This document shows, piece after piece, positions 1-64,000 of a DNA stretch of 64,000 nucleotides. Origin of the DNA: Streptomyces mirabilis (GTDB lineage Bacteria; Actinomycetota; Actinomycetes; Streptomycetales; Streptomycetaceae); assembly GCF_018310535.1 (NCBI RefSeq), contig NZ_CP074102.1, positions 7,254,001 through 7,318,000 of the forward strand. The letters are read 5' to 3'. The position numbers were made by a program, and so were the translations under genes. The notes below the pieces were generated by a model that had not been told where the DNA came from, ran no database searches, and was given only the letters and a program-made list of their open reading frames with translations. Position 1 is the stretch's first letter. Each line of letters opens with the position of its first letter.

Positions 1-947
<947 letters not shown>

Positions 948-952
948 GGGAA

Positions 953-970
953 GCGCCCCGAAAGGGGCGC
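953..970 (+). terminator. Hairpin after argH, part of dispersed repeat
   Basis: Seven-base-pair perfect GC stem GCGCCCC/GGGGCGC with loop GAAA. It has no T-tract. The right arm runs on into CGGGGAACTGCGCGA, a sequence that recurs elsewhere in the window, so this is a copy of a dispersed intergenic repeat as well as a plausible 3'-end structure for argH. Confidence 0.6.
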
Positions 971-1101
971 GGGGAACTGCGCGAGCGACCCCCACCATCC
1001 CGCACCCGCCGAATCACCGCACCGACCGAGCGCTGAGGCGAAGGTCATCGCGGGTTACGTTGGTCAGGAGCCGCACCGGAGCCGACCGAACGGAGCCCGC
1101 G

Positions 1102-2073
1102 ATGCCCTTCGCCCGTCTCGCGACCGCCACGACGCCCACCTGCCACATCGGCCTGGGCCTCGCCGCAGTAGGCCGCCCGGGTTACATCAACCTCGGCCGA
1201 GACCATGACCTCGGAGAGAATCGCAGCGTCGAAACGCTGCGCGCCCGTACCCACGAACTCCTCGACGCCGCCTACGCCCAGGGCGTGCGCTACTTCGACG
1301 CGGCCCGCTCCTACGGCCGCTCGGAGGAGTTCCTCGCCGACTGGCTGAAGAGCCGGCCGGACGTCGACGACGTGGTCATCGGCAGCAAGTGGGGCTACAC
1401 GTACACCGCGGACTGGACCACCGACGCCGAGAAGCACGAGGTCAAGGACCACACCCTCGCCACGTACGAGCGACAGCGCGCCGAGACCGCCGCACTGCTC
1501 GGTGACCGGCTCGACCTGTACCAGATCCACTCGGTGACCCCGGACAGCCCGGCCCTCACCGACAAGGAACTCCACGCGAAGCTCGCCGAGGCGGCCGCCC
1601 AGGGCCTTTCGATCGGCTTCTCCACGAGCGGGCCCGCCCAGGCCGACGCCATCCGCGCCGCGCTCGCCGTGACGGTCGACGGCGAGCCCCTCTTCCGTAC
1701 CGTCCAGTCCACGTACAACGTCCTGGAGACCTCGGCGGCGCCCGCCCTCGCCGAGGCGCACGACGCCGGGCTCACGGTGATCGTCAAGGAGGGCATGGCC
1801 AACGGCCGCCTGGCCGCCGAGCACGCGCCGGACGCGGTGCGGGCGATCGCGGAGGAGACGGGCCTCGGCGCCGACGCCGTCGCCCTCGCGCTGATCCTGC
1901 GGCAGCCCTGGGCCGGAGTCGTCCTCTCGGGCGCGGCCACCTCCGCCCAGCTCGCCTCGAACCTGCACGCGGCGGTCGTCGACCTGGACGAGGACCAGCT
2001 GACCCGCCTCGCCACGCTCGCGGAGGACTCGCACGCGTACTGGGAGCGGCGCGGGCAGCTGCCCTGGCACTGA
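1102..2073 (+). CDS. Aldo/keto reductase family oxidoreductase
   Basis: 323-residue NAD(P)H-dependent reductase of the aldo/keto reductase (TIM-barrel) family; substrate unknown. The typical segment with active-site Asp and Tyr is seen as YFDAARSYGRSEEFL about residues 60-75, the barrel lysine region as VIGSKWGY, and a family-like C-terminal cofactor segment near GVVLSGAATSAQLASNL. I chose ATG 1102 because it follows GAACGGAG and gives the usual N-terminus; an in-frame TTG at 1060 would add 14 uncharacteristic residues. It stands alone, 154 bases after argH, on the same strand. The family could equally be annotated as L-fucose/D-arabinose dehydrogenase-like, but nothing decides this. Confidence 0.85.
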   Translation: MPFARLATATTPTCHIGLGLAAVGRPGYINLGRDHDLGENRSVETLRARTHELLDAAYAQGVRYFDAARSYGRSEEFLADWLKSRPDVDDVVIGSKWGYTYTADWTTDAEKHEVKDHTLATYERQRAETAALLGDRLDLYQIHSVTPDSPALTDKELHAKLAEAAAQGLSIGFSTSGPAQADAIRAALAVTVDGEPLFRTVQSTYNVLETSAAPALAEAHDAGLTVIVKEGMANGRLAAEHAPDAVRAIAEETGLGADAVALALILRQPWAGVVLSGAATSAQLASNLHAAVVDLDEDQLTRLATLAEDSHAYWERRGQLPWH

Positions 2074-2154
2074 GCACGGCAAAAGACTCAAACACCGCAA
2101 AAGACCTAAGGCTCGCAAAAGCTGGCGAAACGTGACGCGTGTGAGACTCGCCTG

Positions 2155-2186
2155 CCCCGTGTGAGACATGGATGTCTCACACGGGG
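2155..2186. promoter_or_regulatory. Perfect 32-bp palindromic operator upstream of tetR gene
   Basis: Two perfect 15-base arms, CCCCGTGTGAGACAT and its complement, separated by GG. A further half-site GTGTGAGAC lies just upstream (2139-2147) and a TGTCTCA remnant overlaps the start codon (2194-2200). The palindrome sits over the presumed promoter of the tetR-MFS pair, which is the expected position for autorepression by the TetR protein. Confidence 0.85.
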
Positions 2187-2192
2187 TATAGT
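2187..2192 (+). promoter_or_regulatory. Probable -10 box (TATAGT) giving leaderless tetR mRNA
   Basis: TATAGT abuts the right end of the operator and ends six bases before the ATG at 2199, so transcription would begin at or next to the start codon. No Shine-Dalgarno sequence is present, in agreement with a leaderless transcript. A TGAGAC element 19 bases upstream could serve as a weak -35. Confidence 0.6.
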
Positions 2193-2198
2193 TGTCTC

Positions 2199-2744
2199 AT
2201 GGCCGTCGACCGTGACCACGTGCTGCGCAGCGCAGCCGCCCTGCTCACCCGCAAATCCACCGCCACCATGGACGAGGTCGCCAGGGCGGCCGGGATCAGC
2301 CGGGCCACGCTGCACCGCCAGTTCGCCGGACGGGACGCGCTCGTCCGGGCGCTGGAGGCACTCGGCATCGAGGAGTGCGAGGCGGCGCTGGAGGCAGCCC
2401 GCCTCGACGAGGGCACCGCTCAGGAGGCCCTGCGCCGCCTGGTGAAAGAGCTCGAACGAGTGGCCGGGCTGCTCGCCTTCCTCTACACCGAGAACCAGCT
2501 GTTCGAGGGCGAGGGGCAGAACGAGGGCTGGGCCCGGCTCGATGCCCGGATGGCCGCCCTGTTCCGGCGCGGCCAGGAGGGCGGCGAGTTCCGCATCGAC
2601 CTCAGCCCCGCCTGGCTCACCGAGGCGCTCTACGGGCTGATGGCCTCGGGGGCGTGGGCCGTGACCGAGGGCCGCGTCGCCGCCAAGGACTTCCACTACA
2701 TGATCGTCGAGCTGCTGCTCGGCGGCGCACTACGGAGAGAGTGA
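2199..2744 (+). CDS. TetR-family transcriptional regulator
   Basis: 181-residue repressor-type protein. The N-terminal helix-turn-helix is clear: TMDEVARAAGISRATLHRQF, residues about 23-42, with the recognition helix in SRATLHRQF. The remaining ~130 residues form a helical ligand domain ending near the FHYMIVELLLGG segment typical of TetR proteins. ATG 2199 was chosen over an upstream ATG at 2172, which lies inside the operator. The MFS gene starts two bases after its stop, so the two are one operon, and the 32-bp palindrome upstream makes autoregulation plus control of the pump very likely. The ligand is unknown. Confidence 0.92.
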   Translation: MAVDRDHVLRSAAALLTRKSTATMDEVARAAGISRATLHRQFAGRDALVRALEALGIEECEAALEAARLDEGTAQEALRRLVKELERVAGLLAFLYTENQLFEGEGQNEGWARLDARMAALFRRGQEGGEFRIDLSPAWLTEALYGLMASGAWAVTEGRVAAKDFHYMIVELLLGGALRRE

Positions 2745-2746
2745 TC

Positions 2747-4309
2747 ATGACCAGCACCCTGCAGCATGGGGGTGCCCCCTGCTCGAGCGAAGGCGAGAGC
2801 TTGGGGGAGTACAAGGTGGGGGTGGAGAAGCGTCCGGGCCGTTGGCTCGCGCTCTGCGTTCTCGTCCTCGCCGTGCTGTTGGTGGCCGTCGACGCGACCG
2901 TGCTCGGTCTCGCGACCCCTTACATCAGCGAGGACCTGAAGCCCTCCGGCACCCAGCTCCTGTGGATCGGTGACGTCTACTCGTTCGTCATCGCTGGTCT
3001 GCTCGTCTCCATGGGCAGCCTCGGCGACCGCATCGGCCGCAAGAAGCTGCTGCTGATGGGCGCCACGGCGTTCGGCGCGATATCGGTGCTCAACGCGTAC
3101 GCGACGACCCCGGAGATGATGATCCTGGCGCGGGCGCTGCTCGGAGTCGCGGGCGCGACCCTGATGCCCGCCACGCTCGCCCTCATCCGCAACCTCTTCC
3201 ACGACCCGCGCGAGCGCAGCCTCGCCATCGGCATCTGGGGCGCCACGGCCTCCGCCGGTACGGCGGTCGGGCCCGTCGTCGGTGGCTTCCTGCTCGAACA
3301 CTTCTGGTGGGGTTCCGTCTTCCTCATCAACGTGCCCGTGATGCTCATCCTCGTCCCCGTCGGCATCAAGCTGCTGCCCGAGTCCCGCAACCCGAACCCC
3401 GGCCCCTGGGACCTGGCCAGCGTCGTGCTCTCCCTCGTCGGCATGATCGGCATCGTGTACGCGGTGAAGGAGGCCGCCACGCACGGGTTCACCTGGGAGC
3501 CGATGGCCGTCGGCGTGCTCGGTGCCGGGGCCCTCTGCGGCTTCGTGCGCCGTCAACTCGCGATGCCCGTACCGCTGCTGGACATGCGGCTGTTCCGCAA
3601 CCGAGGTTTCTCGGCGGCGGTGCTCGCCGATCTGCTGACCGTCTTCGGCCTGTCCGGACTGGTCTTCTTCCTGTCCCAGTACCTGCAACTCGTCCAGGGC
3701 AGGCCGCCGTTCCAGGCGGGGCTCGCCGAACTGCCCGCCGCCATCGGCGCGGTGGGAGCGGGTCTGATCGCGGGCTCGGTCGCGCGCCGCTATTCGGTCC
3801 GTGCCGTGGTCTCCGGTGGTCTCGCCGCCGTGGGCCTCGCGCTCGGCGTGCTCACCCTGCTGAACCAGTCCACCGGGTACTCGGTGCTCGGCTCGGCGCT
3901 CCTGATCGTGGGCGTCGGCGCGGGCTTCTCGTTCACCGTCACCGCCGACGTGATCCTCTCCAGCGTGCCCAAGGAGCAGGCCGGCGCCGCGTCCGCGGTC
4001 TCCGAGACGGCGTACGAGCTCGGCGCCGCCCTCGGCATCGCCCTGCTCGGCTCCATCGTCACCGGCGTCTACGCGGGCTTCACCGGCCCCGCGGGCACCC
4101 CGGCCGGTGCCCACGAGTCCCTGGGCGGCGCGGTGGAGGCGGCGGCAACCCTGCCGACCCACGCCTCGGAGGCCCTGCTGACCGCGGCCCGCACATCCTT
4201 CGTGGACGGCCTGGCACTGGCGTCCGGCATCGGAGCGGCGGTACTGCTCGCCACAGCGGCGGCGGCATGGTTCCTGCTGAAGGGCCAGAACTTGGAAACC
4301 GGGGTCTAG
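2747..4309 (+). CDS. MFS drug-efflux transporter, DHA2 (14-TM) type
   Basis: 520-residue inner-membrane proton-drug antiporter. After a short N-terminus come about 14 hydrophobic helices; the DHA2 motifs are visible: TM1 with VDATVLGLATPYI, the loop 2-3 motif GSLGDRIGRKKLL, motif B near ARALLGVAGATLMPA, and motif C in GPVVGGFLLEHFWWGSVF. The start at ATG 2747, two bases after tetR, is not certain: residues ~8-21 are encoded by a dispersed intergenic repeat (2767-2809), and a GTG at 2815 just after that repeat would give a more usual N-terminus. Probably induced when the TetR ligand releases the repressor; the substrate cannot be read from sequence. Confidence 0.92.
   Translation: MTSTLQHGGAPCSSEGESLGEYKVGVEKRPGRWLALCVLVLAVLLVAVDATVLGLATPYISEDLKPSGTQLLWIGDVYSFVIAGLLVSMGSLGDRIGRKKLLLMGATAFGAISVLNAYATTPEMMILARALLGVAGATLMPATLALIRNLFHDPRERSLAIGIWGATASAGTAVGPVVGGFLLEHFWWGSVFLINVPVMLILVPVGIKLLPESRNPNPGPWDLASVVLSLVGMIGIVYAVKEAATHGFTWEPMAVGVLGAGALCGFVRRQLAMPVPLLDMRLFRNRGFSAAVLADLLTVFGLSGLVFFLSQYLQLVQGRPPFQAGLAELPAAIGAVGAGLIAGSVARRYSVRAVVSGGLAAVGLALGVLTLLNQSTGYSVLGSALLIVGVGAGFSFTVTADVILSSVPKEQAGAASAVSETAYELGAALGIALLGSIVTGVYAGFTGPAGTPAGAHESLGGAVEAAATLPTHASEALLTAARTSFVDGLALASGIGAAVLLATAAAAWFLLKGQNLETGV
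2767..2809 (+). repeat. Dispersed TGGGGGT...GGGGGAG repeat inside coding region
   Basis: Sequence beginning TGGGGGTGCCCCC and ending TTGGGGGAG, with an internal CTCGAGCGAAGGCGAG hairpin. The same end motifs bracket the element at 60421-60454. This is a well-known type of streptomycete intergenic repeat; here it is read in frame as residues of the MFS N-terminus or lies just upstream of the true start. Confidence 0.75.
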
Positions 4310-4313
4310 GAAA

Positions 4314-4331
4314 GCGCCCCTTCAGGGGCGC
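4314..4331. terminator. Bidirectional hairpin between convergent MFS and acyltransferase genes
   Basis: Perfect stem GCGCCCC/GGGGCGC with loop TTCA, followed by CGGGG; a member of the same repeat family as the hairpin after argH. It is placed five bases after the MFS stop in a 97-base convergent gap. Confidence 0.6.
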
Positions 4332-4406
4332 GGGGCTGTGACCTTGTGCGGCTCCGCCGCGTGGGCGCGAGCAGCCCCAACGCACCCGCACCCGAACGAC
4401 AAACTG

Positions 4407-5078
4407 CTACGCAGCCTTCGCCTTGGTGGCGTACATGTCCACGTACTCCTGCCCCGACAACCGCATGACCTCGGTCATCACGGAGTCGGTCACGGCCCGC
4501 AGCACATACCGGTCACGGTCCATGCCTTCGTACCGCGAGAACTCCATCGCCTCACCGAAGCGGACCGTGACGCGGCCCGGCCGCGGCATCCCCGCACCGC
4601 CGGGCTGCAGCTTGTCCGTGCCGATCATCGCGAACGGGACGACCGGGGCGCCGGTCATCAGGGTGAGGCGGGCGATACCGGTGCGGCCGCGGTAGAGCCG
4701 GCCGTCGGGGGAGCGGGTGCCCTCCGGGTAGATGCCGAAGACCTTGCCCTCCTCCAGAATGCGACGGCCCGTCATCAGCGCCGCGACACCACCGTTGGCG
4801 CCGTCCCGGTCCACCGGGATCATGCCGACGCCGGTGAAGAACCAGGCCATGAGGCGGCCCTTGAACCCCTTGCCGGTGACGTACTCGTCCTTGCCGATGA
4901 AGAGCACCTGTCGGTCACAGACCAGGGGCAGGATCATCGAGTCGATGAACGTGAGGTGGTTGCCGGCCAGGATGACCGGACCGTCGCCCGGGATGTGCTC
5001 CACGCCTTCCACCCGTGGGCGGAACATCAGGCGCATGATCGGTCCGAGCACTGCCTTGATGAGCGCGAAGCGGGACAA
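4407..5078 (-). CDS. 1-acyl-sn-glycerol-3-phosphate acyltransferase (PlsC type)
   Basis: 223-residue membrane-associated acyltransferase that would transfer an acyl chain to lysophosphatidate. Motif I NHLTFID (NHx4D catalytic pair) lies near residue 40, motif III appears as IYPEGTRSPDGR, and motif IV follows as VPFAMIGTDKL. I prefer the TTG at 5078: it is preceded by GGAGGGCCCG and gives the usual LSRFALIK start; an ATG at 5192 in the same frame would add 38 atypical residues and has no ribosome-binding site. Single gene, convergent with the MFS gene. Several PlsC paralogues are normal in streptomycetes, so the exact acceptor is not decided. Confidence 0.9.
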   Translation of the reverse strand: MSRFALIKAVLGPIMRLMFRPRVEGVEHIPGDGPVILAGNHLTFIDSMILPLVCDRQVLFIGKDEYVTGKGFKGRLMAWFFTGVGMIPVDRDGANGGVAALMTGRRILEEGKVFGIYPEGTRSPDGRLYRGRTGIARLTLMTGAPVVPFAMIGTDKLQPGGAGMPRPGRVTVRFGEAMEFSRYEGMDRDRYVLRAVTDSVMTEVMRLSGQEYVDMYATKAKAA

Positions 5079-5330
5079 CGGGCCCTCCGGTGTCAAGGGA
5101 TCGGTATGAAGTATGTGCAGGTGAGGACGATACTCGCGGCCCCCCGGTGATTGCACATCGGGTTCACCGACTGGATACGGACTGTTGACCAATGTTTACC
5201 TGAGGTGGCGGGCTGTTGCGCGTTCGTCACACGGACGGAAGCATGTGACGTATCTCGCGGCGGCTTCGACCGCCACGCCGAACGGGTCGCACAGTTTGAC
5301 CGGGTCGCACGTCCTGCCCGGGTCGAACGG

Positions 5331-5585
5331 ATGGAACGGGGGATCGTGGGATACATGGTCGTGACGCTCGCCGCCTTGGTCCTGATCGTCGGGAGTGCCG
5401 CAGTCGTCCTGATCCGCAGGGACCGCCGCCGCGTCTATGACAGCCCCGACTCGGCGCGGATCGAGGCGCAGGCGACCAGGGGCCTGCGCGACGCCCGCCG
5501 CCGCGCCCACGCGGCCCAGCATGTCAGCGACTCCGGGGCCGTCAGCGCCGCCCGGGACCGGGACCCCGGAATCGGGAACCTCTGA
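5331..5585 (+). CDS. Small single-pass membrane protein, unknown function
   Basis: 84 residues from ATG 5331, or 76 from ATG 5355. One transmembrane segment (MVVTLAALVLIVGSAAVVLI) is followed by an arginine-rich juxtamembrane stretch and a polar, Ala/Arg-rich tail with several predicted charged helices. No family recognised. It is divergent from the acyltransferase gene and about 200 bases upstream of the phosphodiesterase gene. The start is uncertain because neither ATG has a strong ribosome-binding site. Confidence 0.65.
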   Translation: MERGIVGYMVVTLAALVLIVGSAAVVLIRRDRRRVYDSPDSARIEAQATRGLRDARRRAHAAQHVSDSGAVSAARDRDPGIGNL

Positions 5586-5647
5586 CCGCGTACCCGGACC
5601 GCGTACCCACCACCGTCACCCCGAAACTGACGGGTCGCCAGCCCCCG

Positions 5648-5698
5648 TGTTCCGTACGACTGTTCCGTACGTCATCCAGCGGAACCCACGTGTTCCGC
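5648..5698. promoter_or_regulatory. TGTTCCGTACG direct repeats and inverted copy upstream of glpQ
   Basis: TGTTCCGTACGAC (5648-5660) is immediately repeated as TGTTCCGTACGTC (5661-5673). An inverted pair GCGGAAC (5679-5685) and GTTCCGC (5692-5698) follows, separated by six bases. Four copies of the GTTCCG core in 51 bases just upstream of a likely -10 TACGAT (5731-5736) look like a regulator-binding array for the phosphodiesterase gene. Confidence 0.5.
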
Positions 5699-5782
5699 CA
5701 CAGGTCTCCCTCCCGTCACGGAAGGGAACCTACGATCGACGCGCTTTGACAGGTACGGGGCGGTACGGCGGGAGGAGCGCTC

Positions 5783-7003
5783 ATGGGGACGCAGGGGACG
5801 CAGGGGACGCACGGGACGCGGGGCATACCGGAGTCGCGGGAGCCGAACGGGCAGGACCGGGGCACGGCGCGACGCGCGCTGCTCGGGGCCGCGGTGCTCG
5901 GCGCGGGCGGAGCGGTCCTCGGGCTGCCGGGTGCGGCGAGAGCGGACGAGCGGCACGCGAGCGACGGGCACGGCGGCGGCTACAAGAGCCTGCCGAAGCC
6001 GGCCGTCATCGGGCACCGGGGCGCCAGCGGCTACCGGCCCGAGCACACCTTCGGCTCGTACCAGCTGGCCCTCGACATGGGCGCCGACGTCGTCGAGGCC
6101 GGTGACCTGGTACCCACCAAGGACGGCCACCTCGTCTGCCGGCACGAGCCGGAGATCGGCGGCACCACCGACGTGTCGGCGCACCCCGAGTTCGCCGACC
6201 GCAAGACCACCAAGACCCTCGACGGCATCCCCATCACGGGCTGGTTCACCGAGGACTTCACCCTCGCCGAGCTGAAGACCCTGCGGGCCGTCGAGCGCAT
6301 CCCCGCCAACCGCCCGCACAACACGCTCTACAACGGCCGCTGGGAGATTCCCACCTTCGAAGAGGTGCTCCACTGGCAGGACGAGCAGACCCGCAAGCGC
6401 GGCAAGCAGGTCTGGATCTACCCCGAGACCAAGCACCCCACCTACTTCCGGGCGCTGGGCCTCGGCCTGGAGGAGCGCCTCGCCAAGGTGCTCCGCAAGC
6501 ACGGCAAGGACAAGAAGAACTCGCCGGTCATCATCCAGTCCTTCGAGCCGACCAGCATCCAGCGCCTGGACGAGCTGGTCGACAACCCGCTCGTCGTGCT
6601 GCTCTCCGCCGCGAACACCCGCCCCTGGGACTTCGTCACGACGGGTGACCTGCGTACCGTCGCCGACCTCGTCAAGCCCGAGGGCCTGAAGTGGATCGCC
6701 TCGTACGCGCAGGGCATCGGCCCCACGCTCGACCTGGTCATCCTCAAGGACGCGAACGGCGCCCTCACCACGCCGACCACGCTGGTCGCCGACGCGCACC
6801 GCGCGGGTCTGATCCTGCACCCGTACACCATGCGCAACGAGAACACCTTCCTGCCCGCGAACTTCCGGCAGGGCACCGACCCGAACGCCTACGGCGACGC
6901 CTTCGGCGCCTTCAAGACCTACTTCGCCACGGGCATCGACGGCGTCTTCTCGGACAACGCGGACACCGCGCTGCTCGCCCGCGAGGACTTCGTCAACGGA
7001 TGA
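5783..7003 (+). CDS. glpQ: Glycerophosphodiester phosphodiesterase, Tat-exported
   Basis: 406-residue secreted GDPD-family TIM-barrel enzyme releasing glycerol-3-phosphate and an alcohol from deacylated phospholipids or teichoic acid. A Tat-like signal (TARRALLGAAVLGAGGAVLG, residues ~30-49, ending near AARA) precedes the catalytic core: GHRGASGYRPEHT with the catalytic His, then the metal-binding and general-acid region TKDGHLVCRHEPE. ATG 5783 follows GGGAGGAGCGCTC. The extreme N-terminus (GTQGTQGTHGTRG) is encoded by nine-base tandem repeats and may be variable. In S. coelicolor the orthologue in this position (GlpQ1) is phosphate-regulated, which is background knowledge, not visible here. 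Confidence 0.93.
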   Translation: MGTQGTQGTHGTRGIPESREPNGQDRGTARRALLGAAVLGAGGAVLGLPGAARADERHASDGHGGGYKSLPKPAVIGHRGASGYRPEHTFGSYQLALDMGADVVEAGDLVPTKDGHLVCRHEPEIGGTTDVSAHPEFADRKTTKTLDGIPITGWFTEDFTLAELKTLRAVERIPANRPHNTLYNGRWEIPTFEEVLHWQDEQTRKRGKQVWIYPETKHPTYFRALGLGLEERLAKVLRKHGKDKKNSPVIIQSFEPTSIQRLDELVDNPLVVLLSAANTRPWDFVTTGDLRTVADLVKPEGLKWIASYAQGIGPTLDLVILKDANGALTTPTTLVADAHRAGLILHPYTMRNENTFLPANFRQGTDPNAYGDAFGAFKTYFATGIDGVFSDNADTALLAREDFVNG

Positions 7004-7034
7004 TCCACCCACCCCGATGGGGTGACAGTCGCCC

Positions 7035-7058
7035 GCCCCGGCAACCCCCTGCCGGGGC
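7035..7058 (+). terminator. Hairpin between glpQ and sigma-like gene
   Basis: Perfect eight-pair stem GCCCCGGC/GCCGGGGC with an eight-base loop, no T-tract. A weaker CACCCC/GGGGTG hairpin (about 7009-7024) lies just before it. It probably limits read-through from glpQ. Confidence 0.55.
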
Positions 7059-7076
7059 GTCGGCGTCCCGCCGCAT

Positions 7077-7583
7077 ATGACCCACGAGATGGTTTCCACC
7101 CTGCGTCCGCTGCTCGCCGCCGAGGCCTCGGCGGAAGGCTTTGCGTCCGGGACCGAACCGAGCGACCTCGAACAGGCCGTCTGGCTGCGCCTCCTGGAGC
7201 GCCTCGACTCGGACGGGCCGCCCGTCGACCCGCAGGGCTGGTTGCGCCGCGCCGTGCGCTCCGAGGTACGCCGCAGCCGCCGTACGGCCCGGCATGAGCG
7301 GCCGTACGTCTCCGAGCCCGCCGACGAGAGCGGGCCGGACCCCGAACAGCAGGTGATGACCGCCGACAGCCGGCGCGCCCTGCACGACGCGGTCCGTCGG
7401 CTGCCGGGCCGCTGCCCCAGCCTGATGGCGGCACTGCTCTCCCCGAAGGACCTCACCTATCGGGAGATCGCAGGCGAGTTGGGTATCTCACAGGGCAGTC
7501 TGGGTCCGGAACGTTCCAGATGTCTGGGATGTCTGCGTCGCCTGCTCTCCCCGGTGGTTGCGGCCCGCGAACGACGGGGATAG
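7077..7583 (+). CDS. Short RNA polymerase sigma-like protein (sigma-70 region 4)
   Basis: 168 residues. The C-terminal half has a region-4 type helix-turn-helix: LTYREIAGELGISQGSLGPE, with SLGPERSRCLGCLRRLL matching the end of ECF sigma factors. The N-terminal half (EQAVWLRLLERL...WLRRAVRSEVRR) resembles the latter part of region 2, but the usual region-2 core is short, so promoter recognition by itself is uncertain. Start ATG 7077 lies 73 bases after glpQ; an alternative ATG at 7089 exists. The GNAT gene follows closely. No anti-sigma gene is next to it. Confidence 0.8.
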   Translation: MTHEMVSTLRPLLAAEASAEGFASGTEPSDLEQAVWLRLLERLDSDGPPVDPQGWLRRAVRSEVRRSRRTARHERPYVSEPADESGPDPEQQVMTADSRRALHDAVRRLPGRCPSLMAALLSPKDLTYREIAGELGISQGSLGPERSRCLGCLRRLLSPVVAARERRG

Positions 7584-7629
7584 GAGTGGGGGACGACCGG
7601 TGGAACAGGTGAGCGGGAGGCATGCACAC

Positions 7630-8133
7630 ATGGGCATGAGCGTGACCATCTCGGCGGCGACCGAGCAGGACGCAGAGCAGATCCTCAAGCTGCAGTACCT
7701 CTGCTACCAGAGCGAGGCCGAGCTGTACGGGGACTACGGCATCGAGCCGCTCACGCAGCCGCTCGACTCCCTCAGGGCAGAGCTGGCGGACGGTACGGTC
7801 CTGGTGGCCAGGCTGGGCGAAGAGGTGGTGGCCTCGGTCCGCGGAGCCGTGGGCCCGGACGGCACGGCCCGCATCAACAAGCTCATCGTCCACCCGCGCA
7901 TGCAGCGCCACGGCCTGGGCGGGCGGCTGCTCGCCGCGATCGAGGCCAAGCTCGCAACGGACGGCGCGGCCAAGTCCTTCCAGCTCTTCACCGGCCACCG
8001 CAGCGACCGCAACCTGCGGATGTACCGCAAGCACGGTTACGCGCAGGTCTCCACGGAGCGCGTCGACGAGCGGCTCACCCTGGTGACCCTGCAGAAGGGC
8101 GCCGACGCGGGCGCGTTCGTGGCCAGCGCCTGA
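7630..8133 (+). CDS. GNAT-family N-acetyltransferase
   Basis: 167-residue acetyl-CoA-dependent transferase. The acetyl-CoA loop is in motif A: INKLIVHPRMQRHGLGGRLL (Q/RxxGxG/A form RHGLGG, residues about 85-104), and motif B follows near LFTGHRSDRNLRMYRKHGY. The acceptor is unknown. ATG 7630 has GGGAGG nine bases upstream; ATG 7636 is an alternative. The coding start lies 46 bases after the sigma-like gene, so co-transcription is possible. Confidence 0.88.
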   Translation: MGMSVTISAATEQDAEQILKLQYLCYQSEAELYGDYGIEPLTQPLDSLRAELADGTVLVARLGEEVVASVRGAVGPDGTARINKLIVHPRMQRHGLGGRLLAAIEAKLATDGAAKSFQLFTGHRSDRNLRMYRKHGYAQVSTERVDERLTLVTLQKGADAGAFVASA

Positions 8134-8184
8134 CCAGCGTCCGTGCTCAGGTCCCGTGCTCAGGGCCCGAACTCCGGGCCCGAG

Positions 8185-8649
8185 CTACGCCGACCAGTCG
8201 GCCGTGCGCGCCTTGCGCAGCCAGTACATGGCCGACAGCGGCAGCAGCACCGGGATGAACAGATAGCCGATCCCGTAGTCCGACCACACGGTGGCGTCGG
8301 GGAAGGCGGACGGCTCGACCAGCGTCCAGGTCCCGACGGTCAGCACGCCCAAGAGCTCGGCGGCGCAGCACACCAGCGCCGCCCTGCGGGCCGTTTCACC
8401 GCCGCGCACGAGTGAGTACGTGATGAAGCCGTAGACGAGGCCCGCGACCGCCGACAGCGAGTAGGCGAGCGGGGCCTTGTCGAACTCCGTCGAGATCTGG
8501 ACGGCGGAGCGCGACACGGCGCCGACGACCATCACGCCGTACAGCCAGAGCAGCAGCATGCCCGGGCCGCTGATCAGCCGGGTGCGCTTCTTCTCCGGGT
8601 TCTCCCGCCTCTCCTGAGGCGCGGTCCCGTTCTCCTCCGTGGCCGTCAT
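8185..8649 (-). CDS. Integral membrane protein (DUF3817-like)
   Basis: 154-residue protein with a charged cytoplasmic N-terminus rich in Glu and Lys and four hydrophobic segments (LLLWLYGVMVVGAV, LAYSLSAVAGLVYGFITY, ALVCCAAELLGVLTVGT, YLFIPVLLPLSAMYWL). The pattern resembles DUF3817 membrane proteins. Its ATG is one base after the stop of the upstream gene on the same strand, so the two are translationally coupled. Function unknown. Confidence 0.75.
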   Translation of the reverse strand: MTATEENGTAPQERRENPEKKRTRLISGPGMLLLWLYGVMVVGAVSRSAVQISTEFDKAPLAYSLSAVAGLVYGFITYSLVRGGETARRAALVCCAAELLGVLTVGTWTLVEPSAFPDATVWSDYGIGYLFIPVLLPLSAMYWLRKARTADWSA

Positions 8650-8650
8650 C

Positions 8651-9010
8651 TCAGCCTCCCCAGATGTCATAGAGCCGCACCTCCAGTACGGCGAGGACGA
8701 CACCGCCGGCCGCCACCGTGATCGATCCCCAGCGGGTGCGCTCCGCCAGCGACATGAAGCCCGCGGCCGGAATGCACGCGAAGGCACCGAGCAGATACGC
8801 CACGAAGATGGTCGTGCCCTGGTCGGGCTTCTCGCCGCGCGCCAGCTGGACGATGCCGACCACCAGCTGGATCAGGGCGAGCAGCGTCACCACGGCCATG
8901 CCGATGAAGTGCCAGTCCTTGGTGGGCTGATCACGGTAGGCGGCCCAGCCGCACCAGGCGGCGAGCGCGAGCGCGGCGACGGCGGTCGCGACCGTCAGGG
9001 CATCAAGCAT
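8651..9010 (-). CDS. Integral membrane protein, unknown function
   Basis: 119 residues, almost entirely membrane: four hydrophobic helices including ALTVATAVAALALAAWCGW, GMAVVTLLALIQLVVGIVQL, FVAYLLGAFACIPAAGFM and SITVAAGGVVLAVLEVRL. First gene of a two-gene membrane-protein operon with the DUF3817-like gene (one-base gap). It diverges from the HAD gene, whose start is 69 bases away, so both promoters lie in that short gap. Confidence 0.78.
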   Translation of the reverse strand: MLDALTVATAVAALALAAWCGWAAYRDQPTKDWHFIGMAVVTLLALIQLVVGIVQLARGEKPDQGTTIFVAYLLGAFACIPAAGFMSLAERTRWGSITVAAGGVVLAVLEVRLYDIWGG

Positions 9011-9079
9011 GCCGTGACCCTATTACGGGCCAAAAGGCCCGGTGCCCTCGCCCCCGGGCTGCCCCGTAGGGTCGAGAGC

Positions 9080-9727
9080 ATGAAGATCCACGCTGATGCC
9101 CTGCTGTTCGACAACGACGGGACGCTCGTCTCATCCCTCGAGTCGGTGAACCGGTGCTGGACACGATGGGCGCGCGAATACGGGATCACCGCGGAGGACT
9201 TCGCCCGGATCGAACTGCACGGTCGCCCCGCCGTCGAGATAGCCGCCGACCTGCTGCCCGCCGACCTCGTCCCCGAGGCGCTCGCGCGCATCGAACTGCT
9301 GGAGGTCGAGGACGTCCCCGGCGGCGTCGTCCTGCTCCCCGGCACCGCCGCGTTCCTCGACTCGCTGCCGGCCGACCGCTGGGCCGTCGTCACGTCCGCC
9401 ACCCGTCGACTGGCCGAGGCCCGGCTCGCCGAGGTCGGTATCCGGCCCAAGACGCTGATCTCCGCCGACGACATCACCCGCGGCAAGCCCGACCCCGAGC
9501 CCTACCTCCTCGCCGCCCGTGAACTGGGTGTCGACCCGGCCCGTTGCGTCGTCTTCGAGGACGCCCCGGCGGGCCTGCAGGCAGGTCGCGCCGCCGGGAT
9601 GACCACCGTGGCGTTGGCCACAACCCACGAGGCGTCCGAGCTGGACGCGGACCTCGTGGTGAAGGACCTCTCGGCCCTGTCCGCACTGGTCACCGGCGGG
9701 GGAGTGGAGATCTCCACCCGCGGCTGA
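9080..9727 (+). CDS. HAD-superfamily sugar-phosphate phosphatase-like
   Basis: 215-residue haloacid dehalogenase hydrolase of the beta-phosphoglucomutase/DOG1 type. Motif I is FDNDGTLV with the Asp nucleophile near residue 11, motif II VVTSA, motif III in RGKPDPEPYL, motif IV VFEDAPAG; an alpha-helical cap lies between motifs I and II. Likely dephosphorylates a small sugar phosphate, substrate unknown. ATG 9080 follows GGTCGAGAGC. A perfect inverted repeat follows the stop at 12 bases. Confidence 0.88.
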   Translation: MKIHADALLFDNDGTLVSSLESVNRCWTRWAREYGITAEDFARIELHGRPAVEIAADLLPADLVPEALARIELLEVEDVPGGVVLLPGTAAFLDSLPADRWAVVTSATRRLAEARLAEVGIRPKTLISADDITRGKPDPEPYLLAARELGVDPARCVVFEDAPAGLQAGRAAGMTTVALATTHEASELDADLVVKDLSALSALVTGGGVEISTRG

Positions 9728-9738
9728 GAGGTGTCCAC

Positions 9739-9761
9739 CGCTGTCCGTCATACGGACAGCG
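9739..9761. promoter_or_regulatory. Ten-base-arm inverted repeat before metNIQ leader
   Basis: Arms CGCTGTCCGT and ACGGACAGCG are perfect complements around a three-base CAT spacer. It could end the HAD transcript, but it lacks a T-tract and lies about 40 bases upstream of the leader-peptide start, where a repressor of sulfur genes might bind. I cannot decide between the two. Confidence 0.5.
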
Positions 9762-9800
9762 CTTCTGGGTCCCGCCTGTACGTCTGCTTTACTTGATCCC

Positions 9801-9887
9801 ATGACCACGACGAGCAGCCGCATCCTTGCGACCGAGGCGACCATGACGCCCGGTGCTCGTTGTATGTGTCGAATGTGCGCCTTCTAG
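9801..9887 (+). CDS. Cys/Met-rich leader peptide of metNIQ (putative)
   Basis: 28-codon ORF, or 14 codons from the internal ATG at 9843 that has a GAGG five bases upstream. It ends ARCMCRMCAF: three Cys and two further Met codons within the last eight codons before TAG. It lies about 215 bases upstream of a methionine transporter and is followed after 22 bases by a stable hairpin. This is the layout of a translation-dependent attenuator sensing charged tRNA-Cys or tRNA-Met. Cysteine-rich leader peptides in front of sulfur genes are known in actinobacteria; the function here is inferred. Confidence 0.65.
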   Translation: MTTTSSRILATEATMTPGARCMCRMCAF

Positions 9888-9909
9888 AGGGCCCCTGCAC
9901 CACCGCCCC

Positions 9910-9931
9910 GTCTCGCGCCCCGAAGCGAGAC
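9910..9931 (+). promoter_or_regulatory. Hairpin downstream of leader peptide, candidate attenuator
   Basis: Perfect seven-pair stem GTCTCGC/GCGAGAC with an eight-base loop, 22 bases after the leader stop codon. The rest of the 170-base untranslated stretch to metN has further GC-rich pairing and no open frame of note. It lacks a T-tract, so it may act with Rho or by hiding the metN initiation region. Confidence 0.45.
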
Positions 9932-10102
9932 CGCCGCGCCCTGTCCGTACCCCGTACGTGAGCGGCGTCGCCCCGCGCGCATGTTCTCCCCCGGATTCAT
10001 CCGGTTCCATCGCCACCGCGAGAACCGTGTCGCGTTCCCGACCGAATGCACCCGTGCCGGCGCACACCCGCGCCCCGCACTCGACAGTGACGGAAACCCC
10101 CA

Positions 10103-11137
10103 GTGATCACGACAACGGGCCTCACCAAGGTCTACCGCTCGCGCGGCCGTGAAGTGACCGCCCTCGACGGCGTCGATCTGCATGTCCGCGAAGGCGAGGT
10201 GTACGGCGTCATCGGCCAGTCCGGCGCCGGCAAGTCCTCCCTCATCCGCTGCGTCAACCTTCTGGAGCGTCCCACCGCCGGCACGGTCACCGTCGCCGGA
10301 CAGGACCTCACCGCGCTCGCCGGCCGCGGCCCGCGCGCGGGCAAGGAACTCCGCCAGGCCCGCAGCCGTATCGGCATGGTCTTCCAGCACTTCAACCTGC
10401 TGTCCTCGCGCACCGTGCAGGACAACGTCGAGCTGCCGCTCGAAATCCTTGGCCTGTCGGGGAAGGAACGATCCTCCAAGGCGCTCGGGCTGCTCGACCT
10501 GGTCGGTCTCTCCGACAAGGCCAAGGCCTACCCGGCCCAGCTCTCCGGCGGCCAGAAGCAGCGCGTCGGCATCGCCCGCGCCCTGGCCGGCGACCCCAAG
10601 GTGCTGCTCTCCGACGAGGCCACCAGTGCCCTCGACCCCGAGACCACCCGCTCCATCCTCCAGCTGCTGCGCGACCTGAACCGGCAGCTGGGCCTGACCG
10701 TCCTGCTCATCACCCACGAGATGGACGTCGTCAAGACGATCTGCGACTCGGCCGCGCTCATGGAGAAGGGCCGCATCGTCGAGTCCGGCACCGTCAGCGA
10801 GCTGCTCGCGACCCCCGGCTCCGAACTCGCCGGGGCACTCTTCCCGGTGAGCGGCGAGCCGTCCGGCGACGACCGCACCGTCATCGACGTCACCTTCCAC
10901 GGCGAGGCCGCCACCCAGCCCGTCATCTCGCAGCTCTCGCGCACGTACAACATCGACATCTCGATCCTCGGCGCGGCGATGGACACCGTCGCAGGCAAGC
11001 AGGTCGGCCGGATGCGCATCGAACTGCCCGGCCGCTACGAGGAGAACGTCGTGCCGATCGGGTTCCTGCGCGAGCAGGGCCTGCAGATCGACATCCAGGG
11101 CCAGCAGCCCGTACTCGTGAAGGACGGCGCCAAGTGA
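10103..11137 (+). CDS. metN: Methionine ABC transporter ATP-binding protein
   Basis: 344-residue cytoplasmic ATPase of the MetNIQ importer for methionine. Walker A GQSGAGKSS (~residue 38), Q-loop VFQHFNLL, signature LSGGQKQRVGIARAL, Walker B VLLSDEATSALD and H-loop LLITHEMD are complete. The last ~85 residues form the NIL domain (IDVTFHGEAA...), which binds methionine and mediates trans-inhibition in this family. GTG 10103 gives a normal N-terminus though its ribosome-binding site is weak. Its stop overlaps the metI start in GTGA. Confidence 0.95.
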   Translation: MITTTGLTKVYRSRGREVTALDGVDLHVREGEVYGVIGQSGAGKSSLIRCVNLLERPTAGTVTVAGQDLTALAGRGPRAGKELRQARSRIGMVFQHFNLLSSRTVQDNVELPLEILGLSGKERSSKALGLLDLVGLSDKAKAYPAQLSGGQKQRVGIARALAGDPKVLLSDEATSALDPETTRSILQLLRDLNRQLGLTVLLITHEMDVVKTICDSAALMEKGRIVESGTVSELLATPGSELAGALFPVSGEPSGDDRTVIDVTFHGEAATQPVISQLSRTYNIDISILGAAMDTVAGKQVGRMRIELPGRYEENVVPIGFLREQGLQIDIQGQQPVLVKDGAK

Positions 11138-11871
11138 CCTGGTCGGAGATGCAGCCCCTGCTGTCCCAGGCGTGTTGGGACACGCTCTACATGGTCGGCT
11201 GGTCCACGCTGATCGCGATCGTCGGCGGTCTGCCGCTCGGTGTTCTGCTCGTCTTGACCGACCGCGGCGGACTCCTGCAGAACGTCGTCGTGAACAAGGT
11301 CATCGGGCAGGTCGTGAACATCGCCCGCTCGCTGCCGTTCATCATCCTGATGGTCGCGCTGATGAACTTCACGCGCACGATCACGGGAACGACCATCGGA
11401 CGCGAGGCGGCGATCGTGCCGCTCGCCGTCGGCGCGATCCCCTTCTTCGCGCGCCTGGTCGAGACCGCGGTCCGCGAAGTGGACGGCGGTCGCGTCGAGG
11501 CCGTGCAGTCGATGGGCGGCAACACCTGGACCGTCGTGCGCAAGGTGCTCGTACCGGAGTCGCTGCCGTCGCTGATCTCCTCCGCGACCACCACGATCGT
11601 CGCCCTCATCGGCTACTCCGCGATGGCCGGCACCGTCGGCGCCGGCGGGCTCGGCGACATCGCCATCCGCTACGGCTACCAGCGCTTCGAGACCGGACTG
11701 ATGTGGATCACCGTGGCGATCCTCGCGGTCGTCATCTCGCTCATCCAGTTCGCCGGCGACTACGCGGCCCGCACCCTGCACCGGCGCGGCGGCCACTCCG
11801 GTGCCGCTCCGAAGCTGCGGCTGCTGAAGGCCAAGGAGCCCGCCACCGCGGAGGTCGGCAAGGTCGCCTGA
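11134..11871 (+). CDS. metI: Methionine ABC transporter permease
   Basis: 245-residue inner-membrane permease with five or six helices. The EAA coupling loop is seen as EAVQSMGGNTWTVVRKVLVP (about residues 126-145). Starts at GTG inside the metN stop (GTGA), so it is translationally coupled. The C-terminal ~30 residues are a charged Lys/Ala-rich tail beyond the last helix. The lipoprotein gene metQ follows after 98 bases. Confidence 0.95.
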   Translation: MTWSEMQPLLSQACWDTLYMVGWSTLIAIVGGLPLGVLLVLTDRGGLLQNVVVNKVIGQVVNIARSLPFIILMVALMNFTRTITGTTIGREAAIVPLAVGAIPFFARLVETAVREVDGGRVEAVQSMGGNTWTVVRKVLVPESLPSLISSATTTIVALIGYSAMAGTVGAGGLGDIAIRYGYQRFETGLMWITVAILAVVISLIQFAGDYAARTLHRRGGHSGAAPKLRLLKAKEPATAEVGKVA

Positions 11872-11916
11872 GGCCGCCCGACACCCCCTTCTGGTTCTCC
11901 CCCCACCCGCAGATTT

Positions 11917-11939
11917 CCCCGTAACCACCCACCACGGGG
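11917..11939 (+). promoter_or_regulatory. Small hairpin in metI-metQ gap
   Basis: Stem CCCCGT/ACGGGG with an 11-base loop, between the permease and binding-protein genes. Such structures often protect or partly separate the mRNA for the more abundant binding protein; that role is inferred. A ribosome-binding sequence AAGGAAAGG follows at about 11953. Confidence 0.35.
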
Positions 11940-11969
11940 TCGCTCCACCCTTAAGGAAAGGCACTTTTC

Positions 11970-12800
11970 GTGCGTAACACCGCCAAGATCACCACCGCAG
12001 TCCTCGCCGCCGGAGCCCTCACCCTCGGCCTCTCCGCCTGCGGCTCGGACAAGAGCAGCAGCGCCTCCGACACCAGCGGTCCGCTGGTCGTGGCCGCCAG
12101 CCCCACCCCGCACGCCGAGATCCTCGACTACATCAAGGACAACCTGGCGAAGAAGGCCGGCCTCGACCTGCAGGTCAAGGAGTTCACGGACTACGTCACG
12201 CCGAACACGGCGACCGAGGACGGGTCCGTCGGCGCCAACTACTTCCAGAACCAGCCGTACCTCGACGACTTCAACAAGAAGAACGGCACCCACATCGTGC
12301 CCGTCGTCACGGTCCACCTGGAACCGCTCGGTCTCTACTCCCACAAGATCAAGAAGACCGACGAGCTCAAGAGCGGTGCGACGGTCGCCGTCCCGAACGA
12401 CACGGTCAACGAGGCGCGGGCGCTCAAGCTGCTCGCCTCCAAGGGGCTCATCACGCTCAAGGACGGCGCGGGCAACAGCGCGACCACCCAGGACATCGCG
12501 AAGAACCCGAAGAACCTCAAGTTCAAGGAGCTGGAGGCGGCCCAGACCCCGCGCTCCCTGGACGACGTCGACGCCGCGGTGATCAACGGCAACTACGCCA
12601 TCTCCTCCGGCCTCAAGCCGGCCAAGGACGCGCTCTTCCTGGAGTCCGCGACGAACAACCCCTACGGCAACTTCCTCGCCGTCAAGAAGGGCAACGAGAG
12701 CGACCCGCGGGTGAAGAAGCTCGCCAAGCTCCTCACCTCGCCCGAGGTCAAGAAGTTCATCGAGGACAAGTACGCCGGTTCGGTCATCCCGTCGTTCTAG
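11970..12800 (+). CDS. metQ: Methionine-binding lipoprotein
   Basis: 276-residue NlpA/MetQ substrate-binding protein of the importer. A lipoprotein signal ends in the lipobox LSAC (Cys near residue 22), after which a Ser/Asp linker and the mature two-lobed domain begin. Family segments include VVAASPTPHAEILDYIK, TEDGSVGANYFQNQPYLDDF and INGNYAISSGLKP. GTG start with AAGGAAAGG upstream. The stop-codon region is tandemly duplicated and followed by a strong terminator, so metNIQ ends here. Confidence 0.95.
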   Translation: MRNTAKITTAVLAAGALTLGLSACGSDKSSSASDTSGPLVVAASPTPHAEILDYIKDNLAKKAGLDLQVKEFTDYVTPNTATEDGSVGANYFQNQPYLDDFNKKNGTHIVPVVTVHLEPLGLYSHKIKKTDELKSGATVAVPNDTVNEARALKLLASKGLITLKDGAGNSATTQDIAKNPKNLKFKELEAAQTPRSLDDVDAAVINGNYAISSGLKPAKDALFLESATNNPYGNFLAVKKGNESDPRVKKLAKLLTSPEVKKFIEDKYAGSVIPSF

Positions 12801-12821
12801 TTTCGGTCATCCCGTCGTTCT
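12779..12821 (+). repeat. 20-bp tandem duplication of the metQ 3' end
   Basis: TTCGGTCATCCCGTCGTTCT occurs at 12779-12798, just before the stop codon, and again at 12802-12821, offset 23 bases. The second copy is untranslated. It looks like a recent slippage or duplication event. Confidence 0.85.
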
Positions 12822-12835
12822 GGTCGGGTCACCGT

Positions 12836-12870
12836 ACGGGGTCCACTCCATCACTCGGAGTGGACCCCGT
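12836..12870 (+). terminator. Strong hairpin terminator of metNIQ
   Basis: Fourteen-pair perfect stem ACGGGGTCCACTCC/GGAGTGGACCCCGT with loop ATCACTC. There is no T-run, which is usual for streptomycete terminators. Confidence 0.8.
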
Positions 12871-12964
12871 GGTGCAGTTCGGTGGCCTCATGCTGCATGC
12901 TGGGCAGTTCAGCGGGCCCGAAGGATCCGAGGGCCCGACGTCCCCGACGGTTACGGAGCGGCGC

Positions 12965-13603
12965 ATGACCAGCACCTTCCCCGACATCTCCATCAGCACG
13001 GAGCGGTTGGTCCTGCGTGCGCTCGACGAGGACGACATCCCCTCCCTGGCCGCGATGATGAACGACGAGCAGGTCGGGGCCTGGACCGACGTGCCCCAGC
13101 CCTACACCGAGGACAGGGCCCGCATCTGGATCACCGAGTACGCGCCCACCGAACGCGCGGCGGGCCGGGGACTCGACCTCGCCGTCACCGAGTTCCTCAC
13201 CCAGCGCCTGGTCGGCATCGTGCAGCTCGCCAAGACCGACTGGCATGTGCGCTCCACCGAACTGTCGTACGTCATCGCCCCCTGGGCCCGCGGCGAGGGC
13301 TACGCCTCCGAGGCGGCGCTCGCCACCGCCCGATGGCTCTTCCGCGACCAGAAGTTCGAGCGCATCGAACTGCGCACGGCGGCCGACAACACCGCCTCCC
13401 AGCAGGTCGCCCAGAAGATCGGCTGCATCAGCGAGGGCGTCCTGCGCAACGCCTGTATAGCGCACACCCGCACCGAGGACGGCCGCTGGGTGGACGTGCG
13501 CACCGACTTCATCGTCTGGAGCCTCCTCCCGGAGGACCTCGACGGAGTCGGCGACCAGCTCGCCGACACGGGTGGTTTCACGTCGTTCTCCGATTGGAAC
13601 TGA
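12965..13603 (+). CDS. GNAT acetyltransferase, RimJ/RimL type
   Basis: 212-residue protein. It starts with the RimJ-like segment STERLVLRALDEDDIPSL, has the acetyl-CoA motif as APWARGEGYASEAALATARW and the C-terminal NTASQQVAQKIGC motif. This subgroup acetylates N-terminal amino groups of proteins or small molecules; the acceptor is unknown. ATG 12965 was chosen because it directly precedes the conserved N-terminus; the longer frame from 12860 runs through the metQ terminator. Monocistronic by context. Confidence 0.88.
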   Translation: MTSTFPDISISTERLVLRALDEDDIPSLAAMMNDEQVGAWTDVPQPYTEDRARIWITEYAPTERAAGRGLDLAVTEFLTQRLVGIVQLAKTDWHVRSTELSYVIAPWARGEGYASEAALATARWLFRDQKFERIELRTAADNTASQQVAQKIGCISEGVLRNACIAHTRTEDGRWVDVRTDFIVWSLLPEDLDGVGDQLADTGGFTSFSDWN

Positions 13604-13778
13604 ACCGGCGGGATTCCCCGCGCCGAAGCCGGGGGACGTCCCGCACGGCGTTTCGAAGAACCGCTCCCACCCGGCAGATATCTGTGCGCCCGCACCCAGC
13701 GACACCAGGTACTCTCACGGAGCCCGCCCGCGGGCTGCCCACCGACGACCTGCGAAAACCTTCTGGAGACTGACGACG

Positions 13779-14990
13779 ATGGCCGACCGGGTCACGGTGA
13801 TCGGCTGGGACGGCTCGCCCTTGACCGCCGCGGCGCGCTCCGCCCTCGGCGCGGCCACTCTGGTGGCCGGAGCGGCGCACCACCTGGCGCTCCCCGAGGT
13901 GCCCCGGGCCGCCGAACGCATCCGCCTCGGCAGCGTCTCCCTCGCCGCCCGCCGTATCGCGGGCCACCGCGGCAGCGCCGTCGTCCTCGCCGACGGCGAC
14001 CCCGGCTTCTTCGGAGTCGTACGCACCCTGCGCGCTCCCGAGTTCGGCCTGGAGGTCGAAGTCGTGCCCGCCGTCTCCTCGGTGGCCGCCGCCTTCGCCC
14101 GTGCCGGCATGCCCTGGGACGACGCACAGGTGGTCGTGGCGCACCGCCGCACCCTGCGCCGCGCGGTGAACGTCTGCCGCGCCCACACCAAGGTCGCCGT
14201 CCTCACCTCGCCCGGCGCCGGCCCCGCCGAACTCGGCCTGCTCCTCGAAGGAGTCCACCGCACCTTCGTCATCTGCGAGGAACTCGGCACCGCGAGCGAG
14301 CGGGTCACCATCCTCACCTCCGACAAGGCCGCCGACCACACCTGGCGCGACCCCAACGTCGTCATCGTCATCGGCGGCTTCGTGGCCGCGGCCGAGGACG
14401 GCGGCTGGATCGCCGGGCGCGACCCGGGCACCGGACCGCGCGGCTGGGCGCTGCCCGCCCAGGCGTACGGCGGCGCACTGGGCGAAGGCGAAACGGATCT
14501 GCTGCGCGCCGCCCAACTCGCCCGGCTGGGCCCGCGGGTCGGAGACCTCGTGTGGGACATCGGCTCCGGCAGCGGCGCCTTCGCCACCGAGGCGGCGCGC
14601 ACCGGCGCGGCGGTCATCGCCGTCGACCGCAACCCCGGCTCCTGCGCCCGCACCGAGGACTCCGCCCGCCGCTACGGCGTCCAGATGCAGATCGTGCACG
14701 GCACCGCGCCGCACGTCCTGGAGAACCTCCCCGAACCCGATGTCGTACGCGTCGGCGGCGGGGGAGTGCAGGTCGTCTCGGCCGTCGCCGACCGCCGTCC
14801 GCAGCGCATCGTGACGCACGCGGCGACCCGGGACGCGGCCGAACTCGTGGGCCGCGATCTGACCGAGCACGGATATCAGGTCGAATGCGCCCTCATCCAG
14901 TCCGTCGAACTCGACACAAGGGCCTGGACGGAGACCGAGCGGAGCGTCGCGTTCCTGCTCACAGGCCGTCTGCCCGATCGCAACCCGTGA
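13779..14990 (+). CDS. cobL: Precorrin-6Y C5,15-methyltransferase (decarboxylating), CbiE-CbiT fusion
   Basis: 403-residue bifunctional cobalamin-pathway enzyme. Residues ~1-200 are the CbiE half, an SAM-dependent class III methyltransferase of the corrin C5 position (LADGDPGFFGVVRTL, VPAVSSVAAAFARAG). Residues ~215-400 are the CbiT half, a Rossmann methyltransferase with the SAM-binding loop VWDIGSGSGAFATEAAR, doing C15 methylation and C12 acetate decarboxylation. ATG 13779 has CTGGAGACTG upstream. It is followed by the BluB-CobT gene on the same strand; no cobalamin riboswitch is visible in front of either. Confidence 0.93.
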   Translation: MADRVTVIGWDGSPLTAAARSALGAATLVAGAAHHLALPEVPRAAERIRLGSVSLAARRIAGHRGSAVVLADGDPGFFGVVRTLRAPEFGLEVEVVPAVSSVAAAFARAGMPWDDAQVVVAHRRTLRRAVNVCRAHTKVAVLTSPGAGPAELGLLLEGVHRTFVICEELGTASERVTILTSDKAADHTWRDPNVVIVIGGFVAAAEDGGWIAGRDPGTGPRGWALPAQAYGGALGEGETDLLRAAQLARLGPRVGDLVWDIGSGSGAFATEAARTGAAVIAVDRNPGSCARTEDSARRYGVQMQIVHGTAPHVLENLPEPDVVRVGGGGVQVVSAVADRRPQRIVTHAATRDAAELVGRDLTEHGYQVECALIQSVELDTRAWTETERSVAFLLTGRLPDRNP

Positions 14991-15335
14991 TCCTGTTGTC
15001 GTACTGCGCGCGGTAGGCTGGCCGATCGTTGTACCGCTCCCGGGTGATCGGCCTTTCGTGGGCCAATGTCCGGAAAACGCGCCCGTTTTGAGGCGAGTGT
15101 GGTACGGCAGAACCGGAGGACGCGCAACGTGGCGCAGTCCACAGCGGGCCGTCGCGGATCAAGCTGTCGCGAGGGTCGGACGACCGGGACAATGCCAGTT
15201 AATGGCTTTGTCGTCTTTGTTGGCCGGTCGTTCGTGCCGCTGGGCGCGCACGCTCGTTCTTCACTGCGGGGCGGTCGGTGCGCCGTTCCGGGCGAGCAGG
15301 ACTTGGAAGCACTAACCGATGGGCGAGGGGTACGC
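14991..15335 (+). other. 345-bp gap between cobL and bluB-cobT
   Basis: No convincing gene. It holds an eight-pair inverted repeat (GGCCGATC 15020-15027, GATCGGCC 15046-15053, 18-base loop, then TTTCG), probably the cobL terminator, and a small palindrome GCCAGTTAATGGC further on. A promoter for the fusion gene must lie here or upstream, but I see no clear -35/-10 pair. No B12-box sequence was found. Confidence 0.5.
15020..15053 (+). terminator. Inverted repeat after cobL
   Basis: Arms GGCCGATC and GATCGGCC pair perfectly across 18 bases and are followed by TTTCG. The T-tract is weak and the loop long, so this could also be a regulatory structure. Confidence 0.45.
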
Positions 15336-18300
15336 ATGACCGACACCGGCCAGGTCCCGGGCGAGGGACTGCCGGAGAACGCAGGCATGGTGGAGCAGCC
15401 GGGCGTCCCCGCCCCGGGCGCGTACACCTTCCTCGACCCCTCCGAGAACCCCGCCGAGGACGACGACCTGCTTCTCATGCCAGGCGCACAGGGAGCGTGG
15501 GGCAACGAGGTGGCCCCGCCGCCCCCGCAGCCTCTCGTCCAGGAACAGCCTCTCGTCCATGAGCCGGGTCCGCACGAGACGGCCGGCCGGGACAGCGGTT
15601 CACTCGACCTCAGTGGCGTCCGCGTGCCCGGCCCCGCGGCCGCCCCGCAGCCGACGGCACCGCGCCGCCCGCTGCATCTCGGCCCGCCGACTCCGGACGG
15701 CTCCGCGAGCCCGGTGCGCTCGCTCGCCGACCGCGGCCCCGCCGCCGCGCCCGTGGCCACCCCGATGAACCCCGTGGCTCCCCCAACTCCGGTACGGCAC
15801 GCGGGTCCCCCGACGGCCGGTCCCGAGTACCTCGACGTACCGCAGCTCTCCGAGATCCCGCCGCAGGGCGCGGTGCCGTGGGGAGCGCCGCCGGTGGGTC
15901 CCGAGGGGACGGCCGCAGAAACGGTCGTCCCGTCGGACGTCCAGGGCCCGGAGGCCGGAGTGGTCGTCGAAGCGGTGACGGTGCCGGAGGCGGCGCCGGT
16001 CGCGGAGGTTCCGGAGGCCGTCGAGGCCGCGGAATTCGCCCCGGTTCCCCAGCTTGCGGAGGCGGTCGAGGAGGTCGGGGCTCAGGGACTCGCGCAGGTG
16101 CCCCAGGCCCCGGAGACCGCCCACACGCCCGCGGCGTCGGAGGGCCACCTCGTCCAGCAGGCCGTGGAGGTCGCGCCGAGCCCCGAGGCCGTGGCGGGCT
16201 TTGAGGCGGCGCCGGGCTCTGAGGCCACGCCCGCGCCGGACGGCTTCCCGGCCCCCGAGGTCCCGGAGGCGACTCCCGCTTCGACGCCCTTCCCGGTCGC
16301 CCAGGACCTCCCGCACGCGGCGCCGACCGTGGACGACACCGCCGGGCACCTTGTCGGCACCCCGGCACAGGCTTCCGCGGCGGGCGAGCCTTTGGCGGCC
16401 GAACAGGTGCTCCAGCCCGCGCAGGACCCGCAGTCGACGCCCGCGGCCGAGCCGGGGGCCACCGAACAGGCTCCCCAACTCGCGGACCAGGCCGCCCACC
16501 TCGCCGAGCCCGCCGCCCAGGCGGTGGACCAGGCGCCCCAGTTCCCGGCCCAGGACGCCCAGTTCCCGGAAGCCGGTGTCCATATCCCGGAACCCGCGGT
16601 CCAGTTGGCGGACACGGGCATGGAGCCCGTGGCCCCCGCGGAAGCCGCGCAGCCCGAGTTCGCCCCGGAGCCCCTCGTGGTGTCCGCCGCCCAGGCAGCC
16701 GCCGAGGCTCAGGCGCAGGTGGCGCGCGCCGCTGACGACTCGTACGGACAGTCGGTCCCCGGCGCCGAGGCCTTCCCGGCGCAGGCCGCGCAGTTCGCGG
16801 CCCCCGCCGAGGCCCATGCCGCGTTCGCCGAGGCCGGTGCCGGTGTACCGGTCGGTGTCGCCGCCCACGCACAGGTGCCGCACGCGGCCACGAACCAGTC
16901 GCACGGCGAGCACCACCCCGGCGACACGGCAGGCGCACCCGGATTTCAGGGCGCCCCCCTGGACTCCGCCGCGGACCAGTCCCTTGGCCGGTTCGTGCCC
17001 GTCGAGGGCACGGTGCCGACGACCCCGCACCTCGCTCCGACCCCGCCGCACGCCATGACCGTGCCGCCGCTGCCCACGGAGGAGCCGCCCCCGGCCGAAG
17101 AGCCCCCGGCCCTGGTGGAAGCCGTGGCGGCGGAGAGCCAGGAGGCTCACCCCGCCCCTCTCGCCGAGGCGGAGCCCGCCATCGAGGCGGAGCCCCTCGC
17201 CACGGTTCCCGCGCCCCGCGAGGCCGAAGCCGAGACACCCCCCGTACCGGAGCCGTTCGAGGCGGACCCGGAGCCCGTAGTAGTCACACAGCAAGCGGAC
17301 GACCTGGACACCCAGGTCGCCGACCAGGAAGAGAGCACGGCCGCAGTGGAAGACGTACGAGAGTCCACCGGCCCGGCGGCCCCCGGCTACGACGACGCCG
17401 AGCGCGAGGCCGTGCTGCGCGTGATGCGCGAGCGCCGCGACATCCGCAACGGCTTCCGCAGCGACCCGATCCCGCACGACGTGCTGCTGCGGGTCCTGGA
17501 GGCCGCGCACACCGCGCCGTCCGTCGGCCACTCCCAGCCCTGGGACTTCGTCGTCATCCGCTCCGCCGAGACCCGGCGCACGATGCACGAACTGGCCGCC
17601 CGTCAGCGCGAGGCGTACGCCAAGTCGCTGCCCAAGGGGCGCGCGAAGCAGTTCAAGGAACTGAAGATCGAGGCCATCCTCGACACGCCGGTGAACATCG
17701 TCGTCACCGCCGACCCGACCCGCGGCGGCCGTCACACCCTGGGCCGTCACACCCAGCCCCAGATGGCCCCGTACTCCTCCGCGCTCGCGGTCCAGAACCT
17801 GTGGCTCGCGGCCCGCGCCGAGGGTCTCGGCGTCGGCTGGGTCAGCTTCTTCGACGAGCGCGAGATGGTCCGCGCCCTCGGCCTGCCCGAGCACCTGGAC
17901 GTGGTGGCGTACCTCTGCGTCGGCTACGTCGACGAGTTCCCCGAGGAACCCGAGCTGATGCAGGCCGGCTGGTCCAAGCGCCGCCCGCTCTCCTGGGTCG
18001 TGCACGAGGAGACGTACGGCCGTCGCGCGCTGCCCGGTGAGGAGCCGCACGACCTGCTCGCCGAGACGGTCTCCAACATCCGCCCGCTGGACGCCAAGGC
18101 GCTCGGCGAGGCGTGGGAGCGCCAGAAGCGGATGACCAAGCCCGCGGGCGCGCTCGGCATGCTGGAGATCATCTCCGCGCAGTTGTCCGGCCTGTCCCGG
18201 ATGTGCCCGCCGCCGATCCCGGAGCCCGCCGCCGTCGCGATCTTCGCGGGCGACCACGGCGTGCACGCCCAGGGTGTCACCCCCTGGCCGCAGGAGGTCA

Positions 18301-19103
18301 CCGGCCAGATGGTGGCCAACTTCCTGGGCGGCGGCGCGGTCTGCAACGCCTTCGCCAACCAGGTGGGCGCCGAGGTCTGCGTCATCGACGTGGGCGTCGC
18401 CTCCGACCTCCCCGCGACCCCGGGTCTCCTCCCGCGCAAGGTCCGCGCGGGCACCGCCGACATGACGACCGGCCCCGCGATGACCCGCGAAGAGGTCACG
18501 GCCGCCATCGAGGTGGGCATCGAGACGGCCCGCGACCTTGTGGCGGCCGGCAACAAGGCCCTGCTGACCGGCGAGATGGGCATCGCCAACACGACGGCGT
18601 CGGCCGCCCTGATCTCCGTCTTCACGGACACCGACCCGTCCGAGGTGACGGGCCGCGGCACCGGCATCAACGACGAGACCCTCGCCCGCAAGACCGAGGT
18701 CGTGCGCCGCGCCATCGAACTCCACCAGCCGGACCCGGCCGACCCCATCGGCGTCCTCGCCGCGATCGGCGGCCTCGAACACGCCGCCATGGTCGGCCTG
18801 CTCCTCGGCGGCGCCTCCCTGCGTACGCCGGTGATCCTGGACGGCGTCAGCGCCGGCGCCGCCGCCCTCGTGGCCCGTGCCATCGCCCCCGAGGTCCTCG
18901 CGGCCTGCATCGCGGGCCACCGCAGCGCCGAGCCCGGCCACGTCGCCGCCCTGAACAAACTGGGCCTGCGCCCCCTGGTCGACCTGGACCTGCGCCTCGG
19001 CGAGGGCACGGGTGCCCTGCTCGCCCTGCCGGTGGTCCAGAGCGCGGCGAGGGCGATGCACGAGGTGGCGACGTTCGATTCCGCAGGGGTCACCGAGAAG
19101 TAG
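15336..19103 (+). CDS. cobT: Fusion of disordered N-terminal region, BluB and CobT (lower cobalamin ligand synthesis and activation)
   Basis: 1255-residue protein in three parts. Residues 1 to ~680 are low-complexity, made almost wholly of Ala, Pro, Glu, Val and Gln with no recognisable domain. Residues ~682-895 are a BluB-type flavin nitroreductase that fragments FMNH2 to 5,6-dimethylbenzimidazole: RRDIR holds the Asp and GWVSFF the Ser known to matter in BluB, and APSVGHSQPWDF binds flavin. Residues ~905-1255 are CobT, nicotinate-nucleotide:dimethylbenzimidazole phosphoribosyltransferase, with FAGDHGVHAQGV and the catalytic Glu in LGEGTGA. ATG 15336 follows GCGAGGGG. One chain would thus make and activate the lower ligand. 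The following gene (siroheme/precorrin-2) is on the same strand. Confidence 0.92.
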   Translation: MTDTGQVPGEGLPENAGMVEQPGVPAPGAYTFLDPSENPAEDDDLLLMPGAQGAWGNEVAPPPPQPLVQEQPLVHEPGPHETAGRDSGSLDLSGVRVPGPAAAPQPTAPRRPLHLGPPTPDGSASPVRSLADRGPAAAPVATPMNPVAPPTPVRHAGPPTAGPEYLDVPQLSEIPPQGAVPWGAPPVGPEGTAAETVVPSDVQGPEAGVVVEAVTVPEAAPVAEVPEAVEAAEFAPVPQLAEAVEEVGAQGLAQVPQAPETAHTPAASEGHLVQQAVEVAPSPEAVAGFEAAPGSEATPAPDGFPAPEVPEATPASTPFPVAQDLPHAAPTVDDTAGHLVGTPAQASAAGEPLAAEQVLQPAQDPQSTPAAEPGATEQAPQLADQAAHLAEPAAQAVDQAPQFPAQDAQFPEAGVHIPEPAVQLADTGMEPVAPAEAAQPEFAPEPLVVSAAQAAAEAQAQVARAADDSYGQSVPGAEAFPAQAAQFAAPAEAHAAFAEAGAGVPVGVAAHAQVPHAATNQSHGEHHPGDTAGAPGFQGAPLDSAADQSLGRFVPVEGTVPTTPHLAPTPPHAMTVPPLPTEEPPPAEEPPALVEAVAAESQEAHPAPLAEAEPAIEAEPLATVPAPREAEAETPPVPEPFEADPEPVVVTQQADDLDTQVADQEESTAAVEDVRESTGPAAPGYDDAEREAVLRVMRERRDIRNGFRSDPIPHDVLLRVLEAAHTAPSVGHSQPWDFVVIRSAETRRTMHELAARQREAYAKSLPKGRAKQFKELKIEAILDTPVNIVVTADPTRGGRHTLGRHTQPQMAPYSSALAVQNLWLAARAEGLGVGWVSFFDEREMVRALGLPEHLDVVAYLCVGYVDEFPEEPELMQAGWSKRRPLSWVVHEETYGRRALPGEEPHDLLAETVSNIRPLDAKALGEAWERQKRMTKPAGALGMLEIISAQLSGLSRMCPPPIPEPAAVAIFAGDHGVHAQGVTPWPQEVTGQMVANFLGGGAVCNAFANQVGAEVCVIDVGVASDLPATPGLLPRKVRAGTADMTTGPAMTREEVTAAIEVGIETARDLVAAGNKALLTGEMGIANTTASAALISVFTDTDPSEVTGRGTGINDETLARKTEVVRRAIELHQPDPADPIGVLAAIGGLEHAAMVGLLLGGASLRTPVILDGVSAGAAALVARAIAPEVLAACIAGHRSAEPGHVAALNKLGLRPLVDLDLRLGEGTGALLALPVVQSAARAMHEVATFDSAGVTEK

Positions 19104-19296
19104 ACCGACGACGCGCCCCCTTGCGCGGGGGCCCGGCCCCTCACCCGGCGGAGCCGCACCGTGTCACTGCCGGGACGGGGCGGGCTTGGGGAAGGAACCC
19201 CTCCCGCCCCCGCCGTATCGTGGACCCGCACCCAAAACAGCACGTCAAGGCCGCTCCAGCCGAGCGCAGCGGCCCCGTACGAGGAGCCGCACCTCC

Positions 19297-20541
19297 ATGG
19301 CCGAAAACCCCGCCTACCCCGTAGGACTCCGCCTCACCGGCCGCCGCGTAGTCGTCCTCGGCGGTGGCCAGGTTGCCCAGCGCCGCCTCCCGGCGCTCAT
19401 CGCGGCAGGCGCGGACATCCACCTCGTGTCGCCCGAGGCCACCCCCTCCGTCGAGGCGATGGCGGACGCGAGCGAGATCACCTGGACGAGGCGCCCGTAC
19501 GAGGACGGCGACCTCGCCGACGCCTGGTACGCCCTGATCGCGACCAGTGACCGGCAGGCGAACGCGGACGCCTCCGCCGAGGCGGAGCGCCACCGCGTCT
19601 GGTGCGTCCGCTCCGACGACGCCGACGCGGCGACCGCCTGGACCCCGGCCACCGGCCACAGCGAGGGCGTCACGGTCGCCGTCCTCACCACGAACGCCAA
19701 GGGCCGCGACCCCCGCCACACCGCGGCGATCCGCGACGCGGTGGTCGAGGGCCTGCGCGACGGCACCCTGGTGGCCCCCCACCACCGCACCCGCACCCCG
19801 GGTGTCGCCCTGGTCGGCGGCGGCCCCGGCGACCCCGACCTGATCACGGTCCGCGGCCGCCGACTGCTCGCCGAGGCCGACGTGGTCATCGCCGACCGTC
19901 TGGGCCCGCGCGACCTGCTCGCCGAACTCCCGCCGCACGTCGAGGTGATCGACGCGGCGAAGATCCCCTACGGCCGGTACATGGCCCAGGAGGCCATCAA
20001 CAACGCGCTCATCGAGCACGCGAAGCAGGGCAAGTCGGTCGTCCGGCTCAAGGGCGGCGACCCGTTCGTCTTCGGCCGCGGCATGGAGGAGGCCCAGGCG
20101 CTCGCCGAGGCGGGCATCGTCTGCACGGTCGTCCCCGGCATCTCCAGTTCGATCTCGGTGCCGGGTGCGGCCGGTATCCCGGTCACCCACCGGGGTGTCG
20201 CACATGAGTTCACCGTGGTCAGTGGCCATGTCGCCCCTGACGACGAGCGATCCCTCGTCGACTGGCCGGCCCTCGCCCGTCTGCGCGGCACGCTCGTCGT
20301 CCTCATGGGCGTCGACAAGATCGGCAGGATCGCCGAGACCCTGATCGCGCACGGCAAGCCGGCCGACACCCCGGTCGCCCTGGTCCAGGAGGGCACGACC
20401 GCCGCCCAGCGCCGCGTCGACGCGACCCTGGCCACGGTCGCCGAGGCCGTACGCACCGAGGACGTGAAGCCCCCGGCGGTGATCGTCATCGGCGAGGTCG
20501 TGAACGTGGGTGTGCACAGCCCGCTGAACGCTTCCGAGTAA
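19297..20541 (+). CDS. cysG: Siroheme synthase-like: precorrin-2 dehydrogenase plus uroporphyrinogen-III C-methyltransferase
   Basis: 414-residue bifunctional enzyme feeding siroheme and cobalamin. Residues ~8-150 form the Rossmann precorrin-2 oxidase/ferrochelatase part (VVVLGGGQVAQRRLPALI; YALIATSDRQAN). Residues ~165-400 are the SUMT methyltransferase: VALVGGGPGDPDLITVRG, RLKGGDPFVFGRG and VVPGISSSISVPGAAGIPVTHRG are signature segments. The first part is shorter than in enteric CysG (which is ~457 residues), lacking most of its dimerisation arm. ATG 19297 follows CGAGGAGCCGCACCTCC. Precorrin-2 links it to the cobL and cobT genes just upstream. Confidence 0.93.
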   Translation: MAENPAYPVGLRLTGRRVVVLGGGQVAQRRLPALIAAGADIHLVSPEATPSVEAMADASEITWTRRPYEDGDLADAWYALIATSDRQANADASAEAERHRVWCVRSDDADAATAWTPATGHSEGVTVAVLTTNAKGRDPRHTAAIRDAVVEGLRDGTLVAPHHRTRTPGVALVGGGPGDPDLITVRGRRLLAEADVVIADRLGPRDLLAELPPHVEVIDAAKIPYGRYMAQEAINNALIEHAKQGKSVVRLKGGDPFVFGRGMEEAQALAEAGIVCTVVPGISSSISVPGAAGIPVTHRGVAHEFTVVSGHVAPDDERSLVDWPALARLRGTLVVLMGVDKIGRIAETLIAHGKPADTPVALVQEGTTAAQRRVDATLATVAEAVRTEDVKPPAVIVIGEVVNVGVHSPLNASE

Positions 20542-20605
20542 CCACCGGTAACCCAACCCGTGCCCAGCCGTTGGCACCGCACCCAGGACAAGGCAGTATC
20601 ACCCT

Positions 20606-21424
20606 GTGGCCGATCTCATCACCGTTGAGAACCCCGACGACCCGCGTCTGCGTGACTACACGGGCCTGACCGACGTGGAGCTGCGCCGCAAGCGCGAACC
20701 CGTCGAGGGCCTGTTCATCGCCGAGGGCGAGAAGGTCATCAGACGCGCCAAGGACGCCGGGTACGAGATGCGCTCGATGCTCCTGTCCGCCAAGTGGGTC
20801 GACGTCATGCGCGATGTCATCGACGAGCTCCCGGCCCCGGTGTACGCGGTCAGCCCGGAGCTCGCCGAACAGGTGACCGGCTACCACGTGCACCGGGGCG
20901 CGCTCGCGTCCATGCAGCGCAAGCCGCTGCCGACGGCCGAGGAACTCCTGCGCTCCGCGCGCCGGGTGGTCGTCATGGAGGCGGTCAACGACCACACCAA
21001 CATCGGCGCGATCTTCCGCTCCGCCGCGGCTCTCGGCATGGACGCGGTCCTGCTCTCCCCGGACTGCGCGGACCCGCTCTACCGCCGCTCCGTGAAGGTC
21101 TCGATGGGCGCGGTCTTCTCGGTCCCGTACGCCCGTCTCGAGACCTGGCCCAAGGGCCTGGAGACGGTTCGCGACGCCGGCTTCAACCTGCTCGCCCTCA
21201 CCCCGGACGAGAAGGCGAGGTCCCTGGACGAGGCGGCCCCGCACCGGATGGACCGGGTCGCGCTGATGCTGGGCGCGGAGGGCGACGGCCTGTCCACGAA
21301 GGCCCTGATGGCGGCGGACGAATGGGTCCGCATCCCGATGGCCCACGGCGTCGACTCGCTCAACGTCGGCGCGGCGGCCGCGGTCGCCTTCTACGCGGTG
21401 GCGACGGGCCGCCCACAGCCGTAG
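20606..21424 (+). CDS. SPOUT (TrmH/SpoU) RNA 2'-O-methyltransferase
   Basis: 272-residue RNA methyltransferase. The N-terminal ~105 residues form the substrate-binding domain (FIAEGEKVIRRA); the SPOUT knot follows with motif 1 NIGAIFRSAAALGMDAVLL, motif 2 LMLGAEGDGLS and motif 3 IPMAHGVDSLNVGAAAAVAFY. It would methylate a ribose in rRNA or tRNA; the target is unknown. Some family members in actinomycetes give resistance to ribosome-directed antibiotics, but the sequence alone does not suggest that here. GTG start. Convergent with the kinase gene, 11 bases between stops. Confidence 0.9.
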   Translation: MADLITVENPDDPRLRDYTGLTDVELRRKREPVEGLFIAEGEKVIRRAKDAGYEMRSMLLSAKWVDVMRDVIDELPAPVYAVSPELAEQVTGYHVHRGALASMQRKPLPTAEELLRSARRVVVMEAVNDHTNIGAIFRSAAALGMDAVLLSPDCADPLYRRSVKVSMGAVFSVPYARLETWPKGLETVRDAGFNLLALTPDEKARSLDEAAPHRMDRVALMLGAEGDGLSTKALMAADEWVRIPMAHGVDSLNVGAAAAVAFYAVATGRPQP

Positions 21425-21435
21425 GGCTGTCGGCC

Positions 21436-22758
21436 TCAGCCGTCCTCGCTGATCCGGCTGCGGTACTGCTCGGCCATCAGATCGCCGGGAGGCCGCGCGT
21501 ACGACGACTGCTCCTGTCGTACGTCCTTCCGTGTGCCCCCGTCGTCCAGCCCGCGGGCCGGACCCTGGCAGCCCTGCGCCGCCGCGATGCCCAGCGCGAC
21601 GAGCAGCGTCACCACGACGAACACGAAGAGCCGCTGACGCAGCAGTCGCGGATTGGCCGGCCGCCGCCCGGTCCCCGTCGTCCGGGGTGCGGGACGCCCG
21701 GCGCCGCTGCGGGGCGCGGGCCTGTTGCCGGAGCGTCCGGTACTCCGGGCGGGCGCGGGTCGCGCACCCGACTGCGACGGCCGTGAGCCCCCGTTGGTGC
21801 CGCCCGTGCGCGGCGGCGGTGTGCCCGGCGGGCGGCGCTGGGTGGGCTGCTCGGCGTACTGCTCGGCGAGGCGCCCCGTCGGCCGGTCGGGATCATTGCG
21901 CTGCGCGGGCGGGCGGACGTCCGCCATGCCCTGTGCTTCGCGGGCCGCGATCTCCTTGAGCCGCAGGGAGAGTTGGAGCGTGCTGGGACGCTCCTCGGGG
22001 TCCTTGGCCAGACAGGCGCGGACGAGCGGAGCCAGCGCGTCCGGAACACCGTGCAGTTGCGGCTCCTCGTGCACCACCCGGTACAGCATCACTTCGGAAC
22101 TGCCGTGTCCGAAGGGCGAGTCGTTGGTCGCCGCGTACGCCAGCGTGGCGCCGAGCGCGAACACGTCGGTGGCCGGGGTGACGGCGGCGCCGCGCACCTG
22201 CTCGGGCGCGAGGAACCCGGGCGAGCCGACCGCCGTACCGACGTGCGTCAGGGTGCTCGCCCCCGTCGCCCAGGCGATGCCGAAGTCGATGATCCGCGGC
22301 CCCTTCGGGGACAGCAGGATGTTGGACGGCTTGAGGTCCCGGTGCACGACACCGGCCTCGTGCACGGCGACGAGCCCCTCGGAGAGCGCGGCCCCGACGG
22401 CGGCCACGTCTGCGGCCGACATCGGGCCCTCCTCGGCGACCTTGTCGTGCAGCGAGGGCCCCGGCACGTACTGCGTGGCGAACCACGGCCGGTCCGCCTC
22501 GAGATCGGCGGCCACGAGCCGCGCCGTGCAGCCGCCCCTGATCCGCCGGGCCGCCGAGACCTCGCGGGCGAACCGTGACCGGAACTCCTGATCCTCCGCC
22601 AGATCCGGTCGGATCACCTTCAACGCGACCCGCTGGCCACGGCGGTCGGAGCCCAGGTAGACCACGCCCATCCCACCCGCGCCGAGCCGTCTGTGAAGCC
22701 TGAACGAGCCGACGACACGCGGGTCCTCGCGCCTCAGGCGCATCATCGCCATGTCCAT
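21436..22758 (-). CDS. Membrane serine/threonine protein kinase (Hanks type)
   Basis: About 440 residues. The kinase domain (~15-270) is complete: glycine loop LGAGGMGVVYLG, catalytic Lys in VALKVIRP, catalytic loop HRDLKPSN, DFG and APEQ (activation segment with GTAVGSPGFLAPEQ). A Pro/Arg/Gly-rich juxtamembrane linker of ~100 residues leads to one transmembrane helix (LFVFVVVTLLVALGIAAA) and a short external tail without PASTA repeats. Starts at 22788, 22758 and 22752 are possible; 22758 has GGGG upstream. Signal and substrates unknown. Confidence 0.92.
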   Translation of the reverse strand: MDMAMMRLRREDPRVVGSFRLHRRLGAGGMGVVYLGSDRRGQRVALKVIRPDLAEDQEFRSRFAREVSAARRIRGGCTARLVAADLEADRPWFATQYVPGPSLHDKVAEEGPMSAADVAAVGAALSEGLVAVHEAGVVHRDLKPSNILLSPKGPRIIDFGIAWATGASTLTHVGTAVGSPGFLAPEQVRGAAVTPATDVFALGATLAYAATNDSPFGHGSSEVMLYRVVHEEPQLHGVPDALAPLVRACLAKDPEERPSTLQLSLRLKEIAAREAQGMADVRPPAQRNDPDRPTGRLAEQYAEQPTQRRPPGTPPPRTGGTNGGSRPSQSGARPAPARSTGRSGNRPAPRSGAGRPAPRTTGTGRRPANPRLLRQRLFVFVVVTLLVALGIAAAQGCQGPARGLDDGGTRKDVRQEQSSYARPPGDLMAEQYRSRISEDG

Positions 22759-22954
22759 CCCCGCTGCCCGGTCCGTTTGACGAGCCACAGCTTACGTTTC
22801 CGCGGCCGGGTGCGCGCAGAGGCCGCGCCCTCAGGGCCCGATCGATTGTCAGTGCCGGGTGGGAAACTTGAAAGACGGTCAGGGAATGTGCGAACAGGAC
22901 TGCTTTGGGCTGCCTGTGATCCCAACCGTCCGTCGCAGAAGGGGGATTGAACCT

Positions 22955-23230
22955 GTGAAGGGTGATCGCGTGGAGATAGTCGTGGACGCCGGGGACACGA
23001 CGCGTACGTACGAGGTGGTGGCGAGCAGGGCGGGTCGCAGAGTGGAGACCGCGGTGCGCCGGGGGGTGGTGGAAGTGAGCGAAGTCACCCGAAGCGGATC
23101 AGTGGTGCGCACCGCCCGCTTCATGGCGACGCGGGTGCTGGCGCTGGTCGAGCAGCCGGTGCCGAGGGAGGACAGCTCGGAACAGTCGGGACACACCGGA
23201 CGCCCCCTCCGGGAAGACCCTGAGACCTAG
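22955..23230 (+). CDS. Small conserved-looking hypothetical protein
   Basis: 91 residues from GTG 22955, which has AGAAGGGGG nine bases upstream. The first ~70 residues alternate Val, Arg, Thr and Glu like a small beta-barrel (VEIVVDAGDTTRTYEVVAS...VEVSEVTRSGSVVRTARFMATRV); the tail is polar. No family recognised. It diverges from the kinase gene across a gap of about 200 bases. Confidence 0.7.
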   Translation: MKGDRVEIVVDAGDTTRTYEVVASRAGRRVETAVRRGVVEVSEVTRSGSVVRTARFMATRVLALVEQPVPREDSSEQSGHTGRPLREDPET

Positions 23231-23428
23231 GTCCTCATCTCCACCCAGGGGAGTACACCGCAGGTCATCGCTCATCCTCCGGGAGGCCCGGCAATCGGTA
23301 CGAGGGCATGACGACCGATCGCCGCCGCGCCCATAGATTTGAGGTCAAGCGGCGGGTGCAGCACTCGTCCCCCGAGGTCAGACACTCGCCGCTGCCAACC
23401 ACATAGATGCTCGGTCAGGAGAGGGACC

Positions 23429-23635
23429 ATGGCCCACACGGCACCGCGGACGGCGATCCGCACAGGACGCAAGGCGTACAGCGCCGCGTTCCGCCCGCGT
23501 CGGCAGGGTCAGCGCCACCCCTTGGTGGCGACAGTGATGGTCCTTCCCCTGGCGGCCCTGCTCGTAGTCGTCTTCGGCGGCTGGGACGCGGTGGTCACAC
23601 AAGCGTCGTCCGTGGGCGTGATGCTGGGGCGCTGA
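23429..23635 (+). CDS. Small single-pass membrane protein
   Basis: 68 residues: an Arg-rich N-terminus (about 30 residues, positively charged) followed by one hydrophobic helix HPLVATVMVLPLAALLVVVFGGW and a short tail. ATG 23429 has AGGAGAGGG at ideal spacing. A very strong terminator lies 86 bases after the stop, which supports transcription of this small gene. Function unknown. Confidence 0.72.
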   Translation: MAHTAPRTAIRTGRKAYSAAFRPRRQGQRHPLVATVMVLPLAALLVVVFGGWDAVVTQASSVGVMLGR

Positions 23636-23721
23636 GCGGCGCCCCAGGCCCGGAAGAGCGGTCCGGGCGGGGACATCCGGCCATGAAACCCCGTGGGGAC
23701 GGGGGTGCGGCGGACGGCACA

Positions 23722-23760
23722 AATGCCCGCGCAGCTGGGGAGCTGCGCGGGCATTGTTTT
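23722..23760 (+). terminator. Strong intrinsic terminator
   Basis: Fifteen-pair perfect stem (AATGCCCGCGCAGCT and its complement) closed by a GGGG tetraloop and followed by GTTTTG. It is the best classical terminator in the window and would end the transcript of the 68-residue membrane protein gene. Confidence 0.9.
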
Positions 23761-23833
23761 GCCCTGACACCGGGGCGGACCGGTTTCCCCGACTGCGGGC
23801 CGGTGGGGGGCCGGGGCGCAGCCCCGTGCTCCA

Positions 23834-23930
23834 GGGGCGCGGGGAACTGCGCGACCGGCCCCCCACCCACCCGCAGCCGACGAACCCACCCGGGGGTCTG
23901 GGGCGGAGCCCCCAGGGATGGGACGGGTAG
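23834..23930. repeat. Dispersed intergenic repeats before phosphotransferase gene
   Basis: Two elements in tandem: GGGGCGCGGGGAACTGCGCG (23834-23853), identical to copies after argH and in the 49.5 and 58.4 kb regions, and a GGGGGTCTGGGGCGGAG...GGGATGGGACGGGTAG element (23892-23930) also seen at 58693-58730. The rest of the 346-base gap holds only the terminator described above. Confidence 0.75.
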
Positions 23931-23981
23931 GGCGGAGAACGTACGCTCGCGAGGTACCGACCGCACACCCCAGGGGGCCCC

Positions 23982-24920
23982 GTGACCGCAGACGTGCTTC
24001 CCGCCCTGACCGCGGGGGCGCGCACCGCGGCCCACCCCGCCGACACCCCCTGCACGCACCACGACTCCGTCCTCGCCGACCGCCACGACGGCACCGTCGT
24101 CCGCCACGGCGACGCCGTGGCCAAGGCCCACGCCCCCGGCACGGACCCCGCCGAACTCTCCCGTCGTCTCGAGCTCGCCGCACACCCCGACCTCACCGGC
24201 ACCCTCCTCGCCCCGCTCCGCCCGAAGCCCGTCGACCTCCACGGCCGCCTGGTCACCTTCTGGCCGTACGGCACCCCGGTCGACCCGGAGACCCCCGAGG
24301 CCGCTCCCTGGGAGGCGGCCGCGACCCTGCTGGCCCACCTCCACCGGACCCCCGCGCCGGACGGCCTGCCGCCCATGCGGGGCCCCGCCAAGGCGGCCCG
24401 GGCGATCGCCCGGCTGCGGACGGCGGGCCCGCACCCGGCCGCCGCCTCGGTGCTGCGCGCCTGGGCGGCTCTGCCCGCCTGGGTCCGCGCCGAGGCGCCC
24501 ATGCCGCCCGCGGGGACCCTCTGCCACGGAGACCTGCACCTCGGCCAGCTCGTCCGCCACCCCGCGCCGAGCGGCCCCTGGCTCCTCATCGACGTGGACG
24601 ACCTCGGCGTGGGCGTCCCCGCCTGGGACCTGGCCCGCCCGGCCGCCTGGTACGCCTGCGGCCTGCTCATGCCCGACGAGTGGACCCGCTTCCTGACCGC
24701 CTACCAACGCGCCGGCGGCCCGGCCGTACCCGCCGACGGCGACCCCTGGCCCGCTCTGGACGTGGCGGCCCGCGCCCTCACCGTGCAGACCGCGGCCCTG
24801 GCGATCGCCAAGTCCGTGGGGGAGGACCGCCCCTTGGACGAGGTGCAGCAGGCCGTGGTCGACGCCTGTGACCGAATGGGAGCCGTCCCGCCCGAGTTGG
24901 CGCAGGGCCCGACCGCGTAG
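23982..24920 (+). CDS. Aminoglycoside phosphotransferase-fold kinase
   Basis: 312-residue protein of the APH/choline-kinase fold. The catalytic Brenner motif is HGDLHLGQL (about residue 181) and the metal-binding segment IDVDDLGVGVPAWDLARP follows. The N-lobe is degenerate, with a Lys in AVAKAHAPG in place of the usual pattern. The family phosphorylates small molecules such as aminoglycosides, choline or homoserine; the substrate here is open. GTG 23982 follows GGGGGCCCC. The zinc-ribbon gene lies 74 bases downstream. Confidence 0.88.
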   Translation: MTADVLPALTAGARTAAHPADTPCTHHDSVLADRHDGTVVRHGDAVAKAHAPGTDPAELSRRLELAAHPDLTGTLLAPLRPKPVDLHGRLVTFWPYGTPVDPETPEAAPWEAAATLLAHLHRTPAPDGLPPMRGPAKAARAIARLRTAGPHPAAASVLRAWAALPAWVRAEAPMPPAGTLCHGDLHLGQLVRHPAPSGPWLLIDVDDLGVGVPAWDLARPAAWYACGLLMPDEWTRFLTAYQRAGGPAVPADGDPWPALDVAARALTVQTAALAIAKSVGEDRPLDEVQQAVVDACDRMGAVPPELAQGPTA

Positions 24921-24994
24921 GGTGCAACCGTTCGAGGCCGGACAGTGTCTGTCCTGGCGGAAGCGGTACCGAACGGCGAGGAGTTGAGCCGAGC

Positions 24995-25294
24995 ATGCAG
25001 TGTCCGAAGTGCCATGCGCCGATGCACACGTACAACCGCAATGGCGTCCAGATCGAGCAGTGCAGCGGCTGCCGCGGGATATTTCTCGACTACGGCGAGC
25101 TGGAGGCGCTGAGCCGGGTGGAGTCCCAGTGGTCGCAGCCCGCGCCGCCCCCGCCCGCCCCGCAGGCCTACCCCTCGGCGCCCGCGCCCGCGTGGGGCGC
25201 TCCGCAGCACGGTGGACACGGAGGCCACGGCGGCGGTCACTACGGCGGTCACCACCGTCACAAGAGCTTCGGCCACATGCTCTTCTCCTCCTGA
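24995..25294 (+). CDS. TFIIB-type zinc-ribbon protein
   Basis: 99 residues. The N-terminal ~45 residues are a zinc ribbon with CPKCHAPM and CSGCRGIFLDYGELEAL, the zf-TFIIB family (Zn bound by two CxxC pairs). A Pro/Ala linker and a His/Gly-rich tail (GGHGGHGGGHYGGHHRHK) follow, which might bind metal. ATG 24995 has GGCGAGGAG upstream. A small palindrome GGACAG-TGT-CTGTCC lies in the upstream gap (24940-24954). Role unknown. Confidence 0.88.
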   Translation: MQCPKCHAPMHTYNRNGVQIEQCSGCRGIFLDYGELEALSRVESQWSQPAPPPPAPQAYPSAPAPAWGAPQHGGHGGHGGGHYGGHHRHKSFGHMLFSS

Positions 25295-25322
25295 GCACGA
25301 CCGGAGGAACGACCTGACACGA

Positions 25323-25359
25323 CGAAGCCCCCGACCGTACGAGACGGCCGGGGGCTTCG
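25323..25359. terminator. Bidirectional terminator between zinc-ribbon gene and tRNA cluster
   Basis: Eleven-pair outer stem CGAAGCCCCCG/CGGGGGCTTCG with a further short inner stem. It serves the rightward zinc-ribbon gene and the leftward tRNA operon, whose last tRNA ends three bases away. Confidence 0.85.
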
Positions 25360-25361
25360 GC

Positions 25362-25436
25362 TGGTGCGCGATACTGGGATTGAACCAGTGACCTCTTCCG
25401 TGTCAGGGAAGCGCTCTCCCGCTGAGCTAATCGCGC
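25362..25436 (-). tRNA. tRNA-Val (anticodon GAC), CCA encoded
   Basis: Cloverleaf on the minus strand: acceptor GCGCGAT/ATCGCGC, D-arm TAGCTCAGCGGGAGAGC, anticodon stem-loop CTTCCCTGACACGGAAG, T-arm CACTGGTTCAATCCCAGT, discriminator A, and genomic CCA. Last gene of a five-tRNA cluster transcribed leftward. Confidence 0.95.
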
Positions 25437-25474
25437 AGGTGGACCTGCAGATGGTGCGGGTGGTGCGTACTGCG

Positions 25475-25546
25475 TGCGCGATACTGGGATTGAACCAGTG
25501 ACCTCTTCCGTGTCAGGGAAGCGCTCTCCCGCTGAGCTAATCGCGC
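25475..25546 (-). tRNA. tRNA-Val (anticodon GAC), second copy
   Basis: Identical to the neighbouring tRNA-Val through the discriminator base, including acceptor GCGCGAT, but without an encoded CCA (the next bases read CGC). The copies are separated by 38 bases. Confidence 0.95.
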
Positions 25547-25580
25547 GGGGATCCGGATGGATCGGGTCCTTGCGGACCAG

Positions 25581-25652
25581 TGGACGATACTGGGATTGAA
25601 CCAGTGACCTCTTCCGTGTCAGGGAAGCGCTCTCCCGCTGAGCTAATCGTCC
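25581..25652 (-). tRNA. tRNA-Val (anticodon GAC), third copy with variant acceptor stem
   Basis: Same body as the two other Val-GAC genes, but the acceptor stem is GGACGAT/ATCGTCC: the changes are compensated on both sides, so pairing is kept. No encoded CCA. It lies one base after the 3' CCA end of tRNA-Cys on the transcribed strand. Confidence 0.95.
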
Positions 25653-25653
25653 T

Positions 25654-25727
25654 TGGAGGTGGAGACGGGATTTGAACCCGTGTAGACGGCTTTGCAGGCC
25701 GTTGCCTCGCCTCTCGGCCACTCCACC
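25654..25727 (-). tRNA. tRNA-Cys (anticodon GCA), CCA encoded
   Basis: Acceptor GGTGGAG/CTCCACC, D-arm with GGCCGAGAGGC, anticodon arm ACGGCCTGCAAAGCCGT with GCA, T-arm ACGGGTTCAAATCCCGT, discriminator T and genomic CCA. Confidence 0.95.
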
Positions 25728-25766
25728 AGGAGTGTGGGGGTTCGGGATGATCCCCCTCTTCCTGCG

Positions 25767-25839
25767 AGCGGACGACCAGGTTCGAACTGGCGACCTCAAC
25801 CTTGGCAAGGTTGCGCTCTACCAACTGAGCTACGTCCGC
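25767..25839 (-). tRNA. tRNA-Gly (anticodon GCC)
   Basis: Acceptor GCGGACG/CGTCCGC, D-arm TAGCTCAGTTGGTAGAGC, anticodon arm CAACCTTGCCAAGGTTG with GCC, T-arm CCAGTTCGAACCTGG. Promoter-proximal gene of the leftward cluster Gly-Cys-Val-Val-Val; its promoter must lie in the 156-base gap before the chorismate-enzyme gene. Confidence 0.95.
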
Positions 25840-25982
25840 GTGTCGTTTCCGTTCGGCTTGCGCGTCCCGGCGACGTGTTGAACTCTAGCGGATTCCCGGG
25901 CCAGCACAAAAACGCGTTTGCGCAGCGTGCTGCGGTCTGTCCGGCAAAGGACACGGTCAGGGCACCCGCAGGTCACCCGACC

Positions 25983-25988
25983 TAGACT
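25983..25988 (+). promoter_or_regulatory. -10 box TAGACT for leaderless pabB-like mRNA
   Basis: TAGACT ends seven bases before the GTG at 25996, so transcription would begin at the start codon. There is no ribosome-binding site. No strong -35 is visible. Confidence 0.5.
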
Positions 25989-25995
25989 CGACTGC

Positions 25996-27045
25996 GTGCT
26001 CGACCTCCCTCCTCTCGCCCGTTTCGGTGGCCTCGTCGCGACCGGTCTCCTCGACGTCACCAGCGACCCCGCGGCCCTGGACTCGGCCGGCTTCTGGGCC
26101 GTGGCGGCCGACTTCGAGGGCAGCTTGGTCTGTGCCCGCTTCGCCGACGTACGCACCGAACCCGTGCCCGCCCCCGTCCCCGGGCAGTGGCGGGGGCCCG
26201 CCTCCGGTGACTGGACGTCCTCCCTCGATCACGAGGCGTACACCGCCGGCGTACGCCGCATCCGCGCCCACATAGCCGCCGGCGAGGTCTACCAGGCCAA
26301 CCTCTGCCGCGTCCTGTCCGCACCCCTCGCCCCCGACGCCGACATCGACGCCCTCACCGCGCTGCTCGCCCGCGGCAACCCCGCCCCTTACGCGGGAACG
26401 ATTCGCCTGCCCCACCACGGCGTCGAGATCGCCACCGCCTCCCCCGAACTCTTCCTGCGCCGCACCGGCTCCGTCATCGAATCCGGCCCCATCAAGGGCA
26501 CCGGACGCACCGAGGCCGACCTCCTCGACAAGGACCACGCCGAGAACGTCATGATCGTGGACCTCGTCCGCAACGACCTCGGCCGCGTCTGCGTCACCGG
26601 CACCGTCACCGTCCCCGACCTGTGCGTGGTCGAAAAACACCCCGGGCTCGTCCACCTCGTCTCCACCGTCCGCGGCCACCTGCGCGCCGACATCGGCTGG
26701 CCCGAACTGCTGGCCGCCGCGTTCCCGCCCGGCTCCGTCACCGGCGCCCCCAAAACCAGCGCCCTGACCATCATCGACGCCCTGGAGACGGCACCCCGCG
26801 GCCCCTACTGCGGCGGCATCGGCTGGGTCGACGCCGACCGCACCACCGCACAGCTCGCCGTCGGCATCCGCACCTTCTGGGCCGACCGCGCCGAAGGCGT
26901 CCTGCGCTTCGGCACCGGCGCCGGCATCACCTGGGGCTCCGACCCCGAAAGGGAATGGCAGGAGACCGAGCTGAAGGCCGCCAGGCTGCTCGCGGTAGCG
27001 TCGGGACAGTACGGAGACGCGTACGAAAGTGGAAGGACTCTCTGA
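25996..27045 (+). CDS. pabB: Aminodeoxychorismate synthase component I-like (chorismate-binding enzyme)
   Basis: 349 residues covering the chorismate-utilising domain with a shortened N-terminus. It converts chorismate and ammonia to 4-amino-4-deoxychorismate, feeding p-aminobenzoate and folate. ESGPIKGTGRT carries the PIKGT lysine typical of ADC synthases rather than the PIAGT of anthranilate synthase; AENVMIVDLVRNDLGRV and YCGGIGWVDADR are further family segments. No glutaminase domain is attached. Translation from GTG 25996 appears leaderless. The lyase gene that would use the product begins one base after the stop. Confidence 0.88.
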   Translation: MLDLPPLARFGGLVATGLLDVTSDPAALDSAGFWAVAADFEGSLVCARFADVRTEPVPAPVPGQWRGPASGDWTSSLDHEAYTAGVRRIRAHIAAGEVYQANLCRVLSAPLAPDADIDALTALLARGNPAPYAGTIRLPHHGVEIATASPELFLRRTGSVIESGPIKGTGRTEADLLDKDHAENVMIVDLVRNDLGRVCVTGTVTVPDLCVVEKHPGLVHLVSTVRGHLRADIGWPELLAAAFPPGSVTGAPKTSALTIIDALETAPRGPYCGGIGWVDADRTTAQLAVGIRTFWADRAEGVLRFGTGAGITWGSDPEREWQETELKAARLLAVASGQYGDAYESGRTL

Positions 27046-27046
27046 C

Positions 27047-27868
27047 GTGAAGATCTGGCTCGACGGTGGTCTGCAGGACATGGAGTCCGCCCGCGTCTCC
27101 GTCTTCGATCACGGACTGACCGTGGGCGACGGCATCTTCGAGACCGTGAAGGCGGTGGAGGGGCGGCCGTTCGCGCTGACCCGCCACCTCGATCGGCTGG
27201 CCCGCTCGGCGCGCGGCCTGGGGCTGCCCGAACCCGACCTCGACGAGGTGCGCCGCGCCTGCGCCGCCGTCCTGGACGCCAACCCGATGCCGCTCGGCCG
27301 ACTGCGGATCACCTACACCGGTGGCTACGGCCCGCTCGGCTCCGACCGCGGCGAACACGGGCCGACCCTGCTCGTCGCCCTCGGCGAGTCCACCCGCCGC
27401 CCCGACTCCACCGCCGTGATCACGGTGCCCTGGACCCGTAACGAGCGCGGCGCCCTCACCGGCCTCAAGACCACCTCGTACGCCGAGAACGTCGTGGCCC
27501 TGGCCCGCGCGCGCGAACAGGGCGCGAGCGAGGCGCTGTTCGCCAACACGGTCGGGCAGCTGTGCGAGGGTACGGGGTCGAACGTCTTCGTCGTCCTCGA
27601 CGGCGAGATCCACACCCCGCCCGTCGCCTCCGGCTGTCTCGCCGGCATCACGCGCGCGCTCGCCGTCGAGTGGACCGGCGCCAGGGAGACCGATCTTCCG
27701 CTGGATGTCCTGGAGCGTGCGGACGAGGTCTTCCTGACGTCCACGCTGCGGGACGTGCAGGGTGCGCACCGGGTCGACGGGCGCCAACTCCCGGGCACGC
27801 CGGGCCCGGTGACCGCCAAGGCCATGCGGGTCTTCGAGGAGCGGGCCGGAAACGACCTCGACCCGTAG
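27047..27868 (+). CDS. pabC: Aminotransferase class IV, probable aminodeoxychorismate lyase
   Basis: 273-residue PLP fold-type IV enzyme. The catalytic Lys is in GLKTTSYAENVVALARA (about residue 145) and EALFANTVGQLCEGTGSNVF is the cofactor-binding segment. Family members are branched-chain aminotransferases, D-amino-acid aminotransferases and 4-amino-4-deoxychorismate lyase; coupling to the pabB-like gene (GTG one base after its stop) favours the last, which yields p-aminobenzoate and pyruvate. Start GTG 27047, with GGAAGGAC upstream. Confidence 0.87.
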   Translation: MKIWLDGGLQDMESARVSVFDHGLTVGDGIFETVKAVEGRPFALTRHLDRLARSARGLGLPEPDLDEVRRACAAVLDANPMPLGRLRITYTGGYGPLGSDRGEHGPTLLVALGESTRRPDSTAVITVPWTRNERGALTGLKTTSYAENVVALARAREQGASEALFANTVGQLCEGTGSNVFVVLDGEIHTPPVASGCLAGITRALAVEWTGARETDLPLDVLERADEVFLTSTLRDVQGAHRVDGRQLPGTPGPVTAKAMRVFEERAGNDLDP

Positions 27869-27938
27869 ACGTCGCCCGTGGCACGTCAGCGAGCAAAACA
27901 GGATGACGACGGGGCACGGGACGGGTAGAACACCCCTG

Positions 27939-28763
27939 ATGACCACCACCCTGCGGCCGACCGAGCCGCTTCAGCGCGGAGCCGACGGGGCGCTGTCCCG
28001 CCGTTACCAGGTGTGCGTGAACAGTCGTCCCGTGGGCGGGATCCACCTCTCCACGCATCCGGAGTACGGTCCCACCGTGGCCCGTGTCGGGGAGCTGTGC
28101 ATCGAGGAACCCGACCGTGGGCGGGGCCGGGGCACGGTGGCCGTGCTCGCGGCCGAGGAGGTGGCCCGCGGCTGGGGCTGCAAGCGCGTCGAGACGTCGG
28201 TGCCCGGGGACGCGGACGGTGTGCTCCGGCTCGCCACGACCCTCGGGTACGTCCTGAGCAACCGCGTCATGACGAAGCACCTGGACGGCCCCGGCCCCGA
28301 ACTGCCCGCGGGCAGTGTCGCCCGGCCCATGGCCGAGGCCGAGTACGTGCCCTGGCTGGCGAAGGAGCGCGAGGAGTTCGCCCGCTCGCAGATCGAGCGT
28401 GGCGTGCCCGAGGCCGAGGCGTACCGCAAGACGGACCAGGGGCTCGCCCGGTTCCTGCCGGACGGAGTGGCCAGCGAGAACACGGTGCTCGGCGTCCTCG
28501 AACACGAGGGGATCCCGGTCGGCACGCTGTGGCTGGGCCTGTGGCCCGACGCGGCGTTCGTGCTCGGGGTCGAGACCGACCCCGAGCACCGGGGCCGCGG
28601 CCACGGGCGCACCCTGATGCTGCTGGCCGAGGCCCGGGCGGTGGCCGGCGGGAAGGACCGCATCGGCCTCAACGTGTTCGCGGGGAACACCCCGGCGGAG
28701 AAGCTGTACGAGTCACTCGGCTATACGACGAGCGAGTACTACCTCTACAAGAACCTGCTCTGA
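27939..28763 (+). CDS. Double-domain GNAT acetyltransferase
   Basis: 274 residues with two GNAT repeats. The N-terminal copy is shown by ELCIEEPDRGRGRGTVAVLA, the C-terminal copy by GVETDPEHRGRGHGRTLMLLAEA and the ending NTPAEKLYESLGYTTSEYYL. Only the second has the full Q/RxxGxG loop with good spacing, so the first may be structural. ATG 27939; a TAGAAC box lies seven bases upstream and no ribosome-binding site, which may again mean a leaderless mRNA. Acceptor unknown. Confidence 0.88.
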   Translation: MTTTLRPTEPLQRGADGALSRRYQVCVNSRPVGGIHLSTHPEYGPTVARVGELCIEEPDRGRGRGTVAVLAAEEVARGWGCKRVETSVPGDADGVLRLATTLGYVLSNRVMTKHLDGPGPELPAGSVARPMAEAEYVPWLAKEREEFARSQIERGVPEAEAYRKTDQGLARFLPDGVASENTVLGVLEHEGIPVGTLWLGLWPDAAFVLGVETDPEHRGRGHGRTLMLLAEARAVAGGKDRIGLNVFAGNTPAEKLYESLGYTTSEYYLYKNLL

Positions 28764-28784
28764 ACCACTTCGCGAGAACGAGTA

Positions 28785-29303
28785 CTACGCGCCCTCGGCC
28801 AGCAGGCGGTCGGCGATCTCCTCGATGCGCTCGCGCAGGCCCTCCTGGCTCTTGCCGCCGTCGAGCCGCTCGCCGCCGATGACGTACGTCGGGGTGCCGG
28901 TCACGCCGATGGCCTTGCCCTCGGCCTGGTCGGCGTCGACGATCAGGATGTGCCGGCCGTCGATCAGGGCGGTGTCGAACTCCTCGGCGTCCAGACCGAG
29001 TTCGCGGGCCACCTCGATCAGGAAGGGCTCGCCCTTGCGGTCCAGTTCCTCGACACGGTCGAGGACCGCCTCGACGTACGGCCAGGTCCGGCCCTGCTCC
29101 GCGGCCTCCTCGGCGGCCTGCGCGGCGGCGAAGGCGTGCTTGTGCTTCTCCAGCGGGAAGTGCCGCAGCCGCAGCTCCAGACGGTCGCCGTAGCGGGCGC
29201 GCAGCGTGCGCAGGTCGGCTAGGGCGCTGCGGCAGTCGGGACACTGGAGTTCGCACCAGACGTCCAGGACGGCGGTGGCGCGGGCTGTGGAGGAGTCGTT
29301 CAT
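28785..29303 (-). CDS. DsbA-family thiol-disulfide oxidoreductase, cytoplasmic
   Basis: 172-residue thioredoxin-fold protein. The active site is CPDC in VWCELQCPDCRSALADL near residue 21-24, and the cis-proline loop is GTPTYVIGG near residue 140; an alpha-helical insertion lies between. There is no signal peptide, so it would work in the cytoplasm. DsbA-like DSBA/FrnE proteins isomerise or reduce disulfides; the partner is unknown. ATG 29303 has GGGAG ten bases upstream. Confidence 0.87.
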   Translation of the reverse strand: MNDSSTARATAVLDVWCELQCPDCRSALADLRTLRARYGDRLELRLRHFPLEKHKHAFAAAQAAEEAAEQGRTWPYVEAVLDRVEELDRKGEPFLIEVARELGLDAEEFDTALIDGRHILIVDADQAEGKAIGVTGTPTYVIGGERLDGGKSQEGLRERIEEIADRLLAEGA

Positions 29304-29474
29304 GGCACCCAGTCTCCCAGCCCTGCCGACGGCGCCCCAACCGGGACCTGGGGAGGACCCCGACCCGGAGATGTCCCTGAGGTCCGCCCGGAGCATGGCA
29401 TATCGGGCGTGGGGCGGTGCAGGATGGAAGGGACGAACCGACCCGCTCTGCCGAGCCCTGCCCTGGAGGACCGG

Positions 29475-29921
29475 ATGATTGCCGAGACTGTCTGTTCCGC
29501 CGTCTCCGCGGCCGGCCTCGGCATCGCCGCGGTCACGGCCTACCGCAAGCGGTTCCTCTCCGCCGCCCGCATCGCCGCCTACTCGCTGGTGCCGGTCGGC
29601 CTGGTGATGACCGGGGTCGTCGGCTGGCTGGCCGACACCGCCTTCAGCCCCACCGCGTGGGCGGGCTTCGGTGTGCTGGGTGTGGCCTGGCTGCTGTTCA
29701 TGACCACGCGGGCGGTGGAGCGGCGTGGCGGCGGGACCCGGAAGGAACGCAAGGCGGCCGCCCGGGCCGCCCAGCGGGAGGCGGTGGCCCCCGCGGCCTC
29801 GGCGCCCTCGCTGAGCCAGGGCTCCCGTCCGGCCGCCCGGCCCGCGACGACGCCTCGGGCCACGGGTTCCGACGACGACTTCAGCGACATCGAGGCCATC
29901 TTGAAGAAGCGCGGCATATGA
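29475..29921 (+). CDS. Small two-TM membrane protein with acidic C-terminal motif
   Basis: 148 residues. Two or three hydrophobic helices (AVSAAGLGIAAV, IAAYSLVPVGLVMTGVVGWL, WAGFGVLGVAWLLFM), then a basic Lys/Arg/Ala segment and a C-terminus DDDFSDIEAILKKRGI, which looks like a conserved short peptide module. ATG 29475 has GGAGGA five bases upstream. It diverges from the dsbA-like gene. Function unknown. Confidence 0.78.
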   Translation: MIAETVCSAVSAAGLGIAAVTAYRKRFLSAARIAAYSLVPVGLVMTGVVGWLADTAFSPTAWAGFGVLGVAWLLFMTTRAVERRGGGTRKERKAAARAAQREAVAPAASAPSLSQGSRPAARPATTPRATGSDDDFSDIEAILKKRGI

Positions 29922-30065
29922 CGGGCTGAAACGACACAGAGGATCATGGGAGAGCGCGGAAACGATCACGTTCGTGCCTGCTCATCGCGGATATTGGCGA
30001 ACTCCCGTTCATTCCGGGCGTGTTGATCGCGGAGCGGGTGGTGGCTGCGTCATCATCGCCGCGAG

Positions 30066-30218
30066 ATGCTGGACACAACACAGAGCGACACCGCCGCCCC
30101 TCCCGAGGAGCCGCGGGGTTGTCTCTACGCGCTTTCCCAGCCACCGCTGATGATCTTCCTTGCGGTGATCGGCTGCCTGCTGCTCATGGCTTCGCTGCAC
30201 GACCTGCTGCTGCTCTGA
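30066..30218 (+). CDS. 50-residue membrane protein
   Basis: A 51-codon frame from ATG 30066 to TGA 30216. A polar N-terminus (DTTQSDTAAPPEEPRG) is followed by CLYALSQPPLMIFLAVIGC and a Leu-rich end, giving one clear transmembrane helix. Codon third positions are GC-rich as in true genes. I recall near-identical small proteins beside ssgB in other streptomycetes, which would make it conserved, but this is memory, not a search. The ribosome-binding site is weak (CGAG). Confidence 0.7.
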   Translation: MLDTTQSDTAAPPEEPRGCLYALSQPPLMIFLAVIGCLLLMASLHDLLLL

Positions 30219-30285
30219 GCCGTACACGGAGCCCCTGGCGTCACCCGCCGAGGGCTCCGTCAGCCCGCCGCGCGTCCAGTGTCCG

Positions 30286-30843
30286 TCAGCCCGCCGCTTC
30301 CTTGCGGCGCGCCCGGTACGCCGCCACGTGGAGGCGGTTTCCGCAGGTCCGGCTGTCGCAGTAGCGGCGCGAGCGGTTGCGGGAGAGATCCACGAAGGCG
30401 TGCCGGCAGTCCGGGGCCTCGCAGCGCCGCAGCCGGTCCTGCTCTCCGGCGACCACGAAGAACGCCAGTGCCATCCCGCAATCGGCCGCGAGGTGGTCGG
30501 CGACCGAGGCACCTGGCGCGAAGTAGTGCACGTGCCAGTCGTAGCCGTCGTGGTCGGTGAGCCGGGGGGTGGTGCCCGCGACGGCGACCAGTTCGTTGAT
30601 GAGACCCGCGGCGGTAAGGGGGTCGTCGGCGGCGAAGACTCCGGCGAACCGGCCGCGGATCTCGTGTACGGCCGCGAGGTCGTCCTCCGACAGCACGCCG
30701 ACATCACTGATCCCGTGTTTTCGTACGAAATCGGCGAGGGACGCGACGTCCGGGAGCCCGTCCGTCGTGTCGTTCTCCGGTGCGGTGTTCACCAGGTCCA
30801 CCACGGCGTCGAGGGAGCGCCGGGTGTCGTGGGTGATCAGCAC
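30286..30843 (-). CDS. CGNR zinc-finger protein, probable transcriptional regulator
   Basis: 185 residues. The N-terminal ~135 residues are the stress-induced regulator-like (ABATE) domain (VDLVNTAPENDTTDGLPDV...), and the C-terminal 45 hold the CGNR zinc finger CEAPDCRHAFVDLSRNRSRR followed by YCDSRTCGNRLHVAAYRAR. Four cysteines are in place to bind zinc. GTG 30843 has GGGAG seven bases upstream. Probably DNA-binding; target unknown. Confidence 0.9.
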   Translation of the reverse strand: MLITHDTRRSLDAVVDLVNTAPENDTTDGLPDVASLADFVRKHGISDVGVLSEDDLAAVHEIRGRFAGVFAADDPLTAAGLINELVAVAGTTPRLTDHDGYDWHVHYFAPGASVADHLAADCGMALAFFVVAGEQDRLRRCEAPDCRHAFVDLSRNRSRRYCDSRTCGNRLHVAAYRARRKEAAG

Positions 30844-31379
30844 GTTTCGCTCCCTGGCCTGGGGGTCGGGCAGGCGCCCTCCGATGCTGGCCGATGGTAG
30901 TGGCTTCCTGGGGTGGGGGAGCGAGGGCGGTCGATCTGTACGCGGTCAGTCGCGCGTCCGGGCCGGTCCACGGGCGAGTTCACGGGCCGCGAAGGTCATC
31001 CTGAACACCTCCGGAAGCCTCAGCCGCCGTCCGGGCCGGCACTGAGCCCGGTGGGCCGCGTGGGGCCGCCGGGTGTGTCGCGCCCGGCCTGGCGGCCCGG
31101 CCGCAGCGTCTGCCCCGCCCCATGCCCCAGGGGGCGCCCTCATTGGCTCTCTTCGGCGTCCCCGCCTGGGCAGGGCAGAAGAAGACCCGCCCTGGCCACG
31201 CACCCCGGCGCTGGAGCCGTCGAGGCCTGCCGTCGACCGCGCGCACCGGCGCCGCCCCCGCGGGAGTCCGCGGCGACGGCGCCGATGTTCGTGCCCTTTG
31301 CGGTTGTGCCCATTGCAGATGTTTAGGCCCGAGCCGTCTCCCCGAGTGGACGGCGCCGGGCGGCTCTATGGGGGTCTCG
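30844..31379. other. 536-bp gap between CGNR gene and ssgB
   Basis: No convincing large gene: frames here have poor codon bias. It holds the CGNR promoter region, a 17-codon minus-strand ORF with an excellent ribosome-binding site (separate entry), and an eight-pair inverted repeat GGGCCGCC/GGCGGCCC (31063-31070 and 31091-31098). Confidence 0.5.
30946..30999 (-). CDS. Candidate 17-residue peptide upstream of CGNR gene
   Basis: Minus-strand ORF reading MTFAARELARGPARTRD. GGAGGTG ends eight bases before the ATG at 30999, the best Shine-Dalgarno match nearby. It ends about 100 bases before the CGNR start, so it could be a regulatory upstream ORF or the remnant of a gene start. No known family. 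Confidence 0.35.
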   Translation of the reverse strand: MTFAARELARGPARTRD

Positions 31380-31793
31380 TCAGCTCTCGGCCAGGATGTG
31401 TGAGAGCTCCGTGTCGAGATCGAAATGCCGGTGTTCCGTGCCGGGGGGCACGGCGGCGTCCGTTCGCTTCAGGAACGACTCCAGGGCCCGCGCCGGGGCT
31501 TCCAGCAGGGCCTCGCCCTCCGGGGAGCTCAGGGCGATGCATACGACGCCCTGGCCATGGCTCCGGGACGGCCAGACTCGGACGTCGCCGGTACCGGTGG
31601 GCCGATGCAGGCCCTCGGCGAGGAGGTCGCGGGCGAACACCCACTCGACGGTTTCCTCGGCTCCGGTGTGGAAGGTGGCGTGCACGGCGTAGGGATCGGC
31701 CGTGTCATACCGCAGTCCTGCGGGTACAGGCAGTGAGGACTCGCTCGACACAACGAGGCGCAGGTGCAGCTCGCAGCTGACCGTGGTGTTCAT
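31380..31793 (-). CDS. ssgB: SsgA-like sporulation/cell-division activator SsgB
   Basis: 137-residue SALP-family protein. The sequence from MNTTVSCELHLRLV through ESFLKRTDAAVPPGTEHRHF matches SsgB closely, the member that positions FtsZ at sporulation septa in streptomycetes. This marks the host as a sporulating actinomycete. ATG 31793 gives the standard N-terminus; an upstream frame extension to 31859 is not part of the family. It is divergent from the TIGR02611 gene with a 191-base promoter region between them. No good ribosome-binding site is visible. Confidence 0.93.
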   Translation of the reverse strand: MNTTVSCELHLRLVVSSESSLPVPAGLRYDTADPYAVHATFHTGAEETVEWVFARDLLAEGLHRPTGTGDVRVWPSRSHGQGVVCIALSSPEGEALLEAPARALESFLKRTDAAVPPGTEHRHFDLDTELSHILAES

Positions 31794-31984
31794 AAGCGCC
31801 AGGGCCTTTCGCTCAGTGTGCGCTCGGGGATTCGCACGTCGGCGAAATCGACATGCCACCTACGGTGCCGTTGTAAACCCCTCTGAGTGTTTTGCGTGTC
31901 TTTACGTAACTCTTCCGGCCGAGAGCACGTTCGCCGGATAGGGCCATTCTGGTGACTGGTTTCTCTCCGGTAGGGTTTGGCCGT

Positions 31985-32419
31985 ATGAATACGGGGAGTG
32001 ACGAGCCGGGCAAGGTCGCCGCGGCGGATGGTGAGACGAAGATCGAGGGGCCGCTCGGATCGCGGGCGCCGGAATTCATCAAGGCCCGCCGTGCACTGCA
32101 TCTGAGCTGGCAGGTGGGTGTTTTCGTCGTGGGGCTCGCGGTGGTCGGCGCCGGCGTGATCATGCTTCCACTGCCGGGCCCCGGCTGGCTGGTGATCTTC
32201 GGCGGCATGGCGATCTGGGCGACCGAGTTCGTCTGGGCACAGCTGGTGCTCCGCTGGACGAAGCGCAAGGTCACGGAGGCGACACAGCGGGCACTCGACC
32301 CGAAGGTGCGGCGCCGCAACATCATTCTCACGAGTGTCGGTGTCGTCATCGTCGCGGCCCTTGGTGGCGTCTACCTCTGGAAGTTCGGCGTCCAGATGCC
32401 GTGGAACATCCAGGAATGA
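31985..32419 (+). CDS. TIGR02611-family membrane protein
   Basis: 144 residues. After a polar N-terminus come two transmembrane helices with the conserved PGPG loop (VGAGVIMLPLPGPGWLVIFGG), then a basic linker and a third helix near the C-terminus (IILTSVGVVIVAALGGVYLW). This matches the actinobacterial TIGR02611 family, function unknown. A TAGGGT box eight bases before ATG 31985 suggests a near-leaderless mRNA. Confidence 0.87.
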   Translation: MNTGSDEPGKVAAADGETKIEGPLGSRAPEFIKARRALHLSWQVGVFVVGLAVVGAGVIMLPLPGPGWLVIFGGMAIWATEFVWAQLVLRWTKRKVTEATQRALDPKVRRRNIILTSVGVVIVAALGGVYLWKFGVQMPWNIQE

Positions 32420-32426
32420 CCGACGG

Positions 32427-32513
32427 GTGACGCGACCCGGGAGACGGGACTCGTGACGCGACCCGGGAAGGGCTCGTGACGCGACCCGCGAAGGGCTCGT
32501 GACGGCACCCGTT
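32427..32513 (+). repeat. Degenerate minisatellite after TIGR02611 gene
   Basis: Three to four tandem units beginning GTGACGCGACCCG(G/C)GA: 26 bases (32427), 23 bases (32453), 23 bases (32476) and a partial unit (32499). It starts eight bases after the stop codon of the membrane-protein gene. Confidence 0.85.
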
Positions 32514-32598
32514 CCCGTGCTGCTCCGAAGGCCCCTCCTGGGGCCCATTGGCTGGTCGGAGCCACCCCCTGACATGGGGTAATGTTCTCCCTGCGCCC

Positions 32599-32673
32599 GG
32601 GCGATTAGCTCAGCGGGAGAGCGCTTCGTTCACACCGAAGAGGTCACTGGTTCGATCCCAGTATCGCCCACCA
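32599..32673 (+). tRNA. tRNA-Val (anticodon CAC), CCA encoded
   Basis: Acceptor GGGCGAT/ATCGCCC, D-arm TAGCTCAGCGGGAGAGC, anticodon arm CTTCGTTCACACCGAAG with CAC, T-arm CACTGGTTCGATCCCAGT, discriminator A and CCA. A hairpin terminator follows nine bases later. Confidence 0.96.
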
Positions 32674-32681
32674 GCACGACA

Positions 32682-32719
32682 GGCGACCCAGTTCCACGCA
32701 GTGCGTGGGCAGGGTCGCC
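32682..32719 (+). terminator. Terminator of tRNA-Val
   Basis: Outer stem GGCGACCC/GGGTCGCC and inner stem CCACGC/GCGTGG form one long hairpin immediately after the tRNA, followed by TTCGTC. Confidence 0.75.
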
Positions 32720-33353
32720 TTCGTCATTCCCGCACCACCCCGCAGGGCGGGGGGTGCGCCCCCACGACACCCGCGGACCGCACCTTGCGTGTACCAGTGC
32801 CAGTATCGGTACCGGTATCGGAAGCGGTACCGCGGTCACCGCGCGGACGTCGGAAACCGGAGCCGGAGTCCCGGTCGCAGCCGCCATCGGAACCGGTGGC
32901 GTCCCGTCCTGTGGTGCGTCCATGTGGACCGCGCGGCTCCGCTCGCTCATGTCCGGCGTGGGACGTCGGCCGGACCGCCGCGCAGTTGCCCGCGCCGCTC
33001 GCGGTCATCGCCGCCGGCATGTGGCGCGGGCGGCGGGCGCGTCGCAGGCATTGACCTGCTGTCGCGGGCACTGACCTGCGAAGTCTCGAACTCCGCATCG
33101 CTACGCCGCTTCGCGGGACGCGCCCCCCGCATCGACCCGTCGACCAGGGTGAACGCCGGACCGACGCGAGCGAGCCGCCCTTCGGACGCGCACCAGCCGC
33201 CCGCTCGTGTCGGTGCGACCCGCCCGGGCCCGTCCAGATCTGCCCAGAGCTGCCCAGGCCCGTCCAGACCCACCCGAGCCCCTCCACCTCCCCACCAACA
33301 CCAACCACACGCACGCCGGTTCGGCACCACCCCCTCGCGAAGACCCACCGCCC

Positions 33354-33380
33354 AACCGCCGCCCGCACGGCGGTTGTTTT
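33354..33380 (+). terminator. Orphan intrinsic terminator in gene-free region
   Basis: Perfect stem AACCGCCG/CGGCGGTT with a six-base loop, followed by GTTTTC. The upstream tRNA has its own terminator, so this implies either an unannotated rightward transcript or transcriptional insulation of the ABC operon. Confidence 0.7.
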
Positions 33381-33536
33381 CGGCCCGGCCCCACACTCGC
33401 CCGACCCGCCGTTTCCTGTTCGGCAACCCGACCGCACGCCCCGGACCTGCACACTCGTGCGCCTCCATGGGAGCGGCGCCCCCAATGCCCGCCGCCACGC
33501 GGCCGAACCGCGTCACACCAATTCCTGTCCGAATCA

Positions 33537-33565
33537 TTGACGCGCCTGGAAGCCCTCCGTACCTT
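33537..33565 (+). promoter_or_regulatory. Promoter of the sugar ABC/lyase operon
   Basis: TTGACG, 17-base spacer, TACCTT: the nearest to the vegetative consensus in this window. The predicted transcription start, about 33572, falls inside the first LacI-type palindrome, so binding there would block initiation. Confidence 0.7.
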
Positions 33566-33570
33566 GTGCC

Positions 33571-33584
33571 AGCAAGCGCTTACT
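33571..33584. promoter_or_regulatory. LacI-type operator palindrome 1
   Basis: AGCAAGCGCTTACT, centred on GCGC, 12 of 14 positions symmetric with a perfect AAGCGCTT core. This is the half-site architecture of LacI/GalR repressors (CG centre). Confidence 0.65.
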
Positions 33585-33596
33585 TGAAACGATTCA
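33585..33596. promoter_or_regulatory. LacI-type operator palindrome 2
   Basis: TGAAACGATTCA, 10 of 12 positions symmetric around CG, directly next to palindrome 1. No LacI-family gene lies in this window, so the repressor would be encoded elsewhere. Confidence 0.55.
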
Positions 33597-33630
33597 TGCA
33601 GGTGCAACGACGTCGCGGGGAGGCCCGACT

Positions 33631-34920
33631 GTGGGAAACAACGGGAGTGTTGAGAGGCGTACGGTCCTCAAGGCGGCCGGAGCTTCACTGGCCACGCTGG
33701 GGCTGGCCGCGACGACGGGCTGCGGCGGGGACAGTGGCAGTTCCGGGGACGGGACGGTCACGATCCGGTACGCCTGGTGGGGTGCCGACGAGCGGGCGAA
33801 GAAGATCAACCAGTCCATCGCGCTCTTCGAGAAGAAGTACCCGAAGATCAAGGTGAAGACCGACTTCCAGGATTACGTGGCCTTTTGGGAGAAGTTCCAG
33901 ACCCAGGCCGCCGGTGGAAATCCCCCGGACGTATTCCAGAACGCGGTCGGATTCCTGCGGAAGTACGACAAGAGAGGCATCCTGCTCGACCTCAAGCCTC
34001 AGATAGACGCGGGAAATCTGAGCCTCGACAACTTCCGCGCCGGAGTGGAGAAGGTCGGCCAGGTCGACGGAAAGCAGCTCGGTATTCCGGTCGGATCCAA
34101 CACCATGTCACTTGTCATCGACGAGAAGGTGTTTGAGAAGGCGGGCATCAAGCCGAAGCAGGGCTGGACCTGGGACGAGTACTTCGCCGCCCTGAAGAAG
34201 ATCCACGACACCCAGAAGCTGGCCGGCGACACCGGCTACTTCAGCATCATGTACCTGTACGACCTCTACCTCCGGCAGAACGGCAAGGCGTTCTTCACCA
34301 AGGACGGACTCGGATTCGACGAGGCCGACCTGACGGAGTGGTGGACGGACGGCTACAACCGCGTCAAGGCAGGCATCGTCACCGACCCCAAGCGGGTCGA
34401 GCAGGACAAGCCCAAGTCCTCGCTCTCGGCGGCCCACGGCGCCTCCGAGTTCACCTGGGACAACTTCACGGTCCGCTACACCGCCGAGGGCACCAGCACC
34501 TACGGCCTCGCGCCGATCCCGACCACCGACGGCAAGCAGACCGGTCAGTACCTCGCCTCCCTGATGCTGAGCGCCTCCGCCCGCACCAAGCACCCCAAGG
34601 AAGTCGCCCAGTTCATCAACTTCATGGTCCACGACCCCGAGGTCGGCAAGATCATGGGCTACGACCGGGGCATCCTCGCCACCACCGAGCAGTTCGACGC
34701 GTACAAGCCGACCGACGCGCCCAACCAGGCGATCGCGAAGTACGAGACGGATGTCGCCGCGGCCGGTGTGCTCGGCACCATCACCCCGCACCCGGCCGGA
34801 GCCGACACCTGCGAGTCCGCCTTCCTGCGCATCGGCGGTGACATGTCGCAGGGCACGACCAAGGTCGCCGACGCGGTCAAGCAGTTCTTCTCCGAGGCGA
34901 AGACCGCCCTCGCCGCCTGA
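33631..34920 (+). CDS. Sugar ABC transporter substrate-binding lipoprotein
   Basis: 429-residue extracellular solute-binding protein, family 1. A twin-Arg-containing signal (VERRTVLKAAGASLATLGL) ends in a lipobox with Cys near residue 31 (TGC), so export is by Tat with lipid anchoring. Mature segments typical of oligosaccharide binders follow: AWWGADERAKKINQSIALFE, NPPDVFQNAVGFL, WTWDEYFAALKKI. First gene of an operon with two permeases, a YesL-like protein and a lyase-like enzyme; no ATPase gene is included, so a shared MsiK-type ATPase is probable. GTG 33631 is preceded by GGGGAGG. Confidence 0.93.
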   Translation: MGNNGSVERRTVLKAAGASLATLGLAATTGCGGDSGSSGDGTVTIRYAWWGADERAKKINQSIALFEKKYPKIKVKTDFQDYVAFWEKFQTQAAGGNPPDVFQNAVGFLRKYDKRGILLDLKPQIDAGNLSLDNFRAGVEKVGQVDGKQLGIPVGSNTMSLVIDEKVFEKAGIKPKQGWTWDEYFAALKKIHDTQKLAGDTGYFSIMYLYDLYLRQNGKAFFTKDGLGFDEADLTEWWTDGYNRVKAGIVTDPKRVEQDKPKSSLSAAHGASEFTWDNFTVRYTAEGTSTYGLAPIPTTDGKQTGQYLASLMLSASARTKHPKEVAQFINFMVHDPEVGKIMGYDRGILATTEQFDAYKPTDAPNQAIAKYETDVAAAGVLGTITPHPAGADTCESAFLRIGGDMSQGTTKVADAVKQFFSEAKTALAA

Positions 34921-35888
34921 TGGGAACCGCCGTGACGCTCGTCAAGGACTCTCCGCCCGACGCCCCGGAGATACGCCCCGAGGCCCCGGCCGCCAAAAAG
35001 CGGCGTGGGCGCCGGGAAAACCTCGCCGGCTATCTCTTCATGTCCCCGTGGATCGCGGGCTTCCTGCTGCTGACCGCGGGCCCGATGGCCGCCTCCCTCT
35101 ACTTCGCGTTCACCGACTACAACCTCTTCAATTCGCCGAAGTGGATCGGCTTCGACAACTTCACCAAGATGTTCCACGATCCGCGGTGGCAGAAGTCGGT
35201 CGAGGTGACGGCCAAGTACGTCGTCATCGGCACCCCGCTCAAGCTGCTGCTCGCGCTCGGAGTCGCCCTCCTGCTCGCACAGAGCCGCCGAGGGCAGGCC
35301 TTCTACCGGGCCGCCTTCTACGCCCCGTCGCTCATCGGTGCCAGTGTCTCCATCGGATTCGTGTGGCGCGCGCTCTTCTCGGACGACGCCATCGTGGACC
35401 GCACGCAGTCGTTCCTCGGTTTCCACACGGGAGGGTGGGTCGGCGACCCGAACTGGGTGCTCTACAGCCTGGTCGCGCTCACCGTCTGGCAGTTCGGCGC
35501 ACCCATGGTGATCTTCCTCGCCGGACTCAAGCAGGTGCCGAGGGAGCTGTACGAGGCAGCGGAGGTGGACGGCGCCGGACCGTTCCGCAGGTTCTGGAAC
35601 ATCACCCTGCCGATGATCTCGCCGGTGCTCTTCTTCAACGTGCTCCTGGAGACCATCCACTCCTTCCAGATCTTCGGCTCCGCCTACGTGGTCTCCAACA
35701 CCCAGTGCGGACCGGCCGACGCCACGCTCGTCTACACCTGCTACCTGTACCAGAAGGGCTTCAAGGAGTCCCAGATGGGCTTCGCGTCCGCCATGGCCTG
35801 GATGCTGCTGCTCGCCGTGGCGCTGGTGACGGCCGTCCTCTTCTGGTCCCAGAAGCGGTGGGTGCACTACGAGGAGGACGCCCGATGA
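34920..35888 (+). CDS. Sugar ABC transporter permease (MalF-like)
   Basis: 322 residues, six transmembrane helices starting at YLFMSPWIAGFLLL after a charged N-terminus. The EAA loop is YEAAEVDGAGPFRRFWNITL (about residues 217-236). ATG 34920 overlaps the last base of the upstream stop; a GTG at 34932 with GAACCGCC upstream is an alternative. It pairs with the next gene as the heterodimeric membrane channel. Confidence 0.93.
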   Translation: MGTAVTLVKDSPPDAPEIRPEAPAAKKRRGRRENLAGYLFMSPWIAGFLLLTAGPMAASLYFAFTDYNLFNSPKWIGFDNFTKMFHDPRWQKSVEVTAKYVVIGTPLKLLLALGVALLLAQSRRGQAFYRAAFYAPSLIGASVSIGFVWRALFSDDAIVDRTQSFLGFHTGGWVGDPNWVLYSLVALTVWQFGAPMVIFLAGLKQVPRELYEAAEVDGAGPFRRFWNITLPMISPVLFFNVLLETIHSFQIFGSAYVVSNTQCGPADATLVYTCYLYQKGFKESQMGFASAMAWMLLLAVALVTAVLFWSQKRWVHYEEDAR

Positions 35889-36757
35889 GCACCACCCTGC
35901 GCAAGCCCCTCGAAGTCGGCAGCCGCAGGCGCACCGGCTCGCTCGTCTGGCACGTCGGCGCCCTGCTGATCCTCGCGGTCGTCCTCTATCCCGTCATCTG
36001 GGTCGTCGGCGCCTCGTTCAAGCCCAGCCGGGACATCATCGGCAGCCTGAACCTGTTCCCGACCAGCCCGGTCCTCGGCAACTTCAAGGGCCTGGCCGAC
36101 GGCATCGCGGACATCTCGATCGCGACCTTCTTCCAGAACTCCCTCTTCTACGCGCTCGGCTCCGTCGTCGGCATCCTCATCTCCTGCTCGCTGACGGCCT
36201 ACGCCTTCGCCAAGATCCGGTTCGCCGGCCGGAACCTGCTGTTCTCCCTCATGATCGGCACGCTTCTGCTGCCCTATCACGTGCTGCTCATCCCGCAGTA
36301 CGTGATGTTCCAGAAGATGGAGCTGGTCAACACCTACGTTCCGCTGCTGATCGGCAAGTACCTGGCCACCGAGGCGTTCTTCGTCTTCCTCATGGTCCAG
36401 TTCATGCGGAACCTGCCGCGCGAACTGGACGAGGCGGCCCGGCTCGACGGCTGTGGCCATCTGCGGATCTACTGGTCGATCGTGCTGCCGCTGTGCCGCC
36501 CCGCCCTCATCACCAGCGCGATCTTCACCTTCATCAACGCCTGGAACGACTTCATGGGGCCGCTGATCTACCTCAACGAGCCCAGCAAGTACACGGTCTC
36601 GCTCGGCATGATGATGTTCCGCGACCAGGAGGGCGTCGCCAACTACGGCGGCATGATCGCGATGTCGCTGGTCGCCCTGCTGCCCGTACTCCTCTTCTTC
36701 CTCGCCTTCCAGCGGTATCTGATCGACGGTATGGCGACCTCCGGACTGAAGGGCTGA
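35885..36757 (+). CDS. Sugar ABC transporter permease (MalG-like)
   Basis: 290 residues with six helices (LLILAVVLYPVIWVVGASF first) and the EAA loop ELDEAARLDGCGHLRIYWSI. The start overlaps the preceding stop in ATGA, so translation is coupled. Members of this CUT1 subgroup (YtcP/LplC-like) take up di- and oligosaccharides from plant polysaccharides. Confidence 0.93.
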   Translation: MSTTLRKPLEVGSRRRTGSLVWHVGALLILAVVLYPVIWVVGASFKPSRDIIGSLNLFPTSPVLGNFKGLADGIADISIATFFQNSLFYALGSVVGILISCSLTAYAFAKIRFAGRNLLFSLMIGTLLLPYHVLLIPQYVMFQKMELVNTYVPLLIGKYLATEAFFVFLMVQFMRNLPRELDEAARLDGCGHLRIYWSIVLPLCRPALITSAIFTFINAWNDFMGPLIYLNEPSKYTVSLGMMMFRDQEGVANYGGMIAMSLVALLPVLLFFLAFQRYLIDGMATSGLKG

Positions 36758-36758
36758 G

Positions 36759-37388
36759 ATGGCCACCAGCCAGCCGCGGGCGCGGGCAGAGCAAAAAAGG
36801 CGTGCGAAGGCGCGCAAGGCACCCCGCGAGTCCGTCTTCGCCGAACGTTTCGGCGTGTTTGCGGAGTGTCTGCTCACTGGAGTGTGGATCGCGGTGGCCT
36901 CGCTGCCGCTGGTCACCTACCCCGCCGCGTTCGCGGCCGGTGCACGGCATCTGCGGCGGCGTACGTCCCACGAGGCGGGCGGCCTGAGGGAGTTCGTCGC
37001 CGACTTCCGGACCGCCGTCCGGGGCGGCTGGATCGCCGGGGTCGCCGGATGGGCGGCGGCGGCCGCGGTCTGGGTGGACGTCCAGGCCGTGCGTGCCGGG
37101 ATCCCCGGCGGCCCGCTCGTCGGGGCCGTCGGCCTCTTCGCCCTGATCGGCCTCGCCGTGGCCGGGCTGCGCGCGGCGGCCGTCTGGGAACCCGGCGCCT
37201 CCTGGCGGGCGCTGCTGGCGAAGGCAGGACGCCGTACGGTCCTCGATCCGGCCGGCTCATTCCTGCTCGTGGGCGGACTGGCCGTCGTGGCTGCTTCCGC
37301 CCTGTTCATCGCGCCGCTGGCGGTCCCCGTCCTGGGGGCCGTCGCGGCGGCGGCCGTCGCCGTCGAGGCGCGCCACCGCCGCCGCTGA
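36759..37388 (+). CDS. YesL-like (DUF624) membrane protein
   Basis: 209 residues. A basic N-terminus is followed by four to five helices; the segment GVWIAVASLPLVTYPAAFAA matches the DUF624/YesL signature (helix, LPxVT, small residues). YesL-type proteins accompany rhamnogalacturonan and other oligosaccharide ABC systems in Bacillus and actinobacteria; their role is not known. It starts one base after the permease stop and 79 bases precede the lyase-like gene, so it belongs to the operon. Confidence 0.78.
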   Translation: MATSQPRARAEQKRRAKARKAPRESVFAERFGVFAECLLTGVWIAVASLPLVTYPAAFAAGARHLRRRTSHEAGGLREFVADFRTAVRGGWIAGVAGWAAAAAVWVDVQAVRAGIPGGPLVGAVGLFALIGLAVAGLRAAAVWEPGASWRALLAKAGRRTVLDPAGSFLLVGGLAVVAASALFIAPLAVPVLGAVAAAAVAVEARHRRR

Positions 37389-37467
37389 GCTTCTCGCAGG
37401 TCGGCGCCCCCGGCGTCGTACCTCTATCTGTCATGCCCCTGACTTCCCCGCACGGAAAGGAAAGGCC

Positions 37468-40200
37468 ATGTCTCCCATCCCCCGCAGGTCCCTGCTGAAG
37501 GCGGCCGCAGTCGCCGGAGCCGCCGCGCAGTTCAGCTGGGCCCTGGGAAGCACGAACGCGCAGGCCGCCGCCAGATCCGAGGCCGCCGACACCGACCCCG
37601 TGACCCTGGACTGGCTGGAGGACGGCGCCCTCGGCGCCGCCCCCGGCTCCACCGTCGGAGTGCCCTGGCCGAAGGGCGCGTACCAGCAGGACCAGGCCTT
37701 CGCGCTCACCGACGCCTCCGGCAAGGACGTGCCGGTGCAGTCCTGGCCGATCGCGTACTGGCCGGACGGCTCCCTCAAGTGGACGGCGCACGCGGTCAGT
37801 TCCGGCTCCGGGAAGCTCACGCTCGCCGCCGGTGCGCCCGCCGCCCCCGACAAGAAGGTGACCGTCGACAAGAGCGGCGGCACCATCGACATCTCGACCG
37901 GCGTCATCACCGCCAAGATCGGCAAGAGCGGCTCCACCCTCGTCAAATCGGTGAAGCGCGGCTCCACCGAGATCGCGAAGGACGGCCGGCTGGTGCTGAT
38001 CCGCCAGCCCGAGATCGAGGACGACGACCAGGGCGCGGAGAAGTACGAGCGGTTCGAGAGCGTCATCGGTGAGGTCACGGTCGAGCAGGAGGGTCCTGTC
38101 CGTGCCGTCGTCCGCATCGACGGCAAGCACCGCAAGGGCAGCCGCAGTTGGCTGCCGTTCTCGATCCGGCTGTACTTCTACGCGGGTGCCGACTCCTTCC
38201 GGATGGTGCACACCATCACCTTCGACGGGAAGCAGGAGCCGGGGAAGACGAGCGGCGACTTCATCCGCGGCCTCGGCGTCCGCTTCAACGTGCCGATGCG
38301 CGACGCCGCGTACGACCGGCACATCCGCATCGGCGGCGAGGGCTCCGGTCTGCTGCGGGAGGCCGTGCAGGGCATCACCGGGCTGCGCCGCGACCCGGGC
38401 GCGGCCGTGCAGGCGGCCCAGTTCGCGGGCGAGAAGCTGCCCGACCCGTCCACCTGGGACCAGCGGGTGACGACCCGCCTCCAGTACATCCCCGAGTGGG
38501 GCGACTACACCCTCTCCCAGCTCTCCGCCGACGGCTTCACCCTGCGCAAGCGCACGAAGAAGGGGCATGGCTGGATCGGCGCGGGCGGTGGACGCCGGGC
38601 GAGCGGGTTCGGTTACGTCGGCGGGGCGAGCGGCGGTCTCTCCTTCGGGCTCAGGGACTTCTGGGAGAAGTACCCGGCACAGCTCGACATCCGCGACGCC
38701 CAGACCGACGAGGCCGAGGTCACCCTCTGGCTCTGGTCGCCCGAGGCGCAGCCCATGGACCTGCGCTTCTACCACGACGGCATGGGCCAGGACACGTACG
38801 CCGAACAGCTCGAAGGCCTCAACATCACCTACGAGGACTACGAACCCGAGTTCGGCACCCCGTACGGCATCGCCCGCACCTCCGAACTCCTCTTCTGGGC
38901 CAACGAGTCGACGCCCACGCCCGAAACGCTCGCCGAACAGGTCGCGGCCGTAAGGGTGTTGCCGCAGCTGGCCGCCCCGCCCAAGCAGCTCATCAAGGCC
39001 AAGGTCTTCGGCGGCCTCTTCTCCGAGCCGGACCGCTCCACCGCCGCCAAGGCGAAGATCGAGGACCACCTCGACTTCCTCTTCACCTATTACAAGGACC
39101 AGGTGGAGATGCGCCGTTGGTACGGCTTCTGGGACTACGGCGACTTCATGCACTCGTACGACGCCGTGCGCCACCAGTGGCGCTACGACGTCGGCGGCTA
39201 CGCCTGGGACAACTCCGAGTTGTCGCCCGACATCTGGCTCTGGATGGCCTATCTCCGCTCGGGCCGCTCGGACATCTTCCGCTTCGCCGAGGCGCTCACC
39301 CGGCACACCGGCGAGGTCGACGTCTACCACCTCGGCCAGTGGGCGGGCCTCGGCACCCGGCACGGCGTGCAGCACTACGCCGACAGCGCCAAACAGCAGC
39401 GCATCGCCAACACCACATACCGCCGCTATCACTACTACCTCACCGCCGACGAGCGGGTCGGCGACCTCATGCACGCCAACGTCGACTCCGACGAGACGTT
39501 CCTCGTCCTCGACCCGATCCGCAAGATCCGCACCGAGCCGTACACCCCCGACCGGCACGCCCTGTCCATCGGCTTCGGCACCGACTGGAGCGGTCTGGTC
39601 TCGGCCTGGCTCACGGAGTGGGAGCGCAAGGGCCCGAAGTGGGAGAAGGCCAAGGCGCGTGTGCTGTCCACGATGGAGACGATCGCCGCCCAGCCCAACG
39701 GCTTCGTCCAGGGCAGCGGGCTCTACGACCTCGACACCGGCAAGTTCGCCGTCGCCTCCGCGCCGGTCGTGTCGGTCTCGCACCTCTCCGCCGTCTTCGG
39801 CCTGGGCGAACTGTGCGCCGAGCTGATCGACCTGGTCGACGTGCCGAAGTTCAAGGAGGTCTACCTCGACTACTGCCGCTACTTCAATGCCACCAAGACG
39901 GAACAGGCGGCACGCTACGGCTCCAACTTCGGCTCCCTGCTGCTGTTCCAGGGCCACTCGCGCCTCGACGCGTACGCCGCCGTACAGACCGGCGACGCGA
40001 CGCTCGCCAAGCGCGCGTGGACGAAGTTCTACAGCTCCGACGGCTACATGGAGTCCTCGCCCTGGAAGACCGAGCCACTGAGCGGCCCGGTCACCCTGGT
40101 TCCCGGCAGCGAGGCCAACTGGGTCAGTTCGAACGACAGCGCCCTGTACGGCCTCGCCGCCATCGAGAACCTGGCACTACTTGGCGACAAGATGCCGTAG
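37468..40200 (+). CDS. Secreted rhamnogalacturonan exolyase-like protein (PcRGLX/YetA type)
   Basis: 910 residues. A Tat signal (PRRSLLKAAAVAGAAAQFSW, cleavage near AQAAA) precedes what I read as the three-part PcRGLX/YetA architecture: an N-terminal barrel (VGVPWPKGAYQ...SLKWTAHAVSS), a central beta-sandwich (~220-480) and a C-terminal alpha/alpha toroid (RRWYGFWDYGDFMHSYD, VDVYHLGQWAGLGTRHG). Related fungal PcRGLX removes unsaturated disaccharides from rhamnogalacturonan I. No catalytic residue assignment can be made from memory. Ribosome-binding site GGAAAGGAAAGG. The operon context (oligosaccharide importer, YesL) agrees with extracellular depolymerisation and uptake. Confidence 0.8.
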   Translation: MSPIPRRSLLKAAAVAGAAAQFSWALGSTNAQAAARSEAADTDPVTLDWLEDGALGAAPGSTVGVPWPKGAYQQDQAFALTDASGKDVPVQSWPIAYWPDGSLKWTAHAVSSGSGKLTLAAGAPAAPDKKVTVDKSGGTIDISTGVITAKIGKSGSTLVKSVKRGSTEIAKDGRLVLIRQPEIEDDDQGAEKYERFESVIGEVTVEQEGPVRAVVRIDGKHRKGSRSWLPFSIRLYFYAGADSFRMVHTITFDGKQEPGKTSGDFIRGLGVRFNVPMRDAAYDRHIRIGGEGSGLLREAVQGITGLRRDPGAAVQAAQFAGEKLPDPSTWDQRVTTRLQYIPEWGDYTLSQLSADGFTLRKRTKKGHGWIGAGGGRRASGFGYVGGASGGLSFGLRDFWEKYPAQLDIRDAQTDEAEVTLWLWSPEAQPMDLRFYHDGMGQDTYAEQLEGLNITYEDYEPEFGTPYGIARTSELLFWANESTPTPETLAEQVAAVRVLPQLAAPPKQLIKAKVFGGLFSEPDRSTAAKAKIEDHLDFLFTYYKDQVEMRRWYGFWDYGDFMHSYDAVRHQWRYDVGGYAWDNSELSPDIWLWMAYLRSGRSDIFRFAEALTRHTGEVDVYHLGQWAGLGTRHGVQHYADSAKQQRIANTTYRRYHYYLTADERVGDLMHANVDSDETFLVLDPIRKIRTEPYTPDRHALSIGFGTDWSGLVSAWLTEWERKGPKWEKAKARVLSTMETIAAQPNGFVQGSGLYDLDTGKFAVASAPVVSVSHLSAVFGLGELCAELIDLVDVPKFKEVYLDYCRYFNATKTEQAARYGSNFGSLLLFQGHSRLDAYAAVQTGDATLAKRAWTKFYSSDGYMESSPWKTEPLSGPVTLVPGSEANWVSSNDSALYGLAAIENLALLGDKMP

Positions 40201-40221
40201 CCGTTCCCGGCCGGGGGCGCG

Positions 40222-42612
40222 TCAGCGCATCCGGCCGAGAACGTCCCGCACGCGTCGCGCGTCCCGGATCCGCTGCTCGTACGTCGCACCGAGTGCGAGC
40301 AGCACCAGACCGGCGAGTGCGGGAGGCACCCAACGGGGCAGCGCGCCCGCCATCTGCACGAGGTACGGGGCGAGTTCGTGCAGGGTGTCCAGCGCGAGCA
40401 CGCCGCCCCCGAGGACGAGCGGGGCCCGCAGCCGGTGCCGGGCACCCACGAGGGTGACCGTGAGGGCCGCGACACCGAGCAGCAGGGGTCGCGGCCAGTC
40501 CGGGTCGGTCCACGCCGTCAGGAGACTCGGCACGAGCGTGACGGACAGCCCCGCTCCGTACGCCGCCCAGGACGAGGTCAGCGGATCCTTGCGGCGCCCG
40601 ACCGCCCCCACCAGCAGCGCCGGGACGGTCACCGGCAGCGTGTACGCCTCGACGTAGCCGACGCCCCAGCACGCCAGGCGGACCCAGGCGGCCAGCACGA
40701 ACAGGGCGGTGGCCGCGTAACCGGCGGACCGCCGGTCCTCTCGTACGGCGGTGCCCGCGGCGATCACTCCGCACAGGGCCAGGACCAGGGCCAGCAGCGG
40801 CGGGTCGGTCACCGCGAGGCCGACGGCGAGCAGCCCGGCGACGGCGCCCGTCATCTCGACGGGCACGCGCGCGGGGGAGCCGGCGAGGCGTGCCGCGAGC
40901 AGGGCCGCGACGACCGGTACGAGGAGCACCAGCAGCGCGATGTGCTGCGACTGCCAGCCGAGGGACGCGCCCACGGCACAGGCCAGCGCGGTGGCGTACG
41001 TGAGGGCGGCGACCGGGGCTGGCCGCGAGCGCCCGGACACGGCGGAGAACAGCACGGTCAGCGTGGCGAGGACGCCGAGGGTCGTGCCCTCGGTGGCGAG
41101 GGAGAGGCACGCGAGGCTCGCCGAGCTCACAAGGGCCAGGAGGAAGGGGACCAGGCGCGCCTTTGCCGAGCGGGTGGTGTACGCCAGCGTCGCCACGATC
41201 GTGAGTCCTTGCGCCGAAAGCCCCGCCCAGTAAGGGATGTCGAGAGCCGCGGGAAGGACGAGAACGGCCGCCCAGACGAGGGCCGACGCGCCGACCGTAG
41301 CCCTGGGGCGCCACTCCGTACCGCGGACGGCCACGGCCAGGACGGTGGCGACGATCACGAGGACCAGCGGAGCCGTGGCCGCGTACGGAGGCCAGGGGAC
41401 GCCGTCGGTCGTGACCGCCTCGCGCGCGGTCGAGGGGGCCCCGGTCCAGACGCGCCCCACCCAGGCCACCGGGCCCAGCAGAGCGAGGGCGACCGGCGGC
41501 AGCGCCCACACCACCGAGACCGCCTGCACGGAGCCGGCCGCCAGGGCGAGGCCGCGCCTCATCGGCTCGGGGAGCCGGGTGCGTACGGCCGCCAACAGGG
41601 CCACAGCGCAGACCAGATACCCCGGAACCGTCCAGTCGCCCGGCAGCGACGAGCGCGGGACGTCACCGAGCGCGGCGACCGTGAGCAGGCCGCCGGCCGA
41701 GGCGACCCAGGTGGCGACGTTCGTGTCCGGCAGCCGCCACGCCGCCGCCAGAGCGATCGCCCCGGCGAAGAGGAGGAGCGCCGCCGCACGGGCGACGGCG
41801 CTCGGACCGGTGGCCGTCCAGGACAGCCAGCCGGCCGCGAAGGAGCCCCAGCCGCCCAGGCCGTACGCGCCCACGGCGGCGACGAGACGTACGGACGGCA
41901 CGGGCACCCGGAACGCGGCGGCCGTGTCGAGCGCCGCCGTGACCAGCAGCGCGGCCGTCATGGCGTGGGCACCCGCGTCGGCCGCGGCCGCCCAGAGGAT
42001 CAGCGGGAGCTGCGCGGCGGCCAGCGCGGTGGGCAGGGGCAGGCGCAGCGGGAGCCGTTCGGGGGCGGCCGGTTCACCGGTCGGTCGGCGCGGCCCGCCG
42101 AGTACGAGTCCGTACGCCGTCCACAGGGCCGCCAGCAGGGCCGACGCGATGGCCGCGTAGCCCAGGCCGTTCGTGTCGGGGAACGCGACCTCGTGCAGTG
42201 CGTACACGTCCAGGACCGTCAGCGCGAGTCCCAGCCCCGCCACGGCCTCCGCCGTCGAGCGCAGCCCGTGCCGGAGCAGGAGCACGGGTGAGCCGAGCGC
42301 GGCCAGCGTCACCGCGCCCAGCACCAGGGACCGCCCGGCGATCCCCATCCGGCCCCAGCTGACCAGCGTGAACGCGATCGCGGCGACGGTCAGCAGGATG
42401 CCGCCGAGAACGAGCAGCACGTTCTGGACGCGGGGCGCCGTGGTCTCGGGCCGGCGTGCGGGCGGGGGCGGGGGCGGCGGAGCCACGGGCGGCCGGAGCG
42501 CGGTGATCAGCCAGGCGCGGCGGGCCAGCAACAGGGCCCGGCGCGCGTCGAGTTGCCGCAGCTCGGTGTCCAGGAGCCGCAACTCCTCGGCCGGGGGCGG
42601 AAGGTGGGTCAT
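40222..42612 (-). CDS. Large polytopic membrane protein, unknown function
   Basis: 796 residues. A short N-terminal helix rich in Leu and Arg (residues ~8-40, coiled-coil-like LLDTELRQLDARRALLL) and a run of prolines lead into more than twenty hydrophobic helices filling the rest. This is the plan of actinobacterial SCO-type permease-like proteins with no assigned substrate. ATG 42612 gives the standard MTHLPPPAEELRLLD start. It faces the lyase gene convergently with 21 bases between stops, and diverges from the SRPBCC gene. Confidence 0.82.
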   Translation of the reverse strand: MTHLPPPAEELRLLDTELRQLDARRALLLARRAWLITALRPPVAPPPPPPPARRPETTAPRVQNVLLVLGGILLTVAAIAFTLVSWGRMGIAGRSLVLGAVTLAALGSPVLLLRHGLRSTAEAVAGLGLALTVLDVYALHEVAFPDTNGLGYAAIASALLAALWTAYGLVLGGPRRPTGEPAAPERLPLRLPLPTALAAAQLPLILWAAAADAGAHAMTAALLVTAALDTAAAFRVPVPSVRLVAAVGAYGLGGWGSFAAGWLSWTATGPSAVARAAALLLFAGAIALAAAWRLPDTNVATWVASAGGLLTVAALGDVPRSSLPGDWTVPGYLVCAVALLAAVRTRLPEPMRRGLALAAGSVQAVSVVWALPPVALALLGPVAWVGRVWTGAPSTAREAVTTDGVPWPPYAATAPLVLVIVATVLAVAVRGTEWRPRATVGASALVWAAVLVLPAALDIPYWAGLSAQGLTIVATLAYTTRSAKARLVPFLLALVSSASLACLSLATEGTTLGVLATLTVLFSAVSGRSRPAPVAALTYATALACAVGASLGWQSQHIALLVLLVPVVAALLAARLAGSPARVPVEMTGAVAGLLAVGLAVTDPPLLALVLALCGVIAAGTAVREDRRSAGYAATALFVLAAWVRLACWGVGYVEAYTLPVTVPALLVGAVGRRKDPLTSSWAAYGAGLSVTLVPSLLTAWTDPDWPRPLLLGVAALTVTLVGARHRLRAPLVLGGGVLALDTLHELAPYLVQMAGALPRWVPPALAGLVLLALGATYEQRIRDARRVRDVLGRMR

Positions 42613-42701
42613 ATCCCGGGAGTGTGGTCCCGGTCACCTTCTCCGGCATGAGTGCGCGTACTCATGCCGTACTCAGATGCCCGGTTGGGCACACTCCGTC
42701 C

Positions 42702-43148
42702 ATGGACTGGAGCCATTACCGCTTCCGCAGTGTCTGGGCCCTGCCCGCGCCGCCCACCGAGGTCTACCCCGTTCTCGAACGGGCCGAGGACTACCCGCGC
42801 TGGTGGCCCCAGGTCCGTGAGGTGATCCGGATCGACGAGCGCAGCGGCACCATGCGCATCCGCTCGTTCCTGCCGTACGACCTGGTGTTCACGGCGCGCG
42901 AGCTGCGCCGCGACCCGGTGGCCGGGGTCCTGGAGATCGCGATGGCGGGCGACATCGACGGCTGGGCGCGCTGGACGCTCACCACCGCCGGGTCAGGCAC
43001 CCGCGCCCAGTACGACCAGGAGGTCGACGTGAGCAAGCCGCTGCTGCGGCGCTTCGCGGTGCCGGGACGGCCGGTGTTCCGGGCCAACCACGCCCTGATG
43101 ATGCGCGCGGGACAGCGCGGACTGGCGGCCCGACTCACGGGTGACTGA
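42702..43148 (+). CDS. SRPBCC-family (polyketide cyclase/START-like) protein
   Basis: 148 residues with the helix-grip fold pattern: WSHYRFRSVWALPAPPTEVYPVLERAEDYPRWWPQ at the start (given here as WALPAPPTEVYPVL and DYPRWWP), beta strands and a C-terminal long helix (PVFRANHALMMRAGQRGLAARL). Such proteins bind hydrophobic ligands; no partner is evident. ATG 42702 was chosen at the conserved N-terminus. A tRNA-Val gene follows 62 bases later. Confidence 0.82.
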   Translation: MDWSHYRFRSVWALPAPPTEVYPVLERAEDYPRWWPQVREVIRIDERSGTMRIRSFLPYDLVFTARELRRDPVAGVLEIAMAGDIDGWARWTLTTAGSGTRAQYDQEVDVSKPLLRRFAVPGRPVFRANHALMMRAGQRGLAARLTGD

Positions 43149-43210
43149 AGGCTCATCTCGAAGCGGTTTGAACCACACCCGCAGGGACCTGTATTGTTCA
43201 GTGCGTTCCC

Positions 43211-43282
43211 GGGCGATTAGCTCAGTGGGAGAGCGCTTCGTTCACACCGAAGAGGTCACTGGTTCGAACCCAGTATCGCCCA
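43211..43282 (+). tRNA. tRNA-Val (anticodon CAC), second copy
   Basis: Acceptor GGGCGAT/ATCGCCC, anticodon arm CTTCGTTCACACCGAAG. It differs from the copy at 32.6 kb in the D-loop (CAGTGGG for CAGCGGG) and the T-loop (GAACCC for GATCCC) and has no encoded CCA. Confidence 0.96.
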
Positions 43283-43292
43283 CCCGGAGAAG

Positions 43293-43321
43293 ACCGGTCC
43301 GTCACAGACGGACCGGTTTTT
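43293..43321 (+). terminator. Intrinsic terminator of tRNA-Val
   Basis: Eleven-pair perfect stem ACCGGTCCGTC/GACGGACCGGT with loop ACA, followed by four Ts: a classical Rho-independent terminator. It also lies 18 bases past the stop of the leftward exonuclease gene. Confidence 0.92.
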
Positions 43322-43338
43322 CGTTGTCCCGCGCGGGC

Positions 43339-44064
43339 TCAGGCCGCCGCCGGCAGTTCCGGACGCAGCGGCCACGCCGGATCCACCGCCTCCGGCGAAC
43401 CGCTGCGCGCGAACCACGCCTGAAGGCCGCGCGCCTGCGCCGCGTGCCACACCGCCTGCAGGGTGTGCAGCTCGGCGGGGGAGAGCCGCTCCAGCCGGGT
43501 GGCGAAACGACGCCCCACCGCTCGTACGACCTCCATCGCGGCCAGTGCGTCCGCCGCCGCGTCGTGCGCGCCCTCCAGCACCACGTCGTAGTGCGCGCAC
43601 AGGTCGGTCAGGGTGCGGCGGCCCTTGCGATAGCGGTCCAGATGTTTGTCCAGAACCCGCGGATCGAGCACGCGCAGCGGCGCCGGCTCGAACCACCGGT
43701 CGAGACAGGTGGCGCGATGGCGGCGCAACTCCCGGTCCAGGAGCGTCAGATCGAACGGCGCGTTCATCACGACGAGCGGGCGGCCCGCCGCGGCCTGTTC
43801 GCCCAGCACCCTGGCTATCTCGTCCATCACCGGCGACGGCCAGCGGCCGTTGCGCTGAAGGTGTTCGTCTGTCAGCCCGTGCACCGCCGTCGCACCCGCG
43901 GGCACCGGCACTCCCGGGTTCACCAGCCAGCGGGTCACCCGGGGCCGGGAACCCGCGGCGTCCTGGACGACGACGGCGGCCGACACGATCCGGTCGGTCT
44001 CGACGTCCACGCCCGTGGTCTCCGTGTCGAACGCGGCCAAAGGGCCTTCGTACCAGCACGTCAT
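43339..44064 (-). CDS. DnaQ-like 3'-5' exonuclease (DEDD)
   Basis: 241 residues. ExoI motif AAFDTETTGVD (DxE, residues ~11-16), ExoII around MNAPFDLTLLDREL, and ExoIII as HDAAADALAAMEVVR with the HxxxxD pattern of DEDDh nucleases, so the catalytic set is complete. Related to the Pol III epsilon subunit but without polymerase-binding tail; cellular role unknown (proofreading in trans, RNA or DNA repair). ATG 44064 has GAGGAG upstream. It diverges from the DUF4365-like gene with a 170-base gap. Confidence 0.9.
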   Translation of the reverse strand: MTCWYEGPLAAFDTETTGVDVETDRIVSAAVVVQDAAGSRPRVTRWLVNPGVPVPAGATAVHGLTDEHLQRNGRWPSPVMDEIARVLGEQAAAGRPLVVMNAPFDLTLLDRELRRHRATCLDRWFEPAPLRVLDPRVLDKHLDRYRKGRRTLTDLCAHYDVVLEGAHDAAADALAAMEVVRAVGRRFATRLERLSPAELHTLQAVWHAAQARGLQAWFARSGSPEAVDPAWPLRPELPAAA

Positions 44065-44234
44065 ACGTACACAACTCCTCGTTCACCCACGGCAGCTGAC
44101 GCACCGTCTTCTGCCTGTTTGGTGATACCCGGGCTGTTTGCGCCGTACGCCGGAAGGAGACAACACAGGTACGGGTCTTTGCAGTTCAGCGGCCCGTCGC
44201 GGGGAATCACTTGGCTTGGAAGGCTGTTGGACTC

Positions 44235-44801
44235 ATGGCACTCGCGCAGCCCGAGCGGGGCGGGCTGCTGCCCCAGCGGACGGCACCCCATCGCGGCACA
44301 CTCGCCACCACCGCCTGCATGGAGACCTTGCAGGTGGGCTACTTGCACGCCGTCGCGGCCGCGGCGGGCTGTTCGCTGTCCCAGCCCTTTCCCGACAACG
44401 GCATCGACTGGCACGTCAGCCACAGCGCCCCCGGGCACACGGTCGACGACGAAGTCACCATCAAGGTGCAGCTCAAGTGCACGTACCAGATCCCGCCGAA
44501 CCCACCCGGGCCCGCCTTCTCCTTCACGCTCGACAACGAGCACCTGGCGAAGCTCGCCCGCACCCCGGTCTCGGTGCACAAGATCCTGGTTGTGATGCTC
44601 GTGCCCAGGTCCCAGGACGACTGGCTGCGCGCCAGCCACGACCGCCTCGACCTGCGGCACTGCTGCTACTGGATCAACCTCGCCGGCCACCCGATCACCG
44701 GCCGGCGCCGGACCACCGTGCGGATACCGACCTCGCGCATCTTCGACGACAGGGCGCTCTGCGAGATCATGACGAGGGTCGGGACGGGAGGGAAACCTTG
44801 A
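44235..44801 (+). CDS. DUF4365-like protein with PD-(D/E)XK-type motif
   Basis: 188 residues. The pattern Glu30 ... PDNGIDWHV (Asp54, Asp58) ... VQLKCT (Gln79-x-Lys81) resembles the D...(E/Q)xK active site of restriction-endonuclease-fold proteins, as in DUF4365. The C-terminal half (CCYWINLAGHPITGRRRTTVRIP, given in part) completes the domain. ATG 44235. Its TGA overlaps the TTG start of the next gene, so the two proteins are probably made together. Nuclease activity is inferred, not shown; no modification enzyme is nearby. Confidence 0.72.
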   Translation: MALAQPERGGLLPQRTAPHRGTLATTACMETLQVGYLHAVAAAAGCSLSQPFPDNGIDWHVSHSAPGHTVDDEVTIKVQLKCTYQIPPNPPGPAFSFTLDNEHLAKLARTPVSVHKILVVMLVPRSQDDWLRASHDRLDLRHCCYWINLAGHPITGRRRTTVRIPTSRIFDDRALCEIMTRVGTGGKP

Positions 44802-46024
44802 CACACCGCCCCATCGACTCCATCGGCGAACCCCTTCGGCCGGTCAGGCCGCACCCCGTCGAGTCCCACTGGACCGAGCCGCCCGAGCCGGGCCAGGTCG
44901 ACCCCGCCGTCCTCAGCGCGCTGCTGCACCGCCACGGCTGGCAGCGCCGCGGTGGAGCGGCCGGACGGTACGGCCGGTGGACCCCACCAGGGCCCGGTGG
45001 CGGCGGCACGAGCCTGCTCGTGCCGGAGAACCGGGCCTTCCCCGACAGCGACGACCTCCTCGGCGAGGCGCTCGTCGCGCTCTCCCGCAGCGGAGCGCCG
45101 TCCGCGCGCGACGTCCTGGTCGCCCTCGCCGTGCCCAGCGACGAGATCCGCTGGTGGCGCGATGTGCCGACCGGGCCCTTGGGCGCCACGTCCTGGAGCG
45201 TGGAGGAGCGGCTGCGCTCGGCCGCCCGCTCGATGCTGCTCGCGGCGGCGCTCGCCACACGCGCGCGTGCGGGCTATTACGGCGCCCGCCACCGCAGGCC
45301 CGCCGCCGCTTCCCTGGAGAACGTCCTCGTCGGAGCCGACCCCGGCGGGCGCCGGCTCACCGCCTTCGTGCCCGTCGACACCGGCCGGCCGCTCTCCGTA
45401 CGCCTGCACCAGGCGCTGTACGCCGCCCGCGAGGCCATCGACTACCAGCGGGCCACCGGCGGCATGGACGCCTTCGACGCGGCCGTCGAGGCGGGCGTCA
45501 GTCATGAACTCACCGAGGCCGTCGTCGCCCTCGTGCGCGGCACGGAGGGCGCCCGGATCGCCGTCGAGTGGGCGCCCGCCGCCGGGGTCCCCGAGGGCTG
45601 TGCGGCGCCCGACGAGGCCGTCGAGTTCTCGCCCGGCGACCTGCCCGTCCTGCGCGAGGCCGGGGCCCGCTATCTGCGCGCCGAGCCGTCCGTACCGGTG
45701 CGCCTCACCGGTGCCGTGGTGCGGATGCGCAGGTCCCAGCCGCGCGGCGAGGGCACGGTACGGCTGCGGGTGATCGCGGGAGCGGAGGTCCAGCACGTCC
45801 GCATGACGCTCGACGAGGAGGCGTACCGGATAGCGGGTCACGCCCATCTGGTCGGGCTGCCGGTGCGGGTGCTGGGGCGGCTGGAGAGCCGCGGCGGCTT
45901 CCGCCGGCTCACCGACGCCTCCGGGGTCGTACCGGTGCAGGTGGACGAGGCCGAGCGGGACCGGCTGATGAAGTCGCTCCAGGAGAACCTGGACTTCTTC
46001 GAGGAGGCGTGCAGCGGGGACTGA
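44798..46024 (+). CDS. Unknown protein coupled to the DUF4365-like gene
   Basis: 408 residues, starting at TTG 44798 in a TTGA overlap with the upstream stop and with GGGAGGGA in front. The middle (~75-230) is helical and Ala/Arg-rich; the C-terminal ~110 residues are mostly beta (VPVRLTGAVVRMRRSQPRGE, then VRLRVIAGAEVQHVRMTL) and could form an OB- or similar nucleic-acid-binding barrel. No family recognised. Its tight coupling suggests a partner or specificity subunit for the upstream protein. Confidence 0.7.
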   Translation: MTHRPIDSIGEPLRPVRPHPVESHWTEPPEPGQVDPAVLSALLHRHGWQRRGGAAGRYGRWTPPGPGGGGTSLLVPENRAFPDSDDLLGEALVALSRSGAPSARDVLVALAVPSDEIRWWRDVPTGPLGATSWSVEERLRSAARSMLLAAALATRARAGYYGARHRRPAAASLENVLVGADPGGRRLTAFVPVDTGRPLSVRLHQALYAAREAIDYQRATGGMDAFDAAVEAGVSHELTEAVVALVRGTEGARIAVEWAPAAGVPEGCAAPDEAVEFSPGDLPVLREAGARYLRAEPSVPVRLTGAVVRMRRSQPRGEGTVRLRVIAGAEVQHVRMTLDEEAYRIAGHAHLVGLPVRVLGRLESRGGFRRLTDASGVVPVQVDEAERDRLMKSLQENLDFFEEACSGD

Positions 46025-46078
46025 GGGCTTTGTGGAGCTTTGCCGGGAACCGTTTCGCGGAGGGTGCCCCGGGCTCGG

Positions 46079-46112
46079 TAGGATCGCCGGGCAGGCATGG
46101 CACTGCCATGCC
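46079..46112 (+). promoter_or_regulatory. thrS promoter -10 and leader hairpin
   Basis: TAGGAT (46079-46084) is a fair -10. The transcript would begin just before a perfect eight-pair hairpin GGCATGGC-ACT-GCCATGCC (46094-46112). No T-box features are present. The hairpin could stabilise the 5' end or regulate thrS; a role is not evident. Confidence 0.45.
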
Positions 46113-46150
46113 CACTGGGTGAGCTTGCCCCCTTCAGTCAGGAGAGACCG

Positions 46151-48127
46151 GTGTCAGACGTCCGTGTGATCATCCAACGCGATTCCGAGCGGGAAGAGCG
46201 CGTGGTGACGACGGGCACTACGGCCGCCGACCTCTTCGCCGGCGAGCGCACCATCGTCGCGGCCCGTGTGGCCGGCGAGCTGAAGGACCTCGCGTACGAG
46301 GTGCGGGACGGCGAGGAGGTCGAGCCCGTCGAGATCTCCTCCCAGGACGGTCTCAACATCCTGCGCCACTCCACCGCGCACGTGATGGCGCAGGCCGTGC
46401 AGGAACTCTTCCCCGAGGCCAAGCTGGGCATCGGCCCGCCGGTCAAGGACGGCTTCTACTACGACTTCGACGTCGAGAGGCCGTTCACGCCCGAGGACCT
46501 CAAGGCCGTCGAGAAGAAGATGCAGGAGATCCAGAAGCGCGGGCAGCGCTTCTCCCGCCGCGTCGTCACCGACGAGGACGCCCGCGAGGAACTGGCGGCG
46601 GAGCCGTACAAGCTGGAGCTCATCGGCATCAAGGGCTCCGCGTCCTCGGACGACGGCGCGGACGTCGAGGTCGGCGGCGGCGAGCTGACGATCTACGACA
46701 ACCTCGACGCCAAGACCGGCGAGCTGTGCTGGAAGGACCTCTGCCGCGGTCCCCACCTGCCCACCACCCGCAACATCCCGGCGTTCAAGCTCATGCGCAA
46801 CGCCGCCGCGTACTGGCGCGGCAGCGAGAAGAACCCGATGCTCCAGCGCATCTACGGCACCGCCTGGCCCTCCAAGGAGGAGCTGAAGGCGCACCTCGAC
46901 TTCCTGATCGAGGCCGAGAAGCGCGACCACCGCAAGCTGGGCAACGAACTGGACCTCTTCTCCATCCCGGACCAGATCGGTTCAGGGCTCGCCGTCTTCC
47001 ACCCCAAGGGCGGCGTCATCCGCCGGGTCATGGAGGACTACTCGCGGCGCCGCCACGAGGAAGAGGGCTACGAGTTCGTCTACACCCCGCACGCGACGAA
47101 GGGGAAGCTCTTCGAAACCTCGGGCCACCTGGACTGGTACGCCGACGGCATGTACCCGCCCATGCAGCTCGACGAGGGCGTGGACTACTACCTCAAGCCC
47201 ATGAACTGCCCGATGCACAACCTGATCTTCGACGCGCGCGGCCGCTCGTACCGCGAACTGCCGCTGCGCCTCTTCGAGTTCGGGACCGTGTACCGGTACG
47301 AGAAGTCGGGCGTCGTGCACGGTCTGACCCGCGCCCGTGGCTTCACGCAGGACGACGCGCACATCTACTGCACCAAGGAGCAGATGGCGGAGGAGCTCGA
47401 CAAGACGCTCACCTTCGTCCTGAACCTGCTGCGCGACTACGGCCTGACCGACTTCTACCTGGAGCTCTCCACCAAGGACCCGGAGAAGTTCGTCGGCTCC
47501 GACGAGGTCTGGGAGGAGGCCACCGAGACGCTGCGGCAGGTGGCCGAGAAGCAGGGCCTCCCGCTCGTCCCGGACCCGGGCGGCGCCGCGTTCTACGGTC
47601 CGAAGATCTCCGTCCAGACCAAGGACGCCATCGGCCGGACCTGGCAGATGTCGACCGTGCAGCTCGACTTCAATCTGCCGGAGCGCTTCGACCTGGAGTA
47701 CACCGGCCCCGACGGCTCCAAGCAGCGTCCGGTGATGATCCACCGCGCGCTGTTCGGTTCCATCGAGCGCTTCTTCGCGGTGCTCCTGGAGCACTACGCG
47801 GGCGCGTTCCCGGCCTGGCTGGCGCCCGTGCAGGCGGTCGGCATCCCGATCGGCGACGCACACGTGGAGTACCTGCAGAAGTTCGCCACCGAGGCGAAGA
47901 AGAAGGGTCTGCGGGTCGAGGTCGACGCCTCCTCCGACCGTATGCAGAAGAAGATCCGCAACGCCCAGAAGCAGAAGGTGCCCTTCATGGTCATCGCGGG
48001 CGACGAGGACATGGCGGCCGGCGCCGTCTCCTTCCGCTACCGCGACGGCTCGCAGGAGAACGGCATCCCGGTCGACGAGGCGATCGCCAAGATCATGAAG
48101 GTCGTCGAGGAGCGCGCACAGGTCTGA
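46151..48127 (+). CDS. thrS: Threonyl-tRNA synthetase
   Basis: 658-residue class II aminoacyl-tRNA synthetase. N-terminal TGS domain (~1-60), editing domain with [11 protein letters not shown] and CRGPHLP (His/Cys zinc-like editing site), catalytic core with motif 2 around [13 protein letters not shown], the Zn-binding Cys in MNCPMHN, motif 3 in [14 protein letters not shown], and the C-terminal anticodon-binding domain. GTG 46151 has AGGAGAG at ideal spacing. Length is normal for the family. Essential housekeeping enzyme. Confidence 0.97.
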
Positions 48128-48175
48128 CGCGCAGGTCCGACACGTACGGTGCTTCCTTGACGCGTACGTGGCCGA

Positions 48176-48208
48176 AGGCCCCCGGAGAGCTCAGCTCCCC
48201 GGGGGCCT
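48176..48208. terminator. Bidirectional terminator between thrS and channel gene
   Basis: Ten-pair stem AGGCCCCCGG/CCGGGGGCCT with a self-complementary loop. The stop codon of the leftward channel gene (48191-48193) lies inside the loop. Confidence 0.75.
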
Positions 48209-48859
48209 GTCCCTGTACCCGTTCTCGTCCTCACGTGCGAACACCTGGAGCAGCCAGGACGAGAACGAGCCGGTCACCGCGCCGAGCAGCGCCAGACCGC
48301 ACACCATCAGCACCGACGCGATCGTGCGCCCCATCGGAGTCACCGGCACCACGTCTCCGTACCCCACCGTCGTGAGCGTGGTGCAGGTCCACCACACCGA
48401 GTCCCCGAACGTCCGGATCGAGGCGCCCGGCGCCCCGCGCTCCTGCTGGTAGACGGCGAGGGAGCCCGCGAAGCCGAGCAGCGAGGCCGACAACCCCGCG
48501 TAGAAGACCACACGCGCGTGCAGGGAGAGACGGGGCTCTCCACGATGACGCTGTACGGCCTCGTAGACCTTGACGATGCGCAGCGGACGGAGCAGCGGCA
48601 GCAGGAGCGCCAGGGTGTCCACCGGGTGCGCGCGGACGAAGCCGAGGCGCTGTCCGCTCAGGCGCCAGCGCACCGCGTAGTCGACGCCGAACAGCGCCCA
48701 GGCGGCCAGCATCGCCGCCACGCAGGCCTGCCGCCAGACGACGGGCAGTGCGTGCCCGAGGACCAGGACGGCGTACGCGGCGAGAAACAACGCCGAGGCC
48801 AGGCTGAGCGGGACCTCGGTGCGCCGTTCCCACCGGGCCTGTCGGCTGTCGTCGTCCAT
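48191..48859 (-). CDS. Potassium channel family protein
   Basis: 222 residues. Early hydrophobic helices (ALFLAAYAVLVLGHAL, AAMLAAWALFGVDYAV) and an Arg-containing segment (LLRPLRIVKVYEAV) precede the pore: helix, selectivity filter TTLTTVGYGD and final pore-lining helix. It resembles short voltage-gated-like K+ channels without a full S4. A cytoplasmic tail of ~20 residues follows. ATG 48859; the longer frame from 48940 overlaps the divergent promoter of the HIT gene. Confidence 0.88.
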   Translation of the reverse strand: MDDDSRQARWERRTEVPLSLASALFLAAYAVLVLGHALPVVWRQACVAAMLAAWALFGVDYAVRWRLSGQRLGFVRAHPVDTLALLLPLLRPLRIVKVYEAVQRHRGEPRLSLHARVVFYAGLSASLLGFAGSLAVYQQERGAPGASIRTFGDSVWWTCTTLTTVGYGDVVPVTPMGRTIASVLMVCGLALLGAVTGSFSSWLLQVFAREDENGYRDRPPGS

Positions 48860-48925
48860 CGGCCCAGCTTGGCCCGGTGAGCAATCGGGAGAGCCCCGCC
48901 GACACGCCGCGAACGGGCGAAGCAA

Positions 48926-48931
48926 TATGCT
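48926..48931 (+). promoter_or_regulatory. -10 box TATGCT for leaderless HIT mRNA
   Basis: TATGCT ends seven bases before ATG 48939 and no ribosome-binding site is present, the typical arrangement of a leaderless transcript. It also overlaps a more upstream in-frame ATG (48927), which argues against that start. Confidence 0.55.
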
Positions 48932-48938
48932 GCACCAC

Positions 48939-49487
48939 ATGACGAGTGAGCCGGAGCAGCAGATCGGAGTGGGGACGCAGGACGCGTTCCAGCGCTTGTG
49001 GACGCCCCACCGGATGGCTTACATCCAGGGCGAGAACAAGCCCACCGGCCCGGGGGCCGACGACGGCTGTCCGTTCTGCTCGATCCCCGCCAAGTCCGAC
49101 GAGGACGGGCTCATCGTGAGGCGCGGTGAGCAGGTGTACGCGGTGCTCAACCTGTACCCGTACAACGGCGGCCACCTCATGGTCGTGCCCTACCGTCATG
49201 TCGCGGACTACACCGACCTGACCGACCCGGAGACCGCCGAGCTCGGCGAGCTGACCAAGCAGGCGATGACCGCGCTGCGCACCGCTTCGGGCGCGCACGG
49301 TTTCAACATCGGCATGAACCAGGGCACGGTGGCGGGCGCGGGCATCGCCGCCCACCTCCACCAGCACATCGTCCCCCGCTGGGGCGGCGACACCAACTTC
49401 ATGCCGGTCGTCGGCCACACCAAGGTGCTCCCGCAGCTCCTGGCCGACACCCGCAAGATGCTGGCAGAGGCCTGGCCGACGCATTAG
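48939..49487 (+). CDS. HIT-family nucleotide hydrolase/transferase
   Basis: 182 residues. The histidine triad HLHQHIVPRW is near residue 145; upstream are a CPFC pair, VLNLYPYNGGHLMVVPYRHV and GFNIGMNQG, characteristic of the actinobacterial HIT protein (Ap4A hydrolase/phosphorylase-like) found beside thrS and the PI synthase genes. Likely hydrolyses dinucleoside polyphosphates or AMP conjugates. Confidence 0.92.
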   Translation: MTSEPEQQIGVGTQDAFQRLWTPHRMAYIQGENKPTGPGADDGCPFCSIPAKSDEDGLIVRRGEQVYAVLNLYPYNGGHLMVVPYRHVADYTDLTDPETAELGELTKQAMTALRTASGAHGFNIGMNQGTVAGAGIAAHLHQHIVPRWGGDTNFMPVVGHTKVLPQLLADTRKMLAEAWPTH

Positions 49488-49525
49488 CTCGAACGGGGCG
49501 CCTGCCAACAGGCGCCCCCTTCGGC

Positions 49526-49543
49526 GCGCCCCTTCAGGGGCGC
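49526..49543. terminator. Hairpin after HIT gene, dispersed repeat copy
   Basis: Stem GCGCCCC/GGGGCGC with TTCA loop, followed by GGGGAACCGCGCGA. Same repeat family as the hairpins after argH and the MFS gene; between convergent genes. Confidence 0.6.
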
Positions 49544-49614
49544 GGGGAACCGCGCGATCTGCCCAAGACGACCCGCACCCGGCGGACGGCCTTTCCTGCC
49601 CGTCCGCCGGGGGC

Positions 49615-51288
49615 TCACGCGTCGTAGAGGTCCGCCTTCCGAGGCGACGGATCCTGCACGGCCGTGCTGAGGAACGCCGACCGGTTACCGAACTTCTCCG
49701 TGTCGACCCCGTTCTCGTCCAGCACCTTGATCGCCGCCGCGTGGACGACACGGAGCACCGGCGTGGCCGCCCGCAGCGCGTCGTCGGCCATGAAGCGGTG
49801 CCGCCAGGGCTGGTCGGCCCACGCGTGCCGCAGGCCGAACGGCTCGGGCAGCGTCAGCTTGCCGCCGAGCCAGTTCAGCAGCGGCGGGTACCCGGTGAGC
49901 GGGGCGCGCGCGGCGAGACGTACGACCTCGTCCGTGGTGACCAGCGGCAGCTTCACCTTGCGGGTCTCCCAGAACTTGACCGCCTTGGCGACCTCCTTCG
50001 TCGGGGCCTCGGGCTTACTGGTGAACAGGGAGTGCACGGGACCCAGGGCGTGCCCGGTGACCTCGATGCGCAGCGTCTCGTGCAGCACGGTCACGGTGAT
50101 CAGCATGGTGATGATCAACTGGCCGTCCCACAGTGTCCACTGGACGCCGAGGTAGTGCCGCTGGCCGCTGCCGAACTGCTGCTTGTTGCAGATGTCCTGT
50201 ATGGCGTGGCTCTTGATCGTGTACGCCTCGACGTCCGTGCCGCCCGGCCGGGACACCTCCTTGGCGTTCTCACCGATCGGCGAGACGATCCAGTGCTTGA
50301 TCGAAGGGGTGGGGAAACCACCGGTGTTGAGCGGGCCGCGCTCCAGCATGCGGAGCTTGTCGTGGATGTTGCGGACGACGTCCCAGCTGCGGAAGGGGTG
50401 GATCTCCTTGTCCGGGTCCTTGGGGACGAGGTCCTCGGCGAGCTGCCAGCTGCCCCAGCGGGTGCCCATGCCGAGTATGCCCTTGGGTCCGGCGTAGAAC
50501 ACCGAGTTGGACTGCTGCTCGGCGCCGAGGGCGGCCAGGGCCTGGCGCAGCCGCTCGGCCGCCGTCTCGCCCGGGCTGCCGGGCACCGCCTCCGGGATCT
50601 TGGCGCCGAGGCCACCGCCGGACAGCAGGCTGTCCCAGCGCTCGCGCAGGTCCTTGGCGGTCCGCTCGCAGATCTGCTTGGCCCAGAGCCAGCCGATCAC
50701 CGGGAGGACCACCGACGCACGCGCGTACCAGGCCCAGAAGCCGGTGAAGGGCATGCGGACGAGGAAGACCACGGCGAGGGCGCCGAAGGCGACCAGGAGC
50801 GTGGTGCCGAGGGCGCCGGCGCGCTTGTTCGTCTGCTTGGCGATCATGGACCGGAGCTGGAAGACCAGCAGCCACACCAGCAGCCCGGGCAGGAACAGCA
50901 CACCGCACAGCACCATGACGGCCGACAGCCAGTTGTCCCGCTCCCGGCGGATGCGGTTCGCCGCGAGGCAGTGCTCGACGACGACCTGCGGCTCGGTGCC
51001 GAAGGACTGGATGAGGGGCTTGCGGCCGGCGCCCAGCATGCGGTCCACCACCGCCCGTCCGAAGGCCTCGCCGAGGTTGGGCCTGAAGATCGTGGCCCAC
51101 TTGCGGCCTGCGCTGACGGTGGACTCGTGCCACTGGTTGTTCGCCTTGAGGATCTCGCCGACATCGCTGTCCCGGTACGCCGCCGAGGCCAGGGCGAAGG
51201 TCGCCGCCGTCTGTCCCGCGGAACCCGAGAGCGGCACCTGCGCCCCGGGAGTGAAATCGAAACCGTCGAACGCCACTTCCGCCCCCAT
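49615..51288 (-). CDS. Multi-domain membrane protein, unknown function
   Basis: About 557 residues from ATG 51288 (an ATG at 51393 would add 35 residues but has no ribosome-binding site). A soluble N-terminus is followed by three or four helices between ~105 and ~215 (SAVMVLCGVLFLPGLLVWLL, ALGTTLLVAFGALAVVFLV, SVVLPVIGWLW) and a large cytoplasmic region of ~330 residues with one further hydrophobic stretch (LIITMLITVTVL). No family recognised. It is 157 bases upstream-adjacent to the EF-G-like gene, on the same strand. Confidence 0.75.
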   Translation of the reverse strand: MGAEVAFDGFDFTPGAQVPLSGSAGQTAATFALASAAYRDSDVGEILKANNQWHESTVSAGRKWATIFRPNLGEAFGRAVVDRMLGAGRKPLIQSFGTEPQVVVEHCLAANRIRRERDNWLSAVMVLCGVLFLPGLLVWLLVFQLRSMIAKQTNKRAGALGTTLLVAFGALAVVFLVRMPFTGFWAWYARASVVLPVIGWLWAKQICERTAKDLRERWDSLLSGGGLGAKIPEAVPGSPGETAAERLRQALAALGAEQQSNSVFYAGPKGILGMGTRWGSWQLAEDLVPKDPDKEIHPFRSWDVVRNIHDKLRMLERGPLNTGGFPTPSIKHWIVSPIGENAKEVSRPGGTDVEAYTIKSHAIQDICNKQQFGSGQRHYLGVQWTLWDGQLIITMLITVTVLHETLRIEVTGHALGPVHSLFTSKPEAPTKEVAKAVKFWETRKVKLPLVTTDEVVRLAARAPLTGYPPLLNWLGGKLTLPEPFGLRHAWADQPWRHRFMADDALRAATPVLRVVHAAAIKVLDENGVDTEKFGNRSAFLSTAVQDPSPRKADLYDA

Positions 51289-51444
51289 CGCCGCCGCCCC
51301 GCTCCTGCGGCTTTCCCGACTTCCCTGCCCCGCACACCTGTTGATCAGGTCATCGTCTTGATCAGTTCCCAGAGTATCGGCCGCGACCGACATTCGTCGG
51401 CGGACGGCCGAAGCCGCCCGCCGAGGGTGAAAGGAGCCGAACCG

Positions 51445-53640
51445 TCAGGCGTTCTGGGCCTGTTCGCGCATCCTTTCGGCGATCTGTGACGGCATCGGCT
51501 CGTGTCGTGCGTAGGTGCGGTTGAAGCGTGCGGTGCCGTGCGAGAGGGAGCGCAGATCCACGGCGTACCGTCCGATCTCGATCTCCGGGACCTCGGCCCG
51601 TACGAGCGTGCGTCCGCCGCCCGCCTGCTCGGTGCCGACCACCCGGCCGCGCCGCCCCGACAGGTCGCTCATCACGGCGCCCACGTACTCGTCGCCGACC
51701 AGGACCGTCACCTCGGCCACCGGCTCCAGCAGATGGATCCTGGTGTCGGCGGCCGCCTCGCGCAGGGCGAGCGCGCCCGCGGTCTGGAACGCGGCGTCGG
51801 AGGAGTCCACGGAGTGCGCCTTGCCGTCGAGCAGGGTGATCCGTACGTCGATGAGGGGATAGCCCGCGACCACGCCCTTGGCGGCCTGGGTCCGCACCCC
51901 CTTCTCGACGGAGGGGATGAACTGCCGGGGCACGGCCCCGCCGACGACCTTGTCCACGAACTCGATGCCCGAGCCGTTGGGGAGGGGTTCGACCTCGATC
52001 TCGCAGATCGCGTACTGCCCGTGCCCGCCGGACTGCTTCACATGGCGGCCGCGCCCCGCGGCCTTGTCCGCGAACGTCTCCCGCAGGGAGACCTTGTGCG
52101 GGACCACGTCGACCTGGACGCCGTACCGGTTGCGCAGCCGCTCCAGGGCGACATCGGCGTGGGCCTCGCCCAGGCACCACAGGACGACCTGGTGGGTGTT
52201 CTGGTTCTGTTCCAGGCGCATGGTGGGGTCCTCGGCGACCAGCCGGCCCAGGCCCTGCGAGAGCTTGTCCTCGTCGGCCTTGCTGTGTGCCTGGATGGCG
52301 AGCGGCAGCAGCGGGTCCGGCATCTGCCAGGGCTCCATCAGCAGCGGGTCGTCCTTGGCCGAGAGCGTGTCACCGGTCTCGGCCCGGTTGAGCTTCGCCA
52401 CACAGGCCAGGTCGCCCGCGATGCAGTGCGTCAGGGAGCGCTGCTGTTTGCCGAACGGCGCGGACAGGGCGCCGACACGCTCGTCGACGTCGTGGTCCTC
52501 GTGCCCGCGGTCGGCCAGCCCGTGCCCGGAGACGTGCACCGTCTCGTCGGGGCGCAGAGTGCCCGAGAAGACGCGGACGAGGGAGACCCGGCCCACATAG
52601 GGGTCGCTGGCCGTCTTCACGACCTCCGCGACCAGCGGCCCGTTCGGATCGCAGGCCTTGACCTCGCGTTCCTGACCTTCCGGTGTCGTCACGGTGGGAG
52701 CCGGGCGCTCCAGCGGGGTCGGGAAGCCGCCCGTGACGAGTTCCAGGAGCTCGACGGTGCCGAGCCCCTGGCGGGCGCCCTCGGCGGCGGGCGCGGCCGC
52801 CAGGACCGGGAAGAAGGCCCCGCGCGCCACCGCCCGCTCCAGGTCCTGCACGAGCGTCTTGACGTCGATCTGCTCGCCGCCGAGATAGCGGTCCATGAGG
52901 GTCTCGTCCTCGCTCTCGGCGATGATCCCCTCGATCAGCCGGTTGCGCGCCTCCTCGATCAGCGGCAGCTGCTCCGGTCCCGGCTCGGCCTCCTTGCGCT
53001 CCCCGGAGGAGTAGTCGAACAGCCGCTGGGTGAGGAGCCCTATCAGCCCGGTGACAGGGGCGTGCCCATCGGCTCCCTCCGCGCCGTGCAGCGGCAGGTA
53101 CAGCGGCAGTACGGCGTCGGGGTCGTCCGCGCCGAAGGCCTCGGCGCAGATCCGTGTCATGTCGTCGAAATCGGCGCGCGCCGACTCGAGGTGGGTGATC
53201 ACGATGGCGCGTGGCATGCCGACCGCCGCGCACTCCTCCCACACCATCCGGGTCGAGCCGTCCACCCCGTCCGAGGCCGAGACGACGAAAAGGGCCGCGT
53301 CCGCGGCGCGCAGACCGGCCCTGAGTTCCCCGACGAAGTCGGCGTATCCGGGGGTGTCGATGATGTTGATCTTGTATCCGTCCCAGTCGACGGGTACCAG
53401 GGAGAGCTGCACCGAGCGCTGCTGCCGGTGCTCGATCTCGTCGTAGTCGGAGACGGCGGTGCCGTCCTCCACCCTGCCCGCCCGGTTCACTGCTCCCGCC
53501 GTCAGCGCGAGAGCTTCCACCAATGTCGTCTTGCCGGATCCGCTGTGGCCGACCAGCACCACATTCCGTACGGACGCGGGGTGGTCGGCCGCTGTAGCCC
53601 TGCCGGCGGCTCCGGGGTGTGCGTTCGCCTTGTCGCCCAT
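51445..53640 (-). CDS. Elongation factor G-like GTPase (EF-G2 type)
   Basis: 731 residues with the complete EF-G domain order: GTPase (~20-290), domain II, III, IV with the tip region SGGHGQYAICEIEVEPL, and domain V. P-loop GHSGSGKTTL is intact. Switch II reads DTPGYADF, so the catalytic His of translational GTPases is Tyr, and the G4 motif NKxD appears as THLE. These changes mark it as the non-canonical paralogue, not the main EF-G. ATG 53640 has GGGAGG upstream. The cellular role of EF-G2 proteins is unclear. Confidence 0.9.
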   Translation of the reverse strand: MGDKANAHPGAAGRATAADHPASVRNVVLVGHSGSGKTTLVEALALTAGAVNRAGRVEDGTAVSDYDEIEHRQQRSVQLSLVPVDWDGYKINIIDTPGYADFVGELRAGLRAADAALFVVSASDGVDGSTRMVWEECAAVGMPRAIVITHLESARADFDDMTRICAEAFGADDPDAVLPLYLPLHGAEGADGHAPVTGLIGLLTQRLFDYSSGERKEAEPGPEQLPLIEEARNRLIEGIIAESEDETLMDRYLGGEQIDVKTLVQDLERAVARGAFFPVLAAAPAAEGARQGLGTVELLELVTGGFPTPLERPAPTVTTPEGQEREVKACDPNGPLVAEVVKTASDPYVGRVSLVRVFSGTLRPDETVHVSGHGLADRGHEDHDVDERVGALSAPFGKQQRSLTHCIAGDLACVAKLNRAETGDTLSAKDDPLLMEPWQMPDPLLPLAIQAHSKADEDKLSQGLGRLVAEDPTMRLEQNQNTHQVVLWCLGEAHADVALERLRNRYGVQVDVVPHKVSLRETFADKAAGRGRHVKQSGGHGQYAICEIEVEPLPNGSGIEFVDKVVGGAVPRQFIPSVEKGVRTQAAKGVVAGYPLIDVRITLLDGKAHSVDSSDAAFQTAGALALREAAADTRIHLLEPVAEVTVLVGDEYVGAVMSDLSGRRGRVVGTEQAGGGRTLVRAEVPEIEIGRYAVDLRSLSHGTARFNRTYARHEPMPSQIAERMREQAQNA

Positions 53641-53913
53641 GGCCTTGCCTCCCGTGCACGGTGAGGTCACTTCGGGCGCGGGCATACGGATCCGCGTGCG
53701 GTGCGGCTCCGATGACGCCCGCGGTGTCTTCGAGCTTTGCACTCGCGTCACGGTGCGTCCATACGGGGGACGCGATCCCGCCGTGACATCGACGGCATCC
53801 CACCGTGACACGGGGTGCGGGTGCCCGGCCGTCGCACAAGCGCTCGCCTGGCTACGATGGGCCAGCCGGTGGCCAGCAGGGGCCGCGCGGCGACACCGAC
53901 CCTCGGGAAGGCC

Positions 53914-54579
53914 ATGCTGAACAAGTACGCGCGTGCATTCTTCACGCGTGTCCTCACACCGTTCGCCGCGTTTCTCATCCGTCGGGGGGTAAGCCCCGAC
54001 ACGGTCACCCTCCTGGGTACGGCCGGAGTCATGGCGGGCGCGCTGGTCTTCTACCCCCGGGGAGAGTTCTTCTGGGGAACGATCGTCATCACGCTCTTCG
54101 TCTTCTCCGACCTGGTCGACGGCAACATGGCGCGCCAGCTCGGTCGCTCCAGCCGCTGGGGCGCCTTCCTGGACTCCACGCTCGACCGGGTCGCCGACGG
54201 CGCGATCTTCGGCGGATTCGCGCTCTGGTACGCGGGCAGCGGCGACAACAACGCCCTGTGCGCCGTCTCGATCTTCTGCCTGGCCAGCGGCCAGGTGGTC
54301 TCGTACACCAAGGCCCGCGGCGAGTCGATCGGCCTGCCCGTCGCCGTCAACGGCCTGGTCGAGCGCGCCGAGCGCCTGGTGATCTCCCTGGTCGCGGCGG
54401 GGCTCGCGGGGCTGCACAAGTTCGGAGTGCCCGGCATCCAGTGGCTGCTGCCCGTCGCGCTGTGGATCGTCGCCGTCGGCAGCCTGGTCACGCTGATCCA
54501 GCGCGTGGTCACGGTGCGCCGGGAGTCCGCGGAGGCGGACGCCGCGGCCGCGGCGCACAACAGCGGGGCCACGTCGTGA
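53914..54579 (+). CDS. pgsA: CDP-alcohol phosphatidyltransferase, phosphatidylinositol phosphate synthase
   Basis: 221-residue membrane enzyme with the full CDP-OH-P signature DGNMARQLGRSSRWGAFLDS followed by TLD (DGx2ARx8Gx3Dx3D, ~residues 68-91) and six helices. In actinobacteria the member in this setting joins CDP-diacylglycerol to inositol phosphate, first step to PI and PI mannosides. ATG 53914 follows GGGAAGG. Its stop overlaps the acyltransferase start (GTGA), and PimA is third, which supports PI rather than PG synthesis. Confidence 0.92.
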   Translation: MLNKYARAFFTRVLTPFAAFLIRRGVSPDTVTLLGTAGVMAGALVFYPRGEFFWGTIVITLFVFSDLVDGNMARQLGRSSRWGAFLDSTLDRVADGAIFGGFALWYAGSGDNNALCAVSIFCLASGQVVSYTKARGESIGLPVAVNGLVERAERLVISLVAAGLAGLHKFGVPGIQWLLPVALWIVAVGSLVTLIQRVVTVRRESAEADAAAAAHNSGATS

Positions 54580-55565
54580 CCACTCTCCAGGAGAGGCTGG
54601 TGGACGGGGCGTACGCGCTCGGCTGGAGCACCGTCAAGAAGCTCCCGGAGCCGGTCGCGGTGCGCCTGGGCCGCACCATCGCGGACATCGCCTGGAAGCG
54701 ACGCGGCAAGGGCGTACAACGGCTGGAGAGCAACTACGCGCGCGTGCTGCCCGACGCGACCCCGGAGCGGCTCGCCGAGCTCTCCCGGGCGGGCATGCGC
54801 TCGTACCTGCGCTACTGGATGGAGTCCTTCCGCCTCCCCGCCTGGAGCGAGGAGCGCGTGCGGACGGGCTTCGACTGCAAGGACGTGCACCATCTGACGG
54901 ACGGGCTCGCCTCCGACCGGGGCGTCATCCTGGCCCTGCCGCACATGGGCAACTGGGACCTCGCCGGCGCCTGGGTCACCACCAAGCTGGAGACTCCGTT
55001 CACGACCGTCGCCGAGCGCCTCAAGCCGGAATCGCTGTACGACCGTTTCGTCGCCTATCGCGAGGGCCTCGGCATGGAGGTCCTGCCGCACAGCGGCGGC
55101 ACCGCGTTCGGCACGCTGGCCCGGCGGCTGCGGGACGGCGGACTGATCTGCCTGGTCGCCGAGCGTGATCTGTCGGCCTCGGGCGTCGATGTGGAGTTCT
55201 TCGGCGAGACGACCCGGATGCCCGCGGGCCCGGCGCTGCTCGCCCAGCAGACCGGAGCCGTGCTGCTGCCGGTCACGCTCTGGTACGACGACTCACCCGT
55301 GATGCAGGGCCGTGTGCATCCCCCCGTCGAGGTCCCCGAGACAGGCACCCGGGCCGAGAAGACGTCTGTCATGACACAGGCGCTGGCCGACGCCTTCGCC
55401 ACGGGTATCGCCGAACATCCGGAGGACTGGCACATGCTGCAGCGCTTGTGGCTCAAGGACCTCGATCCCGGGAAGGATCCTGACAACAGGGATTCTGACA
55501 GCGGAAATCCTGGCAACAAGGATCCTGACAACGCCCAGAGGGATTCCGAGAAGAGGACTCCGTGA
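54576..55565 (+). CDS. patA: Phosphatidylinositol mannoside acyltransferase (PatA/LpxL family)
   Basis: 329-residue membrane-associated acyltransferase. The HX4D catalytic motif is HMGNWD in LALPHMGNWDLAG (~residue 130), and GLICLVAERDLSASGV is a second family segment. It would acylate the mannose of PIM1/PIM2. GTG start overlaps the synthase stop; its own stop overlaps the pimA start. The C-terminal ~30 residues are an Asp/Asn/Pro-rich tail made by a 15-base tandem repeat and are not part of the fold. Confidence 0.92.
   Translation: MTTLQERLVDGAYALGWSTVKKLPEPVAVRLGRTIADIAWKRRGKGVQRLESNYARVLPDATPERLAELSRAGMRSYLRYWMESFRLPAWSEERVRTGFDCKDVHHLTDGLASDRGVILALPHMGNWDLAGAWVTTKLETPFTTVAERLKPESLYDRFVAYREGLGMEVLPHSGGTAFGTLARRLRDGGLICLVAERDLSASGVDVEFFGETTRMPAGPALLAQQTGAVLLPVTLWYDDSPVMQGRVHPPVEVPETGTRAEKTSVMTQALADAFATGIAEHPEDWHMLQRLWLKDLDPGKDPDNRDSDSGNPGNKDPDNAQRDSEKRTP
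55473..55532 (+). repeat. Four 15-bp in-frame tandem repeats in patA 3' end
   Basis: Units AAGGATCCTGACAAC, AGGGATTCTGACAGC, GGAAATCCTGGCAAC and again AAGGATCCTGACAAC, read in frame as KDPDN, RDSDS, GNPGN, KDPDN. First and last units are identical; being multiples of three, copy changes keep the frame and the overlap with pimA. Confidence 0.95.
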
Positions 55566-56722
55566 GGATCGGCATCGTCTGCCCCTACTCCTGGGACGTG
55601 CCGGGCGGCGTCCAGTTCCACATCCGTGACCTGGCCGAACACCTCATCCGCCGCGGGCACGAGGTCTCCGTGCTCGCCCCCGCGGACGACGAGACACCGC
55701 TGCCGCCGTACGTCGTCTCGGCGGGCCGCGCGGTCCCGGTGCCCTACAACGGCTCCGTGGCGCGCCTGAACTTCGGCTTCCTGTCGGCGGCCCGGGTGCG
55801 GCGCTGGCTGCACGACGGCACCTTCGACGTGATCCACATCCACGAGCCGGCCTCGCCCTCGCTCGGCCTGCTCGCGTGCTGGGCCGCGCAGGGCCCCATC
55901 GTCGCCACCTTCCACACCTCCAACCCGCGTTCGCGGGCCATGGTCGCCGCGTACTCGATCCTCCAGGCGGCCCTGGAGAAGATCAGCGCGCGGATCGCGG
56001 TGAGCGAGTATGCCCGCCGCACCCTCGTCGAGCACCTGGGCGGCGACGCGGTCGTCATCCCGAACGGCGTCGACGTCGACTTCTTCGCCCGCGCCAAGCC
56101 CAAGCCCGAGTGGCAGGGCGACACCCTCGGCTTCGTCGGTCGCATCGACGAGCCCCGCAAGGGCCTGCCCGTCCTCATGAAGGCCCTGCCCAAGATCCTC
56201 GCCGAGCGCCCGGGGACCCGGCTCCTGGTCGCCGGACGCGGTGACGAGGAGGAGGCCGTCGAGTCCCTGCCCGCCGAGATGCGCTCGCGCGTCGAGTTCC
56301 TCGGCATGGTCAGCGACGAGGACAAGGCCCGCTTCCTGCGCAGCGTCGACGTGTACGTGGCGCCCAACACCGGCGGCGAGAGCTTCGGCATCATCCTCGT
56401 GGAGGCGATGTCGGCGGGCGCGCCGGTGCTGGCCTCCGACCTCGACGCCTTCGCGCAGGTCCTCGACCAGGGCGCGGCCGGTGAACTCTTCGCCAACGAG
56501 GACGCGGACGACCTGGCCGCCGCGGCCCTGCGCCTGCTCGGCGACCCCGAGCGCCGGGCCGAACTCCGCGCGCGGGGCAGCGCTCACGTACGGCGCTTCG
56601 ACTGGTCGACCGTCGGCGCGGACATCCTGTCCGTCTATGAGACGGTCACGGACGGCGCGGCGGCGGTCGCAGCGGACGAACGGACGGGGCTGCGGGCGCG
56701 GTTCGGACTGGCCCGGGACTGA
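55562..56722 (+). CDS. pimA: Phosphatidylinositol alpha-mannosyltransferase
   Basis: 386-residue GT-B glycosyltransferase (GT4) that adds the first mannose from GDP-mannose to phosphatidylinositol at the inner membrane face. N-terminal segment PYSWDVPGGVQFHIRDLAEH, HIHEPASPSLGL acceptor region, FVGRIDEPRKGLPVLM and the nucleotide-sugar site GGESFGIILVEAMSAGAPVL are as in PimA. GTG start in a GTGA overlap with the acyltransferase stop; third gene of the PI/PIM operon. Confidence 0.95.
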   Translation: MRIGIVCPYSWDVPGGVQFHIRDLAEHLIRRGHEVSVLAPADDETPLPPYVVSAGRAVPVPYNGSVARLNFGFLSAARVRRWLHDGTFDVIHIHEPASPSLGLLACWAAQGPIVATFHTSNPRSRAMVAAYSILQAALEKISARIAVSEYARRTLVEHLGGDAVVIPNGVDVDFFARAKPKPEWQGDTLGFVGRIDEPRKGLPVLMKALPKILAERPGTRLLVAGRGDEEEAVESLPAEMRSRVEFLGMVSDEDKARFLRSVDVYVAPNTGGESFGIILVEAMSAGAPVLASDLDAFAQVLDQGAAGELFANEDADDLAAAALRLLGDPERRAELRARGSAHVRRFDWSTVGADILSVYETVTDGAAAVAADERTGLRARFGLARD

Positions 56723-56740
56723 GCGTGCGGGACTTCGCCG

Positions 56741-57765
56741 ATGCCGGGCGGGGGAGGGGCGTGCTGCGCACCCGCGCGCGGGGAGGCCGGTGCCTACGGG
56801 AAGGTCGGTTCGCGCGGGGAGGCCAGTTCGCTTTTCCAACTCTCCGTACCGGTGCCGCGCCCCGGCACGCGCACGGGCGACCGTCCTAGGCCTCCTCGTC
56901 CCCGTCCCGCGCCTGACGCCGCCGGCGTCACACTGCCGGGCGGCGAGTTCCGCATGGGCGACGCCTTCGGCGAGGGCTACCCGGAGGACGGCGAAGGACC
57001 GGTCCGTACGGTGCGCGTCGAGCCGTTCCGGATCGACGCGACGGCCGTCACCAACGCCCGGTTCGCGGACTTCGTGCGGGCGACCGGACATGTGACGGAC
57101 GCGGAGCGGTACGGCAGTTCGTTCGTGTTCCACCTGTTCCCGCACCCCCGCGCGCGGGAGGCCGTTTTCGGGGCGGTCGTCGCGGCGTCCTGGGGGCTGG
57201 GCGTCGAGGGGCCCACTGGAGCGCGCCCGAGGGCCCCGGCTCCGACCTGGAGGACCGCGCGGACCACCCCGTGGTGCACGTCTCCCACCACGACGCCCTC
57301 GCGTACCGCGCATGGGCGGGCGCCCGGCTGCCCACCGGGGCGGAGTGGGAGTACGCGGCGCGCGGTGGCCCGGCAGGCCGCCGCTACCCCTGGGGAGACG
57401 AGTTCGCCCCCGCCGGCCAGGAGCGCATGAACACCTGGCAGGGCGACTTCCCCCGGGTCAGCACCCGCCCCGGCGGCCGCACGGGAACCGTCCCGGTGGA
57501 CTCCTACGAGCCCAACGGCTTCGGCCTGTACAACACTTCGGGCAACGTGTGGGGGTGGTGCGCGGACGCCTTCACCGCGCCCTCCGGGATCTCGTCCGAG
57601 ACCTCGGCGACGGACCACGTCGAGCGGGTCATCCGCGGGGGCTCGTACCTGTGCCACGCCTCGTACCGCAACCGCTACCGGGTGGCCGCCCGGTCGAAGA
57701 ACACCCCCGACTCCTCCACCGGGCACGGCGGTTTCCGTTGCGCCTGGGACGTGGGGGAGGGGTGA
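56741..57765 (+). pseudogene. Formylglycine-generating enzyme (SUMF1/EgtB-type), frameshifted
   Basis: Two halves of one FGE domain lie in different frames. Frame one (to ~57207) reads LPGGEFRMGDAFGEGYPEDG and IDATAVTNARFADFVRATGH; the second (from ~57208) reads HPVVHVSHHDALAYRAWAG, GAEWEYAARGG, GFGLYNTSGNVWGW and the end. The break is at GAGGGGCCC (57206-57214), where one extra G would restore GVEGAHW. In addition the catalytic pair CHxSYC reads CHASYR: the second Cys is Arg (codon 57667-57669). No clear start codon with a ribosome-binding site is seen. FGE converts sulfatase Cys to formylglycine; no sulfatase gene is nearby. Confidence 0.85.
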
Positions 57766-57790
57766 CCACACCCGGGTAGCCTTGCCGCCC

Positions 57791-58336
57791 GTGACCGCAA
57801 CCCTCATCTGGATCCTCGTCGGCCTCGTCGCGATCGGCCTCTACCTGAGCTGGACCGCGGGGCGTCTCGACCGGCTGCACGCCCGGATCGACGCCGCCCG
57901 CGCCGCGCTCGACGCGCAGTTGTTGCGCCGTGCCTCGGTCGCCCAGGAGTTGGCGACCTCCGGGGTGCTCGATCCCGCCGCCTCGATCGTGCTCTACGAG
58001 GCCGCGCATGCCGCGCGGCAGGCGGAGGAGGAGCAGCGCGAGGTGGCCGAGAGCGACCTCAGCCAGGCCCTGCGGGCCGTCTTCGGAGAGGTGCAGCAGG
58101 TGGAGGCGGTGCGGGAGGCGCCGGGTGGGGATGCGGCGGCGACCGAGCTGGCGCAGGCGGTACGGCGGGTGCCGATGGCTCGGCGGTTCCACAACGACGC
58201 GGTACGTGCCGCCCGCGCTCTTCGTCGCCACCGCAAGGTCCGCTGGTTCCGCCTTGCCGGTCATGCGCCCTTCCCCATGGCCTTCGAAATGGACGACGAG
58301 CCGCCCACCGCCCTGGCGGACCGCCCCACGACCTGA
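57791..58336 (+). CDS. LemA-like membrane-anchored protein
   Basis: 181 residues: one N-terminal transmembrane helix (TLIWILVGLVAIGLYLSW) followed by a long helical domain (LDRLHARIDAARAALDAQLL), as in LemA-type proteins, which expose a coiled helical bundle. Function unknown. GTG 57791 lies eight bases after a TAGCCT box, so the mRNA may be nearly leaderless. Conserved neighbour of pimA and pdxS in my memory of streptomycetes. Confidence 0.78.
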   Translation: MTATLIWILVGLVAIGLYLSWTAGRLDRLHARIDAARAALDAQLLRRASVAQELATSGVLDPAASIVLYEAAHAARQAEEEQREVAESDLSQALRAVFGEVQQVEAVREAPGGDAAATELAQAVRRVPMARRFHNDAVRAARALRRHRKVRWFRLAGHAPFPMAFEMDDEPPTALADRPTT

Positions 58337-58843
58337 CGACGGGAGTCGCTTTCAGCCGCGGGTGGGTGTTGCTCCGGGGCTGCGGGCCGGTGGGGGTTGA
58401 GCGCGCAGTTCCCCGCGCCCCTCGGGCGGGGCTGCGCCCCGGATCCCCGCCTGCCCGTCGTCTTTCGGCCGACGGCCGGTGGGGGCTGGTCGTGCAGTTC
58501 CCCGCGCCCCTAAGGCGGGGCTTCGCCCCGCATTCCCCCCACCCCGACCAGCCCGTTTCTTCAGCCCGTTCGGCGTTTGCGGTCGAGGCCGAAGGCCGAT
58601 GCCCCACCCACCCCCGTCCATCCACCCGCCCCGGTCGGCCCGCTTCTTTCAGCCTGTCCGGCGTTTGAGGATGAGGCCGTTCAGGCCGATGCGGGGGCTG
58701 GGGCGGAGCGCCCGGGGATGGGACGGGTAGGGGCGGCGGGGGCGAAAAGGATCCACCGGCTCCCCATTGGCCCTTGCTGTGGACTGGTCCACTCACGTTT
58801 CCTCAGTGCTGCAGAAACCCTCTTTCACCGAGTGAGGTCAACC
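58337..58843. repeat. 507-bp intergenic island of dispersed repeats
   Basis: No gene. It contains two minus-oriented copies of the GGGGCGCGGGGAACTGCGCG element (58401-58421 and 58491-58510), each with a GGGGC(T/T)GCGCCCC or GGGGCTTCGCCCC hairpin; two copies of a CAGCC(C/T)GT(T/C)CGGCGTTTG element (58562-58602 and 58650-58692); and a GGGGATGGGACGGGTAG element (58713-58730) matching 23914-23930. The pdxS promoter region follows. Confidence 0.85.
58779..58792. promoter_or_regulatory. GTGGAC-TG-GTCCAC palindrome upstream of pdxS
   Basis: Perfect inverted repeat with a two-base centre, 53 bases upstream of the pdxS GTG. The half-site resembles those reported for PdxR (MocR-type) activators of vitamin B6 genes in actinobacteria. 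No pdxR gene lies in the window. Confidence 0.5.
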
Positions 58844-58844
58844 C

Positions 58845-59768
58845 GTGTCCAGCACGCTCTCCAACACCGCCCAGTCCGCCGAGAACACCGCAACCGGCAC
58901 CGCCCGCGTCAAGCGCGGCATGGCGGAGCAGCTCAAGGGCGGCGTGATCATGGACGTGGTCAACGCCGAGCAGGCGAAGATCGCCGAGGACGCCGGCGCC
59001 GTGGCCGTCATGGCCCTGGAGCGGGTGCCCGCCGACATCCGCAAGGACGGCGGCGTGGCCCGTATGTCGGACCCGAACATGATCGAGGAGATCATCGACG
59101 CGGTCTCCATCCCCGTCATGGCCAAGTCCCGCATCGGCCACTTCGTCGAGGCCCAGGTCCTCCAGTCCCTCGGTGTCGACTACATCGACGAGTCCGAGGT
59201 CCTCACCCCGGCCGACGAGGTCAACCACTCCGACAAGTGGGCCTTCACGACCCCCTTCGTCTGCGGTGCCACCAACCTCGGCGAGGCCCTGCGCCGCATC
59301 GCCGAGGGCGCCGCCATGATCCGCTCCAAGGGCGAGGCCGGCACCGGCAACGTCGTCGAGGCCGTCCGTCACCTGCGCCAGATCAAGAACGAGATCGCCC
59401 GGCTGCGCGGCTTCGACAACAACGAGCTGTACGCCGCCGCCAAGGACCTGCGCGCCCCGTACGAGTTGGTCAAGGAGGTCGCCGAGCTCGGCAAGCTCCC
59501 GGTCGTGCTGTTCTCCGCCGGTGGTGTCGCGACCCCCGCCGACGCCGCTCTCATGCGTCAGCTCGGCGCCGAGGGCGTCTTCGTGGGCTCCGGCATCTTC
59601 AAGTCCGGCGACCCGGCCAAGCGCGCCGCCGCCATCGTAAAGGCGACCACCTTCTACGACGACCCGAAGATCATCGCGGACGCCTCCCGCAACCTGGGCG
59701 AGGCCATGGTCGGCATCAACTGCGACACCCTCCCCGAGACCGAGCGCTACGCCAACCGCGGCTGGTAA
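58845..59768 (+). CDS. pdxS: Pyridoxal 5'-phosphate synthase lyase subunit
   Basis: 307-residue TIM-barrel subunit that builds PLP from ribose-5-phosphate, glyceraldehyde-3-phosphate and ammonia in a 12+12 complex with PdxT. Segments [34 protein letters not shown] (catalytic Lys) and [17 protein letters not shown] (second Lys) are intact. GTG 58845 has GAGTGAGGTC upstream. pdxT follows after 39 bases, so the genes form an operon, possibly activated through the upstream palindrome. Confidence 0.97.
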
Positions 59769-59807
59769 GAGGCCGGACACCAGAGACCGGACAAAGGCAT
59801 CACGTAC

Positions 59808-60416
59808 ATGACTGACGCACCTGTCGTAGGCGTCCTGGCACTCCAGGGCGACGTACGGGAGCACCTCATCGCCCTGGCCTCGGCGGACGCCGTGGCCAGG
59901 CCGGTGCGGCGTCCCGAGGAGCTCGCCGAGGTGGACGGCCTGGTCATCCCCGGCGGCGAGTCCACCACCATCTCCAAGCTGGCCGTCCTGTTCGGCATGA
60001 TGGAGCCCCTCCGCGCGCGCGTGCGCGCCGGCTTGCCGGTCTACGGCACCTGCGCCGGCATGATCATGCTCGCCGACAAGATCCTCGACCCGCGCTCGGG
60101 CCAGGAGACGATCGGCGGCATCGACATGATCGTGCGCCGCAACGCCTTCGGACGTCAGAACGAGTCCTTCGAAGCGGCGGTCGACGTCCGGGGCGTCGAG
60201 GGCGATCCTGTAGAGGGCGTCTTCATCCGCGCCCCCTGGGTCGAGTCCGTGGGCGCCGCGGCCGAAGTGCTCGCCGAGCACGAGGGTCACATCGTCGCCG
60301 TACGTCAGGGCACCGCGCTCGCCACGTCGTTCCACCCGGAACTGACCGGCGACCACCGCGTGCACGGCCTGTTCGTCGACATGGTGCGCGCGAACCGGAC
60401 ACCGGAGTCCTTGTAG
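59808..60416 (+). CDS. pdxT: Pyridoxal 5'-phosphate synthase glutaminase subunit
   Basis: 202-residue class I glutamine amidotransferase that supplies ammonia to PdxS. Catalytic triad visible: Cys in YGTCAGM (~residue 83), His and Glu in SFHPELTGD (~residues 180-182). [12 protein letters not shown] binds PdxS/glutamine. ATG 59808. The stop is directly followed by a hairpin. Confidence 0.96.
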
Positions 60417-60454
60417 GATCTGGGGGTCCCCCAGATCCTCAAGGTCCGGGGGAG
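60417..60454 (+). terminator. Hairpin after pdxT within a TGGGGGT...GGGGGAG repeat
   Basis: Stem GATCTGGGG/CCCCAGATC (60417-60425, 60429-60437) begins at the stop codon's next base. The element running from TGGGGGTCCCCC to GGGGGAG (60421-60454) is the intergenic counterpart of the copy read as protein in the MFS gene. Confidence 0.75.
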
Positions 60455-60490
60455 TTCGTACAGGATGGGTTACGCGAAGGAGACAGGCAG

Positions 60491-61243
60491 ATGTCCGGCC
60501 ACTCTAAATGGGCTACGACGAAGCACAAGAAGGCCGTGATCGACGCCAAGCGCGGCAAGCTCTTCGCGAAGATGATCAAGAACATCGAGGTCGCGGCCCG
60601 CACCGGTGGCGCCGACCCGGGCGGCAACCCGACGCTGTTCGACGCCATCCAGAAGGCCAAGAAGAGCTCGGTCCCGAACAAGAACATCGACTCCGCGGTC
60701 AAGCGCGGCGCCGGTCTCGAGGCCGGTGGCGCCGACTACGAGACGATCATGTACGAGGGTTACGGGCCGAACGGTGTCGCGGTGCTCATCGAGTGCCTCA
60801 CCGACAACCGCAACCGCGCCGCCTCGGACGTCCGCGTCGCCATGACGCGCAACGGCGGCAACATGGCCGACCCGGGCTCCGTCTCGTACCTCTTCAACCG
60901 CAAGGGCGTCGTCATCGTCCCCAAGGGCGAGCTGACCGAGGACGACGTCCTGGGTGCCGTGCTCGACGCGGGTGCCGAAGAGGTCAACGACCTCGGCGAG
61001 TCCTTCGAGGTCATCTCCGAGGCCACCGACCTGGTCGCGGTCCGCACGGCCCTCCAGGACGCCGGCGTCGACTACGACTCCGCCGAGGCCAACTTCGTCC
61101 CGACCATGCAGGTCGAGCTCGACGAAGAGGGCGCCCGGAAGATCTTCAAGCTGATCGACGCCCTGGAGGACAGCGACGACGTGCAGAACGTCTTCGCCAA
61201 CTTCGACGTGAGCGACGACGTGATGGCCAAGGTCGACGCCTGA
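60491..61243 (+). CDS. YebC/PmpR-family protein
   Basis: 250 residues with the invariant start [20 protein letters not shown] and the three-domain YebC layout ([14 protein letters not shown] region, [32 protein letters not shown]). The family is annotated as DNA-binding regulator; recent work links members to translation of proline-rich proteins. ATG 60491 has AAGGAG upstream. Next to ruvCAB, the usual place in bacteria. Confidence 0.95.
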
Positions 61244-61442
61244 GCCGCCAAGGATTCGTTTCGGCGGGCCCGCGGGACACGTCCTGCCGGCCCGCCGTCG
61301 TTGTCAGTGGCAGCGGTTAGCCTGTCGGGGACGGATGATGATCGCAGTCCATCGGACCGCAACCATCGATCGAGGAACCACGACGGCGATCAGCCACTTC
61401 CGCGAGAGCGGCGGCGGCTCAGCCGCAAAAGGGGGGTCTGGG

Positions 61443-62024
61443 GTGCGGGTGCTGGGCGTTGACCCGGGACTGACCCGGTGCGGTGTCGGGGTGGTCGAAG
61501 GCGTCGCGGGCCGACCCCTGACCATGCGCGCCGTCGGAGTCGTACGCACTCCGGTGGACGCCGAGTTGGGCCTGCGCCTCGTCGCCATCGAGCAGGGCAT
61601 CGAGCAGTGGCTCGACGAGTACGAGCCCGAAGTCGTCGCCGTGGAGCGGGTGTTCAGCCAGCACAACGTGCGGACGGTGATGGGCACCGCCCAGGCCAGC
61701 GCCGTCACCATGCTCTGCGCCGCCCGCCGCGGCCTCCCGGTCGCCCTGCACACCCCGAGCGAGGTCAAGGCCGCCGTCACCGGCAGCGGGCGCGCGGACA
61801 AGGCCCAGGTCGGTGCCATGGTCACGCGGCTGCTCAGGCTCGACGCGCCGCCCAAGCCAGCCGACGCCGCGGACGCCCTCGCCCTCGCCATCTGTCACAT
61901 CTGGCGCGCCCCCGCGCTGAATCGACTCCAACAGGCCGTCGCGCAGAACCGGCTCCAACAGGCCGCCGCCCTGCACGCGTCGAAACCCGCATCGCAGCAC
62001 GCTCCGAAAGGCCGTACCGCATGA
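61443..62024 (+). CDS. ruvC: Holliday junction resolvase RuvC
   Basis: 193-residue endonuclease with the acidic tetrad region [12 protein letters not shown] (Asp7), [13 protein letters not shown] (Glu ~68) and [14 protein letters not shown] (Asp pair near 140). It resolves four-way junctions with RuvAB. GTG 61443 is taken at the conserved [13 protein letters not shown] start. The C-terminus has a short repeated [19 protein letters not shown] extension. Stop overlaps ruvA start (ATGA). Confidence 0.96.
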
Positions 62025-62629
62025 TCGCCTTCGTCAGCGGCCCGGTCGCCGCCCTCGCCCCGGACTCCGCGGTCGTCGAGGTCGGCGGCATCGGCATCGC
62101 CGTCCAGTGCTCGCCCAATACGCTCTCCGGGCTCCGGATGGGACAGCAGACCAAGCTCGCCACCTCCCTCGTCGTGCGCGAGGACTCCCTGACGCTGTAC
62201 GGCTTCGCGGACGACGACGAGCGGGGGACCTTCGAGCTGCTCCAGACCGCCAGCGGTGTCGGCCCGCGCCTCGCGCAGGCCATGCTCGCCACGCACTCGC
62301 CCGACGCCCTGCGCCGCGCGATCGCCACGGGTGACGAGAAGACGCTCACGGCCGTACCCGGCATCGGCAAGCGGGGAGCCCAGAAGCTCCTGCTGGAGCT
62401 CAAGGACCGGCTCGGCGAGCCCCTCGGCACGAGCACCGGCATCGGCGCCCCGGTCAGCACCGGCTGGCGCGACCAGCTGTACGCCGCGCTGATCGGCCTC
62501 GGTTACGCCACGCGCGAGGCCGACGAGGCCGTCTCCGCCGTCGCCCCGCAGGCCGAGGCCGCCGAGGGCACACCCCAGGTGGGCCAGCTGCTCAAGGCCG
62601 CCCTCCAGACCCTCAACCGCGCCCGCTGA
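62021..62629 (+). CDS. ruvA: Holliday junction DNA helicase subunit RuvA
   Basis: 202 residues: N-terminal OB domain ([12 protein letters not shown]...), two HhH motifs ([13 protein letters not shown] and [13 protein letters not shown]), a linker and the C-terminal UBA-like domain that binds RuvB ([16 protein letters not shown]). ATG overlaps the ruvC stop; ruvB begins 122 bases later. Confidence 0.97.
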
Positions 62630-62751
62630 ACCACCGGCCGCCCGACCACCAGACCGCGAGGCACACGTGCACGCTGTGTCTTCCCGGGGAGCGCCCCCCG
62701 GGATCCCCGACCGGATGACACAGCCGGCATGCCACGGCTAGGAGAACTTCA

Positions 62752-63822
62752 GTGAACTGGGACGACACGACCGACGAGAGCGACGCCGAGCGGCTCGTCG
62801 GCGCGTCCGCCGACCGTGAGGACCAGGCCGTCGAGGCGGCCCTGCGCCCCAAGGACCTGGACGAGTTCATCGGCCAGGAGAAGGTCCGCGAGCAGCTCGA
62901 CCTCGTCCTGCGCGCCGCCCGCGCGCGCGGCGCCACCGCCGACCACGTGCTGCTCTCCGGCGCCCCCGGCCTCGGCAAGACCACCCTCTCGATGATCATC
63001 GCCGCCGAGATGGGCGCCCCCATCCGCATCACCAGCGGCCCGGCCATCCAGCACGCCGGTGACCTGGCGGCGATCCTCTCCTCGCTCCAGGAGGGCGAGG
63101 TGCTGTTCCTGGACGAGATCCACCGCATGTCCCGGCCCGCCGAGGAGATGCTCTACATGGCGATGGAGGACTTCCGCGTCGACGTGATCGTCGGCAAGGG
63201 CCCCGGCGCCACCGCGATCCCGCTGGAGCTGCCGCCGTTCACGCTGGTCGGCGCCACCACGCGCGCGGGTCTGCTGCCGCCCCCGCTGCGCGACCGCTTC
63301 GGCTTCACCGCGCACATGGAGTTCTACGAGCCCGCGGAGCTCCAGCGCGTCATCCACCGCTCCGCGAATCTCCTCGACGTGGAGATCGGCTCGGAAGGCG
63401 CCGCCGAGATCGCGGGGCGCTCCCGCGGCACGCCCCGTATCGCCAACCGTCTGCTGCGCCGCGTCCGGGACTACGCGCAGGTCAAGGCGGACGGGATCAT
63501 CACGCGCGAGATCGCCGCGGCCGCGCTCAAGGTCTACGAGGTCGACGCCCGCGGCCTCGACCGGCTCGACCGAGGTGTCCTGGAGGCCCTGCTCAAGCTG
63601 TTCGGCGGCGGTCCGGTCGGTCTGTCCACGCTCGCGGTCGCGGTGGGGGAGGAGCGCGAGACCGTCGAGGAGGTCGCCGAGCCCTTCCTCGTACGGGAGG
63701 GACTGCTCGCCCGTACACCGCGCGGCCGGGTGGCGACCCCGGCCGCATGGGCCCATCTCGGTCTGACGCCGCCGCGCCAGTCAGCGGGGGGAAACGGACA
63801 AGGGGACCTGTTCGGGGCGTGA
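62752..63822 (+). CDS. ruvB: Holliday junction branch-migration ATPase RuvB
   Basis: 356-residue AAA+ motor. Walker [11 protein letters not shown], Walker [11 protein letters not shown], sensor 1 LVGATTRAG, the Arg finger region LRDRFGF and the C-terminal winged helix are complete. The acidic N-terminal ~25 residues are typical for actinobacterial RuvB. GTG 62752 has AGGAGAAC upstream. Confidence 0.97.
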
Positions 63823-63869
63823 CGGCGCGGGCACTCGCGGGGTCAGGAACCCCGGTGCCATGCTGAGCG

Positions 63870-63899
63870 TTGTTCCCTGAGTGCGGACTCGCTTAGACT
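63870..63899 (+). promoter_or_regulatory. Probable promoter of the yajC-sec operon
   Basis: TTGTTC, 18-base spacer, TAGACT, about 85 bases before the GTG at 63986. It would drive the genes beyond the window edge. Confidence 0.5.
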
Positions 63900-63985
63900 C
63901 CGCCGATGCCGCCCTTGTCGACGGCATACATACCCCCATCCAGCAGGCCGCTCACCATCGCGGTCGAAGAAGGAAGTTCCGACCC

Positions 63986-64000
63986 GTGAGTCTCGTGACC
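63986..64000 (+). CDS. yajC: Start of probable preprotein translocase subunit YajC, cut by window end
   Basis: Only GTG AGT CTC GTG ACC is visible (reading V/M-S-L-V-T), with GAAGGAAG 12 bases upstream. Streptomycete YajC proteins begin in this way and yajC-secD-secF follow ruvB in this genus; the call rests on that order. Confidence 0.5.

Follow-up and report, generated by a model that had tools for sequence, protein, structure and literature searches.

What does the short, cysteine- and methionine-rich reading frame in front of the metNIQ genes do, and how might it act on methionine uptake? We studied it in the window, that is, the whole stretch of 64,000 nt that was analysed (G000:C1:7254001-7318000), part of a 9.6-Mb Streptomyces genome (Table 1). 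Sequence comparison indicates that a leaderless Cys/Met leader known in one species is present across the sampled family, together with a predicted conserved fold and a putative operator. The earlier note on this DNA had described the main elements correctly. Three Cys and two Met codons lie among the last eight sense codons of the frame encoding MTTTSSRILATEATMTPGARCMCRMCAF, the stem behind it folds stably and is separated from metN by 171 bases, and Pfam and NCBIfam profiles recognised MetN, MetI, and MetQ, with MetN and MetQ scoring above the Pfam cut-offs (ABC_tran plus NIL; Lipoprotein_9) and below the curated NCBIfam ones. The note had also seen no SAM riboswitch, and an Rfam scan of positions 8500-11500 at E ≤ 5 gave only three chance-level matches (E 1.1-2.7, far below gathering), so a known SAM riboswitch is absent from the region upstream of metN.

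Table 1. Positions of the features in and around the metNIQ leader, numbered within the window.
Feature	Position	Strand	Details
Dyad operator TGTCC-N7-GGACA (putative)	9742..9758	.	Centre near -50 from leader ATG
Extended -10 box TGCTTTACT	9785..9793	+	TGnTTTA(C/A)T pattern
Leaderless leader ORF (metL), 28 sense codons	9801..9887	+	Encodes MTTTSSRILATEATMTPGARCMCRMCAF; S. lividans orthologue; in-frame length changes only
RNA three-way junction (predicted)	9807..9863	+	P1 9807-9815/9855-9863; P2 9819-9821/9828-9830; P3 9831-9834,9836-9839/9847-9854
Cys-Met-Cys-Arg(CGA)-Met-Cys codons	9861..9878	+	Codon counts in 116 leaders of 28 residues
Conserved GAGGGCCCC	9887..9895	+	Overlaps last stop-codon base; mostly invariant or ≥ 90% kept in alignment A2
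C-rich, G-poor 5'UTR, 215 nt	9888..10102	+	C 46.0%, G 26.5%
Hairpin GUCUCGC-GCCCCGAA-GCGAGAC	9910..9931	+	Stem 9910-9916/9925-9931
Conserved GCACTCGACAGTGACGGAAA at metN ribosome-binding region	10077..10096	+	Near-invariant columns in alignment A1 (70 sequences)
metN, GTG start 10103	10103..11137	+	ORF and profiles
metI	11134..11871	+	ORF and profiles
metQ	11970..12800	+	ORF and profiles

The region upstream of metN was matched in 194 of the 199 sampled Streptomyces genomes, which places the element beyond chance. We took 130 of these 194 loci for analysis and added 18 of 80 loci from a MetN search (L031-L047 and L103, among them two Kitasatospora and one Actinomadura), the other 62 lying mostly outside Actinomycetes. 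In these 148 loci, a pattern script picked up the leader 147 times; it missed only the Actinomadura locus, L046, whose leader reads MTAARSCLAHRSLTQRAGRMCCRRMCDR. To avoid judging easy cases alone, 28 hand-picked genomes, weakest or unmatched, were searched with the MetN protein. A match at E ≤ 1e-100 was obtained in 22 of them and was absent in six Streptomyces genomes (G022, G044, G079, G110, G112, and G145; the G079 assembly is just 78% complete). Three of the 22 loci were cut by contig edges, and all 19 judgeable ones carried the leader; 41 of the 199 Streptomyces genomes lay outside this locus-level examination. A search of family f1, taken to be that of Streptomyces because the nearest named MetN loci (L031-L042 among them) belong to this genus, matched 33 genomes, from which 30 loci were used, five from Streptomyces and 25 from other genera (L216-L240), and the leader was present in all 25 of the latter. 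Altogether, it was found in 192 of 195 scanned metN loci (the Streptomyces family plus one Actinomadura), the remaining three being those cut by contig edges. The 191 peptides tallied below (132 distinct, L046 left out) may include one strain sampled twice, as L043 and L232 look identical. There was no leader directly before metN in four other actinobacterial loci scanned (L048, L091, L101, and L106); in L101, a Cys-rich ORF lies farther upstream, at about 1.2 kb.

The way in which the leader varies bears on whether it is read. The distance from its ATG to the CGAATG motif ranged from 66 to 90 nt and was a multiple of three in 147 of 147 loci, and in 170 of 170 after 23 loci of other genera were added. 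The spacing from stop codon to hairpin fell into the three phases 90/27/26 times in the 143 loci where the loop was found. The script chose open ORFs, so that a frameshifted leader would escape it; among the 148 loci only L046 escaped. Stop codons were TGA in 97, TAG in 73, and TAA in none of the 170 loci. From the frame-keeping length changes and the stop switching, we argue that the ORF is read and, as far as comparison can tell, evidently translated. The earlier note had offered a 14- or a 28-codon reading, of which the longer one stood: the conserved -10 pattern TGnTTTA(C/A)T ends 6 or 7 nt before the 28-codon ATG in 185 of 191 loci (the pattern missed the other six). The shorter one, starting at codon 15 (9843), was rejected, as ATG occupies this codon in just 55 of 116 leaders of 28 residues. 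At the other end, the distance from the CGA codon to the end of the stop codon was 18 nt in 146 of 147 loci, and one codon less in L224, L226, and L321-L323. This near-constancy suggests that a stalling position relative to the stop codon matters.

We then counted the codons in the 116 leaders of 28 residues, a set that includes Kitasatospora L044, which is out of register. Cys was present at codon 21 in 112 and at codon 23 in 109, Met at codon 22 in 106, and both CGA at codon 24 and ATG at codon 25 in all 116; codon 26 was Cys in 79 and Arg in 37. This is not what the earlier note had predicted, namely conserved Cys and Met codons amid synonymous drift, since synonymous sites are frozen over much of the ORF, which the folding of its RNA probably explains, and codon 26 is so often Arg. 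Changes to other residues outnumbered synonymous ones at codons 21, 23, and 26 (48 versus 11); thus, single Cys codons are not strongly held. The last 14 residues as a whole contained Cys in 191 of 191 loci and Met in 190, with one to six Cys interleaved with Met and Arg. This Cys/Met-rich tail persists in other genera while the remaining peptide diverges, and in some it is longer and richer, such as CRRMCRSCQICRMCGC in L238. The tail of one Streptomyces locus, L309, is CRCCTCAR, with four Cys and neither Met nor CGAATG, which suggests that, of the two signals, Cys is the more essential. Regarding the amino acid that is mainly sensed, we consider Cys at least as likely as Met. TGT accounted for 344 of 522 leader Cys codons versus 2 of 9 in six nearby genes, a small control.

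Leaders of related composition were also found in other families. In family f19, a MSRASSDTARFVTTAPSGRGMCMRPCPMRMRRCH-type ORF lies upstream of metN in seven of eight loci (L270-L275 and L277), and L276 has a different, longer Met/Cys ORF. The L270 leader ends about 140 nt before a metQ-like ORF (named by reading, not by profile), which is followed by metN, and L271-L275 share the same downstream gene start. A TTTGGAGACCAnTGGTCCA-like dyad immediately upstream of the f19 leader ATG was noted in six loci. Family f17 has a Cys/Met-rich ORF in two of eight loci (L260 and L262) and none in L259, L261, and L263-L266. No such ORF was found in L267 (f3) or L268 (f28), and the one in L269 (f28) is doubtful.

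The predicted three-way junction lies within the coding sequence, and transcript residues 7-63 fold with an MFE of -29.9 kcal/mol (z -4.76). We aligned 45 of 96 distinct sequences; those of Kitasatospora, L217, and L229-L240 start differently and were not alignable. In this alignment, 96.3% of cells were paired, compared with 24.9-49.1% when the partners were slid. Eleven cells were changed on both sides, at pairs 7-63, 14-56, and 39-47, a number reached in none of 500 shuffles; the number of pairs with two-sided change, three, was reached in 37 of 500. RNAalifold returned nearly the same pairs with a small covariation term (-0.11). Because most pairs hardly vary and P1 is partly broken in L115, L134, and L228, the support for the junction comes down to few events. 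The variable codons 6, 8-9, and 14-15 sit in the junction or its loops. The near-frozen synonymous sites, the junction with some compensatory pairs, and the want of an Rfam match could be taken to mean that the ORF is incidental and that control is mainly the work of a structured RNA, either a riboswitch or a protein-binding site. However, no measured length change breaks the frame (170/170), the stop codon alternates between TGA and TAG, and the Cys/Met tail is retained in other genera amid divergence, and we regard this reading as highly improbable. It is distinctly unlikely, too, that the ORF-embedded junction works as a sensor or timing device in its own right, with one RNA reading Cys and Met charging by way of the ribosome and a second signal by way of its fold. 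If it were, methionine import would be gated by both sulfur amino acids, and coding sequence, regulatory codons, and conserved RNA fold would be one object.

Downstream of the stop codon, alignment A2 comprised 41 of 50 motif-found sequences (61 loci were tried and 11 missed), including Actinomadura L046; the selecting motif itself demands CGAATG plus the hairpin loop. GAGGGCCCC and the hairpin were widely conserved, in L046 too, and deviations were seen in L042, L044, L147, L220, L226, L232/L043, L234, L236-L240, and L315. The hairpin has a folding energy of -12.8 kcal/mol (z -4.0 versus 200 shuffles), and in L003 and L004 a T-A pair of its stem is replaced by C-G. Model R1, built on the post-stop part and used with strict filters, matched 14 of 148 class genomes at E ≤ 0.01, namely 11 Streptomyces with one strong match each and three others with weak ones; G000 and G359 had an additional weak match. 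A search of this genome for a second copy of the element gave this locus as the top match of both R1 and R2 (E 2e-16 and 5e-22), followed by matches of 24.7 bits (E 0.007) and 19.9 bits (E 0.37), respectively.

Classical trp-type transcription attenuation, in which the 9910-9931 stem would be the terminator, calls for just this order of leader, stem, and gap; the stem itself is both stable and conserved, and the comparison of frame and tail points to a translated leader with regulatory codons. Nevertheless, the stem has no T-run, and no terminator-like (intrinsic) site was found in 9600-10250. Nor did we see mutually exclusive pairing, judging alternatives by eye, since the P1 pair G14-C56 is changed to A14-U56 in seven of 45 sequences and the downstream stem stays unchanged in most such genera. 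Moreover, a terminator would not require a loop as frozen as GCCCCGAA. Pairing of the P1 strands (CGAG/CUCG) with the downstream stem was considered by eye and dropped, as it amounts to 4 bp and lacks covariation. We therefore judge this mechanism very improbable. The earlier note had recognised the layout of ribosome-mediated attenuation, and one half of that proposal is supported: the frame kept in 170 of 170 loci, the persistent Cys/Met-rich end, and the differently built f19 leader in seven of eight loci argue for a translated regulatory leader tied to methionine uptake. The missing terminator-like site and the P1 changes unmatched by the downstream stem speak against the other half, classical attenuation.

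Near the metN start, other genera retain GCACTCGACAGTGACGGAAA only in part. Judged by eye, 10077-10096 could form a small CACU-CGAC-AGUG hairpin, which some genera lack. Polycysteine leaders of mycobacteria, as described by Canestrari in 2020, reportedly act through a stalled ribosome that makes the start of the downstream gene accessible. Translational attenuation of this type or of the LEU type would have the codon region pair near the metN start until a stalled ribosome frees it. Indeed, the leader sequence UGUCGA is complementary to UCGACA at 10081-10086, and 115 of 145 Streptomyces loci carry the two together. With a stalled ribosome in the model, the UCGACA stretch becomes more open, its value going from about 0.3 to 0.6. 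However, 24 of 25 leaders without TGTCGA still keep the target TCGACA, so the long-range helix is not maintained, and we rejected it. We likewise rejected an opening of the metN start itself (-15 to +5) by the stalled ribosome: in full-length thermodynamic folds, which ignore co-transcriptional order, of 73 genomes (every second of the 145), its mean openness was 0.461 free versus 0.463 stalled, with a rise in 38 of 73. A ribosome at the stop codon (0.462) had about the same modelled effect. Translational attenuation thus appears unlikely.

Upstream of the -10 box, TGTCC-N7-GGACA with up to two mismatches occurs in 176 of 191 loci, compared with 10 of 191 upstream regions after one mononucleotide shuffle each. 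Its starts cluster at -57 to -60 (149), -66 to -69 (23), and -79 (4), and these 10-bp steps look like those of a protein site held on one helix face. The TCC-N7-GGA part presumably fits the T-N11-A box of LysR-type regulators. A separate activator or repressor probably binds this dyad, whose conservation makes other control likely and suggests that promoter control may dominate. It is thus doubtful that the leader is the main control of methionine uptake, as the earlier note had thought it might be. Elsewhere in this genome, the dyad gave 12 matches in all, three exact (this locus, L241, and L243) and nine with one mismatch, versus four for a reversed control. Three of the other sites were inspected. 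The exact match at L241 lies at the 5' end of a leuB-like ORF, and that at L243 inside an ORF. A one-mismatch dyad at L250 1501-1517 falls in what looks like coding sequence, some 0.4 kb ahead of the metK RNA, and could be due to chance. That RNA, RF03063, is directly before a metK-like gene (L279; L250, G000:C1:7365782-7365898) and bears the Rfam name Streptomyces-metK, and RF03076 is named Streptomyces-metH; relative to these, a table in PMC8079986 swaps the two names.

The comparisons support a translated frame, a leaderless layout, a Cys/Met-rich end, a link to methionine uptake, and an embedded junction. As the best explanation, we propose that stalling at Cys/Met codons of the leaderless leader probably controls metNIQ, perhaps through Rho. 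The transcript would begin at A9801 or at a neighbouring base, with immediate translation of the first 87 nt. Under shortage of Cys-tRNA, and probably of Met-tRNA, the ribosome would halt within the Cys-Met-Cys-Arg-Met-Cys codons that lie shortly ahead of the stop; such stalling on uncharged tRNA seems quite likely. An unstalled ribosome would terminate at 9885-9887 and expose 215 nt of C-rich untranslated RNA, on which Rho, or another factor at GAGGGCCCC plus the hairpin, could end transcription before metN. A stalled ribosome would prevent this. The C-rich, G-poor untranslated RNA that a Rho-type step calls for is present: C exceeds G in 170 of 170 UTRs compared, and just 0.86% of 215-nt window segments on both strands are as skewed toward C over G. 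This fits suggestively with a Rho-type output step, which we hold to be plausible but short of probable. Against stalling and Rho stand the weak retention of single Cys codons and the presence of the f17 ORF in just two of eight loci, and this model leaves the apparently frozen junction inside the ORF unexplained.

The core of the finding is already known, because metL (SLIV_29928; MSTTSDRTPATEATTTPGARCMCRRMCAF), a leader before metNIQ, was published in the reannotation of S. lividans TK24 (PMC8079986). There, its leaderless start was taken from RNA-seq, and termination was left unclear. The same peptide is encoded in L122, L124, and L136, and the two systems agree in having a leaderless leader before metNIQ with hairpins but without a typical terminator. 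The metL passages of that paper speak of methionines and threonines, not of cysteine, and describe no three-way junction, operator, or phylogenetic spread. In the open-licence literature searched, we found no other account of the leader, nor any of the folded RNA, the wide conservation, or the cysteine side.

Among other systems, actinobacterial Cys-codon leaders without terminators, and a LEU element, have been reported with Rho proposed (PMC1262725), and our leader resembles them in lacking a terminator. In that study, no conserved RNA structure was reported for the regions preceding methionine operons, whereas we find a conserved fold here; in contrast to the LEU element, pairing of the codon run with the ribosome site is not maintained. 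The leader offers a clean, genus-wide case for how terminator-less actinobacterial leaders work. The polycysteine leaderless short ORFs of mycobacteria, which PMC9094748 and PMC13236596 present by citing Canestrari 2020 and which had a forerunner in Shell 2015 (PMC4633059), are likewise leaderless and first in their operons, with Cys codons near the end, as far as these sources describe them. They differ in that Cys here alternates with Met and Arg, that the operon is for methionine uptake, and that our folds give sequestration of the metN start no support. If our proposal is correct, control by cysteine charging would not be confined to mycobacterial cysteine synthesis but would also cover methionine uptake in the genus Streptomyces and the rest of its family, exerted through a leader in which Cys and Met codons are mixed and part of which also forms a conserved RNA fold.
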